Shown one piece after another: positions 1-64,000 of a stretch of DNA of 64,000 nucleotides (position 1 is the stretch's first letter; each line of letters opens with the position of its first letter). The translations under genes were made by a program, and so were the position numbers. The stretch lies in contig PJRA01000172.1 of assembly GCA_016987375.1 (NCBI GenBank), forward strand, positions 235,450 through 299,449, given 5' to 3'. This DNA is from Brachionus koreanus (Eukaryota > Rotifera > Eurotatoria > Ploima > Brachionidae). The notes under the pieces are model-generated. The model saw nothing but the letters and a program-made list of their open reading frames with translations. It did not search any database and had not been told where the DNA came from.

Positions 1-893
1 TTAGAAATTTTTTTAATCCTAAAATTTGAATAACCATTTCTACCTTTTTTTTTAATTTATTATACATGATTTTTTATTTTTTTTTCTCTCCTTTTTTTAA
101 TCTAAAGTATCATTAGCTAGATACAAATAAAAAATAAATAAATAAATAGTAAATTGTTCGTTAAATGATTAGCATACTAAATGAAAAAATAATCATTAAA
201 AACAAAAATTTCTTAAATTTTAAATAATTAAATAATTAATTTTTAATCATGAAGCATAAGATGTTTCTGTATCTGTGATTCTATCGCTTAGATTTAGAAA
301 TTAAATTTTTTAAGGTATGTTTAATTTAAGAATTTAAAGTTATAAAACTTGAATAGAAAATAACAATTATTGCTTTTCAGAACAATTTTTTATAAGTGAT
401 TTTTTTTTCATATTTTTTCAGATAGACACTCCTGCATATGATTACAAACAATATATTCAATTAAATTAGTTAAACATCAATTGATGCTGTACGAAAAATT
501 ATCTCATTATCAAATTATAATTAAAAAAAGGATATATTCCTAGATGTTCTGAAAAAATACTTTTCGATCAATATCTTTTAATCCAATAAATTAATTAAAA
601 TAATATTTAAAAAGACTAGAATCATTTTAGAAAAAAAAATTTATTTATTCTCAAATTAGACAAATTTTTAAAAGTTTATATTTTCTTGCTTTTAACGAGT
701 ACAACTTAATTTAAAAAAACGCTGATAAACTTAAATGGGAAATTTTTTTGAAATTTCTCATGCTTTTTGATTAGTCTAAAAAATCTAAAATATTGTATAG
801 TTTGTTTTGAACAAACAAATTTTTTTTTTATGCGATAAATTAAAAAATGGTTACAAATTTTAGATTCTAATATTTGCTAAAAAAATAAAAGCA
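1..893. other. AT-rich intergenic DNA
   Basis: No convincing gene is visible. A splice-acceptor-like site near 420 is followed by about 15 sense codons and a stop (to about 468), which could be the last exon of a plus-strand gene lying mostly outside the window. No preceding in-frame exon was found, so it is not annotated as coding. Confidence 0.4.
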
Positions 894-1701
894 ATGACCG
901 CCTTAAATGAAGATGTTAATGCTCCTGACGAGAGTCAAAACACACCTAAAGCTAACACTCAATCCAAAGAACAGTTTATTCAGTCCCAAAAAGAAAGAAC
1001 TCTTTTTTGTATAAATATTGATAATAATTGCACCGAAGATATTTTATACGAACTTTTTCTTCAAGTAATTATGCTAACCATTTTGTTTAAACAAAGTTTA
1101 TTGATCTAATTTACAAAAGGTTGGGCCAATTGACAATATTGTTCGAAAAGCTGACAGAAATGGGAATATAATTGCTTTAATAACATATAAGCACATAGAG
1201 TCATGTGATTATGCTATTCGGCTGTTCAATGGAATCAAGCTATTCAATCAGTCTTTGAAAGTTCAGCAGAGTCAGCCTGGGGGCCAAGTGGGAACCAAAG
1301 GTTCATCTACAAATCTTGCATCTGGATCGAATACCCCTGCCAATCAATCTTTTCAAAACATATATAATAGAAAGTCAATAGAAAGTGTTCCAAATGGGAA
1401 TGAGTTGCCTGCACAGAGCTTAATGGGGCTAATGTTTATGCAACAACAATTTGCTCAGAATATCCAACAATTCAGTACTCCTCAATCTTATCATAGATCA
1501 CATTCAATAGGAGAATCCGATGTTGATTACCGGACAAGCAGACGAAACGAGCGTCAACATCAACACCATGGTGGTAGATTTCAACGCAATTTTTCCCATC
1601 ATCAGAGAGATAGCTCCCAACAAGAGAGAGATTTCAGAGATCATAGAAGATCTTACAAACGTTCGAGATCTAGATCTCCGACGAGCAAGCGAAGAAGATA
1701 A
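894..1701 (+). CDS. RBM7: RBM7-like RNA-binding protein (RRM + RS-rich tail)
   Basis: Two exons, 894-1064 and 1120-1701 (55-nt intron, phase 0), 250 aa. Residues about 35-110 form one RRM. RNP2 reads RTLFCINID, and the closing strand carries the YAIRLFNGIKLFNQS pattern typical of RBM7/RBM11. A Gln/Ser/Asn-rich region follows, and the C-terminus is full of Arg, Ser and His (RSRSRSPTSKRRR at the end). In animals RBM7 is the RNA-binding subunit of the nuclear exosome targeting (NEXT) complex with ZCCHC8 and MTR4, which sends short-lived nuclear RNAs to decay. Family assignment rests on the RRM. RBM11 or another SR-like RRM protein cannot be fully excluded. An AATAAA lies directly after the stop. 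Confidence 0.8.
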
Positions 1702-2134
1702 ATAAAAAAATTTAAATGTATATTTTTTATACTTATAAAATATAATGATTATAATTTTAAATGATCATTATTTTTTAAAATGATCAAAAAGTGTTTTGTT
1801 ATTTGTTAATATTAAATAATTTCAAATATTTTTCTTTTTTTTTTTGGTTATGTATTTGTTTTATTTTCAAAAGTAATCATTAAATAAAACGCAATTTATC
1901 CTTTATTTCTTTGTTTAATTTGATTAATTTAAGTTAAAAAATTAAAATAACATATCATCATTTATTTTATTTTTCATATTAAATCAAAGTAATTATAAAA
2001 GCAAACAAAAAAATGGAAAAATAAGAGAAAAAAATTTAAATGCATTGATTAATTTTCTATTTGTTTTTTTCCTTCCATTTGTCTAATTCAAATGAGTTAA
2101 TATTAGTTAAAAATTCTATATGATGAAAACATGC
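1702..2134. other. Convergent intergenic region
   Basis: AT-rich sequence between the 3' ends of the RBM7-like gene (+) and the GTSF1-like gene (-). It holds AATAAA-type signals for both strands and nothing else recognisable. Confidence 0.4.
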
Positions 2135-2821
2135 TTACTCTTTATATTTCTCAATTGCATTCAATTTAACCATTTTTCTTTCTTTTGGAGCAAGAGATGT
2201 GCTTGAATAAAACTTATAAATAATCAATTTTTAAAAGCTTTTTAAATTTCTCACTAATTCAAATTTGAATTGACTTTATAATGTCTTGGTTGTTTAATTT
2301 CAGTAGGGTTAACATCTTTAAATAATTATTTGAAGAACAAGAAAATGAATTCTTAAACTAAATTTTTCTCACGCTGGTCCCAATTTTCCTCTTCACCAAA
2401 AGGATTTTGATAAGATGATGTAGTTTCATTGGTAATGATGCTGTCCAAATCGTCATCATTATTATCAGCATTTTTTCTATGTGTCTCAACTTGATTAAAA
2501 TGTTTTACAAAAAAATTAATTGTTATTTTTTCATTTATATTTTTGTTTTACTTAGTGAAGCTTCATAAACTAACCTTGTTTTATCTGGACAGACCATTAT
2601 ATGATTTCTCATTTGAAGTCGTGTCATTATATGTTTTGCATTGAAGGGACACATTTCAATTCCAATATTAGCAAAGAGCTGTTTTTGAAAAACTATTCAT
2701 TAGTTAAAGGATAACATTTAATAACCATTACTTTTCGACATTTTATAATGTGATTTTCGAATCTTGATGATCTGATTTTATGATTTTGATCAAATGGACA
2801 AATCAACAAATTGTCTTCCAT
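2135..2821 (-). CDS. GTSF1: GTSF1/Asterix-like CHHC zinc-finger protein
   Basis: Minus-strand exons 2732-2821, 2552-2678, 2359-2489 and 2135-2212 (141 aa). If the last weak donor (GTTTAA) is not used, the protein ends at 2353 after 117 aa. Residues 8-28 and about 39-60 are two CHHC zinc fingers. The first starts CPFDQNHKIRSSRFENH and ends IIKC; the second starts MCPFNAKHIMTRLQMRNH and ends MIVC. An acidic Asn/Asp tract and an isolated Trp (EENWDQ) follow, as in GTSF1. GTSF1 proteins bind PIWI through C-terminal aromatic residues and enhance piRNA-guided slicing or transcriptional silencing. The related U11-48K protein has only one such finger, which argues for GTSF1. The terminal exon (PKERKMVKLNAIEKYKE) looks coding but is the least certain part. 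Confidence 0.85.
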
Positions 2822-2996
2822 TTTATTTTGTTTTAAATTAAATTTTTCAATTTCAACTATTGTATTTATACATAATCATAAAGCTTTTTGTGTAATTTAA
2901 ATTTTGCATTTTAATAAATTTATTTCATTAGATCAAATTAAATTTTGCATAAGTACTTAAAAATTTTAATTTTATTAATGGACTAAATAAAAAAGT

Positions 2997-3209
2997 TTAA
3001 TCTAACATTGGAAACATAGATCTCCTCTCCGAACAGCTCATCGTTGAATAGAAGTTACTTTTGCTGATAGTTGTTTTACTCTCTATCGTATTCCTTGAAT
3101 CAAGACGTCTTTGTCCAACATCATGTCTGCTAATCTGCTTAATGAATTTTGTTAAATTTGATAGAAAAAAATAGAAGAAAAAGTAACGAAATTTAATTAG
3201 CTTTGACAT
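2997..3209 (-). CDS. Possible small protein or terminal exon, unknown
   Basis: A minus-strand open frame of 70 codons. The first 25 codons are Phe/Tyr-rich like translated intron. The second half (from about 3145 down) is much less AT-rich than its surroundings and reads RHDVGQRRLDSRNTIESK and similar, as coding DNA does here. An AG immediately precedes that half, so it may be the last exon of a gene whose upstream exons I could not find. It lies 175 nt upstream of GTSF1 on the same strand. No family recognised. Confidence 0.25.
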   Translation of the reverse strand: MSKLIKFRYFFFYFFLSNLTKFIKQISRHDVGQRRLDSRNTIESKTTISKSNFYSTMSCSERRSMFPMLD

Positions 3210-3434
3210 AAAAAACCAATTCAGTCAAGTTTTAAAATCAGATTATCAAGCCAATTTTAAAATTTTTATCTATAAAAAAAATTTGATAAGGACATCGACA
3301 TTTTGAATTGTTTCCTCTTAATTAAAAATATTTTTTAAGTAAGTCCTTCGTTATGCACCTAATAAAACAAATACTTAATAAATTTTGAAATTTTATGTCA
3401 TTTTATGGAAAAAAGGCTTATTAATTAATATGTT

Positions 3435-3670
3435 AAGTGTAACGAAAAATATGCTTAAAGTAAGATAGGTAAAAGATTGGCTTTAAAAATTTAAAAAAGC
3501 TAATACGAGCCTCAATTAGAGCGATTGTATGCTTCTCTTCAAGAAAAATATCCTTCTTTGGTTAACCGAAATGAAAATTTATTTCCTCAAAATAACGCTT
3601 GACTTCATATAACTAAAAAAAACAATGGCAATAGATAGCCAGAAGAAAAGGGATTGAATTTTGGCTCATT
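3435..3670 (+). mobile_element. Internally deleted mariner transposase remnant
   Basis: The plus strand encodes, with stops, a short stretch like the mariner helix-turn-helix region (MLKV then KDWL.KFKK). This runs directly into the C-terminal mariner motif QLERLYASLQEKYPSLVNRN followed by LFPQNNA.LH, the equivalent of the conserved FHQDNARPH block. The DDD catalytic core between the two is missing, so this is a dead deletion derivative. A second, differently deleted copy lies at 60838-61135. Confidence 0.65.
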
Positions 3671-4042
3671 TTCTTATGAAATTTTACTAACTATGACCAA
3701 AAAAAATTAAAAAAAAATAAAAACATAAATTTTTCATTCACTCTAAAAATAAAAAATTTAAATTTAAAAATAAATTTTTACAAAAGAAAGATTTTAATTA
3801 GGGAATTAATTTATTAAAGAGAGAATAAAATTTTTATTTTTATTTTGCTTATAATACACTTTTACAAATCTAAAACTACAAAACAATTTATTTTTTCTGA
3901 TATTTTGTTGGCTTACTTTTGTCTTATATTTTTACTTAAGTATTATAAATACCATAATCATTATTTATAATTTGATTTAACTTTTTTAAAATTTGAAATA
4001 TTGTAAAATCTAAATAGCATTTCATTCTATTAATTTGCAGCA
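3671..4042. other. Intergenic, nothing recognised
   Basis: Very AT-rich DNA upstream of MRPS27. An acceptor-like site sits at 4040, two bases before the MRPS27 start codon. It could mark a 5'UTR intron or a spliced-leader addition site, but nothing else supports that. Confidence 0.3.
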
Positions 4043-6053
4043 ATGATTCAAATTGGATTTAGTATACTTAAAAAAACCAGACCACATAGACTTTTCAACT
4101 CAAATAGTGGCTTTAATTGGCAAGGTATTTGTACTTAAAAAAATTAATTTTATACTCTTATTTAAAAAATTACAATCAACAAAGGAAAAAGAAAATTTTT
4201 GTCTGAAAGTTATTATTGCTATGATCAATGGGACAAATATTTAGTGTCTGATTTAGTCAAAAAAGTTGGCCCTGGTAAAATAAATGCCCACAATAAAGAT
4301 AAATTTTTTTGTAATGTTTATTTTGTTTTATTAGTTAATCAGTATTCGATTTCTATCAGCGATAGGCTAAAAAATAAAGGCTTAGTTACACCTTTGGACA
4401 TGGATCTGGTAGACAATTTATACTAATTTTGAAAAAATTTATTCTATTTTAATTCTATTTTTTATTTAAAGTTAGCCACCAAAATTATTCATGTGAATAA
4501 TATTCAAGAACTTGAATTTATCGAAAATATATTTTTAAAGTGATATAGAATTTAGGAAAATGATGCAAAATATTAAAATTTAATATAAATTTCTAGCTTT
4601 AGAAAAACTCAACCAGCTTTGTTTGTTAGAGATTCAATGCACTACAGTTTTGTAAGAAATTATATGGACTTGAATCAGTCGGATAGGCTTTTACAAATTT
4701 TAAAATTAAAGGTTTATTTACTGTAAATATCACTATGCATCTAATTTTTTTTTTCAAGTACAAATATGGAATTTTTCTCGACTCTTATACAGCTAATATG
4801 TTGATGGATTATTTTGTAAAAAATGGAAATTACAAGAATGCAGCATTAACAGCTCATGAAATAATGCTGCAAGAAAATAATGAAAATGAATTGAACCTTG
4901 CAGCATGTTTGTTGACATGTTTAAAATGTTTAAGAAGTGGAATTGTTGATGATGAACAAGAAAAGTCCAATAAAGAAGATGAACAACAAACTAAGGTACT
5001 AAAAGTAGTTTAAAGGAAAAAATTTAATCATATATTTGAAGGAAAAACGATTAGTTTATTTTTTGAGAAAAGAGTTTAATGATGAACATTTTGATTTGAA
5101 AAGCATTGCTAAGCTTTGCGGAAAAACCATATATTTTTCAAGCAAACATTTAAAAATGGATGATCAAAATTTAAATAAAAATATGATAGTAATTTTTTTT
5201 TATTTTTTAATTAATTTAATCAATTTAATAATCAAGTTGTATGGATTAGTTCAATACGAAAAGTATGATAAAGCTGTTGAATTTTGGCAAAATTCATTGA
5301 TTAAAAATAACGAGACCACATATCAATTTATAGTAGATTTAATTTGATTTAATTTCAAATTTTTATAATCTTGTAAAAACATTAGATTGATGATTTTAGA
5401 AAAGTTATTGAATCTTTGGTAGCAAATGAAGAAAAAAGTCAGAAATTTTCGGAAATGATACAAAAATGGAATGTAAGAAAAGAAGGAATCTTTGTTAAAA
5501 AAAAATTATAATCTCAATTTAGCATTTAAGTCAAATTTTGGACTCAGAGTCTTCAAAGTTTATTTCTAGCACCAATGTTGAATCTGTTATTCAAAAAGTT
5601 GAAGATGTTTTAAATAAAATTAATGAACAGCAGAGTAAAAAAGATATCGAAATGCAAAATGAATTGTTTGTTAAATGGAACCAAGAGCAAAATAATGAAC
5701 TGAATCAACAAATAAAAAACTTTACAATCGAGCAAAAGAAAAAAAATATTCTTAAACGACTTGATGAGTTAGAGAAACAAGAAGAGATGATTACATTTTT
5801 TGAAAAACGTCAAGAAATAATAGACGCATATTATGGCAAAGGTTTTCCGACTGAATATCCTTCCGATATTCCAATAGAACCAGAAGAGTCTATTTTCAAA
5901 GCAAAATCTGAGAGACACTTCAAACCATGGCCAAAATATATGAATAGACCCAAAAGCTCATACGGAATAAGCAAATCGAGAGCTATTAAACTTGACTCGC
6001 TTAAAAAAATCTACTTGACCAACTCCAATCAGTCACAAAAAAATGAAAATTAA
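4043..6053 (+). CDS. MRPS27: Mitochondrial small-subunit ribosomal protein mS27 (MRPS27)
   Basis: Ten exons: 4043-4124, 4185-4274, 4335-4408, 4472-4539, 4597-4711, 4759-4995, 5042-5188, 5237-5332, 5386-5472 and 5523-6053 (508 aa). Introns are 46-63 nt. The 4275-4334 intron is 60 nt and open in frame, so it could also be retained. The N-terminus is basic and Ser/Asn-rich, like a mitochondrial presequence. The diagnostic block YKYGIFLDSY, then NMLMDYFVKNGNYKNA, then HEIMLQE matches the PPR-like helical repeats of vertebrate MRPS27 closely. The C-terminal 180 residues are charged coiled-coil followed by a basic tail. mS27 is a PPR-domain protein of the mitoribosome small subunit. The protein is about 90 residues longer than human MRPS27 (about 414 aa), mainly at the C-terminus. 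Confidence 0.88.
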
Positions 6054-6198
6054 AAAATTTTTTTTAATAAATTTAGATCTATCATTTTATCTCAATTTAT
6101 TTGTTTTTTTTTTTTAAATTTTGGACTTAAACCCAAAAAAAAATTAAATCACATCAAGATACAGGTTAATTTGATATTTTATCTTGATCAGAAATAAA

Positions 6199-6831
6199 AT
6201 GTCTAAAAATAGATCAAAATTTTTGACCAAAGCTAAAAAGAAAATATTTAAATTTAAATGTACTAGAGGAAATGTGAGCTCTATTATTGATGAAACAATC
6301 ATTTATGAAAATGAAATTGAATCAAAAAAAACTCTTAAATATTCACCTATTAAATTAGAAGCAAGACATTCGCTTTTGCAGATCAGAAAACAAACAAAAA
6401 CAACAAATGAATATGATCATGAAGATTCAAACATTAGTAAATTACCAATTTTAGTATTTACTCCAGAAAAAAATCCGAACAAATTTACAAGCACATTTGC
6501 TGATCGACCTCCGATCGAATCTTTTATGACCGAAGATTTAACAGTTAATTCACCAAGTATAAGCTCAATAAACTATGTTAATTCTCAAATAACAGACAGT
6601 TTAATTACAAATGACAGCACTATCATTGGCACAGAATTTGCTTATTCAAATATCCTCTATTGTTCACCTGAATTGAATAAGCATTCTACAGATTCGTTGA
6701 TCACAGAGGATTTGACATATTTTTCGAGTATCTTTTCAAATTCGTTAAGATCTAATGCAAGCAATTTTAAGACGGCTGGCTCAAAAAAATTACTTAGTAT
6801 GACAAATAACTCGGGCGAAATTTTGGTCTGA
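6199..6831 (+). CDS. Unknown Ser/Thr-rich 210-aa protein with a triplicated motif
   Basis: Single exon, 210 codons from the ATG at 6199. No family recognised. The N-terminus is strongly basic (KNRSKFLTKAKKKIFKFK). The remainder is rich in Ser, Thr, Asn and Ile and lacks hydrophobic segments long enough for a membrane helix. A short motif recurs three times: ESFMTEDLT near residue 106, TDSLITNDST near 131 and TDSLITEDLT near 163, suggesting a repeated phosphorylation or docking site. It starts 145 nt after MRPS27 on the same strand, with an AG (TTGATCAG) 7 nt before the ATG, compatible with trans-splicing in an operon but not proof of it. Absence of introns is unusual beside its intron-dense neighbours. 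Confidence 0.6.
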   Translation: MSKNRSKFLTKAKKKIFKFKCTRGNVSSIIDETIIYENEIESKKTLKYSPIKLEARHSLLQIRKQTKTTNEYDHEDSNISKLPILVFTPEKNPNKFTSTFADRPPIESFMTEDLTVNSPSISSINYVNSQITDSLITNDSTIIGTEFAYSNILYCSPELNKHSTDSLITEDLTYFSSIFSNSLRSNASNFKTAGSKKLLSMTNNSGEILV

Positions 6832-7328
6832 AATTTATTATCTAATATGATATTTTTATTTTAAAAATATATGTAAATTAATTTCATCGAATTTAATTTC
6901 CAATTTGAATTTATTAATTGTGCATTTAAATAAAATTTTCAATTTATTTTTTTTTATTTAAAATAATTTTTTTCAAATCTAATTGAATTTAATTTTTACT
7001 CAACAACAATATAAAGTAAAACTATCCCATTTTTTTATACCGAAAAAATTATTGCCTTTTCTTATTTTTAAAAAAATCATTCTGTTTTCTTTGTTTGATT
7101 TTTAAGTTTAACTTTTACTTTGCTCTGTGTTTTTGTTTTAACTCAAAAGCAAAATAAAATATCATTTTGCTTAATTTTGATTTTTGATAATTTTAGTAAT
7201 AAATCAAAATATTGAGATATAAAAATTTTATTGAAAAGATTGAGGTGATTATTGATTTGAGAATTAAATTTAATTGTATTATTATAAAAAAAAAGAGAAA
7301 TAGTTTTAAAGATTATTTAATATAAATG
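6832..7328. other. Intergenic, nothing recognised
   Basis: AT-rich spacer with poly-A and poly-T tracts between the unknown 210-aa gene and a MITE. No coding signal was seen. Confidence 0.3.
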
Positions 7329-7656
7329 CTTAGTTACAAAAATTACAGTACAAAAAGGAAAAAACTAAATAAATATTTTTCTAGTTGTGCAAAAATGGTC
7401 CTGTAAACAGTACAATGTTGTACAAGTTTGTACAAACGAATTCTATATTCTCCAAATTCTCTTCATTTCCCTGTAAAATGCACTTCATTAAAAAAACATT
7501 AGATAAAATTTGCACTAAATTGCACAATTTCTGCAGAGCTTAGAATTCGTTTGTACAAACTTATCAACATTTTAATGTTTACAGGACCAATTTTGCACAA
7601 CTAGAAAAATAATTATTTAGTTTTTTCCTTTTTGTACTGTAAATTTTGTAACTAAG
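7329..7656. repeat. MITE with about 115-bp terminal inverted repeats (copy 1)
   Basis: A 328-bp foldback. The left end (CTTAGTTACAAAAATTACAG) is repeated as the reverse complement of the right end, and the arms stay complementary for about 115 bp, through a block containing GTACAAACGAATTCT. The centre is a 90-bp unpaired spacer. There is no coding capacity. Related copies are at 24711-25016 (complete apart from the assembly gap) and about 11060-11230 (one arm). This is a non-autonomous DNA-transposon family whose superfamily I could not determine. Confidence 0.8.
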
Positions 7657-8642
7657 TTTTCACATTGCCGTAAAAAGCTATTATGTGTTGAGGTTTCAAG
7701 TGGAGGTGCTTGAACCAACGGTTATTTTTTATAGTTACTGTTGAGGTTTTAAATAAAAGACAGCTTTAAGGTTTAAACATTTTTATTCGAGACAATTTTA
7801 TTTTAACAAAAGAGAGTATATTTTTAACAAAAAACAAAACTTAATTTTAACAATGTTTCATCACTAGTCCTTGACATAAGCCAAGTACTAGTGATGAGGA
7901 GTGAGGAGCTACAGAGTTAGTCCGCAACATATGGTTGCAGCAGCCTTGTTTGCTTTTCTTGTTTGGATTATTTAGCTAAATCCTAAATCAATAATGGGAG
8001 ATATTGAAAAAGCGTGCACTTTTCTAAACTATTAGGAAGTTTTTTTTTAAGTTAAAATTTTGATTTTATTACGATTTAATTTTCAAATAAATTTTCAAAT
8101 AATAAATTTAATAATAAATTTTATTTCGATTCTTATGTTTTTATAAAAATGGAATGATTAACAATAGGAAAATTTTTTCGTGATATAAAAAAACATATTA
8201 AAACTTCCTCCTAAAATTGACTGTGATTATAAAATATTATTTAAATGATGATTAAAATAAAGTCAAATAGGGAAAAAATTGATCACTCACTACAAAATTC
8301 TTGTAGGAAAATAAATATTATTTGAAATAATTAAACACTAAATGATGAAAACTTATACGAAATAGAAGAAATTTTTGAAATAAAATGAGAATTTTTTCAG
8401 CCATCGTGACTAATTAACGAAAAAATTTTTAAATTATTAAATTCAAATAGCTTAAACGCTCTTTTAATTAGAAAAAGAATCAAATTAGTTTTATAAGCTT
8501 AAACCCTAAAACTTTTTATCAAATTAAAAAACAAAAATTTAACATAATTACCATGGAAATTACAAAAAAATATATTTAAAAATTAAAGTTTATTTATGCT
8601 GCTAATCGCATTGAGCCAAAATAAAACCTTAATTGTTCTGAA
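7657..8642. other. Intergenic with two hairpins
   Basis: No gene seen. CATCACTAGT (7859-7868) pairs with ACTAGTGATG (7887-7896), with CTTG/CAAG extending the stem inward. About 35 nt further on, GCAAC-ATATG-GTTGC forms a second hairpin. The sequence TGTTGAGGTTT occurs twice upstream (about 7687 and 7739). The segment is more GC-rich than its surroundings and could be part of a repeat such as a solo LTR or a structured RNA. No core of a known ribozyme was found. Confidence 0.35.
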
Positions 8643-9662
8643 ATGAGTATAACACAAGAAGCCATTAAAAGGATAGCTTTATCAAATAATGTAAGTAGAA
8701 TCATTTGATAGAAATTATTTTATTAATTCTAAAATAAAGAAAAATGACGCTATTAATGAACTTCGAAAAAATATTGTTCCCAATTACAAAATTCGCTCTG
8801 ATTTTTGGCGACATGAAATTTTCTTGAATTTAATCTACGATCTAATTGCTCATTGTCTTAAAAAAGGATTTTCTCTCCACCAGTGTTTCGTATGCTCAAA
8901 TTTTTTTGAAAATCTGCTCAATTTTATTCGAAAGTCTTCTTCTAAACTTCCATCACTTGTAGACCATATATTAGAAAATTTGAAAAAACTCCAACCTAAA
9001 TTATGCGATAAGTCTCTACACGAGTTTATCGACTATCTAAATTTAACAATTTTAACTCATTTCAACTTGTACAAATATGTATTTTGTTTTGACAAAGACG
9101 ATAATAGCTTGATTGTGAAAAATGCCTTTCATATTCCTGTTGATGCTACTAAAGAAGACGACAAATCTGCCAAACCTTATGATACTTGGTTATACGAACA
9201 AAAGATCAAAACATTTGAAACAAAAGAAGAGGAAATAAAAAATAGATATGAAAATCAGCGCAAGGGATTATTAGCAGAGGAAGAAAACGCGTTTAAATTG
9301 ATTGAATTTATCAAAAATGATGCATATGGTGCTGACAAACCTCTTGATGAGAAGGTACATTAAAATTTTACGAAAAATAAAGATTTTATTTGATTAAAAA
9401 TTAATTATTTAATAAGAGTATGACAAAGTTGATTGACAACGCATCGATTCCCGTGATTAATTTTACTAAAAAAGTGCTCAAGTGTGATATGGATGAAGTA
9501 AAAGAAAATTACATCAACAACAAACAAAAGCAGGAAATCATCAATGCAGAAGGTTCGATTTTGTTTAATTCTTATTTTAAGTTATCTAAAATTTTTCTTC
9601 AAGTTGAAGCTCAAAAGGCAAAACAGTCATCTTCAATTACACCAAAAGGCAAAAAAAAATGA
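8643..9662 (+). CDS. C8orf74: C8orf74-like protein
   Basis: Three exons, 8643-8690, 8740-9354 and 9417-9662 (302 aa, both introns phase 0). The N-terminal region (WRHEIFLNLIYDLIAHCLKK then GFSLHQCFVCSNFFENLL) resembles the start of the vertebrate C8orf74 family, which has a similar short helical N-terminal domain and similar total length (about 294 aa). From about residue 160 the protein is charged and coiled-coil-like (KTFETKEEEIKNRYENQRKG). The C-terminus is basic and Lys-rich. The family is poorly characterised, with testis/ciliated-cell expression in vertebrates. The assignment is by recollected similarity and is moderate; the gene itself is well supported. Confidence 0.5.
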
Positions 9663-9912
9663 TCTGTATATTAGAAATACTCTTTATTAATTAAATTTAA
9701 TTAAATAAAATATTTAAAAAATTTAGATTTTCCATCAACTTATTTGTTCTTTGTATCAAATTCTATTTGAGAAGAAAAATTTAGTAAAATAAAATGAATT
9801 AAATATCCTAAAGCTTATTCTGGTTTTATGGCCAATATTGTATTAAATAATAATTAAATTTGTCAAGAGTATAAAATAACTTCCTTATGAAAAAATACTT
9901 GAAATAGTGGAA

Positions 9913-10216
9913 CTATCAACCCTTAAAGAGAGAGGAGAGCAAGGCGACTTAATCTAGTGCTTTAAATTCTCGAAAGGATTGAGTATTTCTACTGGCATAA
10001 CCCGAGCTATTTCACTAATTTCTTTCAATTGAAAGCCCAGCTAGAGGCATGCCGGGAGGTAAGCACAGGTTAGTGAAACAAATCACCATGATCAATCAAA
10101 GAAGAAACTTTCTATCGAACAGAATGGTTAAGAATTTGAATCGATTGCCGGCTGAAATAACTTCAGTAGATACCAAGAGCGACTTATTATACTTACAGAT
10201 TATTGTTTATTATTGA
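9913..10216 (+). mobile_element. LINE reverse-transcriptase C-terminal remnant (CR1/jockey-like)
   Basis: Interrupted plus-strand coding sequence matches the end of many LINE pol proteins: TLKERGEQGDLI then CFKF (family pattern R..GDLI.VFK), later GGKHRLVKQIT and NFLSNRMVKNLNRLPAEI (family pattern FFSNRVV..WN.LP..VV), ending at a stop near 10216. Internal stops and frame changes show it is dead. It is distinct from the LINE type at 19340-20740. Confidence 0.7.
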
Positions 10217-10291
10217 TAAAGAATCATAGGAGTAGAAAAATAAAAATTAAATTTTTTTAGTCAGTTTTTTCCTGAACTATTGAAGGAATTA

Positions 10292-10600
10292 GCCCGTATA
10301 GCCGAGTGGTTTGTGTGTTAGTCATGCAAGCAGAGGGTGAAGGGTTCAAAACCCACTGAGGGTGGAAAAATCTTCAAAATGTCTGTGCAATATGGGGCGC
10401 ATATTTAAACCCCTTTCATCAAAAAATAACTTTTTTATTAACTATCACCTAAAATAATAGTAAACAAAGTTCTTAATCGTGTGGGACGTCCTGTAGGGAC
10501 CAATTAAAAAAATTGGCTACTTTAATATCAACAAAAGAAAAACACAGCTTGCTGGCGAGACACCGATTTCTAAGCGAACAAGATCCAAAAACTTTAAATC
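10292..10600 (+). mobile_element. tRNA-derived SINE (or tRNA pseudogene with repeat body)
   Basis: The 5' 75 bases look like a degenerate tRNA. An RNA polymerase III A box (TAGCCGAGTGG, 10299-10309) and a near-perfect B box (GGTTCAAAACC, from 10343) are separated by about 35 bp, and the T stem pairs (GGG with CCC). The acceptor stem does not close, so it is not a functional tRNA. About 230 bp of non-tRNA sequence follows, including TGGGACGTCCTGTAGGGACC. That order (pol III promoter head, unrelated body) defines a SINE. The 3' boundary is approximate. It lies next to a LINE 3' end, which might supply the retrotransposition machinery. Confidence 0.65.
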
Positions 10601-11059
10601 TTAATAAGAAATATTTGCGAATATTTTTATTTTTATACCTTCAATTTTGTATTTTGTTACTTGAATCAATAAATTAATTTTTTCTAGATTGTGTTTCATT
10701 ATAAAGAAATTTAGATTAAATGTAGGAATAAAATATTTTGTTGTAACACAGTGTAGGAATAGTCACTCCGTTTTATTAACTGAATAAAATTTTTGATCAA
10801 TTTTCAATTTGCTCTTTTTTCTCAAAAATTTAAAATGCGTATTTTCGTTTCATTTTCAATTCACACATTCTTTAAACATTTAAAACTTTAAAATTTCAAA
10901 TTAAATAAAAATAGCTATGCAATACAATAGCGCATTTTAAATTTTTTAGAAAAAAGTTATTTCTCTATGTTTTGATTAAAACCTATCAGTGATAAAATAA
11001 AGTTATCAGTGAGGCAATGAGGCAACACTAGAACAAAAATGACTGTAAAAATATTTTAA

Positions 11060-11230
11060 TCTTTGTTCTAATTTTGCACAAATGATTCTGTAAATTGAAA
11101 AAATTTGTATGAGTGAATTCTAAGGTATGCAAAAAATGCTGTGCTACTTTTTGCATTTTTTTTCTAGTCTTTTTAATCTAATATCAATAAAGCGATTTTT
11201 AAATGTTGAAACTTTTTCCAAGTTTTTTAA
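11060..11230. repeat. One-armed MITE fragment (copy 2 of the 7329 family)
   Basis: The series TTTTGCACAAATGATTCTGT, a TTTGTATGAGTGAATTCTAA block and ATGCAAAAAATGCTGTGC follows the order of the left arm and centre of the elements at 7329 and 24711. No clear right arm was found. Confidence 0.5.
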
Positions 11231-11489
11231 TAAGTAAAAAAAATGCTGAAGTCGCCAAAGGCATTTTCTGTTTTTTTATTTTCACAATTCAATTTGGCTT
11301 GGCAAAAAAATTTAGCATAATAAGACAATCAATAGTAATAAAGCCTTACTTATACGCTTAAGTTGTTAATGCTTTAATTAAAGTGATGATTTTTTTTTAG
11401 CAATTTGCAAAAATAATTCATTTATTTTAAATTAATTAGAAAAATATATTAAAAAAAATAAAAACAAAACAAAATATTGTTAAAACGAA

Positions 11490-13634
11490 TTAAAAAGTGG
11501 TTTTTTCTATTGTATTCCCCTTGATTTTTTTATCAATTTGATTATTTGAAGTAAAACTTTGATTTACTATAAATGTTTTAGCCCTAGTAAACGAATTGCC
11601 CAAAGGTGAAGAAGAATTCATTTGTTTGTGAGAAAGATTGTTGGAAATTTTTGTGGACTCATTGAGTCCTACATGATTGCCAAATTTACTTCCAGATCCA
11701 TTTGACATGTTATTTCTTAGCAATGGAAGAGCCGAATTGGTTCGCCTAAAGTCAAAATCCAAATTGCTTATATTTGTCAAATGACCATTATTTTTTAATT
11801 TTATCTTACTGAGGTCATTTAACCCATTTTGATGTGCATATGATGACTTGAGTGATTTTAAATTTGACTTTAAACTATTGTTCAAATAATAATTTACGTC
11901 TTTTAAAGCTATGAGTTGATTTACAGAATTCATGGTGGCAGTTTTGCTTAGTGAATGATTTTTTGTATCGACACTGTTTTTAAGATTTGAATCAGAAGCA
12001 AAACTCGATGAAGAGTTATTGTTAAAAATAGTTTTTTCCAATTGGGATCTTAAAAAACTAGGCTCTCTAGCCATATTATCATCTTGTTTTAAAAATACAA
12101 ATTTGGTCGGCTTTTTCATCAAATTAAGAGTCAGATCATTTTCTTTTGAAGAATCATTTCTCTTTATTTTTGATTTAGCTTCATCAGAATGCTTCGAATA
12201 GGTATTTTTGGCTTGTTTGGCATTTCTAGAGGCTGATTGAATAATTTTGGGACCTTTTGTAAAATTGATGCTTGAACAATTTGTTTTCATATCATCTAGG
12301 CTCTCAATTTTGTCCTGCTCGTCAAAATGAAAAGTCTGAGAGCGCTGCTGGCCAAAAAGATTTGGATGAACATTTCGACTAGCTGCAGACGACTCTCGTT
12401 TGGATAGCTTTTGGCTGAAATTATTATTTCCGACCAAACTCAAAAAATTCTGTGTTCTATTTTCGGGCTGGGTTTTGTTCGGATGAACAGTCAACTTGAC
12501 AACTTGTAAATGGTTATTCAAATTGTGATTTCTAATGTTTCTTTTCAAGTCATTTGTAATTGTCTGATCTGATTGAATTTGTTTCAAATGAGTTTTGGCC
12601 GATTTAGCTCTGGTAGGTGAATCGTCAACATTTGGGGTCTCAGATGCCTCGCTAAAATCAAAATTGGCGTTAATGAGAGGTGAATCGGGCTCATCTTCAC
12701 TTAATGATCCATGTGCTTGTTCCTCTATGCTTACCATTAAATCATTTCTATCGAATGACTTGCATTTTTCAACAGTGAGAAAATTGGTCAAATTTGGAAT
12801 TAAATGGACCTTTAGAAGATTGTCATTAAAGCTGACTTTTTTTTTCACTCTGCCTGCACTGCTGCTAGATAAAAGACCTGCTGATTTTGAACCATCGTAA
12901 TTTTGTGATGCTGTGCTTATTGATTTAAGAGTTTGTGGTGATTTGCTACGTTCATAATCTTTGTAATCAATGTTGTTTACCTTAATAGCCATTATGGGAG
13001 AATTTGGATCATTTGGTGATGAACTTTTAGAAGAAAAGCTGGGTATTGGTGATAGAGTATCTACATAATTTTTAGGTGTTTCGTTTATATTGTCAAAATG
13101 GCTTAAATTATTAACAGTTAAATTTGATACTGCGGTGTTTTCAATGCCAGATTTGGGTCTTTCTTTGAAAGCATGATCAGTCTCATTTGAGGATTTGATG
13201 CTTACTACTTGGGTTGAAGCAAAAGTTTTTTCGTTTGAAGAAGCTTTGACCGAAAAATTTGGATCTGAAAGAGACAAAGGAGACGTTAAGCGGTTTTTTT
13301 TGTCCGTGCTAATGTCTTTTTCCAAATCTGAGGCTTTGCGTGTGAGAATATTGACTATTTGTCCACTAGAAACAGGCCGATTAAAGTTGTTCAATTGACT
13401 GCCATTGGCTATGTGAGTTGCCTGTGGCGTCAGATTGGGAAAAAAAGTGCTCGAGTGAGAAGTGGAGGCTGAAGAAACTCTTGGGCTAGATCGGGCGCTC
13501 AATTTTGCTTGAGATTTTGGCTCATAACTACTGTTTTGTGCTTGTGAATTCATTGTTTTTTTCAGATTTTGATTCATAATGCTCACATTTTCACTATTAT
13601 TCATTGAGTTCAAGATTATTATTGAACTTGCCAT
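11490..13634 (-). CDS. Unknown 714-aa Ser/Asn-rich disordered protein with a PP1-docking-like motif
   Basis: One long intronless open frame; the first ATG is at 13634 (MASSIIILNSMNN). No family recognised. Composition is dominated by Ser, Asn, Lys and Thr with no hydrophobic segment, so most of it should be disordered and cytosolic or nuclear. Around residues 262-268 it carries KKKVSF directly followed by NDNLLKVHLIPN. KVSF fits the RVxF motif that binds protein phosphatase 1, and the hydrophobic continuation is the only stretch that looks folded or conserved. Several SP/TP sites (SSPNDPNSPI, DSPTRAKS) suggest proline-directed phosphorylation. Absence of introns over 2.1 kb is exceptional here. 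More than 4 kb of gene-poor DNA lies upstream and may hold its control region. Confidence 0.75.
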   Translation of the reverse strand: MASSIIILNSMNNSENVSIMNQNLKKTMNSQAQNSSYEPKSQAKLSARSSPRVSSASTSHSSTFFPNLTPQATHIANGSQLNNFNRPVSSGQIVNILTRKASDLEKDISTDKKNRLTSPLSLSDPNFSVKASSNEKTFASTQVVSIKSSNETDHAFKERPKSGIENTAVSNLTVNNLSHFDNINETPKNYVDTLSPIPSFSSKSSSPNDPNSPIMAIKVNNIDYKDYERSKSPQTLKSISTASQNYDGSKSAGLLSSSSAGRVKKKVSFNDNLLKVHLIPNLTNFLTVEKCKSFDRNDLMVSIEEQAHGSLSEDEPDSPLINANFDFSEASETPNVDDSPTRAKSAKTHLKQIQSDQTITNDLKRNIRNHNLNNHLQVVKLTVHPNKTQPENRTQNFLSLVGNNNFSQKLSKRESSAASRNVHPNLFGQQRSQTFHFDEQDKIESLDDMKTNCSSINFTKGPKIIQSASRNAKQAKNTYSKHSDEAKSKIKRNDSSKENDLTLNLMKKPTKFVFLKQDDNMAREPSFLRSQLEKTIFNNNSSSSFASDSNLKNSVDTKNHSLSKTATMNSVNQLIALKDVNYYLNNSLKSNLKSLKSSYAHQNGLNDLSKIKLKNNGHLTNISNLDFDFRRTNSALPLLRNNMSNGSGSKFGNHVGLNESTKISNNLSHKQMNSSSPLGNSFTRAKTFIVNQSFTSNNQIDKKIKGNTIEKTTF

Positions 13635-16600
13635 ATTATCTAACAATTTGCTCTATAAATTCGATCAAAACTCATCATTTATTTGATCTTGATTTCAAAA
13701 AAAAAATTGATGATTGGCAAATTTTGTTAAAATAAGATTTATTTTAGATTAAAACAATATTTTAGATAAATTTTTTGAATAAAAATTTAAAAAAAGGATT
13801 AGACCAAAACTTATTTCTAATCTTTGAGATTACTTTCATTTAGTTTAATTATATTGCTTGGTAACGCCAAAAAAATTCAATGATTTCCAATATCTTTGAT
13901 TAAGAATTTTTTAATTCAAACAAATAGTTTCCTTTTTTATTATTAATAAAATGAAGTAATTTTTTTCAAATTTATTTTTCCAATATGAAGCAAATTTAAG
14001 TCCTAGTTTGCAAATGATCTAATAGTAATTTAATTTAATTTAAACAAAATGAATCGCTAAGTTAAATAAACGAATTAATTACCATATTTATTAAAGATGC
14101 CATATTGAAATATTGTTTAGAGAAATCCTAGAAATTAGTGAAAAATCAACAGTCTGCCAATTTTAAATATTTATTAATTCAATTTAAAAAGCAAAGCTCA
14201 AAGAAGAATTTGGCTACTGGAATTTTTTGGTTTTTAATATTTTCTGCATTCAATATCAATGTCTTGAATAAGAAAAAATCTATTTTCTTTATTGAAAATG
14301 CGTAAAATATCTGCAAAAATCATTTAAATTTATGTTTGAATGAAAAATCAATAAAAGTATCTATCGAACATTACGAAATTGATTATTCAATTTAAACAAA
14401 CATTGCCTATTACAACAAAAGCTAAATTATTTAAAATTAAAATAGTTTAAATAATTAATTTAAATAGAAACGAAAAGAGCAATGCTTAGAAATTCAGGAA
14501 AAAAGAAAACACTTAAACTTTGATATAATAAAAATTAAATTTGTTAAATTTTTCATTTACAAATGGTTTGGAATTAAAATAAACATGAAACTAAACTTAA
14601 CAACAGCGAGAGCATAAACTTGGATTAAAAAAATAGCATCATATTGAATTTAATTGTTTTGTTTAATCTGTGCGCAAGTGCTTTTCTAGGAAAATATTAA
14701 CCCGTCTTTGCTTAATTGGTGATTTGGAATATTTCATGCCAAAAAGCCTAGGCAAATAAAGCCCAAAATCCTATCACTAAACACGGAAATTAAGTATTTT
14801 GTAATCAATAACCTGTTTCTTGTTTCGACTCATAAACCTTGATAACCAACTTCATGCTGATAAATCTCTTAACTAAAATATAGTTATTAACCTGAACACA
14901 TTGGAGTCCTTTTTGAAAACAAGCTAAAATTTAAGCAAAAATTTTCTAAGCAATAAATCATTAAATTAGTTTTATTTTTTTTACTGAAATCAGGTTCAAA
15001 ATTCAGGTATTTAGAAATCCAGCTGGGATAAATGCAGATAAACTATAACAAATTTTTACTTAGAAAAAGCTGTTTAAGTTAAAAAGATAGCTTACTAAAA
15101 AAAATTGCTAAATAACCTACCACTATTTGTTTTTTTTATTCAATATCCTTTGTTAGTATAGTTAAGCTTTTTAAATACATTGGAAAAGTTTTAAAAACAA
15201 TATCTCAACATCTACGGTTAACCTTTCAAAAATTTGAAACTAATAATAAAAAAGCATACTCTTTTTGTTCAACTCGATTTTTGAATATCAACTCATGTAA
15301 TAGGATATGCACAAGAAGATATGATCATGTCGCTTAGCCAACATAACTAAAAAACGAAATAAAAAATTAACTTAGTCAAATTTTTACTGAAATCTATTAC
15401 GATATATTTAGAAATTTTTAGATTAAATTAATTTTACTAAGCAAAAAAAAATTTAAATTACCCAAAGCTAAAAAGGCCTAATTTTATTATAAATTTATTC
15501 TTTTGTCAAGAAGCAATTAGTGAATTCAAAAATCCTTGGCTGAAAGTCAAATGGTGAAGCCCAAAAAAATTCTAAATAAAAACAATAATTAAAGCTTTTT
15601 CTTTTAAATTTGTTTTCAAAATTTAAAATAAAGATTAAAGTCAACATCGATCAAAATTTGTACAATATTTTATCTGATTTTTTAGTAAATTAAATCCCAA
15701 CAAAAAATTATTAAAAATAGCTGGTAAGTACTTAATGATTGTGAATAAAAATCCATGGTTACTTGTACAATTATTTTTACATTTACCAATTTTCAAAAAC
15801 TAATAGTATTGAGCTTAATATTGCGCAATTGAAAAACTAAAATTTTAACCAAAACTTCTTCAAAAACTTCAAAATAGTCTTATTAAATTTGATTTTTTTT
15901 TCAAATGAATTAATTTAGTTCAGTCTATTTTAAAAGCTTAACATTGAATAAAATATCTTAAAGATTACTTAATTAAAATTAATTGCCAAAATGACATTGA
16001 ATATTTTCATAAAGTTTCGTCAAAGTAAAAGAAAATTTTTTTCATTAATAAATTTTATCATCATCTAAAAATAAGTAAATTTGTTAATTTTTTTCTAAAA
16101 CACCTCGAGCAATAATGATTTATTTTATTTATCAAGAAAACTGAAAATTTTAAGCTAGTTGTTCAAGGCAATAAACGAATATCTGACGCAAATTACTATG
16201 AGAAAATATTTGTCTAAAAAACTAAACATTTAATTACATCTGTGAAAAAAAGAGCTATTTTGAATAAAGTTGATAAAAAATCCTTATTATTAAATTTACT
16301 TTCTAACTAAAAATAATGTTCTAAATTTTTAAAAATTTACAATAAAAACAAAATTCACATTTTTTTTTAAATAAAAAAATGCTTTAAATTTAGGGGAAAT
16401 TAATACAGCAATTCAATAATCTAAATTAAAATTGAGATTAAGCATTAACCATTTAGTTTAATTTTAAATATGTTATTTTAGCTAAAACATTTTTTTCTTT
16501 AACAACAAACTTTTTGTACATTTTCTCAATTGAATGTAAAAGCAAACCCACGCTTTAAATTTTTCATATCTAAAACTCTCATTTTTTTAATAAAAATTGA

Positions 16601-17940
16601 TTTCTAATCTATTTTACTTTGGAAAAAATTCATCACAATTCAAACAAAATTCATTTCAAAAAATTCTAATTAATTTGAAAAAATAAAATAAAATGTAAAT
16701 AAATTTATTCTAAAATTTTTTTCATCTCATTTATTTTGTATTTCCTCTATTCAAATATTTATTTTGACTTTGATTTATTCCATAATTATTTTTTTAAAAA
16801 TAAATTTAATGAAAAAAATTTTATTTATTTTTTTAAGCATAACAAAATGAAAAACTTAATTTTTTTTGGTTCGGTTTGAAAAATAAATTTATTTATTTTA
16901 TAAACTGGATGATTTAAGCATTCATAGAATGATTGATGACTTTTAAAATCTTCTCTAACTCAAAATCAACAGAATTCTTATTAATGACAAATATCCGTAT
17001 GTTTCCGTTTAAGACTCAAAAACTATTATCTTCAATTTAATTAAATTGTTTATAAAATTTCCATTTCAATTATTGTAAGACATTAAAATAAGCTTTCTCA
17101 ATATACTACAAAAGATAAGACATTATGTTATATAATATTTTACATAATCGAAATAAAAACGTAAACAATAAGTTAAAAAAAATATGTCTATAACATTTAA
17201 GATTTTTAAAAAAATAAAAACATAGACTTTTTTGATTGAATATACATAATTTATTTTTATTTAATATTGCTCGAACTATATATACTTATTGATTAAAAAT
17301 CACAGCCTTTTCATGTTAAACATTCGATCTTGACTATTCATTGAATGATGGTTAACTTAGTAAAATGATATTTCTTATTAAAAATAAATTTTTTGAAACG
17401 AAAATAGAAATATGCATTTTAGTGTGTAATAGAGTAAAATTATCTTTGGATATCTGAAGTAGGGACATATATTTAAAAGAAAATAATTTTTAATACTTTT
17501 TATTTTAGTATTAAAGAAAAATATACAATAAATATTAAAAAAATAAACTCGATTTAAAATTATAAACACTATTTTTTTAAAAGCATTTATGCTTTTATTT
17601 TACTGGCACATTATATTTTAGCTTAATCGATTTTTTACTTAGTTTAGGAAATTTTCACATCAAAAATTAATGATTAATTAATTTTAGTAATAAACTATTC
17701 AAACAATATAAAAACTTAAAGCGCTTTTATTGCGAATTTTAATCATATACTTTATTGAAATTCTGGTTTAATTAGTAAAAAGAAAATCTAAGCTTATTGA
17801 TTATTTTTTATTCTCTCTAAAAATTTAGACAAAATTTGCCAAAAATAAAAAAATTTTTTGTTGGGAAAATTAAAAAAAAAAGTTTTTCCAAGTATAAAAT
17901 GTTGAATATATTTATTTTCCCTCAAGATTTTGTTAAAAAC
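13635..17940. other. 4.3-kb gene-poor AT-rich region
   Basis: No exon-like segment, tRNA or clear inverted repeat was seen. Open frames here (for example 17378-17569 on the minus strand) are Phe/Ile/Tyr/Lys-rich translations of AT-rich DNA. As the region upstream of the 714-aa gene and downstream of F8A, it could contain regulatory DNA, but nothing specific is visible. Confidence 0.4.
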
Positions 17941-18981
17941 TTATTGAGAGAGCAAATCATCAGTGTAGGATGAATTGAATATTTTGTCTATTATCAAATT
18001 AAGAATATAATTTTGAATATCAGTTAGGTGCGGCCAGAGCTCTTTTTGAAGAGTATGCAATGAATTGGTATCATTAGATTGGCATGCCATAACAAATGAT
18101 TGCAGCAAGATAAATACATTTCTATTCATACAAATGACAGGCAGATAGTTAGTGGTTGAATTAGCAAGAGTCTGAAATGAATTATATGCTTCAATTGTCT
18201 GCTTGTGTTCTGGCTGTAGCTTTGTGGGACTCGAATAGATTAGTAGAAGAAGCTTGGAAATATCTGCTTGTGTCAATAATTTAGTCCATAAACCTTGAGG
18301 TTTAGAGTAAAATGAATTTAGATTAGTTAAATCACTGCCTCTAAACGAGCCTGATCTGTTCGAACTAATCAAATAAATGCTGCAAATAGAGTTTGTTATT
18401 TCAGTGTAAATTCTTAGAGCTGTTAAGTAGTCGCAAGTGAAAACTTTGAGAGCAGCTAATTTAAGTTGAATTAAAACTACTTGAAGTTGCTGGCTCGATT
18501 CAGAATTACTAGACAATGATATTGCACGCTCATAGTATGGTATAGCTTCAAAATACTTTTCATATTTTAAAGCGAGGATATCGGCTAGTTCAACACACAA
18601 TTTAGCAGATAAAGTTCTTTCATTTTGATCACAGTTTAACCTAATTAGCTCATCGTAAATAGACATGACACTAAGCAAATCTTCATTAAATGTTATATTA
18701 TTTGATTCGATGGCTGTGGCTGTTTCTGATTGAAGGTAGTTTTTTGCCGCGTTTTGCAGAGCAGCTGATTCAGACACAAAATTACCTACACTGTGATAAC
18801 ATTTTGCCACTTGTTGCCAACATGCCGCAGATAAGCTGAATGATTCTTCTTGGTCTAATTGTTTGCTCAATGCAGTATACTCATCGATGGCGTCAGTTAC
18901 ATTAGGTTTTCTAAGAAATTTTTTTTTCAATTTTTCTGATATTGATTTAAATGCTAAATTGTAGTCATAATTCACGTCCAT
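17941..18981 (-). CDS. F8A1: HAP40 (40-kDa huntingtin-associated protein, F8A)
   Basis: Intronless, 346 aa (human about 371). The N-terminus SEKLKKKFLRKPNVTDAIDE is nearly identical to the family signature KLKKRFLRKPNV. TPR-like helical pairs follow (YFEAIPYYERAISL, CDYLTALRIYTEI). The end matches HAP40: KLQPEHKQTIEAY, FILLQSFVMACQ and KELWPHLTDIQ. HAP40 binds and stabilises huntingtin and has been linked to Rab5 endosome motility. The ATG is three bases after the TMEM234 stop codon, in the same frame, so the two proteins probably share a transcript. Lack of introns beside an intron-rich partner would fit an ancient retrocopy; human F8A is also intronless. Confidence 0.95.
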   Translation of the reverse strand: MDVNYDYNLAFKSISEKLKKKFLRKPNVTDAIDEYTALSKQLDQEESFSLSAACWQQVAKCYHSVGNFVSESAALQNAAKNYLQSETATAIESNNITFNEDLLSVMSIYDELIRLNCDQNERTLSAKLCVELADILALKYEKYFEAIPYYERAISLSSNSESSQQLQVVLIQLKLAALKVFTCDYLTALRIYTEITNSICSIYLISSNRSGSFRGSDLTNLNSFYSKPQGLWTKLLTQADISKLLLLIYSSPTKLQPEHKQTIEAYNSFQTLANSTTNYLPVICMNRNVFILLQSFVMACQSNDTNSLHTLQKELWPHLTDIQNYILNLIIDKIFNSSYTDDLLSQ

Positions 18982-18984
18982 TAT

Positions 18985-21176
18985 TTAATAGCTAGCTGAA
19001 GCACAAATACTAACACCCAATAAGACAAAAAATAGGCCTAAAAACACTCCTATTTAAATAAAAAAGCTTGTTAATCATTTTTTGTTTAGAAAATAATATT
19101 GCTAATAAATTACTGAAATTCAAAGTTTCTTCGCCGATTATTATACCAGTAATTGTTGTAAATAAAAGTGTAAGTGAATTTGTAATGGGAACAACTAATG
19201 ACAAATCTTAAAAATTAATAATTTAAATTTAATTTAAAATTTAAAAGCGAGTCCAAAATCATTTATTTCTAAATTATTAATTAAAAATTAAATTTTTTAG
19301 CTTTTTTTTTTACAAATATTTTGTTGTTTTTTGAATCACTGGTGAATGATAAAGAAGGGTGTACCTTAACAACAGAAAAAGAAGACGCACAAAGATGGGT
19401 AGAACACTTTAAATAAGTTCTAAATAGAGTGTTTATATCCTGAACCTGCTAGTACAGATCTTTAATATTGATACACAAGAACCAACGAAGAAAGAAATAT
19501 TTAAAGCAGTAAAGACTCTAAAAAACATTTCGACTGAAATGTTGAAAGGGGATCGAGGAATCTCTGTAGATATATTGTAAAACCTGTTCAGAAAAGTATC
19601 GTCACAATAGCAAATTCCAGAAGATTGGTCAAAAGGATTGGTTGTCAAATTTCCACAGAAAAGTTGGACAGGAGTTACCCTGCCAAAAATAGCAAAATAA
19701 GTGTTCGGTAGTAGTGTGATTCTGGACAGAATTAAAGTTCAATGTATGTTAACTTCAAAGACTTTCTCAAAGTCTTTGAAAATGTCAATAGAAAAACTCT
19801 TTGGACCATACTTAGATTTTATGGTATACCCCAGAAAATTGTTAACTTGATAAAAATCTTCTGCGAAGAATTCGAGTATAGTATAATTCTGGAAAAAGGC
19901 CAATCTGAAAGCTGCAAAGTAAATACAGTAGTAAGACAAGAATGCGTACTCTCTCCAACTTTAATCCTGGTCTTAATAGACTATGTCATGAAGAAATTAA
20001 CTGCTAATCCAAGAGGTATTCAGTGTGAGTCTTATCACAAGACTTGTAGACCTGGACTTTGCAGATGATCTTGTGTAATTAGCGATTGAATAATGCCAAA
20101 ACCAACTGGACTTTAAATAAACGGGACCAAAACAAAAGTAATTTGCATAAACACAGAACTTAGCAACCAGATAAACATTTAAGTTGAATGAAAATCATCA
20201 GCACGACTATGGGTTCACACATAGGCATGGAGAATAGACTGTCGAAAGCAGAAAGTTTCTTTGCAAGACTCAAATAAGTATGAAAATATACCAGCTATAG
20301 CAATAAAACAAAGCTAAATATGTATAATGGTATAGTGAAAGCAACACTAACATATGGTAGTGAATGCTTGGGGATGTCTGAAGCTGACAGAAAAAGTATC
20401 AAAAATATACATTCCACACTTCTAGCTTAAGAAGAATAAAAAAATACACTGGCCTGATACAATAGCAAATAATTAGCTATTCAATGTACACCGCAAGGTA
20501 AGAGAAAAGTAGGAAGACCAGCAATGACTTAGAGAGCAAAAATTATGAAAGAGCTCATTGAAATGGGTAAATTATGGGGTGAATCAGGGGTAAAGGCAAA
20601 AGATCGACTTGAGCGGAAATCAAAAATAATGACCCTATGCTTTATACCTAAGAAGCGTATAAGGAAAATAAAATATTCATTGTATATAAAGTATTTTAGA
20701 GAAAAAATCGTTAGCTGCCTTGCTATTTTAGTTATATAATATTAAAAGATAAACTCTCAAATTTATCATTTTATAAAATTATCAAATTTATTTTAAAAAA
20801 AAAGTTTTCAAATCAATTTTTTTGTGATTAGAATAAATTTAATTTTCAAAATTTCAATCTAAATAAATGATCTTGGATACGTTACAGGTCTTGATGAATT
20901 TTACTTGCATACGCTAGCGCAATGTAGAAAAGAATCGAACCAATTTGATTTAAGAGAAAAGGTATTAAATACTTGAAATGGATTTAAATTATTTTTAAAG
21001 TAAAATTTTTAAAAATAACTTACATCAAAATTTGTGAACAAATATTTAAATTCTAAATATGTTTTAGTTATAAAATTGTTGGCTTTTATTTTCTCTAGTC
21101 CAGCAGTTCCTTTTCGTATAAACGGATTCGTAATACCCCACAATAAAGACGAAAAAAATACTAATACCAGTTGCAT
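18985..21176 (-). CDS. TMEM234: TMEM234-like DMT-type membrane protein
   Basis: Minus-strand exons 21024-21176, 20905-20971, 19114-19206 and 18985-19049 (125 aa, phases 0/1/1, all GT-AG). It matches TMEM234 throughout: LLWGITNPFIRKGTAGLEKI, IPFLLNQIGSILFYIALAYA, LSLVVPITNSLTLLF then TTITGIIIGEE, and VFLGLFFVLLGVSICASASY at the end. Four hydrophobic helices are visible, as expected for this half-size relative of drug/metabolite transporters. Vertebrate TMEM234 has been linked to the kidney filtration barrier; molecular function is unknown. The 1.7-kb second intron (20904-19207) holds an antisense dead LINE and is far longer than others here. The stop TAA is followed by ATA and then the HAP40 ATG. 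Confidence 0.93.
19340..20740 (+). mobile_element. Dead non-LTR retrotransposon inside a TMEM234 intron
   Basis: Plus-strand pol fragments in order. Linker upstream of RT: TLTTEKEDAQRWVEHFK. RT palm and fingers: VNFKDFLKVFENVNRKTLW, then FYGIPQKIVNLIKIFCEEF and TVVRQECVLSPT (family VRQGC.LSP). Next GIQCESY. Thumb: LTYGSECLGMSE. C-terminus: GKRKVGRPAMT, then MKELIEMGKLWGESGVKAKD. Stops and frameshifts are scattered, and the YADD/FADD box is damaged (LDFADDL frame-shifted near 20055). It is antisense to TMEM234 and is not disrupting its exons. The style (GIPQKIV, VGRP.KTW) fits RTE- or CR1-related LINEs; clade not settled. A 3' fragment of the same type is at 51630-51840. Confidence 0.85.
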
Positions 21177-21554
21177 TAGATCTAAAGTAAGAATTTAGTC
21201 GTGAATAGATATATTTTAAAATTGACTTTCATAAACCGTAATTAATGTTAAAAATGGTAATAATTTTTTTATAAAGATTTAATTTCGCAGAACCAATTTT
21301 AAAAATTTGGGGCTTGTCAAATTCATGACCAAATGGTCACATATTTTACTTCAAAAATTCAAATAATTAATTTTATGATCAACTGGTCTCAAAATTTTCC
21401 AATAAAAATTATAAAGTAAATTTTGTGAACAAAATTTTTCACTCTGAAATTTTTTTTTCTGGTCATGTGATTAATTACAAATTTTGAATGTAAATTTTAT
21501 GAACAATTATGTAATCTAAACTATTTTAAATTGAATTGTAAAATTATTATTTAA
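21177..21554. other. TMEM234 upstream region
   Basis: AT-rich DNA between the TMEM234 start and the TTAA-flanked element. It contains short partly palindromic repeats such as ATGACCAAATGGTCA near 21325. No gene seen. Confidence 0.3.
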
Positions 21555-22163
21555 AGTGTAGGAAATTCAAAACTTCCGTGCTAGCTAAATTTCTAATTTT
21601 TGACTTCATATTCGTAATCTACGACCTTTAAAACCCTAAATTTGATTTTTTTTTTGGGGGGGTCTAAAAAAAAAAATTTTCAAAATAAACAATTTGCTTT
21701 ATATGCAAAAAATAAAGAAATAAATGAAAAAAGTAAAACCATAGATTTGTTCCAAATTTTGTCTAGTTTTATATTATGTAAAAAAAAAGTGGTTAAAAGT
21801 GACCCCTGGGACGAGATTCGATTTAAATGGAAAAAAGTGCATTTTTTTGATATTTTTAAGCTATAAAAATCGGCACACCTTCTTTTTTTTATTTTAAAAC
21901 AATCGAGTTTTTAGAAAATTTTATGCTCTTTCAGAAATGATATAACTTGTCTATATATATATGTTCTATCATATAGATTTAGGGTCTCAAAGACCAACAA
22001 CTCGATATTCGGTCGACTGTTTTTAGACCCCTGGGTACAAATTTTTTTTTTTAGACCCCCCCAAAAAAAAAATCAAATTTAGGGTTTTAAAGGTCTTAGA
22101 TTACGAATATGAAGTCAAAAATTAGAAATTTAGCTAGCACGGAAGTTTTGAATTTCCTGCACT
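21555..22163. mobile_element. 609-bp foldback element flanked by TTAA (piggyBac-like MITE?)
   Basis: Terminal inverted repeats of about 115-125 bp are nearly identical. The left starts AGTGTAGGAAATTCAAAAC; the right, reverse complemented, starts AGTGCAGGAAATTC. Both continue through CTTCCGTGCTAGCTAAAT and a poly-G/poly-T tract. Each end abuts TTAA (21551-21554 and 22164-22167), the target duplicated by piggyBac-type transposases. The 360-bp interior has no coding sequence. The arms differ by only a few bases (for example T/C near the tip), so insertion or gene conversion is fairly recent. piggyBac ends usually start CC/CAC, so the superfamily is a suggestion. Confidence 0.75.
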
Positions 22164-22177
22164 TTAACTTTTTCAAA

Positions 22178-22405
22178 AATGGAATTAAGTGAACTACAAA
22201 ATAAAGACCCATGTCAATTAGTTCTTTTTTTGATGAGCTTGGGAATTCTTTTGCCCGAGAAAGAGTGTCAAAATGTAAACGAAAATGTTCCTTGAAAAAA
22301 CGTTCAAATATCCCTGAGAAAGTCGCATGGAGGTGTACTAAAATACGAAGTTTTATTCAATTAAAGATGGTTCGTTTTTCCATAAATTCAAACTGCCAAT
22401 CTTGA
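22178..22405 (+). pseudogene. Merlin/ISXO2-like transposase N-terminal fragment
   Basis: From the ATG at 22178 the plus strand reads MELSELQNKDPCQLVLFLMS, then LGILLPEKECQN, and stops after about 38 codons. In a shifted frame it continues MKKRSNIPEK-like sequence then VAWRCTK. This order (short helix, LGLLP, CxxC-like ribbon, Arg-rich stretch, WRC) is the N-terminal zinc-ribbon region of ISXO2/Merlin transposases. The catalytic domain is absent, so it is a fossil. It begins only 11 bp after the TTAA-flanked element. Confidence 0.45.
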
Positions 22406-22585
22406 AAGTGATAGTGATTATTGATTATTGAGCAAAAGAGAGAAATCAAAGAGATATGCACGAAAATTGCATAAAAATTTTTTAATTTATTAAAATAATA
22501 AAACAAATTAGTTTAGGAAATCATTCCTAAAATTGTAATGTTTCTAGATAAAAATAAAATATTGAGAAAGATATTTATATTTTAT

Positions 22586-25500
22586 TCAGTCAAAATAATC
22601 GTCAATATCAATGTCCGGATTAATTAAGTCTTCACCATAAGGACTAACATCAATTTGATTGAGGATTAAGTTTTCAAAAGTTTCTTCTAGATCAGTTTCA
22701 CCAATTAACAGTGCTCCTTGAACTTTTCCATCATAAATAATTACTTTAACATATTCAACTCCTTCAGTACATCTTATTAATAGCTCGTAGTTATTTCCAA
22801 GATTCTTCGCGTCATAATTTCCCAATAGTATTACTTTGTAATTGAAAAAATTTGTTATATGAGCAAACATTTCAAAACAAAAATCTAGAGAAATTGATTG
22901 ATTTTTGCTAGCTGAAAGCATAGAACGAGCTGCGTAATCTCCCATTTGCAATGCTTGACTCCAAAGTCTCATTTGAAACCAATGAGGAGCCCAATTCCAA
23001 GAAGCAGTACATGCATCGCCGGCAGCATAGACATCTTGAATATTTGTTTCTAATCTGTCATTTACTTTAAGGCCTCCATCAAGTCCGAGTTCAAACTTGA
23101 ATTAGCATTTAGAATTTCAATTTATAAATAATTAAGTATTAATTACACTATTGTTTTTTGTGAATATTTCAACGGACGGAACCACTCCAGTAGCACTGAT
23201 TATTAAATCACATCCGTATATTTTATCATTTGTTAGTTCCACGTAAATAGGCCAATCTCCTTGTTCCTCTATTGTGCTTGTTTTGACATTTTTTCTATAA
23301 AATATACGCTTAACTTCAGTCTTGTATTCAACTACTACTTGACGAGATCTCTGATTTTTTATTAAGTAAAATTTATTTCATTCTTGGAAATATTTATTAG
23401 TTACCTCACTTGCTCCTTTAATAATTAGATCTAAAGACCAATCAGGACCCAAAGCACTACTTGATATATTTTTTACATTTTGATAAGTCTTTGAATCATA
23501 TTCTAATAAAATTTTATTATATTTTTCATAATATTATGCTAAGTTATTTAATTCGGCGATTTTTATAAGGTTTTAACATTAATTTCAATTTTAGCATTTT
23601 TGGTTTTGTGAAATTTGGTACAAAATAAACAAATAGAACAAAAAAAATGCTAAAAAATCTAAAAACTTTTTTCCTGAAGGGTTGAAATTAGTTCTGAAAG
23701 TGCAACAAACTTAGTTGCACCAAAAGTCAAAGTCTGCTAATGATGTGCAAAATCTCTGCAAAATGCNNNNNNNNNNNNNNNNNNNNNNNNNNNNNNNNNN
23801 NNNNNNNNNNNNNNNNNNNNNNNNNNNNNNNNNNNNNNNNNNNNNNNNNNNNNNNNNNNNNNNNNNNNNNNNNNNNNNNNNNNNNNNNNNNNNNNNNNNN
23901 NNNNNNNNNNNNNNNNNNNNNNNNNNNNNNNNNNNNNNNNNNNNNNNNNNNNNNNNNNNNNNNNNNNNNNNNNNNNNNNNNNNNNNNNNNNNNNNNNNNN
24001 NNNNNNNNNNNNNNNNNNNNNNNNNNNNNNNNNNNNNNNNNNNNNNNNNNNNNNNNNNNNNNNNNNNNNNNNNNNNNNNNNNNNNNNNNNNNNNNNNNNN
24101 NNNNNNNNNNNNNNNNNNNNNNNNNNNNNNNNNNNNNNNNNNNNNNNNNNNNNNNNNNNNNNNNNNNNNNNNNNNNNNNNNNNNNNNNNNNNNNNNNNNN
24201 NNNNNNNNNNNNNNNNNNNNNNNNNNNNNNNNNNNNNNNNNNNNNNNNNNNNNNNNNNNNNNNNNNNNNNNNNNNNNNNNNNNNNNNNNNNNNNNNNNNN
24301 NNNNNNNNNNNNNNNNNNNNNNNNNNNNNNNNNNNNNNNNNNNNNNNNNNNNNNNNNNNNNNNNNNNNNNNNNNNNNNNNNNNNNNNNNNNNNNNNNNNN
24401 NNNNNNNNNNNNNNNNNNNNNNNNNNNNNNNNNNNNNNNNNNNNNNNNNNNNNNNNNNNNNNNNNNNNNNNNNNNNNNNNNNNNNNNNNNNNNNNNNNNN
24501 NNNNNNNNNNNNNNNNNNNNNNNNNNNNNNNNNNNNNNNNNNNNNNNNNNNNNNNNNNNNNNNNNNNNNNNNNNNNNNNNNNNNNNNNNNNNNNNNNNNN
24601 NNNNNNNNNNNNNNNNNNNNNNNNNNNNNNNNNNNNNNNNNNNNNNNNNNNNNNNNNNNNNNNNNNNNNNNNNNNNNNNNNNNNNNNNNNNNNNNNNNNN
24701 NNNNNNNNNNTTCATTTTTAAAAAAGAAATATAATTTTTTTTCAAATGGTTCTGCAAACAGTACATTGTTGTTAAAATTTTATTAGACGAATTCTAGGCA
24801 CTGCAAAAACTGTGCAATTTATTGCAAATTTTTTCTGATGTTTTTTTTTATTGTCCATTTAACAGAAAAATGAAGAGTTTTTGGAGAGTTTAGAATTCGT
24901 TTTTAAAAATTTGTACAACAATGTACTGTTTGCAGAACCACAATTTTAATTTTTTTGAACAATTAGAAAAAAATTAAATCGTTTTTTTCTTTTTGTACTA
25001 CAATTTCATATTGCCAAAAAATGCTAAATTTCATTGAATAAAAAATTAATAGAGATAGTAGCCCAAAGGGTCGAAAAAAAACCTCCGGATTTGAGAGCTA
25101 ATAGTAATAAGTACAGTGATGTTCTGCTTTTTATTATTTAACACAATTTACATTAATCATGTTGAAAAATCAAATATTTCCCAAAAATTTTTGAGCTTTT
25201 GAGTTCAAAGATTTTGTTCTGACCTTTGATTTTTCTATTTAATTATTTTCATTAGAATAATTTTTTAGTACTATCAAAGTTCAGATATTTTAATAAAATT
25301 AAGAAAAAGCTCTAAAGCTCTTAAATTTTTGAAAATTTTTTTATTTTACAATAATTTTACAATTACTTTATATAAAATAATATAAATTTTCTTTTACTTT
25401 GTGGCAAAAAACAAAAAGCAGAATGTCAATGTTTAAAATTTGACAGTCATATCTATCTAATTATCAAGTTACATATGAATAAATATATAAGCAAGTTAAA

Positions 25501-26440
25501 GTTTAAGGAACTTTTATCTTATGTAAATAATGTAGAAGGGCTAAAGAGTAGTCGTTTAAAAAATCAACCAACTTGAAATGGTATATTTTTTTCGTTTTAA
25601 GTCCAAGTCTTTTTTGATTGGGTTCACTTCATTGAGAGATTTCTCGAAAAATTTTGCAGAATGAGCATCGAAAAATGTATGACTGATGTGAGAATCTTTA
25701 ATTGCCCATATGATTTTACAATTTTGAATTTCATAAACTAATTCAGTAGCAATACCACCATTTCCAACAATCAGAATTTGCTTAGCACTCTTAAGCTTAG
25801 ATTGAAATTCATGGACAGATTCAGTGTCTCTGATGCCTAAAACATAAGGATTGCATTCATCTATTAATTTTGGTCGTCCTCCAGTGCAAATGCACAATTT
25901 TCTATACTTGTACTGGGTATCATCACTGCATTTTAAAATCTGTTAAAACAATACTGAAACTGCTGACTAAATGAAATAAAATCACTTACATGATTTTTTG
26001 CATCTAAATCTGAGACTATTTTTGTTAAGATAGTCAAGTTCTTAAATGATTCAGAAAAATTACTGAAAGATTGTTCCTCTATATCGAATGAGTGTAGAAT
26101 TTTTGTTACCTTAAAATTTAATTTTTTATTTCAGACTGAAAATTAAAATTTTTTTTTTGCTAAATTCAAATTAACTGTGATTGTCTTCCTAACTATTGAA
26201 AATTGCATCTTCAATTTTTAAAAATAATAATTACTGGCTTTAAATTTGCGACAGATTTAACCAGACTTGAGGCGCTCAGAATAAGAATTCTGCTAGTAGG
26301 ATCGGCTATTGAGCTCAACTAATTTGAACAACTAATTTTAAACTAATATTTTTTGAAACAAAAAATGAATTTACTCTTTGGGCACATGATGTTCCGGCTA
26401 TTCCACCACCTATTATAACAAAGTCATACTCTTCAATCAT
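22586..26440 (-). CDS. PYROXD1: PYROXD1, FAD/NAD(P)-dependent oxidoreductase
   Basis: Minus-strand exons 26375-26440, 26235-26318, 25990-26109, 25573-25939, 23405-23502, 23147-23350 and 22586-23095 (482 aa; human 500). The N-terminus has the Rossmann FAD motif [17 protein letters not shown] second dinucleotide fold reads [17 protein letters not shown]. Later come [23 protein letters not shown], the C-terminal FAD contact [13 protein letters not shown], and [15 protein letters not shown] before DIDIDDYFD, almost identical to vertebrate PYROXD1. The protein is a class I pyridine nucleotide-disulphide oxidoreductase lacking the CxxC redox pair. In humans it protects the tRNA ligase complex from oxidation, and mutations cause myopathy. 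The fourth intron contains a MITE and a 944-base gap, but no exon seems missing. Confidence 0.95.
23767..24710. other. Assembly gap of 944 N
   Basis: Unknown bases inside PYROXD1 intron 4, directly abutting the truncated left end of a MITE copy. The gap probably reflects repeat collapse. Exon phases on both sides agree without it. Confidence 0.99.
24711..25016. repeat. MITE copy 3 of the 7329 family
   Basis: Same foldback plan as 7329-7656. The left arm has GTTCTGCAAACAGTACATTG and GACGAATTCT; the right arm has AGAATTCG and CAATGTACTGTTTGCAGAAC, then the family end TTTTTGTACTACAATTT. The extreme left end lies in the N run. It sits in a PYROXD1 intron. Confidence 0.75.
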
Positions 26441-26750
26441 TTTAATGTAACAAAATAGAAATAAAATTATATCCAAATTTTAAATTATGTTTAAAAACTC
26501 ATAAAATAATTTTCATTTTAATTTTTTTGTCTTTGTAAATTATTTAACTTAACTTTATTTCAAATCATACTTTTAGGGTTTGTTTTAAAATTTTAATTTA
26601 AAAAAAGCTTTAAAAACAAAACTAGTTGATATTTAATATAAAATAATTTAATAAAAAAAATTTATAAAAAAAAAAATGTGAAATTTATATTTCAATATGT
26701 AAAAATTGGTTACATGATTTACAAAAATGAACTTAAGAAAAAAAATTTAT

Positions 26751-28889
26751 TCAATTTTTATGAGTTTGCATAAACGACTCATTTCCATGTATACCGCTTG
26801 TATTCCAAATTGGTAAAGAATTCCAGTTTGCACTGCTCGAACGTTGATAGAAATTTTTTCTTTTCTTTTCAAAAATATCATCCAGATTGATATTTATTTG
26901 AGCAGAACTTCTAAAAAGCTTAGTGAAATTAATGAACTTTGAAGCCTGAGATTTGGCCATTTTTGTAAATCCCGGATCTTTAGCCCAATTTGGGATCGGC
27001 TTACTGGGCTCTTCTTCATCATCTGTCTCATCACTCGAATGCAAATCTTGAATGCCATAGTCTTCATATGCAGGCTCTTTTTTTTCACTCGTATTTCCAA
27101 TTTGTTTCAAAATATTCATCTAAAATACAGCTTTATTAAAAGAAAAAAATATGTGTTTATGTTTAGTCTTACTTTAGCTGGATTACCAAATGTTGACTCA
27201 GGTTTAACCAAATCATTTTTGCTAAAGCTGGGTGGATTTTTAATTTTGGGAGTTTTTTCTGCATCATCAGTGCTTTGCTTACTTTCTTTATTCAAATTGT
27301 TTGTTTGTTTGTCTAATTTTTGGAATGGCGAATTTTTTACAATTCCAGACATTGTCTCAGGCAATTTAACAGCTTTTTTACTATTCATCTCTTTAGATTT
27401 ATCAGATTCATGTGATTTTTTGTTTGTCTCAATGGCTTTTTTCTTAATCTCTGTCGAATCAACTGTTTTGACAGAATTTATTTCATCCTGGCGTTTTTTA
27501 ACTTCGATCTCATTTTTGTGCTTCAAATCAGCTATTTTTTTCATTTTTTCCTCTCGTTTTCTTTTTTTAAAAAATTTAAATTAAATTTACAAGAAAAAAA
27601 TTTTAACAAACTTTTTAGCTATTTCGACTTTTTCGTGCAGTAATTTTTCACGCTCATTCAGTCTTTCTTGTTCTCTTTTTTCTTTAGCTAATAATTCCTG
27701 AACAAAAAATAAAAATATTTTTCAAAAAAATATAGGTTAAATATTACCGTTCTGCTTAGTTTAATAGGAGTGTTTCGTTCTAAAAATTTAGCAAAATTGG
27801 TTTTATTTTTATTGTTTACATTGTACAGATTAGCAGAAACTGGATGAGCTTTTGGCTCATTTTTGAAAAGACTAGCTTTTACAGCTTTGTTATTTAGGGT
27901 TTGAACTGGCTGCTTAAGTTTAGTTTCCACGTCTTTTTTAATTATTGTCCTAGGCGCGTTTTCTTCGTTTATGTCTTTTAAAAGTGCATTTACTTTTCTA
28001 ATTGACTTTCTTTTTTGTTCTTTGTTTGTTATCGAGTTTCTAATTTTCTTTTGCTCAATTGTTCCAGGTTTGGTCTTGAATTTGTTGGATAATCGAGCTC
28101 CAATTCTAACTTTAGGTTGAATCTTTGAAAAATTTTACCAATATGTTCAAAATATAAGTATAATTTGAGTTTACTTGTTTGTTGCTGTTTGATTTGACTA
28201 ATTTGGAAGCAATCGAAGGAGTCTGCTTGCCTGAATCTTTCATTCGAGCTTCAACCATTTCAACAATTTGCTTTACTTTACCAGAGTTATTGATACCTTA
28301 AATTTGATAGAATAGTTGGTTGATAGCATGATAAGTATACTAAAATACTTGAGAAATCAGTTAACTGATGTTTTATGTCAACTTTAGGAGATGTGTATTT
28401 ATATTCGGATTCTCTTGGTACAATTATCGATGATGAAGCAAGAGGTGGATGCATGTTAAATTGGAATTCTTCTTTTTTTGGAGTTTGGCTGACAAATTTT
28501 AGATTTTTTTTTGCCTTGACTAGCGTTGCCTGTTCATTCGGTTTAGTGTAAGTAAGATTTTTTCTCTCAGATCTAAAAACAGGCTTAGTTGGCTTGCTTT
28601 TTTCGTCATTGCTTGTTTTAACATGACCAAAACTTTCAATTAACTTGTCGAATTTTTTTGTTTTAGCATCATAGTCATTTATTACTTTTGAAGCTGGTTT
28701 ATTTGCTTCATTGATTTGAACAACTCTACAAAAATTACTGCTGTTGACTAAAGTTAAAAATTTTTTCCATACTCTATCATAGCTTGTATGAATAGATTTT
28801 TCCAATGCATTTATTTCCTTCGAATATGTTCGACAGAAATTTGAGGCAAATTCTTTTTTGAAGTCAGGTTTTTTTCGATTTTCTTCCAT
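26751..28889 (-). CDS. INCENP: INCENP, inner centromere protein (chromosomal passenger complex)
   Basis: Minus-strand exons 28349-28889, 28175-28296, 27748-28122, 27612-27697, 27173-27560 and 26751-27119 (626 aa). The C-terminal IN-box is clear: DYGIQDLHSSDETDDEEEPS, then KPIPNWAKDPGF, LRSSAQ-type linker, NLDDIFEKKRKNFYQRSSS and ANWNSLP. The RSSSANW stretch corresponds to the Thr-Ser-Ser site phosphorylated by Aurora B. The centre (exons 4-5) is a Lys/Glu-rich helix resembling the microtubule-binding single alpha-helix, though short. The N-terminus (about residues 1-50) is a predicted helix in the position of the CEN box that binds survivin and borealin. INCENP scaffolds and activates Aurora B during mitosis and meiosis. 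Confidence 0.93.
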
Positions 28890-29557
28890 TTTTTAAAATT
28901 AACATTAACATTGATCAAATATAATTTAAGCTGATAATCATCAATATATAATAAATTTATAGCAAATTATAAATAAAATGGAAAAAATTTTAATTTTGGC
29001 GGCTTTTAACATATAATAAATTCTGTCTATTCATATAGGATTTTTAATTATACCAAGATGTCATTTTTTTTGTCTTGAAAATTTAGATGTGCAAACATCA
29101 TTATATTAATTTCAAAACAAATTGATGTAATTAACCTTTTAACCAAAAAATTCAATTAAAATTTTTACTTAAATTAATTGACGTTTAAGTATAAAATACA
29201 AAAGAAAACAAATTTTGAATATTGATTTAAAACAATTCAAAATTTATATTTTGTTTTTTGATCTTATTCATTTAATTGTCTTTTAAAATATTTCCAATAG
29301 TTTCAATGACTCTACTTTTTATTTAAATGTTTCAAAAGCTTTTTTCAATTTTTTTCAAAGCATAGTTTCAAACTAAAAAATATGAAATAAAGTTTACTAG
29401 AAATAAGCTTTGAATCTAAACGATTTGTCAATCCCAAAGAAAAATTAAAAATAAGCACTGAAATTCTTAAGTTAAAAAAACTTATCCTCAACCCTTCATC
29501 GTTCAACATACATTCAATTTATGCTTTTTTTTAAGCTTACAATTTTTCTTTTCATGT
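28890..29557. other. Divergent intergenic region INCENP / small HSP
   Basis: AT-rich shared upstream DNA of INCENP (-) and the small heat-shock gene (+). I looked for canonical triple nGAAn heat-shock elements and did not find a good one. Confidence 0.35.
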
Positions 29558-29578
29558 TGACTCAGCAATCTATAAATA
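29558..29578 (+). promoter_or_regulatory. TATA box and NF-E2/ARE-like site of the small HSP gene
   Basis: TGACTCAGCA (29558-29567), which fits both the AP-1 site and the antioxidant-response core TGACnnnGC bound by Nrf2/CNC-bZIP factors, lies 3 bp before TATAAATA (29571-29578). The TATA box is 77 bp upstream of the start codon, giving a short 5'UTR. Confidence 0.55.
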
Positions 29579-29655
29579 CCACCCATTGCTCTTCTTAAAT
29601 TCAAATCATTTGGTTTACAAAATTTTAAAAATCTTGTAGAGAAAAAATATTAAAA

Positions 29656-30471
29656 ATGTCGCTCATACCCCATCATTTTTTTCCTCGTTCAGCTTTTGAT
29701 ATGGACAGATGGTTTAGACAGCCACACCATGAATTGACTCATCACTTGGCTCCAACAACTCTCGATTTATTCGATCCATTTGATGAATTAGACCATGTTA
29801 TAAGCCGTAATTTACAATGGTTGAATAAACCAGAATTTATGGAACCCTTTCGATCATTAGTTCCCAAAGTACCTCAAAAGTATCGCATAATCGTTGACTG
29901 TGTTGGTTACAAGCCGGAATCAATTAAAACCGAGTTACATGGTCACAAATTAAAGGTCGTTGGCCATGAAGAAATTAAGCATGATGATGAAGATTTTTCA
30001 GTCAAAGAGTTTAAGAAAAGCTATCAATTACCAGCTCACTCTGAACCAGAAAAAATGGTATCATTTATGACCTCTCATGGACAACTGGTCATTGAAGTCC
30101 CACTAAAAGAGACCGATCTACACCAAAATACTGATTTGTTCCCTCAAATTGTTGACCGTGAAGATGGAAGCAAGTCAGTACAAATGAAATTTTCAGTCCC
30201 CCAAAATATCGATCCATCAAAGATTAGCGTCAGTATCAAAGATCGAGATTTGATTGTAAAAGCTGAAGACAAAGTTGAGAAACCAGATGGCATCTCCAAA
30301 TTTTACTACTACAAGAGAACTACTCTACCAGAAAACACAGATTTCGAACACATGAAATGTAATTATGAAGACCATAAGATTTCAATTGATGCACCATTGA
30401 ACTTGAATTTCAAAACGCACAGACATGTTCCAATCGAACACAAAAAGCAACAATCAATTCAACATAAATGA
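29656..30471 (+). CDS. Small heat-shock protein with two alpha-crystallin domains
   Basis: Single exon, 271 aa. Residues about 70-150 are one alpha-crystallin domain (KYRIIVDCVGYKPESIKTEL, LKVVGHEE, QLPAHSEPEKMVSFMTSHGQ, LVIEVPL). Residues about 170-250 are a second, more divergent one (VQMKFSVPQNIDPSKISVSI, LIVKAEDKV, TTLPENTDFEHMKCNYEDHK). The N-terminus has the DMDRWFRQP pattern of metazoan Hsp20s, and the C-terminus is basic and His-rich. These are ATP-independent holdases that keep unfolding proteins soluble. Two-domain sHSPs are known from flatworms and other spiralians. The intronless structure and TATA box fit rapid stress induction. Confidence 0.92.
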   Translation: MSLIPHHFFPRSAFDMDRWFRQPHHELTHHLAPTTLDLFDPFDELDHVISRNLQWLNKPEFMEPFRSLVPKVPQKYRIIVDCVGYKPESIKTELHGHKLKVVGHEEIKHDDEDFSVKEFKKSYQLPAHSEPEKMVSFMTSHGQLVIEVPLKETDLHQNTDLFPQIVDREDGSKSVQMKFSVPQNIDPSKISVSIKDRDLIVKAEDKVEKPDGISKFYYYKRTTLPENTDFEHMKCNYEDHKISIDAPLNLNFKTHRHVPIEHKKQQSIQHK

Positions 30472-31444
30472 ATTTAGAATTAAACTAGCAAACGTTTATC
30501 AATAGTACTTAAATTATAATTTTTAAATTGAGACTTTTTATTTATATTCGATAATAATATTTTAAATTAAAATTTTCAAATAAAATTTACAAAAAATTTA
30601 TATTTATTTTTGTTAGAATAAAACACCATCTAAAAACAGTTTTTTTTTTTAATGAAGAATAACTATAATAATTAAATATTTATTTTTTTTAAGATTTCCA
30701 AACAAACTCCTAAATTTAGAAACAAAAAACACCTTAATTTTTTTTTTTAGACAAACAAAAAACATAAAAAAAGTTTCAAAATTTTGTTTAATTAGATACA
30801 TAGAATTTGGTATATTTTAAAAATAAAGTCATAAATACTTTATAACTAACGCCATCTTATGCTTTGAACATATGTGATTTTGAAAAATTCGAGTTAAAAA
30901 ACTCAAACCAGAAATTTTAGTCATAAAGCCTTTCAATAAATTAATTGCTAAAATTGAGCATCAATTGTTTTAACACTTTTATAATTTCTTAAATTATTAT
31001 TTTGTCAGCAAAAATTTACAAATCATTCAATTAAAAAAAAACGAATTTTATTTTTCTATCTTAAAATTCAAAGTACAAATTAACACTAAAATTGAAAAAA
31101 CATTACATAGCTTATGCAAATAATTTCCTTCTTAATGCGAATACCGTTCAAAATATAATTATTTTAAACTTAATCAAATTTTAAATAAAATTAATTATTT
31201 GAAAAAAAAAAACTTGTTTCCATAGTAAGCAAAAACTTTCTTTTTATTACTTAATCTTAGATGTAAGCAATTGAAATAATAAATTTTTGTTTACATTAAG
31301 CTAAATAAATTTTAGCTCAATTCATATAATTTGGATCAAAGCTTTGATTTTTGTTAAATCTTGAGCTTTTTGAAAATTTAAAATAATATTCAATTAAGAG
31401 TTTAAAAAATAATAATACTCTTAAATATTTGGTTTTTTGCTAAA
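30472..31444. other. Intergenic, nothing recognised
   Basis: AT-rich spacer between the sHSP and STPG-repeat genes, same strand. An AATAAA at about 30581 may be the sHSP polyadenylation signal. Confidence 0.35.
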
Positions 31445-32957
31445 ATGTCAAAAAAAATTGACGGACATCCATTTGGATCACAGAGTTCTCGTTTTAATTT
31501 GAGTGGCGTTCATCCAAATAGACTTGCCACTGGCAAAATGCCTTATCAAGAAAATTTAGATGCTCAAATAGTAAGAAACATCGAATTATAAAATTCAAAT
31601 ACTAAACTAAATTTTAATTCAAGTCAAAGCGTCTTGGTCCAGGAAGTTACGAAATTTTAAAATACGATGGATTTAGCTATGAAAATGTGTCCAAAAGCGC
31701 AAGTGGTCCAAATTGGGAACGAAGTTTTTTGACTGAAAAATATTCAAAAATGCCCCATCTCTTGTACCAAGAGGCTTATAAAGCTAAACAAGAAGATGTG
31801 AGATTTTTTCTAAGACTATTTTTATTAAATAAATTTAAAAGACTATAGAAAATAAGACTAGGTCCTGCATACTATTCTTTAAAAGACAACATTAAATTGG
31901 AAAATGACAAGCCAAAGAGTGTAAGAGGAATAATTGATCATCTTAGCGAAAGATTTTCTGACAAAGGAATAAGCCGAAATCCTGGCCCGGGGAGTTACGG
32001 TATTCCAGATGAAATTCTTGAAATAAAGCGCAAAAATAAGCCCGGTATTGTGCCAATTATAGAAAGATCTAAGGAATCAAGGAGTTTGCCTTATGTGGTA
32101 AAACTAAGTTAACAATGCAATTTTTTTTCTAAAAGTTAATCAAGGGATCAGAAAATCCGCCTGGCACATATAATCACAAAAATTCTATTGATGAATTGAT
32201 CAAAAAAAAAGTATCAAAAAAAGGACCCTATGAGTTGTTCACAGGAGACCGAGGTACACAAAAAACTGGACATTTGTTAAAAGATACTGAAAGCAAACTT
32301 GGACCTGGTCAGTACAGTTTGGATTCATTTGTTGATGTGCTGTCAAATCAGGAACATCAAAAACAGGGCAAATTTGGCAAACTTGCTCAATACCCCAATC
32401 CTATTGGAGATAGAATCGTAATGTTGGCTAATTCACTGCATCCAAGAAATCCATCATGGTAAAAAGAAAGATGAATATTATATTTTTCAATTTATTTAAT
32501 TTAGGCCAGGACCAGGATATTATGATGCCAAAGAGCCATCTAGATTCGTGTCTAGAATGCCTCCTTTCTTAAGCTCATCAGAAAGAAGCGATTTTAGATA
32601 TCAAAAGCGTTTAAATAAAAATTATGTAAGTCTTTGATTTGAATTTGTGTTCATTAAATTTTTTTTTAATGAAATTAACAGAATTTGGTCGGAGTGGGAC
32701 GCTATGATCTTGGTAAAAATGATATAAATGAATTCGGAAATGGACATAAGTCAGTTTTTGTGTCAAAATCAGCTCAAATAGTCCAGAAAAATAGGCCTTA
32801 CTACACGTTTGTGATACATTTTCATATTTTTAAGCATTCTAGAATAAATTTATTTTAAAGTGAAAGAATCAAACAGCATAATTTGCCTTTGAATGAAAAG
32901 CTCAGACTTAACTCGACCGGAAAAATCTACGATGACATGGCTATTGGTGTTGCGTAA
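31445..32957 (+). CDS. LEXM: STPG (SHIPPO) repeat protein, LEXM/CIMAP2-like
   Basis: Seven exons: 31445-31570, 31624-31797, 31849-32097, 32136-32458, 32505-32625, 32682-32806 and 32861-32957 (404 aa). The protein has STPG-type repeats built on GPG-Y: LGPGSYEILKY, LGPAYYSLKD, NPGPGSYGIPDE, ENPPGTYNHK, LGPGQYSLDSF, PGPGYYDAKEP and VGVGRYDLGK. The N-terminus (KIDGHPFGSQSSRFNLSG) looks like lymphocyte expansion molecule (LEXM, now CIMAP2; about 417 aa). Proteins with these repeats include ODF3/CIMAP1 and are associated with sperm and ciliary microtubules. The repeat class is certain; the exact orthologue is moderate. All introns are about 38-57 nt. Confidence 0.72.
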
Positions 32958-33857
32958 ACAAGCTTAATTGAATTAATCATTTAAATAAAAAATGAATCAA
33001 CAATTTTAAATAAAAAATAATTTTTAAAATAAATTTTTAATTTTTTAAGAAAGTAAATTTTATTCATAAAAAAAATTGTTACACATGATTTCAAATAAAA
33101 TTTATTGATTTACTTTAAAAAAGAGAAAAATCAATTAAACATTTTATTGTTCTCAAATTTAAGCATGAATTGATTTTATACCGGAATAGCATGAATCAAA
33201 ATCCGGAATTTCTTTTTAAGCCATGCTTCCCAACGAAATTCTAGCTAAAAAATAACAATCACCTTTTTTCAGTGAAATCAATTTGGCTTGACATTTGAAA
33301 ATATTAATTATTTAACACATATTTAACAAAATATCTATTAAAATTAAGCTTTTTCTTTTTTTTGATAAAGAATATTATATGCAAAAGAGAATATGACAAT
33401 CTTATAGCATTTTCAATTACCTCGTTGACAAAGTGGTATTTTAGATTTAGCTTTTTTTGTTATTCAGCTAGTTGGCATAAAACTAATTTGAAATTTCGAC
33501 TAAATACTACAATTAGTAATCTTGATTAAACAAAATGATTATTTAAATATTCTTTTACTAGGCCCTGAAATCCATAATTGATTGCAATTAATTAATTTCA
33601 AAGACAAAACAATAATTTTCAATTAGTACTCATTTTCGCTTTGATTTGAAGTCAAAAGAGAGAAAATTCTCAGTGTGACATGCAGCTTGGTTGACCAGGG
33701 CACGACTCTACTTTCTAAATTTTAATAAACTTACCTCTAATTATTACTAAATATAATCGGATTTCATATCAAGTTGATGTTTAATTCAGTGGCATAAAAA
33801 ACAAATAAACAAACAAAAGCTCATTGAGTTTGTCAGTCTCGGACTCGAGTACTCGAC
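32958..33857. other. Upstream region of FEZF
   Basis: AT-rich, with a less AT-rich island at about 33660-33860 (for example CTCGGACTCGAGTACTCGAC just before the first exon). It probably includes the FEZF promoter and 5'UTR. No gene seen. Confidence 0.35.
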
Positions 33858-35875
33858 ATGGTTAATTATAATCAGGATTCAACAGAGATAAATGGCTCTA
33901 GACGAGATAGTATTAGACTGTTATTATCTAACTATCTACAGGTAATGAATTTTAGTGTTCTCAATCAATCAAGCATTTTGTTGTTCATTCTGACAATAGA
34001 ATTTTTAAAATCATCTTAAATAGGATTAATTGTCATATTTTAAATTTAAAGATCTATGTCAATCTAAATATTATTCTGCTAATAATTGCTATATCTTAAA
34101 ATATGATTTGACAAACAAAATAAATATATATTTTTTATAGCTAATGAAAAATTGTGTTGAAAAAAAAATTATTTTTTATTGGCTTGGCATTAAAAACTCG
34201 CATCTAAATCCGAAAATGCCTCTTTTTTTTTTCTTCAACTCTTTTATTCATCTATTTATTTATAATAATAGGGCTACAATTACAATTAGAATGAAAAAAA
34301 GCGAAAATAACAATCGAAAGCCAATCGAAAGAATATGTTATTTAATTTTATTTTTATTTTATATTTTAGAACTATTCGAATTACACAGACCTGGTTTTGA
34401 AATTCTTTTTTGTTCTTTTCTAAAGATTCCTTTTTAGCTTTAAGTCTTGATTGCCAAGATGCTCAAATTTTCAATCAAAAATCTAATTGAAAACAATGTG
34501 TCGAATAATGTCTCAAATTCGAGCTCAACCTCTTTCAACCTGAACAACTTGCTGAACCTTAATGAAGCAAAAGAGTCCAAAAGTGATTCAGCTATCACGA
34601 ATCACCATGACTCATTGAGTGCCGATAACCACAATCTATTGATGAATTTTAATGAATATCAAAAGTTTGTTCTAAGCAAATTTCAGTCTAGCTTTGCCGC
34701 TAATAGCTACCAGAACAGTTTATTCCAAATCCAAAGTAATCATTGTTATCAGCAGAGTATCAATAGACTATGGCTATATCGGTTAAGTCAGCGCTACTTT
34801 GCTTCTAGTGTTGAATTTCCTGGCTTTTCGTACAACAGTGATGAGTCGGCCAACAATAATTTTAGCTGTTCTCCAAGTCCAGTTTTGAATTCTACTAGTT
34901 TATTTGAACAAAATTCAAAATTTCAACCAAGCAGTGATAAACAAATAGGGAAAAGAAGCAATAGTGATGAAGAAAAAGGTGGTGAAAGTATGCACAAAAA
35001 ATTCAAGTCAATGGAATCCGAAAATCTTTTATCTAAGGAAAAAGATTGTAAACAAGTGTTTGATGAGATGGGTGAACAAAAAAATCCAAAAGCAAAAACG
35101 TTTCCGTGTACCGAATGTGGAAAAGTAAGATAAATTAGTTAGTTTAAAGCAAAAATTTCTAATATTAATCAAGGTGTTCAATGCTCATTACAACTTGACC
35201 CGTCATATGCCAGTTCATACAGGAGTGAGGCCTTTTATTTGCAAGGTTTGTGGCAAAGGATTCCGTCAAGCGTCCACTCTGTGCCGGCACAAAATAATTC
35301 ACACAAGCGAAAAACCTCATGTTTGTAAGCTTTGTGGAAAAGCGTTCAATAGAAGTTCTACTCTAAACACTCATATGAGAATACACCAGGACTACAAGCC
35401 ATGGGTTTGTGAATATTGCGGCAAAGGATTTCATCAAAAGGGAAATTATAAGAATCACAAATTGACTCACTCGGAGACCAAAGACTTCAGATGTTCCATA
35501 TGTTCAAAATCTTTTCATCAAATTTACAATCTTAAATTCCATATGTATACACATACGGACAGTAAGCCCTACCAGTGTAAACTATGCAACAAAGGATTTT
35601 GTCGCAATTTTGACTTGAAAAAGCATATAAGAAATGTTCACTCAAGTGAAAATGGGAAGCAATGTTCTAAACAGTATGGCAATTTGGCTAGAGAAACAAT
35701 TGATTTTATTGAAGAAAAATCAAGCGAATTGAATGTATCTAAAGAATTTGAGAACGAAAACGATTTTGGCGAGAAATCTACATCAAGTTTCATGGATGAA
35801 TTTCTAAATGATAACACTCATAATAGCACTGATTATTTGGACAATCAAGAATATCTAAATAATGTTTCTGATTAA
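33858..35875 (+). CDS. FEZF: FEZF transcription factor (Eh1 repressor motif + six C2H2 zinc fingers)
   Basis: Exons 34459-35124 and 35174-35875 are firm. A likely first coding exon is 33858-33941 (28 codons ending CAG before GTAATG), joining in phase 0 to ATG 34459; if it is not used, translation starts at 34459. The Eh1 motif [12 protein letters not shown] (Groucho recruitment) opens the main exon. Six C2H2 fingers match the FEZF signature almost exactly: [89 protein letters not shown] and [16 protein letters not shown] proteins are conserved forebrain/anterior-neuron repressors. The 55-residue tail is acidic. The 517-nt first intron is long for this genome and might be regulatory. Confidence 0.93.
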
Positions 35876-36816
35876 TTTACTTTTTTTCTAAATTCCGATT
35901 TATTGTCAAAAAAATGATCATTCTTTATCTCATTTTATTTGTAAATAATAAATAAATTTTTTTAAAGTAATTTTTTTTTTAACTTTAAATTTTTTGAAAA
36001 TTCATTCTGATTAAATCATGTATCATGAAACTAATTTAGGAGAAAAAAAAAATGATCAAATAGTAAAAAGATTTAGAGCATTTTTTTTGTTAATTTCAAT
36101 TTAAATTTTTACAAATAGCATTCAAGCAATAAAAGGATTAGATTCCTATCGATTTCTTCTAAGAAATTTCCTTTCCCAAGTTGCTTCAATAAAAAACATA
36201 AAAAAAAACAATTCATTGTCAAATCAGGCTTGAAAATTTTGTTAAAATTTTTTTCTCCGAATAAATCACTTTGTGTGATCTCTTTGCTTGATACCTTAAA
36301 TATAAAAGCAAATATCAATTACGTTAAGTGAAAGGGAATAGTGAAATTTTTGTTTAAAAATGAATAAGTGATTTCGCAGCATGGAGCATATTTTCATTAT
36401 TTGAAAAATAAAAACTCATTCCGAACTTTTAAACATTAAATATGAGAATATTGGTTGTTTAATTTGTTTAGAAAAAAATATATTTCTAAAATATAATAGG
36501 TTAAATCAAATGTGAAGAACGCAGCGAGTCTGAATCAATCAGGATTTGAGAACTATTTTGACAATAAATAAATCTAAAAAATCATTTGTTTCTTCTTTGC
36601 TTAACAGTTTGAGATCGAAAATTATTATTTCAAATAGCTCAGATGGTATGAATTAAGATCTTGAAATAGTCAAACTGATGTTTTTACCTACTTAAAATAA
36701 CAACAAGATAGTCATTAAATTTAAATGTCAAAAAATAGCTTTTTTTTTCCAACCTAAAAGAATTTTCAAACTAAAAAAAATCAATTATATTTTTAAACTT
36801 TATTCAATAGACTAGT
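35876..36816. other. Convergent intergenic region
   Basis: AT-rich DNA between the 3' ends of FEZF (+) and MFSD2 (-). The only open frame (36109-36318, minus) has the composition of translated noncoding AT-rich DNA. AATAAA near 35950 is a candidate FEZF polyadenylation signal. Confidence 0.4.
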
Positions 36817-39086
36817 TTAAAACTGACTATGTCTTATTTCGTACAGTCTTTCTTTTAAATCTCTTCTTCTGTTTTCATCAATCGGATGCTTCCAAATAAA
36901 AATCAATGACAACAAGAGCAAAATTATCGGTCCTGGTACAATCAGCATTCTTAAGGCTAGACTTATGGTGATAGGTTGTTTGCAGCATCCATCTGGGCAA
37001 TCAATGTAGCCTGAAAATCTTTAGAAAATTATTTTCAATTTAAATTTTATTCTATATGATTAGTACTCTAAAACAAGTGCAGAAGCAGCCACAGCAACTC
37101 CAGATGCTAATTTTGTAAAAAATACATAAAAAGAGTAGAATATTGATTCTTTTCGTTCTCCAGACTTTATCATGAATTCATCAATTACATCTGGTAACAT
37201 AGACCTTAAGAAAAATAAAAAATTATTGAAACAAGTTAATAAATATTGGCCTTTTAACCATGGTAGTAAGAAGTTAACAGCAATTCCCATTCCACTTATC
37301 ACACAAACAATATACAATAACCAAACTTGAAGTCTAAAATTAGAGGACAAGTTTGTTGCTATTAGTTTTTAAAATTACTCGTATTCTCAATATATAATAG
37401 TACAAAAAGATTCGGAATTAAAAGCTTTATGGGCAAATAATAATTGATTACTAAAATTATTAATAAAAAATTGTGAATTAATTTACAATCAAGCCAACTG
37501 CATAAGTGGTTTTTTTTCCTAGTTTTATCATCAAATATTGCCACAGAGGTAAACTCAGAATACTAGACACCTTTTTAAATCTTTTTTAAACTAATTTTTT
37601 TTTTTGGTTAAAATTTAATTCAATAATATACTAATAGAACAATTATTAAATATTGATATTGGTCGCCTGCATCAACTGTGTATTTGCAAAAAAGTGCCAA
37701 ATTTGATTGAACCAGCTATTTATTTATAATTTAAAATACTAAAAAAAAAATAAAATTAAAAAAATGTTTTTTTTAATACTTGAACTGCTAGTGAATTGAA
37801 AAGAAAAGCCAACAAAAGAGTTATATATGATTTATGACTAAAAACTGATTTGAATGATTTGAAAAATTCTTTATTATGATCAGTAATAACATCTAAATAT
37901 TATAATCTTAGATAATTTAAAGTGTAATATTAGATTTTTAGTTTACCTTTCATTTCTTTTGTTCCAAAAAAAGTAGTCAAACAACATATTAAATAAATTA
38001 AGCTCATTATCGAAGCGCTGATTAAATATCCTTCACTCTAGAATTCAGTTTAAGTTTATTATTTTTGTGTAACCATAATAAATACTAGTTTATTTGTATC
38101 TGAATCGTCATTTAAATTGTTTGATATTAGAGATGAGCCATTATTTGGAAAAGACGTTGTACTTTTTAGATTTAATGTAGTAACATCACAATTAACTGTT
38201 GATCCATATATACTTATCATAATTCCTTGAATAACAGCAGCCAAAAGAACTCCTAAAACTTCAAATACCATTCCTTTATCAAAAATCACATTTTCCATTC
38301 GGTTTGTTTTAAAAATCAATTACTGTATCCAGTAGCGGAATCTCTCTCAGCTTGATCAGGAGTCAAGTACATTGTCAATGATGTATATGGGACATGAAGG
38401 CACTTTTTTAAAGATAGATTACTAAATTTTATCTAGCCTAATGATAGACTAATTACTGATAAAAAGGTTTGAAAAAAACAATAAAACACCAAGTACCAAA
38501 TTGTTTTAGATGAGCGACTAATATCAGGAACATACCATATCATTATATAGCAAAAAATTGCAAAAGGAACCGGGAAAAGAATCCTTTATTTAAATATATT
38601 AATTAAGAATTAAAATAAACAAATATTTTGATACCAAGGTCTTAGCTTTCCAAATCTAGTATTCGTACGATTAACAAAGAATCCAATTAATGGGTCAGTC
38701 ACTGCATCCCACCCTCTGCCCGAAAATAAAATTACAGAAACTTGTTTGGGTCTTATCTTTAAATTTTTTTTTAAAATTAATTAGAAATAAAATTTATTTT
38801 AAAATTAACTTGAGAAACTTCTAGAAGAAATGGTGATATGAATAGTCCTAAAGCATTACCGCACATTTGATAAGGAAGACCACCGACTGCAAAGCAAATT
38901 TTTTGAAAAATGCTTAATTTTCCTTCATTTTTTAACATTAAACCATCTTGTTCAAATTTTTGCTTTATCACATTTTTTTTCATTTAGAACAATAAACAAA
39001 AGCTAAAATTTTACTTTTTTAATTCCTAAGCTATTTGTAAAATTAAAAGATTCTCTACAAGAATCGTCTGATTCAGTTTCATTCAT
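36817..39086 (-). CDS. MFSD2: MFSD2-type sodium-dependent lysophospholipid transporter
   Basis: Fourteen minus-strand exons: 39015-39086, 38810-38962, 38635-38756, 38457-38583, 38324-38402, 38086-38273, 37947-38037, 37780-37892, 37632-37715, 37487-37570, 37379-37424, 37259-37333, 37067-37204 and 36817-37018 (about 524 aa). Matches to MFSD2A/B: GRGWDAVTDPLIGFFVNRTN, KLRPWILFPVPFAIFCYIM, HVPYTSLTMYLTPDQAERDS, MVFEVLGVLLAAVIQG, SMLPDVIDEFMIKS, FYSFYVFFTKLASGVAV and IDENRRRDLKERL. Twelve hydrophobic helices are expected. MFSD2A imports lysophosphatidylcholine-bound fatty acids such as DHA. Joining exon 11 (37379-37424) to exon 12 (37259-37333) through the ordinary 45-nt GT-AG intron leaves the frame off by one base; all other joins are consistent. 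That break may be a sequencing indel. Confidence 0.88.
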
Positions 39087-39516
39087 TAGTCTCTTTTGAA
39101 GAAAAAAAATTCTAATTAAAAAATGCTAGTAAAAGCTTTATTTTAGCTTTATAAAGTATTTAAAGTTTTGTTTTCAAATTATTTCTTTATCAAGTAATAA
39201 TTATGTTTAATTATTTTTGTTATCAAGAAAATAAAATAAAATCATAAATAGGTCATATCAAATAATAAAAAAGGTTTATACATGCTTTACCAAATAAAAA
39301 CTGATCATACTGTTTGAGAATAGGAGAAGTCAAAATTAATTAATTAAGATTTTGAAAACAACCAAGTTAAATAATAAAAAATGCATCTGAATAAAGGCAT
39401 TAAATTTAAAATATAAATTTGTGTTTCAAAGTAATTAAAAAATAATTTTATTTTTATTAAATTTATTTTTGAAAAAAATTTATCAGATAAAAATTAAAAA
39501 TTTTTATTAAAAATAA
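39087..39516. other. Spacer VTI1A-MFSD2
   Basis: AT-rich 430 bp between the VTI1A stop and the MFSD2 start on the same strand. No gene seen. Confidence 0.3.
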
Positions 39517-40460
39517 TTAAGAGAAAAATTTCCAATAAATAACTGCGCCAAGCGAAAGCAGTTCTAGTATTATGATGAAAAATATTAAAAATTTGTTATA
39601 AAAAGCACTAAAGATAAAAAATTAGTTAAAAATTTTCAAAATAAAAACAATTCACCCCATAGATAATTTTTTTAATATTCTTTTACTTCTATACAAAGCA
39701 CTTTTAGTGTCGTCAAGCTTAATTAAAAGTTAAGCCATTCAAAAATTCTATTTTCTTAATTTTACTTGATCATTTGCATTTCTTAAGCGTTCTCCTTGTT
39801 CATTTAATTCTGTCAAAACATTATTACCTAATTGTTCAGTTTCAATGGCAATTTGTGTGGATCGAACAATAGTATCATTGGTGTTCATCAGCGAACTATG
39901 AATTTGTAACAATTTGTTTCTTTCAGGATCATTCTTTTGTTACATTAATCAAAAATATATTTTAGAAAAGTTTTTTATTTGTACTTGATTTATAGATTGA
40001 TAATTCCTAAAATTTGACGAGACATCTACCGCTTTTTTCTTCAAATTAAAAAATAGATTTAAAAAATATTTTTTCTAAAAAGTCTAAAAAAATAATAATA
40101 TTACCATTTCTTTTTGGATAATTTCAACATCTAACTTATACTGTTTTAGTTTGTTGTTCATGGATGCTCGGCTATTTGGTCCAAATTTTCTCATTTCGAT
40201 TTCCATATCTTCAATCTTCGATCTTTTATTTTAATTAGTATATTAAAATTTCTAACTTACAATGCGAGATATGTCATCAGTTGTTTGTCTTAATTGTCGT
40301 ATTAATGATTTTCTTTCATCTGAAAGACAATTAATTGAAGGTTGAAACTTAAGACTAAAATACCTGCTTGAGCTATTGGAATTTTGTCAGCTAGAATTGT
40401 TTTACAAGACTTAATAAAACCAATTAAATCTTGTTCATATCTTGTAAATTGATCGGACAT
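39517..40460 (-). CDS. VTI1A: VTI1A-like Qb-SNARE
   Basis: Minus-strand exons 40364-40460, 40261-40319, 40105-40215, 39985-40038, 39766-39933, 39656-39717 and 39517-39607 (213 aa; human VTI1A about 217). The N-terminal helical domain opens MSDQFTRYEQDLIGFIKSCK. The SNARE motif runs from about IAIETEQLGNNVLTELNEQG through ERLRNANDQLDDTKSALYRS, with Asp at the central zero layer region as in VTI1 proteins. The C-terminus is one membrane anchor (FLIFFIIILELLSLGAVIYW). VTI1A works in endosome-to-Golgi and intra-Golgi fusion. It lies 185 nt downstream of ATP8A on the same strand, and TTTGTTTAG ends 7 nt before its ATG, a possible trans-splice acceptor. Confidence 0.9.
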
Positions 40461-40485
40461 TTTTATCTAAACAAATTATTTAAAT

Positions 40486-40519
40486 AAAAAAAAAAATATA
40501 TATATATATATTTTTTTTT
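40486..40519. repeat. A-tract / (TA)n / T-tract microsatellite
   Basis: About 11 A, then about 15 nt of alternating TA, then about 9 T, forming an imperfect palindrome. It lies in the ATP8A-VTI1A intercistronic spacer. Confidence 0.85.
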
Positions 40520-40645
40520 AGGTCTCAACACCTAAAAATTTAAAAAAAGAAAGATTAATTAGCTAAAATAATATATTTAGTAAATAAAATAAATGACTTA
40601 AAATAAAAATCAATAGTTAAAATTTTAATTTCTCAATTTTATTTG

Positions 40646-43600
40646 TTATCTTCCAGATGGCTTATCTACATTTGTGTTGTACACGCGGATCAAATCCGCT
40701 TGACGGACAACACCATTTTCTTCCTGTGAAAAAGCAAATCCTCTATATCGTTGATTTTGATCTAAATTAGAAGGAACTCTGGTGAACGAAAAAGCTGATT
40801 TTAGAAGCCGAGCAGTTTCAGTAAATCGTGAATGACGTATCAGTCTTTCGACCTCCTTTTTGTTTGCTTCATTCTCTTGAATTGCCTGTTCATAGGTCTT
40901 AAACAAAGTTCTCTGAAGACTAAAAATAATTTTTAATTATTTTTTAAAATTTTTTACGTAAATTTTTTACCTTTTATAAATGAAATCTGGTAAAAGAACT
41001 AATATGGGAACAAATATCAGTCCCATCCAAAAAACCCAACACCTGTAAACATTGGGTGCCTGAAATGAAAAAAAATAAGAAAAATAATTTAGTGGTAAAA
41101 TACTATTTAGTTATAACCATTCCGCTCATTTCAGGTGCCAAACCAATCCATGGCCAAATTTGACTATAAAAAACTGAAAAAATAAACCAAAATCCAATTG
41201 ATCCCCAAATAGATAAATGAGTTATCTTTTTATTTATTCATTTTTCTTAGATAATTAATTGTTTAATTCAAATTTTTATTTTACCCATGTCCATGAATCT
41301 GTTTCGAGACCAGATTTCAGACAAACAACTATGACACAGTACTTAAAATTAAAATTTCAAAAATTAGAAAAAAACTTATTGAATTTCATTTAGTACTGTG
41401 TAAACGTGATTTCCCATGAATAAATAATCGCCTATTGTACCATCATATAGAACCATATCTAATTTAATGTATGAACAAAATCAGAAAAAAAATTTAAATA
41501 AAGTACCTTTTTTAAAAATTCCATAGCACATAAAGTAAATAACAATAGAATGAATAAATGCGTTCATTATCCAAGTCCAAAATACCTGATTTTAAATAGT
41601 TTTAAAAAATTGGAGGGTTTTTTATCTTCTAATAAATTAAACTGACTTTTATATTAAAATCAGTCTTCTCTTGACAGATTTTGTACAATTCAGGAAATTT
41701 TAACATAGTACTAGCCATTGATGGTCTGTCAAATAAACCCAGTGCCATAGGAGGTGCAGCGGTAAACAGCTTAGAGAAATAATTAAAAAGGCGATTTTCT
41801 ATTTAAGCTAAACTTTTTAAACATACAACATTATAAAGACTAATAAGCCATCTTTCAAAAAGTATTTGACCAGAGAACCCGTTTGATAAAGCAAACCAGA
41901 ACTTGAAAAGAAAATTTTTTAGAATATATTATTATATAAAAAAGTTTTACCTCAATAATGTAAAGACATATATTTTTGTAAAAAGAGTACAGTATAACTT
42001 TACACAGTCGTTTATAATTCCAAACTCCATGAACTAATAACAATTTGGCCAAAAAACGAAACTAAATAAAATATGTTGAAATTAAAAAAATAAAATATAA
42101 AATAATTTAACTTTTCCAATAGCGTAATCAGAAGCTGAGAGAGCTTGTGTTCCTTCTTTTCCATAAATACCAACTCCAACATGAGCAGCCTTTTAAATCT
42201 TATCCATTAAAATATAAGCTTTTTTTTTATAAAAAAGTCTACTTGAATCATGCTAACATCATTAGCTCCGTCACCTATTGCCAATGTAATAGAACCAGTG
42301 TGCTTCTTGATTAAGTCAACAATCTGAGCTTTGTTTCTGGGAGTAGCTCGACAGCAAATTGCTGTTTTGCATGCCATCGCAAGTTCTAAAAATTCTTTCT
42401 TACATTCAAACGAAAGAATATAATTTAGCGCTTTTCCATCAATTATTAGAGCTGTTTGTGAATTTTTAAAACGATTATTGATGTGATAGATATTAGTTTT
42501 AATTGTTTCTTTAAGCTTCTAAACAAATTAAAAATTTAAAAGTGAATTTTATTAAATAAAAAATCTAATTTTACTTCTGGTCTTTCATCAATTAGATAAA
42601 TTAGATGTGTATCTTCATCGATTAATTTACTACTGTATCCAATATTGACAGCAGTTTCTATTTTGTCCCCGGTAAGAACCCACAATTTTATGCCTGTTTT
42701 CTGAAGCATTCTAATTGTCTCAGGTACTCCCTTTTATTCAATAGAAAATTAAAAATCCAAGTTTAATAAATTGGAAAACGACTCTATAAAATGTTAAAAT
42801 TTAATTATTTTTTTATTTTTTAACAACGTTTTTCTATTCTGAATTTAATTTAATAGAAATTAAAAGTTCACCTCTTGAAGTTTATCTTCAATGGCAGTTA
42901 CTCCAAGAACTATTAGATTTTTTTCAATTAATTCAGCACATTCTTCGACTTTTTTCTCTCGTCCATGAATTGATAAAGCAGCTTTAATGTAATCAGCATT
43001 CCATTTCTTTAGTTTTCAATATTTTTTTTATCAGAATAAAAAAATTCACTTATATACTTGATATTCCTCTTCACTGATGATTCTATATGCCAATATTAGA
43101 GTTCTAAAGCCCTCTTTAGCAAAGTTCTCCATATGATCCATAGTTACATCGGTGTATGATCGAAAATCTTCCGGTTGCAAAGAAACTCTTGGGATTATGA
43201 CATTATCCTTTAATTTAAAATAAATTAGAAATAAGATAAAAAGCTTCAACTTTTAATTAAGAGTAAATTTTCTATGATTAGTTTTCTATTTTATAAAAAT
43301 TTTTACGTACAGCTCCTTTACAATAGAGTTTAATAGTTCCATCTTGATCTCTTAAAATTACACTCATTCTCTTGCGAGAGCTAAAATTTAAGAAACAAAA
43401 TTGATGAAATAAAATTATTAAATTAAACTAGTACCTGTTAAATTCTAACAAATTTAAAATTTGATATTCTCTTTCATCTTCCAACTAAAATCCAACTGTC
43501 AAAAAATGCTTATTGTTTTTTGAGAATAAAACTTACAAATTTGACTTTAATTTTGTCAGGAGTTCGTGAATGAAAAACAATTCCGAAACGTTGCAATTCT

Positions 43601-45842
43601 TTCACAAATGCGCTCTCATCTAAATAAACTTATAAAAAAAAATTTGATTTATTTTGTCAAAAAACCTGGAGATGAAGCTTGGTAATCAAACATATCTGGA
43701 TTATCATCGCGCTTATCTGGTATTACAGTATGACATGTTGCCAATAGAGTCAAAAATTCATCGATCACTTTTCCAGTTTCCTAAAACAATTTGTAAAACA
43801 CAAATACAAAATAATTAAATTATTTTTTACATGAGTATTTAAATTGTTTAGAAGCTCATAACTATTAAATTCTTGTTCGTTTCCTGTGCCATATTGAATT
43901 CCAGCTATTGAACATCGTTTAAATTCCATTTTATTACAAGTCAAAGTTCCTGTTTTATCACTAAAAATATATTTGATTTGTCCTAGCTCTTCATTAAGAT
44001 TTGATGTACGAGCCACTGCTGAAAATCCATTTTCTGAATCAAACATTTCTTCATCCTTTTGATAAGAATTAGAAAAAAATAGAATCCAAATAGAACTAAT
44101 TTCGTACCATATTGATAAAACTAGCTTGTAGAAATTTTACCAACTCCAGAGTTACTTGAAGACTTATTGGAATGAGATTGTTATACAGAATAAAAAATGT
44201 GAGAAATGAATAAAAGAAATTATTGGGAGATTCATCTATAATTTAAAAATATTTATTTTTTGTTTTTATTTTTTTTCAGGGTTATTTTCGAATTTACTTT
44301 CGAATCCAAGATACCAATGGGATTTGGCATTATGTGCCAGCCATATTTCTGAAGTTATTGCACTAAACAGAGATATGATTAACAAAATAACAAAGAGAGC
44401 CAGAATCTAAGAAAAAAAATTAAACAAAATTAATAGTCTATTTTTTTTTAGCATCGTATTAATTATACTTGAATGTTTGTTGATTTTTCAACTTGTGATC
44501 GCTTAAAAGGAGGACTTGTTGAATTCTTAAATAAAAATTTAGAAAAAATTTAATTAAATTTTAAGTTGAAATTAACCTTCATTATTTTTGTTTCATGCCC
44601 AGTGTATATCACTATTCCATAAATCCATTTAGTGTTCTGTAAAAGTGATCCTCTTAACAAAAGCTGATCTGGTCCAACTGGTAACTCTCTTAGAAATCAA
44701 AAATTTTAAAAGATGTATAAAAATTTTGAAAAAAAAATACGTTCTATCCTCCATAAACTTTAAATTTCCGGAAAATTCATACAAGTGTTGATTAGGAAGC
44801 TCACATTCTATTTCGGCATTGAAGCTTTTCAAATGATCACTGTCAATTAAATGACTAGTTTTACTAAGACCCTTAATTATTGTTTATTTGTTATGACAAA
44901 TTTATAAAAAAAAATCCAAAATTTACTTGTCTAATTTTCAAATTTGTTTCCCCGTCTAGATTCGCAGTTTGAATGTAGCAAATTGAGTCAGGTTCGCTTG
45001 GAGAAAATTTACTAATTACTTTTTGCTATTCATTTTTAAAAATTACCTTGAAGAAAGAAGAAGAAGATCTGCTGGAAATAATTCACCAGCAGCTATCTTT
45101 AGAATATCACCTACACAAACATCTTTCCATTTTACAGTAGACCATGAAGATTCGATGAAATTATTTTTTCGAAAAACTTGAAAAAAATTAATTTAAAACC
45201 TTAAATCAATTGACAATCAAATTTATACCTTTTGTTTTTTTATTATTCAACATTTTGTCAGATTTTCTTCGTTTCTTAATTTAAAATTAAATCTAAAAAT
45301 CTAATAATATAAAGTCTTTAAGGTTACATAATCTTCAAGAAGTTCTTTTATTGCTGAAACACCGAGAATAAATACTAAAGGAACTAAAGTTGCGTATCGA
45401 CCGGTTGGAGATACTCCAGGTATTTGCTTAATGATAAAAAAAAATTTTACTAAATTAATGTGAATTAAATTTTTTTTTTAATTTTACTTGTAAAATAACT
45501 ATAATCAGAAAAAAAGCATTCGAATATTTTTGGAACTGTTCAAACAGAAAAATGGGTAGAAAAGTTAAAAAATTATATTTGCTTGTACTGAAATTTTCGA
45601 TTTAAAAATTATTTTTCAAAAAAGATCAAAATATTTAGATACCTGATGGAGTTTGAACAGTATTTAACAACTTGAGTTGGCTTGTTGATCTGAATTAACC
45701 TAATGTTATTGTCGTTATTGTTGTTATTGTTTAAAGGGTCGGATTGTGTATCAATTCTTTGGCTAACTTCTGAATTCACAGTAACGGAAGAGAATCCTGT
45801 CTCACCGAAATCAATTATATCTTGATTGCTATCGTTCTTCAT
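40646..45842 (-). CDS. ATP8A: P4-ATPase (aminophospholipid flippase), ATP8A class
   Basis: Thirty minus-strand exons, all frame-consistent, 1165 aa (human ATP8A1 about 1164). Exon starts run from 45842 through 45587, 45426, 45274, 45176, 44996, 44871, 44688, 44525, 44406, 44235, 44055, 43780, 43619, 43484, 43380, 43207, 43006, 42730, 42518, 42189, 42061, 41901, 41769, 41585, 41458, 41341, 41225 and 41059 to 40919-40646. Key motifs: actuator [12 protein letters not shown]4-specific [13 protein letters not shown] in TM4, phosphorylation site [13 protein letters not shown], nucleotide-binding [18 protein letters not shown] and hinge [19 protein letters not shown] is the ATP8A form (ATP11 and ATP10 differ). 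It moves phosphatidylserine/ethanolamine to the cytosolic leaflet with a CDC50 subunit. The 65-residue N-terminus is Asn/Asp-rich and divergent. Confidence 0.96.
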
Positions 45843-47989
45843 TTTTGATATCTATGCATCTAAATTAAGGGAATTTTATATTTAAAAAAAAAATTATTGA
45901 AGTATTCAAAGATTACAGTCAGATGATCATAAAATAGATATTAATTAAAAATTGCTTTAAAAAGATTGTCTTGAAGTTTTCAAGTCAAACTTGATTAAAT
46001 CAATGCAATTTTTAGCTTGAATAATTTTTCATCTTGTGATTTAATAATTGATAAGATTTAATTAGTTTTAAATATCAGAACTAACTTATGTTTGGAAAAT
46101 AACAATGATAATTTAACCAATTTTTGATATAGACTTTAATTTAAATTATGCTAAAATTTGTGAAAAATTTAAATGTTATGTTTATTTATATATGTATGTA
46201 CTGATATTTAGAAAATAATTTTAAAACAAATCTTGTCAAACATTTTAGCATTATTATAGCAAAAATCTATCTTTAGGTTTATTGTTAACTAGCCTTAATT
46301 TAATAAAGACCAAATTTGAGTTTTCTAATCTAATTCTGATATTTTATTAAAATTAATTAATTTTAATTTAAAATTAAAAACTTAGATGAAAGTTTGATTA
46401 TTTTAAAAGATAAAATTTTGTAAAAAAATTGGAAAATTGTATCAATAAATTTGAAATAATTTACGGAAATAAATAAGTTACTCAATAAAAGATATTATTT
46501 AGTATTTATGCAAAAAATTTAAGAGAAAGCTTATCTAAACTAGTAAAAATTAGAACATTTATTAATTTATTTTTAATTAAAAAAATCAATATATACGAGA
46601 GTCATAAAAAAAATAAAAAGATTTCTAAACAATAATGACATTTGTAAGTGATTAAATCTGAGAGAAATGACAAAAAAGAAAATCAGTGATAAAATATCTA
46701 GGAATTAAAATCTTAAATCTTACTTTAATTATTTTTTTACAAAAATTTTTATAAAATTATTTCGAATCATTTATATAATAAACATATTTTGAGCAATTTT
46801 TTATTTTCGAAAAAAATTTTCTTTTCAGAAAAACATGTTCTTATCATAATATTTTCGACCTTTGCGCTTATAATTTAAGTGACATTATTAAAAGGTGATA
46901 TTTAAAAAAGAAATCATAAAAATTATGGATTAATTTTTCAGAATTTTTTAAAAATTTTTATAATGAAATTTCGAAAATTAAATAATTTAAATTTTAACTC
47001 TTTTATCATCATTCTTAACATGATAAACTGATAATTATCCATAAAATTTCTTCAAGTAATTTATACAGTTTTTAAAAATTATAAATTTTTTTCAATTAAT
47101 TTTAAAAAGTGAAAACATAAAATAATTAACTACTCATATACAGCATTTTTAAAAACGATTTCTTCTTATTGTTCATTTTAATTATAATCAATTTTAAATC
47201 ATAGAAAACGCTTAATGAAGGCAAATAATGAATAATGACCAAATGAGCATAAGAGGAGAAAATAGAAAATATCCAATTCAGATAAGAAGAGTCAAGTCAT
47301 ACAAATAGAATGAGGACAGCAAGTTCAAAATTTATTTAAACTTTTATTTGGTTCGATAAAGAAATTGTCTTGATTTTTTTCTAAAGAAAATTCGAAACCG
47401 CAAATTGAAATATCTTTAACGTTAAATTTAAATTTTTTAGCGTCAAAGTATTAAAAATCAATTTTGGATATTTTCATTGTTCAAAATATATACGAAAGTC
47501 AAAATATTGACGAAAGAAGACAAAGAAGAAGAGCTAGAAACAAAAAGCATTCTTTTTTTATTAAATTTTTTTATTCATTTAATTATTTAATTCAATTAAA
47601 AAAAATATTTATATAAAAAGTAATTCACAGACATGGTACTGTAACTAACGTTGTATGTTATCAATTGAATAGATTTTTCAAATCAATATTTTTTTTGATT
47701 TATGAAGATTTTAAAATTTTCTTTAAAAAATGATATAACTTTATTAAATTATTAAAGTTTTTTTTTAAATTTTTAAAATTAGATTAAATTCAATAAATTT
47801 TAGAGTTTTTAAAATTAAATTTTTTTTTCTATGCTGAATTTTTAATTAATAAAAAGCAACAAATAAAATTAAACATTGTTCAAAAAAATTTTATTAAGAT
47901 TAAATTGTGATAAAATACGAGATTATACACATCGTTAAAATGTATGTGGATCGTAATTAGTCGTAAAAAATACATAACAAATATCAAAA
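45843..47989. other. Intergenic, mostly featureless
   Basis: Very AT-rich. The only notable item is a 32-bp segment at 47504-47535, repeated on the opposite strand at 49935-49966. It encodes NIDERRQRRRA in one frame. No gene model could be built around it. Confidence 0.35.
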
Positions 47990-48485
47990 TCATAATAATC
48001 CAGATTTGTGTGATTTTTCATCGCTTTTTCGTGCTTGAATTTTTAATTGAGATATTTTGTAATTAAATGTTGGGTTTGATCCAGAGTCGGAACTTTTAAC
48101 CATATCTTTGTCTGATAATTGATTACTAAACTTTGAATTGAAATCTATTTGTGAGTCTTTGAACTGACCCCAAAATCCATCGTATTCGGACTTTCCAGGT
48201 TTACTCATTTGTTTTCGATCTGCCCTTTTATCTCTAATGTAACCCCAATATCCTTTTATATTAGCTTCATAATCATCTGGATTATTTGAGTCAGAACTGT
48301 AGTGGAAGTCATACCGATCCGAATATGTATCATGTATGAACGAATAATTCCGGGTTAACGCGTTTAATGCAGCTGTACGATCTTGAATTGTTGAATTCGA
48401 TGCTTTCTTTTTTGAAAAAAAGTCAACTAATTATTTTGGAATTTTATCTAAGGCTTACTTGTAGTATTGAGGTTATATGAAGCAT
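47990..48485 (-). CDS. Unknown 148-aa protein with two aromatic WG-type motifs
   Basis: Minus-strand exons 48459-48485 and 47990-48406 (52-nt intron, phase 0). The first exon, 9 codons (MLHITSILQ), is tentative. No family recognised. The protein is hydrophilic, with a repeated aromatic-Trp-Gly motif, NIKGYWGYIRDKRADRK and SEYDGFWGQFKDSQIDF, about 22 residues apart. The rest is Ser/Asp/Lys-rich. There is no signal peptide or membrane helix. Codon use and base composition are clearly less AT-rich than the flanks, which supports real coding. It is isolated: more than 2 kb from ATP8A and 4.5 kb from AMFR. Confidence 0.6.
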
Positions 48486-49094
48486 TTGAGAATTTTATTT
48501 AAAAATAAAATAAAAGCATCTAGTTCTCGAAAATTTATCGAAATTTTATTTTATGTCAAAAAGAAAAATAAGAAAATATAATATTTAAATGTAATTTAAT
48601 GCACACTCTAAATTAAAACATGTTTCAATGAAAGCAAGAAAATTTAGACTTTGAACCAAATTTTGCATTCTAAAGCGTTCAAAACCTTACAATATTTATA
48701 ATTTTACTTTTTTGCCTTAAATTCTTTAGTTAATTATTTTTGAAAAAAAAATTGTGAAATGCTTCAAAATTTACAGCATTTCTGACCAAAATTAATGAAA
48801 TAGTTCAAGAAACTCATAGATATTATTATAAATTTATTTTGAATAATATTAGTTTTTGGTTAAATTTGAATTGCTTTAAGCGTCATCTTTTAGTATAATG
48901 AGAACAAAATTTTAATATTTTTGAATAATTTAGAAATCAATCGATTAAGATAATGCTTTATGATATTTATCAGCATTTGGATGTTTTAATTTAAACAAAT
49001 TTTTGTTCTTGTTATCATTTTCATCTTAACATTTTTACACAAACCAAATTTAAAAAAATATTTTGATGTTTTTATTAATTAAAAAAATTAGAAA

Positions 49095-49594
49095 TAACGA
49101 GTGAGTCATAATGTTTTTCAAAATTTTCAAAACAAGAATAAAATATGTGATTAGAAAATAGGACAAGACAATATTCAATTAAATAAATATTGGTACAAAT
49201 TTTGGTGAAATTCGAATATTCCTATCATTAGCATAAAGTCAATACTCGTTATTTTCTATTTTTTTTTCATCATGTCAAAAAAATGGCATTTTTTGTAGTA
49301 TTTTGACATTATTTTAAGAACTGAGTATCAAAAAATTATGATCTTAAGTGTTTTAGATAGCTAAATCATTAATAAATTATAATATTAAAAATAAAAACAA
49401 TCAGTCCCTTCAAAGGGTACGAGGTGCGTCTGATGGACTAGAGCGTCCAAGCAATGCACTAATCTAGAACCATACTAAAAAAAATACAAAGATAATATGT
49501 TAAGAAGATTGTAAAATTTCAGTCTTGTCCAATTATCTGATCATATCTAAATCTTATTATGTAAATTTTGAAAAACATTGTGACTCACCCGTTA
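49095..49594. mobile_element. Non-autonomous inverted-repeat element with TA ends
   Basis: The left end TAACGAGTGAGTCATAATG with TTTTTCAAAATTT is matched, reverse complemented, by the right end TAACGGGTGAGTCACAATG with TTTTTCAAAATTT (about 32 bp, 2 differences). The outermost TA on each side could be a Tc1/mariner-type target duplication. The 500-bp body has no open frame. A short GC-richer block near 49410 (GGGTACGAGGTGCGTCTGAT) lies inside. Confidence 0.65.
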
Positions 49595-49834
49595 CATTCC
49601 CCGATCATTATTGAAATAACTAAAATATGTTGGATCCTTGTTTTATTTTCTAAATTGCCAGCTTTCGCAGATTTAACTTATCTATTATTTTAGTTTATTG
49701 AATAAATATAAATGACACAATTAATGACAAACACCGTTGTAAAAACCATTCCTATGTCTGTGGGTTACTTTAAATATGATTCTTTTTAAATTTTGAATTA
49801 AATGATTAAATGAATAAGAATAAAAAAATTTTAA

Positions 49835-49860
49835 GAACTATAAGCCTAGGCTTATAGTTC
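49835..49860. repeat. Perfect 26-bp palindrome
   Basis: GAACTATAAGCCT is followed immediately by AGGCTTATAGTTC, a perfect inverted repeat with no spacer. It abuts a tandem duplication starting at its last base. Confidence 0.9.
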
Positions 49861-49927
49861 AGAATGATTGCTTTTTGAATGCCTCTCAGAATGATTGCTT
49901 TTTGAATGCCTCTCAGAATGCTTTTTG
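49860..49927. repeat. 27-bp tandem repeat, 2.5 copies
   Basis: The unit starting CAGAATGATTGCTTTTTG and ending AATGCCTCT occurs at 49860-49886 and identically at 49887-49913. A third, partial and altered copy (CAGAATGCTTTTTG) follows. Exact identity implies a recent duplication or slippage. Confidence 0.9.
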
Positions 49928-49931
49928 TTTT

Positions 49932-50090
49932 TTAAGCTCTTCTTCTTTGTCTTCTTTCGTCAATATGTCTTTCTCTTTTTTCCCATGTAATACATAGTTC
50001 TTTACGTAGGCGTAACCAAATTTTACCTGGAAAGCTGAAGTGAAATTTTTTCATTCGGATTGGCAATAGTGAGTTTGGATCGAGGTTCAT
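49932..50090 (-). CDS. Possible 52-codon open frame, unknown
   Basis: A minus-strand frame reads MNLDPNSLLPIRMKKFHF, then FPGKIWLRLRKELCITWEK and RERHIDERRQRRRA. It is less AT-rich than its surroundings and looks like coding or former coding DNA. The final 32 bp recur at 47504-47535 in the opposite orientation, so it is more likely a piece of a dispersed element than a gene. Confidence 0.2.
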   Translation of the reverse strand: MNLDPNSLLPIRMKKFHFSFPGKIWLRLRKELCITWEKRERHIDERRQRRRA

Positions 50091-50613
50091 TGTGTAAAAT
50101 TGGTTATGATAATAAGGAGTTGATCAGAGAGAATTATAAGTCCTATGCAAAAAAACATAGTTTGTTAAATGTTTTGATTCTTTCTTTGACTAATCAGAAG
50201 ATAATCAGAAGAAGAAATATTTGAGCTACATACTGGCTGAGGAAAAAGTTTATATCCCTTCTATTTCTTTTATTTTAGCCATTCTTCCTCTAACTTTATG
50301 AGATCTAGCTTTATGTTGATGAAGAAAACATAAATTTTGGTCAAAATTTTATATTCAATTTTAAGTAGTGATAAAATCTAACTCATATTTAATGAAATTT
50401 TAATCTTTGAGTAAAAAATATATTCAACATTTAACATTCAATTTAAATAAATTCAAATAATAAAATTGATTTAAAAAAAATTTTCAAATTATGAATTCAA
50501 ATTTAATATCGTTCGTAATTCATATTTGAATTTGAAAAAAATCATTGTATAAAATTGTAATGTATAATTCTAAGACAAAATTTCATATTTTTTTGAAAAT
50601 TATATTAAAACAG

Positions 50614-50775
50614 CCAAGGCCTTTATTAAAACAAATAGTCGAAGATTTTCCTCCAGAGTTGAAAAGTATATTGAGGTTAAATGAAAATTCAGAAGCAAAT
50701 ACATCGAGCCAAGCTAGAAAACAAAACGATCAGTTAAATTCATCTGAGAAAAAAGAATCGGCTTCAAAATTTTGA
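50614..50775 (+). pseudogene. Orphan exon-like fragment
   Basis: After an AG (TTAAAACAG) a 53-codon frame reads PRPLLKQIVEDFPPELKSIL, then RLNENSEANTSSQARKQND and a Ser/Lys-rich end with a TGA stop. Composition is that of real coding DNA. It looks like the terminal exon of a gene, but no upstream exon is recognisable in the AT-rich DNA before it, so it may be a duplicated or decayed fragment. Family not recognised. Confidence 0.3.
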
Positions 50776-51629
50776 CTTTACAAGAGATTAATAGAGAGAC
50801 TAGTTATAACTATTACTTTATTAAATAAAGATAAAGAATAATGAATAGAGAATAAGAATAATAATAAAATTGAGTTGCTTAAATATTGAATCAAGTACGT
50901 GACTAGATTTCCAAAGAGAATAAAGATGCAACAACAAATTGCCAAATAAGGTAAAATGAATTTTAATAAGTTATGGTAGATAAATTATTCAAAACATTAA
51001 CTAATAATATGACAAGTATTCATATCCAATACTATATCAGGTAATTTTGAGAATTTTTTGAGTTCCGGTCACTTCAGTTCCATCTGAACAACTTTTTTCG
51101 TCTGCGAATTATACTGTTTGGGATTGACGAAAATATTTTAAACGAACTTCAAATTTTAATCAAATTCTTAAATAGTTTTTATTTTCGAATTTGCTTTATA
51201 ATTATTCAATAAATTTAAATTTGCTTCGCGATTAATTTTTAAATTCAAATTCTCATTCAAATGAATTTTTGATTCAAATCGGAAATTCAAATATTTTTTT
51301 TATCGAGAATTAAATTCAAATAAATATTCATTCAAATTCTAAAAAATTTGAATAAACCTTGAATATCTAATATATTATTTCATCTCTAATTTTAAGTAAC
51401 AATCGGGTTTAAAAGAAGCTGTTAACCATTCGCACAAACCTAGAGATCCCCCCAAATTATATTTTTAATAAATAAAAATAAATGAGCTTTTTTTCAGATA
51501 CAAGCACTAAGAAAAAGTGTCATAACGACACCGAGTATTTTAGTGCTAAACCAAATAACGAGAAAGTCTTAGATTCGGCTCAAGCAAATAAAAAAAAAAT
51601 TGAGATTTAAAGATATTTAAATGGGTCTA

Positions 51630-51840
51630 GGCACTGTCAAATGCTGAACTATACAAAAGAACAAATTCTAAGCCATTGAGTCAATGTATTAAGAACAAGA
51701 GATTGCGATCGCTTGGAAATATACTTAGAATGAAAGAAAAAAGAATACCAAAAAAGACCCTTCAATGGACACCACAAGGGCGACGTAAGGTAGGAGGACC
51801 AGCAGTAACATGGAGGTCAACAATCATTAAAGCTCATTTA
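51630..51840 (+). mobile_element. LINE 3' fragment (same type as 19340-20740)
   Basis: A plus-strand frame encodes LRSLGNILRMKEKRIPKKTL, then QWTPQGRRKVGGPAVTWRST. This corresponds to the LINE pol C-terminus pattern GH.LRM...R..K..L.W.P.GKR..GRP..TWR. It is 5'-truncated, as is usual for LINE insertions. Confidence 0.7.
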
Positions 51841-52034
51841 CTAATATTAAATTAATTCATATTTATTTTAGTTGAGTTATCTTCTAGGTCTTCATCCACA
51901 TCGTTTAATCTTTTTTATAATTGTTTACGTTTTTTATATGTTCGGTTTGTCTTATAAACTATATCTTTTTATAAGTTTTCTTTCCATTTTTTTTAAATTT
52001 ATCAATTTTTTTCAATTCTAATTTGATTTTAAAT

Positions 52035-52475
52035 TGTGTTGGTGTCCGTGCAAGCGGACAGTAAACGGACCAAATTTTTTCGAAACTATGACCGTGACCG
52101 TATTAAACGGACAGTTTATTACGGGCGGACTCTGGTCCGTTTTTTTAGCGGGCTATTTTTTGGCCCGTTTAGTGACCGTTTAAAATTATANNNNNNNNNN
52201 NNNNNNNNNNNNNNNNNNNNNNNNNNNNNNNNNNAATCAATTTAAATTTTTTTTTAAATCAATTATTGAAAATAATTTTTATAATAAATTCTAAATTTAA
52301 ACGGTCATTAAACGGGCCAGAGTCCGTCCGCCAAAATTTTTGACGGTTTCTAAGACCACCCGTTTTAACTTAAACGGGCTAAAAACTAGCCCGCTATAAT
52401 AAACGGGCCAACAACCGCGACTAACCGCCGTCTATTGGACCGGTTAGCTCTGTCCGCATCCAATACTAATTTTAA
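52035..52475. repeat. GC-richer foldback repeat interrupted by a gap
   Basis: Left arm (TTGGTGTCCGTGCAAGCGGA, GCGGACTCTGGTCCG, TTTTTTGGCCCGTTTA) and right arm (reverse complement GGATGCGGACAGAGC, GGACTCTGGCCCGTTTA, AGCGGGCTAGTTTTTAGCC) are complementary. Both are full of short ACGGGC/GCCCGTT sub-repeats. The 44 unknown bases at 52191-52234 lie at the centre of the foldback. It resembles a foldback/MITE element with internal sub-repeats. The composition differs sharply from the neighbouring AT-rich DNA. Confidence 0.65.
52191..52234. other. Assembly gap of 44 N
   Basis: Unknown bases at the loop of the foldback repeat. Confidence 0.99.
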
Positions 52476-53015
52476 ATGTGCTAAAAATGATTTTAGTATA
52501 TTATTAAGGTTTTTTGTATGTTAAAAGTTTTAAGAGTATGTTAAAACAACAATTCTATTTAAATTTAAAATTTATCTTGAAAATATCATTAACCTGAGAA
52601 GAAAATTGGGTAATTTTCGATCTGAATCTATGCCCTTTTTACCTAGAGTCTAATTGAATTCTATACATTTAAAATTTCGAAAAATTTTGAATTTAAAAAA
52701 ATATATTATAAGACCTCTAATATTGGATCTGATCCAAAATATTTTTGGCTTTTTGAAAAAAAAAATCTACCCTACCTCTTCTGAGTATTTGAATAAAGAT
52801 TTAAAAAGTTTTTTTTTACTGTTCAAGCTCTTTATTTTACAATAAATAGATAAATAATAATAGAATTTTCTAATTTTTAACCTGAAAATTTTTTTCATTG
52901 AGTTTTATGTATCAAATTTTTATCCGAATCTACAACATTTTGCTTTTCCAAAAATCGTCTTTTAAATAATTGTAAAATTAATGTTACTTTAGAAATAAAT
53001 ATTAAATTCTAAACA

Positions 53016-55212
53016 TTACTTTTTTGAGCTAAGTAGAAGTTCTCTTTTTTTCACATCAATTGAAGCTAAATTTTTTGTAATAGGATTAGATGAATGCGAC
53101 AAATCAGAATTTCGATCATCATTTGATTCAAAACTTAAATTTTACAAAAATTATTTGTTATAGATTTTAAATTAAAGCATTAAGAAAATTCACTTGATCA
53201 ATCTTTGGTAGCGTTGACGTATAAAATTATTTGATTCTTCCTCATCATTATGATCAGCACTATTGTGATCGTCCTCACTTGATTCATTAGTGTCTTGTGC
53301 AACATGATTATCTTGTGTCGAATTTATTCTATTTTCCAATATATTTTCTATAGTCAATTCAACAGAATTTGTTTGTCGCAAGTCACTTTGTATTTGCTCT
53401 ATTAAAATATTAGGAAACATTTGCGAAATTTGATTAGTCATGTCATTTAGTCTGTCTGAATCAATATTTTGATTTCTGATTAAATTTGAAAATAGATCGT
53501 TCTGACTAATCACTTGAAGCGAAAAATTGGGCAGCCATCTAAAATATCTTGATCCATTGAAATGAAATAAATTTGACCTTGTCTGTCGGTTGGCATTTCT
53601 TTCAGTATTCTGGCTATCACTTTGCACGGGGTCTTTATTTTCTTGAAGTGATTTTCGGCATGTTGGACATGATGTGTCTTGCTCTAGCCACGAGCGCAAA
53701 CAGTTGCTAAAATAATTTTTAAAATAAAAAATTTTTAATTCTTAAACCATACTGGTGAAACATGTGAGAGCATGGTAGACGCCTTGCTCTTTCCATTATA
53801 TCCCAACAAACAGCACATTTATTATCATTTAAATCTAACTCTTCTTGACTTGCCCAAGGAATTTTTTTCTCCATTTTTTCCAAAATTTTCAAATAATTCG
53901 AATGTCTTTTCATTCTTTTCTGAAGATCAATGACCAAACGCTTAATTTCCATGCATATTACTAAACTAGCCATACTTAGATAGAAATTACCATAAATCTT
54001 TCGCCAAAAGTTAATTATTTTAGCCCAAAATTTTTTTTTAAAAAAATCTTACCAACATATGCAAATAATTAAATAAATCTGCACTTATTACGAATAACTC
54101 AAAAATAAAATCAAGGTAATATTGTACGGTTCCTTTGTTATTTAGTTGTACAAGATTGTAGATATCTACCATGTGAATAGAATATCTACAATTTAAATTT
54201 CAAAATAAAATGAATACAATTTTTATCTTTGAATAAAATAATACTTGGATATAACGTATAGTGATCGCAAAGCCAAAATGCAAGCCTAAAATTAATATTC
54301 TTTTTAAATACTCTATTTTAATTGTTTTTGTTTATTAAATACCACTCGCTTTTAAATTTTAAATCCTATTTTCAAAAATCTACTTACTTCAGAAAATAAA
54401 AACAATTTCTGGCCTGTTGGTAATTCATCTAGTTTGTAATGAAAAAATGATGCATAAACTAAATAAATGCAGGAGAGATTGATTGAGACAAGAAGAGAAA
54501 TTAATTTAATGTGATTCATTAGTGGAGTTGATGCTGAAAAAGATAGCTAAAAGTTTTAAAATAAATTAACAAATTTTTTCTATTTTATTTTTTAGAAATT
54601 ACATATTCAAATCGATCCTTACAAATTTGACAGTGTATTGACAAAAATCCAATAATTGAAAACCATGTGCACCATATTACTACATGATGAATGTTATCCA
54701 AATTCAGTACTCCAAAAATAAATATAAATTTAAGAAACATAAAGTTCCAAAATTGATCTTTGATCCTCTAAAATTGATTATTTTTGTTTAAATGGAAAAA
54801 TGAAAAACAATTTATGAATTACTTGTCTTTCCAAAGCTCTAAGTTTACCAAAAAATACATGTTGTAAAATTTTTCCAATTATAATAAGAACGCAGTAAGA
54901 AAAATTTATTAAAACCTATTAAAAAATTTAGTTTTATACCAGAATTAGAGATGATTAGAAATTTACCCACACACACCATGGTTCATTCATTATCTCATTG
55001 TAGGCAAGTTCGTAAAAGCTAAGGCTTGATGCATTATTAAAAAGTGATTGATTTCCATCTTTTAGGTGTCCTTTTCCATGATTGGATTCTTGGCTTCTTA
55101 TATCATGAATCAATTTATTCACATAGATAAAAACTATCAACAACAAAAAAATGCTGAATAAGCAATAATGCTTTAAATTTGGGATTGGTAGTTTTTTTAA
55201 AAATATTATCAT
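53016..55212 (-). CDS. AMFR: AMFR/gp78 ER-membrane E3 ubiquitin ligase
   Basis: Nine minus-strand exons: 54967-55212, 54823-54915, 54603-54767, 54388-54546, 54245-54285, 54053-54185, 53753-53997, 53194-53706 and 53016-53133 (570 aa; human 643). The N-terminal half is multi-spanning (CLFSIFLLLIVFIYVNKLIH; FWNFMFLKFIFIFGVLNLDN; CKDRFEYLSFSASTPLMNH). The RING-H2 finger starts CAVCWDIMERARRLPCSHMF and continues into CLRSWLEQDTSCPTC. The CUE domain reads NDMTNQISQMFPNILIEQIQ, then TNSVELTIENILENRI. gp78 ubiquitinates misfolded and sterol-regulated ER proteins (ERAD). The short tail ends KKRELLLSSKK; a clear p97-binding VIM or UBE2G2-binding G2BR helix is not obvious, though both are hard to see by eye. 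Confidence 0.95.
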
Positions 55213-57013
55213 TGAATATTTGATTTTATATAATCTGTGGATATATTAATTTTTTAATGAGATAAAAATTTTAAAAAGGATGATCAATATGATTTGATGT
55301 ATTTAAATGACAGAACATTTCAAATTTAAGAACAATAATTTATGATAAATTATTAAGGTTTTAGTTATTTAATATTTTGGGCATATTTTAATTTTTAGTA
55401 AATTTCGTACATTCTTATGTTAAGTAAAAGCGTTCTTTGCTTTGCATTTGAATAGATGTTGACTAGAATTTGTCTTTTTCCGATTATCATACTTTAGCTT
55501 TATATTTATTTTTATATATATTATTTTTTAAATTGAGATTTGACATTGCTTAAAAAAAGGTTTTTGGAAAAAGTTGAAATATAGTTTAAATAAATATTTG
55601 AACAGAACAAAATGTAGCTTCTTGTAGCTTTTTTCCTAATGCTCTAAAGCTAAGTTCAACAAAATCTTGAAATTCAGTTCAGCAAACTAATTGAAGCAAA
55701 TTTGTATATTGCATTTAACAAATATTATAAGCTTTTTTAGAGTTAAATTATGTTTTAATGAGTCATTTTGCACCAAATTTCACCAAATCAAAAATATAAC
55801 CATAAAAGCCTTAATAAAAAAACAAAGAAGAAATTTCGATTCAAAATGTTTATAATGCTAAAAACTCAATTTTTAGCTTGGCAATTGATAATTTTTGATA
55901 TTTTTGAAATTTGATTTAAGATGATTGTTTTCAACTTTATGATCTATCTATCACTGGTTCTTTTTTAAAAATTTACTGTATAATTAATAAGACACTAATA
56001 GACAACTTATAATTCAATTACTAATTTATTCTATACACTTTTGCTTTGCAATTTCACTCATATACTTTGTTTTAGAATTAAATAAACTTTTTCTACTTTT
56101 TTTTGTTAATAGAAATTTATTGTTAATTATCTAAACTTTTTAAAGCAGTTTGGATTGCATGAAATAAAAATGTTTTTTTTTTTAAATTTTAAATAAAATT
56201 TAATAAATAATTTCTAATAGTGTAACTGCTTGTCAAATTTTGCTTAATTTAAACATCAGCGTATTTGCATAAAGGCTTTCTGGTGTTAATATATTTAATT
56301 GTTTTTATTTATCGAAGAACAGGCATAAAAATATTTATTCAAAAATAAGACCAATTTTATTTATGACTAATTCTGAAAAAATTCTACAGTTTAAAACAAT
56401 TCACTATAAGTATAATTATACAACTTACCATAGTAAATAATAAAAATATAACTAAATTGACTTGAAAGCTATTGATTGAATATTTATGAATAATAATTTT
56501 TCGAATTGAAAATTTTATATTTTAAAAAAATCCAATTTTTTTTTAATTAGAAAATAAAAATATCTTTGAATTATTCATAATTTAAAACAGTTATATATTT
56601 TTGATCCAAAATAAAAAAGGAATTTTTTCTCTATTGAAAATATTTTATAGAATTTCAATTTAATTAATTGAAATCCAAAAACATAAAATATTAAATAACA
56701 CCATGGGTTTAGTTTTTATTTTTTTATAAATAAAAAACATTTGATTTGAATTTTTATTGATATTTAAGAAAAATAATGCCTGTTTATAATTTTTGTTACT
56801 GTTTTTTGTAATTTTGTTTGACAGTAACTAGAAAACTTCGACTCCAATCAATTAAAATGTATTCATGCGTCTGAAAACATTTAAAATCAAATTAATTTTT
56901 GGATTTAATAAAATAATTCTTTGTTGTCTTGGTAACTAACTTTTGTTTTTAATGAAAAAAGTTTTTATTTATCTGACGCTGGTTTATGGCTGAATTGAAG
57001 ATTTGATCTGACA
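55213..57013. other. Divergent intergenic region AMFR / ABHD8
   Basis: 1.8 kb of AT-rich DNA between two divergent start codons. No exon-like or repeat signal was recognised. Confidence 0.35.
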
Positions 57014-58323
57014 ATGTTTTGTATTGAAGCACCATCTCAAATATTACCAGAAGATTATCTCTTTAAAAATAGTCAATCAAAAGTTATAAAAATCAAGGAT
57101 GGAATTGAAATTCATCTTATTCATATAAATGAAAATTCGGATCTGAATCAGAAAAATAATATACTTCCAAAAACAGAGCAATCGGTAGTCACTGAACAAA
57201 TTAAAAAAGTCAATTTAACCGAACCCATTCGTGATTCAACAAAAGAAAAAAATAATGCTAAAAAAATTTTGAGAGAAAATTTCTTGAGCCTTCAAATGAA
57301 TAGTCTATTCTCAATGGTTGAGAGTGATATTTTTGAGAGAAAGCAAGAGAAAAACATTATTTATTTGGATGGAACAAATAAATATGGTTTAAAAATTATT
57401 TATAAAAAAATTTTTTTGAAGCCACCTGAAAACATTTTGATCCCAACAACAGGAACCATTTTTTTAATTCATGGTGTTGGAGGAAATTCACTAGTTTGGA
57501 AACATCAGTTGAAATATTTTTCAGAAAAAAACTATGAATTGATTGCCATTGATCTAATAGGACACGGTAAGAGCACTAAAAGCAAAATATTTTTACATTA
57601 CGAATTTAATGAAATTTGCTCACATATCAGAACTATATTTGATAAATTTAGCAGAAATTATAATATAATAATTGGCCATAGCTACGGAAGTTCATTTGCG
57701 GTGAATTTGTCTCAAGAAAGAAGAGATTTGATACAGAAAGTGGTTCTTATTTCTGGAGGAATGCCATATCCTTTGAGTAGATAACAAGTTTTTTTTTTTC
57801 TATTTTTTACCCATTTTTTTTAGATTATATAAATCCTGTTTTAAATGCCCCGCTAATAATGTTTAAACTGATAAAACCTTTCATCGACTGTCACTTTTTT
57901 TGGTAACTTTTTTTTTGTTTCTAAATTCTCATACAAATTTTGACTAATTGATTATTCAGTTCTGCATTTAGTCATGATTTTAAAGAAAAAAATAGTGATA
58001 TGTTCTATATTTCAGCCGAAAGTTTGTTTTATACCATGAAAGGCCAATATTGGCAACCAAGCTATTCAAAGTCAGAATACTTTAGAAACCAAAAAGTTTT
58101 ACTTATTGAAGGATCAGATGACAATTTTGTGCCTTTTCAAGACGCTTTTGAAATGATGAGTGTAATTTTTTTTTCTAAATTATTTTTTTCTTAAATTAAA
58201 ATTTTCGTTTAGAGTCTTGAAAAGTGTTATTTAGTTCGAATTGAAAATGGATCACACATGGTCATGTTAGAAGAGCCAGAAATAACAAACAAACTAATTG
58301 AATTATTTTTAAATGATTGCTGA
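57014..58323 (+). CDS. ABHD8: ABHD8-like alpha/beta hydrolase
   Basis: Four exons, 57014-57776, 57824-57902, 57960-58161 and 58213-58323 (384 aa; human about 439). After a poorly conserved 130-residue N-terminus comes the hydrolase core: oxyanion loop FLIHGVGGNSLVWKHQL, AIDLIGHGKS, nucleophile elbow IIGHSYGSSFAVNL (Ser), acid region LLIEGSDDNFVPFQD (Asp), and catalytic His in IENGSHMVMLEEPE. KGQYWQPSY matches the ABHD8 SGQYWP segment. ABHD8 substrates are not established. The triad is complete, so the enzyme should be active. It is followed 159 bp later on the same strand by SEPSECS. Confidence 0.92.
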
Positions 58324-58482
58324 TTTTTTATTCGATTTCTATAAAAACTCATGAACATTTTGATTTCTAATTTTTTCTTTTTTTTTTGCATTGTTGTTAA
58401 ATTTAATTTTAATTTTATTAAATAAAAAAATTATATTTCATTGTTTATCCACGTGATCAAAAAAAAAAATTTTTTTTTTATA

Positions 58483-60145
58483 ATGAATGCCAAAAATGAA
58501 TTAATTTCTCATTTTGTTCCAAAATCTTACGCAGAACAAGCTCACCAGGTTCAAAATTCACGTGAAAACCAAATAAGAATATTACTAGAAAAGGTGCAAG
58601 GATAACTTTATTTTGTTTGAAGAAAATAAATTTATTTTTTTAGAGGAAAATTCCCGAAAAAGGATGGTCCGAAGATCAGATAGAAATGTTTCTTGGTGAA
58701 TTTTCACTTTTAGATAGTAACAATTTTCCAGATAATTGCGGACTTGGAGAAAGAGAAGGTCGGATTTTTTCAAACTTGGTGTCAAGAAGAAACTATCACT
58801 TTGCTCATGGAATCGGAAGATCAGGTGATCTAGCAGAAGTTCAGCCAAAAGCAATTGGTTCTAGTGTACTAAACAAACTTACTAATGAGCTTGTTCTTGA
58901 TTTATTGAAAATTAGCGGTCTCACTAATGTCGTAGATTGTATTATTGCCCCAATCGCAACCGGCATGACTCTTACGTTTTGCATGCTGTCTATTAGACAA
59001 TTTAAGCCAACTGCCCAATACGTAATAATGCCAAGAATTGATCAAAAATCTTGCATTAAATCAATCACATGTGCAGGTTTGGTTCTTTGTAGAATTTTCT
59101 AGTTCAAAATCTATAGATTAGTAAAGGTTTCATTCCTATAATTATTGAACCAAATAAAATTGGTGATGAGTTGGTAACTGATTTAAATGAAGTTGGAAAA
59201 AAAATCACTGAGTTAACACCAGAAAAGATAGCTTGTGTTTTGTCCACCACTAGTTGTTTTGCTCCTAGAGGACCAGATAAGTACTAATTAAAAAAAAAAG
59301 ATTTTTTTAAATTTTAAAAATTAATAAAAAGAGTCGAAGAATTGGCAAGCTTGTGCAAAAAGAATAATATATTTCATTTAGTTAATAATGCTTATGGAGT
59401 TCAATCAACTAAATTAACTCACATCCTAAATCAAGTAGATTTTTTGTTTTTTTTTAAATTTGAGAAAAATTAAGTTTCAATTATAAGGCCATAAGAAGTG
59501 GTCGTGTTGATGTAATTGTGCAATCAACTGATAAAAATATTATGGTACCAGTAGGCGGTACTATAATAGCGGTTAGTGACAAAGAAACTTTTCAAAAAAT
59601 TACTGAATTTTATCCTGGAAGGGCAAGTTTTTCTCAATCAATGGATGTATTAATAACAATTTTATCAATGGGAAGTGACGAATATAGATCTTTATTAAAA
59701 GAAAGAAAAGAATGCTTTAAATATTTAAAAAGCGAGCTTCAAAAGCTTGCTGAAAAATTTAACGAAAAAGTTCTAGAAACGCCCAACAATCCCATTTCGA
59801 TTGCTCTTACACTGAATAAATTTGGAACTGCTGGCAAGCAAATTACTGAAATAGGATCAATGCTTTTTACTAGAAGAGTTTCAGGTGTGAGGTATTTATT
59901 TATTTCTATTAGTTATTTTAGATGATTTAAATATTTCTTTTTGAATCAGAGTTGTTGTTCCTGGTGTTAACAAAAGTATCGTGTTAAATGGACATGTATT
60001 TAACAATTTTGGCTCTCATTCTAACTCAACTGATTATTCTTATTTGACTGCTGCCGCAGCCATAGGTGTAAAAAAATCAGAAATAGATTTATTTATTAAA
60101 AGATTAAATAAAACACTTGAATCAGTTAATACTCATAAAGACTAA
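58483..60145 (+). CDS. SEPSECS: SepSecS, O-phosphoseryl-tRNA(Sec) selenium transferase
   Basis: Six exons: 58483-58593, 58644-59076, 59127-59280, 59332-59434, 59488-59891 and 59950-60145 (466 aa; human 501). Conserved blocks: [80 protein letters not shown], the PLP-lysine segment [37 protein letters not shown] and [15 protein letters not shown]. It converts phosphoseryl-tRNA(Sec) to selenocysteinyl-tRNA(Sec) with selenophosphate and PLP. All substrate-phosphate and PLP motifs I can identify are intact. Its presence implies this animal makes selenoproteins. Confidence 0.96.
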
Positions 60146-60837
60146 TGTTTGATTCAAATTTATTTAAATAAATTAAGTTTCATTAAATAATTGCTTTAAT
60201 AATTTTTAAAATTTATTTATACATTATTTGTGAAATTTCAAAAAATATTAATAATGTAAGTGAAGAATACACAATTATTCTCAAAAGTTAAATTTTCTCA
60301 ATTTTCTCAAACATTTTAGCTTTGTGAATTGGCAAGAAAAATTTTTGTTCAAATTTCATTTCATAAAAAATGATCAAAACGTTTTAAAAGCGTAATTAAA
60401 TTTCAATGCATGTTTATTTTTGTTTAGTTTGTACTGTAACAATATTCAGCATTGTTGGTTTCAAAATGTTCAAAATCATTCATTTGTACAAATTAAAATC
60501 AATACTACTTTTTGGCAAGTTGAATTTGATTACCAATTTAAAATGTCATTTCAATTTTACAAATATCTTTTAATAAATTAAAATTTTTATTTATTGTTTA
60601 GAAAAATTAACAAAACTTTCTTTAAATTTATTCAAATAAAAATAAAATGATTAGAACAAAAAAATGAATTAAAAGTTTAGAATTAAAGGTATTTGAATTG
60701 ATGATACTTCTTTTTTTGAAAAAAATCACATTTATAATGAAAATCTTTAATAAATAAAATATTTGACTTTTCTGTAAAGAAAAAAAAATTCGACAATTTT
60801 TAATCAAAACCAGATATTCGTGAAACATGTCTTGTTA

Positions 60838-61135
60838 AAGGCGAAAATGTGCTTAAAGTGAGAAGGGTACAAGATTGGTTTAAAAGCTTAAAAGTGGTCA
60901 TACGAGCTTTGAAAGAAAGAATGATCAGGTAGACCAGCCATTCTCGATCAGAACATATTAAATAACCTTTGCATATCACGATACAGAGTTGTTTCTTATG
61001 ATATGACATATTTCTACAAATGCAATACTTTATTGTGAACAATTAGATTGAATGTATGCTTCACTTCAAGAAAAGCATGCTTCTTTTGTTAATGGAACGC
61101 TAAATTTGTTTCTTCAAAATAACGATTTTCCTTAT
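60838..61135 (+). mobile_element. Second mariner transposase remnant
   Basis: Plus-strand pieces: MLKVRRVQDWFKSLKSGHTS (mariner helix-turn-helix end, pattern Q.WF..FKSG), then RPAIL-like sequence, then after a deletion YCEQLD.MYASLQEKHASFV followed by NGTLNLFLQNND. The DDD catalytic core is missing and stops are present. It is the same family as 3435-3670 but deleted at different points. Confidence 0.7.
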
Positions 61136-61529
61136 TAATTTTTTTTTTTTGAAAGAATTAAATTTTTTTTTAAACCATACAGAAATATTTTATTTATAAT
61201 AGAATCTTAATTTCACAATTAATATTTCTTAATAAAGTTGGGTTTTACCTATTGAAATTTTAAAAATATTTAGATATTTATTAATTTCAAATAATATAAA
61301 ATAAATATTTAACTAATAATTACGGCATTTTTCGAATTTTTTATTCGAAATAAAATTATAAACAAAAATAAGAATAAAACTAATTTAAGTAATAAGTATA
61401 TTTAAATCAGAATATGAGTTTAAATACTGAAACAAGATTTGAATATATTCGAATTCTTTAAGACTTTTTTTTATTTTAGCTTGAAATAATCGTTCAAAAT
61501 GTCATTTATCATCAAAAGCATTCGATAGC

Positions 61530-62366
61530 TTATTTTTGTAATGAATTAGCAAGCCTTGAATAAATTTTCAATCAGTAAAAGTTAATGAATTAAAAAAACA
61601 ATGATTTAAATCAATTAAAAATGGGATTTAAATCATACAATTAATTCAAAGGAAATTACCATTCCATGGCTTCGTCAAGGCCGGTTCCTTTAATTGCTGA
61701 TGTTTTAAAAATTTGATATTTTCTATTTTTTAAAGATGGTAATCCAAGTGAGTTTGCTACTTCGGCCGCAGTCATGGCACCTTCAATGTCTTGTTTATTT
61801 GCAAAAACACACAATATGGCATTCTTAAGCTCATCTTCCTTGATTAAAAAAAAATAAACATTATTTTATTGCTTGTCTAAAGATGTACCTCTAACATTGC
61901 AAACAATTCTGTTTTAGAAATTCCGATTCTATCTCGATCCATACTATCCACCACATAAATGATAGCATCTGTATTAGAATAGTAGCATCGCCAATAAGGT
62001 CTTGTAAAATCATTAAAACATGCTTTTTTAGTGCAAAATTTTTACCTTATACTTGTCTGGCCTCCCAAATCCCAAACTTGAAATTTAAGGTTTTTATATG
62101 TAACAGTTTCAACATTAAAACCGATTGCTATTCAAGAAAAAAATTATTTTAACTTTAACTAAGTAAATAAACCTTACTAGGAATGGTCGTCACAACTTCA
62201 CCGACTTGAAGTCGATACAAAATGGTAGTTTTACCTAAAACATATCATTGATAAATATTTTTAGAAGATAAGCAAATAATTTACCAGCTCCATCTAAACC
62301 CAAAATGAGAATTCTTCTTTCCTTACTTCCAAACCAATTTGAAAATAAGCTCATAAAACCGCCCAT
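61530..62366 (-). CDS. ARL1: ARL1, Golgi ADP-ribosylation-factor-like GTPase
   Basis: Minus-strand exons 62285-62366, 62178-62234, 62046-62127, 61889-62000, 61660-61838 and 61530-61554 (178 aa; human 181). Met-Gly start for N-myristoylation ([18 protein letters not shown]). P-loop [15 protein letters not shown]. Switch 1 [17 protein letters not shown], switch 2 [22 protein letters not shown] base recognition ([10 protein letters not shown]) and [14 protein letters not shown] are all canonical. ARL1 recruits GRIP-domain golgins to the trans-Golgi. The last exon adds only LANSLQK. Practically identical motifs to vertebrate ARL1 make the assignment secure. Confidence 0.97.
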
Positions 62367-62955
62367 TTTTATTTAAACACTAAATTGACCAGCACTAAAC
62401 AAAATCACTTTTTAAAAACTTAAAACACGTAGTCGTTAGTTTTTTTTTTAAATTGAGATGACTAAAATATTTTTGCTTATACGAACAAATATCTGAATAC
62501 ATATTATTTTTAATTTATGAATCATTTATTATTTTAATTTTAAATTATAAATTTAAATAGCAAAATAAACTTCAGGACAACAACAACAACAAAAAAGTAA
62601 TCAAATATATATATTTTTTTTGCGCCAATTTTTTAATCAAAAAAGACAATTAGTATTGAATTAGTAATTTTCTTAATTTTAGTGTCAATGAATGTTTAAA
62701 ATTTATATAAATATCGTTTTAAATTTTTTTATAAAATAAAAATTTTATTTAAAATTTAAATTTATTTTTTTGATAAATGCAATTAGTTTCAATAAGTTGA
62801 ATAACTTTGGCGATTATTTTTATTTTTAAGTTTTGACATTTTTGGTTTTTTTAAATTCAAAAAATTATTTTAATAAATTATGTTCAAAATGAGATTAATT
62901 TTTTTTTTAGTTTTTATAATTGGTATGAAATTATTTTAACTATTAATGTAATTTG
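62367..62955. other. Divergent intergenic region ARL1 / OGFR
   Basis: 590 bp of AT-rich DNA with a short (CAA)n run near 62578 and a TA run near 62605. It probably holds both promoters. Confidence 0.35.
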
Positions 62956-64000
62956 ATGGATAAAAATACCATAGAAATAGGAAGCATTAATGATTCAATT
63001 AATGAATCATCCGAACTGTCTTCAGGTATGGAAAAAACAGCCGAAGATTCATGTGAAGTTGACTCCAACATTTTAACTAATTCAGACAAAGAATCAAATG
63101 AACAAGAAATTGAAACAAAAGATAAACTTTTGGTAAAAAAAAACTAAGCTTTTTTTATGCTTTATAACTAGAATTTGGATCATCTATTAATATTGATTCT
63201 TTTTCAGGCAAGAATAAAATTTTTTTTATTTTTAAAATTTTCTAAGAATGAAGATCCTAATGAAATTAGTGATAATAAAAGTTCTGATTCTGATGATTCA
63301 ATTGAAGAGTCGGAAGTGATTCAACAAACTGTAAAAAATACTATTCCAAAATATTTATCAATTGTTTAACTTTTAAAATATGAAGCGCTTGAAATTAGAT
63401 AAAAATTTAAAATTCTACCAAAGTCAAATAAAATCAGAGCCAAGTGGAGATTATATAGAAGAAATTCTGAATTGGTCAGATGACTTGCTCGAAGTTCATC
63501 ATGGATATATTCAATGGCTATTTCCAAATAGGGATCCAGGAATGAATATGAATTCACAACCATTACAGCAAGAAGAATTAGAAGTTTGACTAAAGCTTAA
63601 ATTAGATTTTTGATCAATTTAAAATTATAAGATAATGAAAAAAGATGAAGAAATAAAAAAAAAACTTATGAAAGCATTTCAAAGAATGCTCAAGTTCTAT
63701 GGAATGGAAATTAAAAAAGATTCTAACATTGAAAGAACAAAAAATTATAAAGAAAGATATAAAAATTTAATAAGGTTAAAGTATATTTTTTAAAATATGT
63801 TTAATAAGATTTTTTTTAAAAGAAATACGCACAATTTTTTAAGAATTACAAGAATTTTAAAATGCCTAGCGGAATTCGAATTATTTGAATATCAATATGA
63901 ATGGCTGGAATTTTTAATAAAAGAAATATTTGAGACCAAAGAACTAAGAAAATTAGAAAACAGTATGAAAAATTTTTTCATACAAACAATTAAAGATGAT
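62956..64000 (+). CDS. OGFR: OGFR-domain protein (opioid growth factor receptor-like), 3'-truncated by the window
   Basis: Exons 62956-63132, 63247-63330, 63386-63583, 63632-63774 and 63823 to beyond 64000. A small extra exon at 63172-63207 cannot be excluded. The first 85 residues are acidic and disordered (ESSELSSGMEKTAEDS, NKSSDSDDSIEESEV). The conserved domain follows: NLKFYQSQIKSEPSGDYIEE, HHGYIQWLFPNRDPGMN, LMKAFQRMLKFYGMEIKKD and NTHNFLRITRILKCLAEFEY, matching vertebrate OGFR (DYIQWLFPLREPGMN; FLLAYKMMLEFFGI; NYLRITRILKSLGELG). Vertebrate OGFR is a nuclear-envelope protein that binds Met-enkephalin; in invertebrates the ancestral function is unknown. Confidence 0.92.

Follow-up and report, generated by a model that had tools for sequence, protein, structure and literature searches.

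The closest described counterparts of the locus examined here are the Drosophila dicistronic loci stoned and Snapin (Wall, Phillips and Kelly 2005, as reported in the available portions of PMC3372440 and PMC11892635), which are animal dicistronic mRNAs with an AUG-deficient first cistron and a second cistron reached by leaky scanning, features that the rotifer TMEM234-HAP40 pair would share. The rotifer genes are unrelated to those of Drosophila, however, and the first ORF encodes a membrane protein of 125 amino acids with a spacer of 3 nt behind it; moreover, the loss of methionine spans many sequences, and the rotifer case is known from sequence alone. The bicistronic loci of green algae, in the portion of PMC11892635 available, have median lengths of 357 and 291 nt for ORF1 (rotifer TMEM234, 378) and of 1113 and 1185 nt for ORF2 (rotifer HAP40, 1041), with median spacers of 183 and 40 nt (rotifer, 3). 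AUG depletion before ORF2 and conservation are common to the algal loci and the rotifer pair, whereas the latter comes from an animal, is a single pair rather than a genome-wide class, and has a weak ORF1 context that is at best tentative. Spliced-leader operons of nematodes and chaetognaths, as outlined in the accessible part of PMC12460157, likewise consist of tight, co-transcribed, same-strand pairs, but no leader was found in the Brachionus ESTs and two mature-looking rotifer contigs keep both cistrons.

The initial annotation of this DNA knew of no TMEM234-HAP40 unit, and our literature search agreed, finding no paper that joins the two names; among papers on rotifers and dicistronic genes, judged by titles and abstract openings, none concerned a rotifer gene pair. 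The pair resembles stoned/Snapin and the green-algal bicistrons and may be a new, apparently clade-wide case of this known leaky-scanning type. Specifically, we propose, with a probability of roughly 0.7, that TMEM234 and HAP40 are carried on one capped, spliced and polyadenylated dicistronic mRNA from which HAP40 is translated by leaky scanning.

Anatomy of the locus

The window, a stretch of 64,000 nt of Brachionus koreanus DNA, holds the following features, given in the order of transcription.

21024..21176, minus strand: TMEM234 exon 1, with start codon 21176-21174 in the context CTAATGC and donor GTAAGT
20905..20971, minus strand: TMEM234 exon 2, with acceptor TTTCAAG and donor GTAAAA; its size agrees with relatives
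19195..20910, minus strand, spliced over exons 2-3: the one ATG that the TMEM234 coding sequence has besides its start, lying out of frame
19207..20904, minus strand: TMEM234 intron 2, 1.7 kb
19114..19206, minus strand: TMEM234 exon 3
18985..19049, minus strand: TMEM234 exon 4, with stop TAA at 18987-18985 and no ATG
18984..18989, minus strand: ATTAAA hexamer overlapping the TMEM234 stop, a possible weak poly(A) signal and thus counter-evidence
18982..18984, minus strand: intercistronic spacer ATA, read directly from the sequence
17941..18981, minus strand: HAP40 (F8A) coding sequence, with ATG at 18981-18979 in the context ATAATGG, 346 amino acids
17911..17916, minus strand: AATAAA, 24 nt past the HAP40 stop

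TMEM234 and HAP40 lie head-to-tail on the minus strand, three bases apart and in one frame. The order TAT-TAA, ATA and then the HAP40 ATG, all in a single frame, had been reported in the initial annotation together with the view that both proteins are full length, and direct reading of the sequence confirms it (TAA 18987-18985, ATG 18981-18979). The four TMEM234 exons, with GT..AG at all three introns, join into a 378-nt ORF whose 125-residue product matches the Pfam family TMEM234 (PF10639, E=2.9e-36). HAP40 is a single intronless ORF; its 346-residue product matches human HAP40 among solved structures (6ez8_B, E=6.4e-33) and has its best named match in B. calyciflorus. One copy of each gene was found in the 83-Mb assembly. 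The non-start ATG of TMEM234 opens a 5-codon ORF, MQICH, that then meets a stop. Scans of the whole window yielded no Rfam family at the gathering threshold and, with ARAGORN, no tRNA.

AATAAA at 17916-17911 is likely to serve as the shared poly(A) signal of the TMEM234-HAP40 unit. The earlier view that no poly(A) signal could fit between the genes does not strictly hold, given the ATTAAA at 18989-18984, which could end a TMEM234-only message. Hexamers of this kind are, however, common where DNA is AT-rich; there are five other ATTAAA between 21300 and 17800.

Linkage in relatives and candidate shared messages

Synteny in related genomes had been suggested as a check on the pair, and the pair does recur: 12 HAP40/TMEM234 pairs on 11 contigs, B. 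calyciflorus included, agree in contig nucleotide size and source, compared with a mean of 0.385 and a maximum of 3 in a shifted-length control (200 shifts). Linkage here means protein rows on contigs equal in nucleotide size and source, rather than DNA order or strand. The matching omitted 5 of the 34 rows of the first TMEM234 set and, from the 84 new rows of the second, a further 23 (named non-rotifer species, rows without a contig size, contigs entered before and P0132, at 558904 nt), none of which equals a HAP40 row in contig size when rechecked by eye. TMEM234 and HAP40 distances also agree over 10 pairs, one of them that of the window (Mantel r 0.72, with 8 of 20000 permutations as high; P0023/P0084, which has no exon 1, P0048/P0130, with a partial HAP40, and P0086 were omitted). 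Of the 22 HAP40 rows on contigs of at least 3 kb, 14 are without a linked TMEM234 row, for which the shortness of the TMEM234 exons could be, but need not be, the reason. The HAP40 alignment, scanned against viral contigs and genome contigs, had no relative in either. By contig matching, linkage in relatives is strongly supported and, because the pair recurs there, it is on this measure more than chance or a local accident.

A retrocopy of HAP40 captured behind a host gene, as the initial annotation had envisaged, is not supported, since the pair is common to diverged relatives and one HAP40 was found in the assembly. The lack of introns in HAP40 is not telling because linked relatives share the pair and show an intron-like common break: judged by eye, the HAP40 frames of one linked clade are interrupted at a shared position, as if an intron lay there. 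A very old HAP40 retrocopy whose parent was lost could still be accommodated.

Two of the linked contigs bear on the message itself. In one, of 1537 nt, a TMEM234 of 126 amino acids with its exons joined (P0057) and a HAP40 of 345 amino acids (P0009) together account for 1419 nt; in the other, of 1304 nt, joined TMEM234 exons 2-4 (P0084) and HAP40 (P0023) account for 1248 nt. The co-location of joined TMEM234 exons and HAP40 on these contigs is deduced from equal contig sizes. Both contigs match the expectation for a mature dicistronic mRNA, which suggests that such a message exists in two relatives and, with the conserved linkage, supports the dicistronic option of the initial annotation. Two further HAP40 contigs (P0008, 1187 nt; P0033, 1200 nt) have room for monocistronic messages only, or are truncated. 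Their size, like the ATTAAA at the TMEM234 stop, would fit a HAP40 promoter inside TMEM234 (in intron 2 or 3, or in the exons) that gives a separate capped mRNA, so that the two genes overlap in DNA alone. We consider this unlikely in view of the contigs with joined TMEM234 exons and HAP40, and also because exon 1 is itself free of methionine (0 of 1802 residues), which would be unneeded with an internal start downstream.

Another mechanism by which HAP40 might be expressed, raised in the initial annotation, is a spliced-leader operon, with a leader trans-spliced to HAP40 at the acceptor 19050/19049 or at an AG within exon 4. AG acceptors do lie close upstream of HAP40, exon 4 has no ATG, and spliced-leader trans-splicing exists in bdelloid rotifers. 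In B. plicatilis ESTs, according to the available portion of PMC1925144, no leader was seen in 68 transcripts with upstream regions, although the authors leave open a small subset of low abundance. The bdelloid leader pattern occurs in this genome no more often than its reversed control (11 places, all at 3 mismatches, compared with 23), and two contigs hold both cistrons joined; an operon of this kind is very improbable.

Methionine absence from TMEM234 and the route to HAP40

Beyond the start, not one of 2456 residues in 39 rotifer-type TMEM234 sequences is methionine, whereas simulation gave a mean of 19.8 and never 0 in 1500 runs (lowest value in repeat simulations, 1). For the 12 linked rows plus the window, there is none in 896 residues against a simulated mean of 7.2, with zero in 4 of 1500 runs, and exon 1 alone has none where 14.0 are expected (P=0.0027), although methionine is scarce in exon 1 outside the rotifer type also (20 of 2383 residues). 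Selection of the 39 rows was by eye, chiefly on an MQ start and on close similarity, which accounts in part for the MQ that they share; left out were P0108 and P0136 (nearly identical to P0107 and P0139), P0161 as divergent, and fragments of exon 1 from other types, e.g., P0151, P0153 and P0163. Other TMEM234 proteins (56 rows of 110-150 amino acids in methionine counting; 48 rows of 120-140 amino acids, including P0060 of unclear lineage, in simulation) have 1.8% methionine, with 107 observed against 69 simulated. The methionine content of HAP40 fits the same model, with 139 observed in 53 of 54 rows (P0054 omitted) against 119, 144 and 187 simulated at 1.45, 1.77 and 2.3% methionine; one HAP40 analysis omitted 12 partial rows. 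At position 110 of the window TMEM234, methionine stands in 27 of 48 other TMEM234 and leucine in all seven rotifer-type rows that reach it. Tryptophan, histidine and tyrosine are likewise under-represented in rotifer-type TMEM234 relative to the LG model (P 0.01-0.04).

At the nucleotide level, the 378-nt TMEM234 coding sequence of the window is nearly free of AUG, with 1 non-start ATG against 5.2-6.9 expected, and none of 69 coding slices of that length from the same genome has so few. The depletion is placed in the methionine codons because, given the protein, out-of-frame ATGs match synonymous recoding and are not rarer (1 against 1.47, P 0.5).

Leaky scanning was absent from the options of the initial annotation and fits best. 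One mRNA, estimated at ~1.5 kb in the window species, would carry both cistrons; ribosomes would scan from the cap, some initiating at the TMEM234 AUG and others bypassing it to reach the HAP40 AUG 381 nt on and make HAP40. Scanning ribosomes could reach that AUG because the TMEM234 coding sequence has almost no other, and selection to keep the path open may have removed methionine from TMEM234 across these rotifers. The loss of methionine favours leaky scanning because leaky scanning requires it, unlike reinitiation, readthrough, a spliced leader or a separate promoter. A stronger form, in which an obligate two-cistron gene was fixed in an ancestor of the monogonont rotifers and has been retained ever since, with all HAP40 made by skipping the TMEM234 start and methionine purged clade-wide, we hold to be an even bet.

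Initiation contexts are consistent in direction only: TMEM234 scores below HAP40 in both samples, and absolute ranks vary with the sample. The TMEM234 start lies below all 24 long-ORF starts (ORFs of at least 250 amino acids) and at the 42nd percentile of 43 starts (at least 150 amino acids), and HAP40 at the 12th or 56th percentile. Position +4 is C (MQ) in 11 of 11 linked TMEM234 rows that have the N-terminus. We regard a weak TMEM234 start context as not firmly shown.

Reinitiation after a long ORF, here of 125 codons, is usually poor. A dicistronic mRNA on which ribosomes terminate at the TMEM234 TAA and initiate again on the ATG just behind it had been listed as an option, and the 3-nt distance speaks for it; the part of PMC5972666 available describes coupling of this sort in some viral mRNAs and in a few cellular ones. 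Reinitiation needs no AUG-free first cistron, however, and leaves the loss of internal methionine codons unexplained, and together with the length of the first ORF this makes it doubtful.

If leaky scanning does supply HAP40, the locus would be a clear case, apparently extending across the clade, of an animal making two unrelated full-length proteins from one mRNA without a spliced leader, in an animal group where none has been found. In mammals HAP40 binds huntingtin as a stable partner; in these rotifers its supply would then be coupled to the translation of TMEM234. Methionine-free TMEM234 would be a scar of leaky scanning in protein sequence, usable to find other such mRNAs; since a methionine-free first cistron is a protein-only test, the search for dicistronic genes could extend to animals that have been little studied. 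Annotation with one coding sequence per transcript may lose partner genes such as HAP40. Among the 54 HAP40 relatives listed, no row carries the label B. plicatilis, and the NCBI B. plicatilis TMEM234 (P0059) is without the last exon.

The shared frame and intron 2

In the window, a single TAA interrupts an otherwise open frame that runs from TMEM234 through HAP40, as stop readthrough to a TMEM234-Ile-HAP40 fusion would need. This option of the initial annotation is not supported and is the least probable of those considered: there is no fusion among the 54 HAP40 rows listed, of which the longest has 405 amino acids where up to ~605 were eligible, and, in P0036 and P0052, the N-terminal extension is compatible with a tail resembling that of TMEM234 encoded in another frame. 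The motif for this tail was written after P0036 was seen, and it occurs in 66 of 20000 and 150 of 5000 random peptides and in 829 of 20000 shuffles of the P0036 extension. Judging from these two back-translated extensions, the shared frame of TMEM234 and HAP40 is probably incidental.

Intron 2 of TMEM234 contains, on the plus strand, a decayed reverse-transcriptase-like remnant, labelled by eye from the translation of 19742-20068.

The TMEM234 and HAP40 locus

TMEM234 and HAP40 both lie on the minus strand, and direct reading of the sequence bears out the coordinates and the shared frame that the initial annotation gave for the TMEM234 stop and the HAP40 start.

Features of the locus (window positions)
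21176-21024, minus: TMEM234 exon 1
20971-20905, minus: TMEM234 exon 2
19206-19114, minus: TMEM234 exon 3
19049-18985, minus: TMEM234 exon 4
18987-18985, minus: TMEM234 stop codon TAA, followed by ATA and then the HAP40 ATG
18981, minus: ATG of the HAP40 ORF, 346 aa, uninterrupted

All TMEM234 introns are GT..AG, and the four exons join to encode a 125-aa protein that matches Pfam TMEM234 (E=2.9e-36), while the 346-aa ORF matches the human HAP40 of solved structures (E=6.4e-33). The assembly (83.26 Mb, 92 contigs) yielded a single copy of each gene. The upstream neighbour, which ends at 22586-22972, has a Rubredoxin_C domain and is PYROXD1-like by eye; 1.4 kb separates it from the start of TMEM234, so spacing as tight as 3 nt is not usual in this neighbourhood. 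Between these two genes is an inverted repeat (21551-22167; 129-nt arms, 98% complementary, spaced by 359 nt) that has the look of a recently inserted MITE-like element with terminal inverted repeats. Inside TMEM234 intron 2 (19207-20904), the opposite strand bears a decayed reverse-transcriptase-like remnant (ORF 19742-20068; non-LTR by eye). A block at about 23760-24720 translates as X and is either withheld sequence or a gap.

Conservation of the gene pair

The two-cistron arrangement is real and conserved. Using the protein database's longest-contig nucleotide figure for each protein, we compared 54 HAP40 rows with 90 TMEM234 rows (29 of 34 from a first search and 61 of 84 new ones from a second). 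Twelve pairs agree exactly in contig nucleotides and also in source. They occupy 11 contigs, of 47866 (from B. calyciflorus), 28256, 21414, 17806, 7800, 3649, 3444, 3200, 2109, 1537 and 1304 nt. Shifting the contig figures by 1 to 100 either way gave a mean of 0.385 pairs and a maximum of 3, so that one false pair is possible but eleven are not. Evolutionary distances of the two proteins also agree across 10 pairs including the window (Mantel r 0.72; 8/20000 permutations as high), and among those 10 both partners on the 1537-nt contig are nearest to P0014/P0124, the 17806-nt pair. Linkage was found for 8 of the 22 HAP40 rows on contigs of at least 3 kb and is not shown for 14; a TMEM234 split into pieces of ~51 aa is easily missed, and the genes may be separated in some lineages.

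The closest named HAP40 relative is from Brachionus calyciflorus (65%), with other relatives reaching 86%, and the B. plicatilis TMEM234 (P0059) scores 77% over 83% of the query. The source animal is taken as a monogonont rotifer near Brachionus, and the other relatives are presumptively labelled rotifer-type or monogonont from their similarity. The NCBI entry P0059 has a wrong C-terminus, without exon 4, and no HAP40 row among the 54 relatives listed carries a B. plicatilis label, which suggests that annotation may lose the second cistron. In four relatives (rows P0048, P0049, P0052 and P0053) the HAP40 frame breaks, by eye, after CDYxG, and P0054 begins exactly there; HAP40 in this clade probably has an intron. 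A more distant TMEM234 (P0060; 122 aa, 1491-nt contig) likewise has no internal Met, but it does not begin with MQ and its contig agrees with that of no HAP40 row.

A probable shared mRNA

The exon-1 fragments of relatives carry a V-starting tail directly after the donor position, and intron 1 is therefore general among them. On the 1537-nt contig, TMEM234 (P0057, 126 aa) spans every exon without a break; it and HAP40 (P0009, 345 aa) together occupy 1419 nt, leaving 118 nt for both UTRs and the spacer. The 1304-nt contig has exons 2-4 joined (P0084; start cut off, a few additional residues where exons 2 and 3 meet), which with HAP40 (P0023, 342 aa) occupy 1248 nt and leave 56 nt. Both contigs look like cDNA of one two-cistron mRNA, although intron loss in the underlying genomes would look the same. 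We consider it very probable (roughly 0.85) that TMEM234 and HAP40 share a dicistronic mRNA.

Our literature search found no paper naming TMEM234 together with HAP40. According to PMC11892635, green-algal bicistrons have a short ORF1, short spacers and AUG depletion, with leaky scanning backed by reporters, and similar observations for Drosophila stoned and Snapin are credited to Wall et al. 2005; PMC4528330 gives 159 Drosophila dicistronic pairs. In its mode of action, TMEM234-HAP40 appears to resemble these cases.

Reaching the second cistron

The likeliest route to HAP40, in which we have fair confidence, is leaky scanning, in which some ribosomes would scan past the TMEM234 AUG on the putative dicistronic mRNA. 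Competing routes are reinitiation, an internal HAP40 promoter, a spliced leader and readthrough. As regards a leader, the bdelloid pattern was not above control in this genome, and for B. plicatilis ESTs PMC1925144 describes 68 upstream regions with none, its authors leaving a small low-abundance subset possible. As regards readthrough, no TMEM234-HAP40 fusion occurs among the 54 HAP40 rows. Two of the 54 have N-terminal extensions that, back-translated, can encode a TMEM234-like tail in different frames. The tail motif was composed after the first extension was seen, and 66/20000 and 150/5000 random peptides, and 829/20000 shuffles of that extension, do as well. These extensions hint that TMEM234 may lie directly upstream of HAP40 in both species, with the frame not kept.

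The unusual part of the unit is an apparently clade-wide loss of Met. Besides its start, the window TMEM234 coding sequence has 1 ATG, out of frame and opening a five-codon ORF, against 6.9 expected from base composition and 5.2 from dinucleotides; none of 69 equally long coding slices (mean 7.6), taken from long ORFs in the window and 200 kb of the same genome, has so few. Given the protein, the 1 out-of-frame ATG compares with 1.47 expected, so there is no extra depletion. After the start, 39 whole or partial rotifer-type TMEM234 have Met at 0/2456 residues, compared with 126/7120 in 56 other TMEM234 and 257/17708 in 53 HAP40 relatives. Simulations run along the tree, starting with the window sequence (itself Met-free) and using the HAP40 Met frequency, gave a mean of 19.8 and zero in 0/1500 runs (lowest value in further runs, 1). 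Because the 39 rows were selected by eye, the count was repeated on the 12 linked-contig rows plus the window: Met is 0/896, against a simulated mean of 7.2 with zero in 4/1500 runs. The same simulation came close for HAP40, with 119, 144 and 187 Met (at 1.45, 1.77 and 2.3% Met; 139 observed), and underestimated other TMEM234 (69 against 107 observed), and is thus not biased towards the claim. W, H and Y are likewise low against the model in rotifer-type TMEM234 (P 0.01-0.04). The depletion holds for exon 1 alone (0 versus 14.0, P=0.0027), which is also Met-poor outside these rotifers (20/2383), and for exons 2-4 (0 versus 5.6, P=0.023). At window position 110, Met stands in 27/48 other TMEM234 and Leu in all 7 rotifer-type rows reaching there.

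The start contexts are CTA-ATG-C for TMEM234 and ATA-ATG-G for HAP40. All 11 linked rows having an N-terminus begin MQ, implying +4 C, versus 1/48 other TMEM234. Relative to genome ORF starts, TMEM234 ranks under all 24 long ORFs (at least 250 aa) yet at the 42nd percentile of 43 (at least 150 aa), and HAP40 at the 12th and 56th; the TMEM234 context is consistently weaker than that of HAP40, while its absolute rank varies with the sample.
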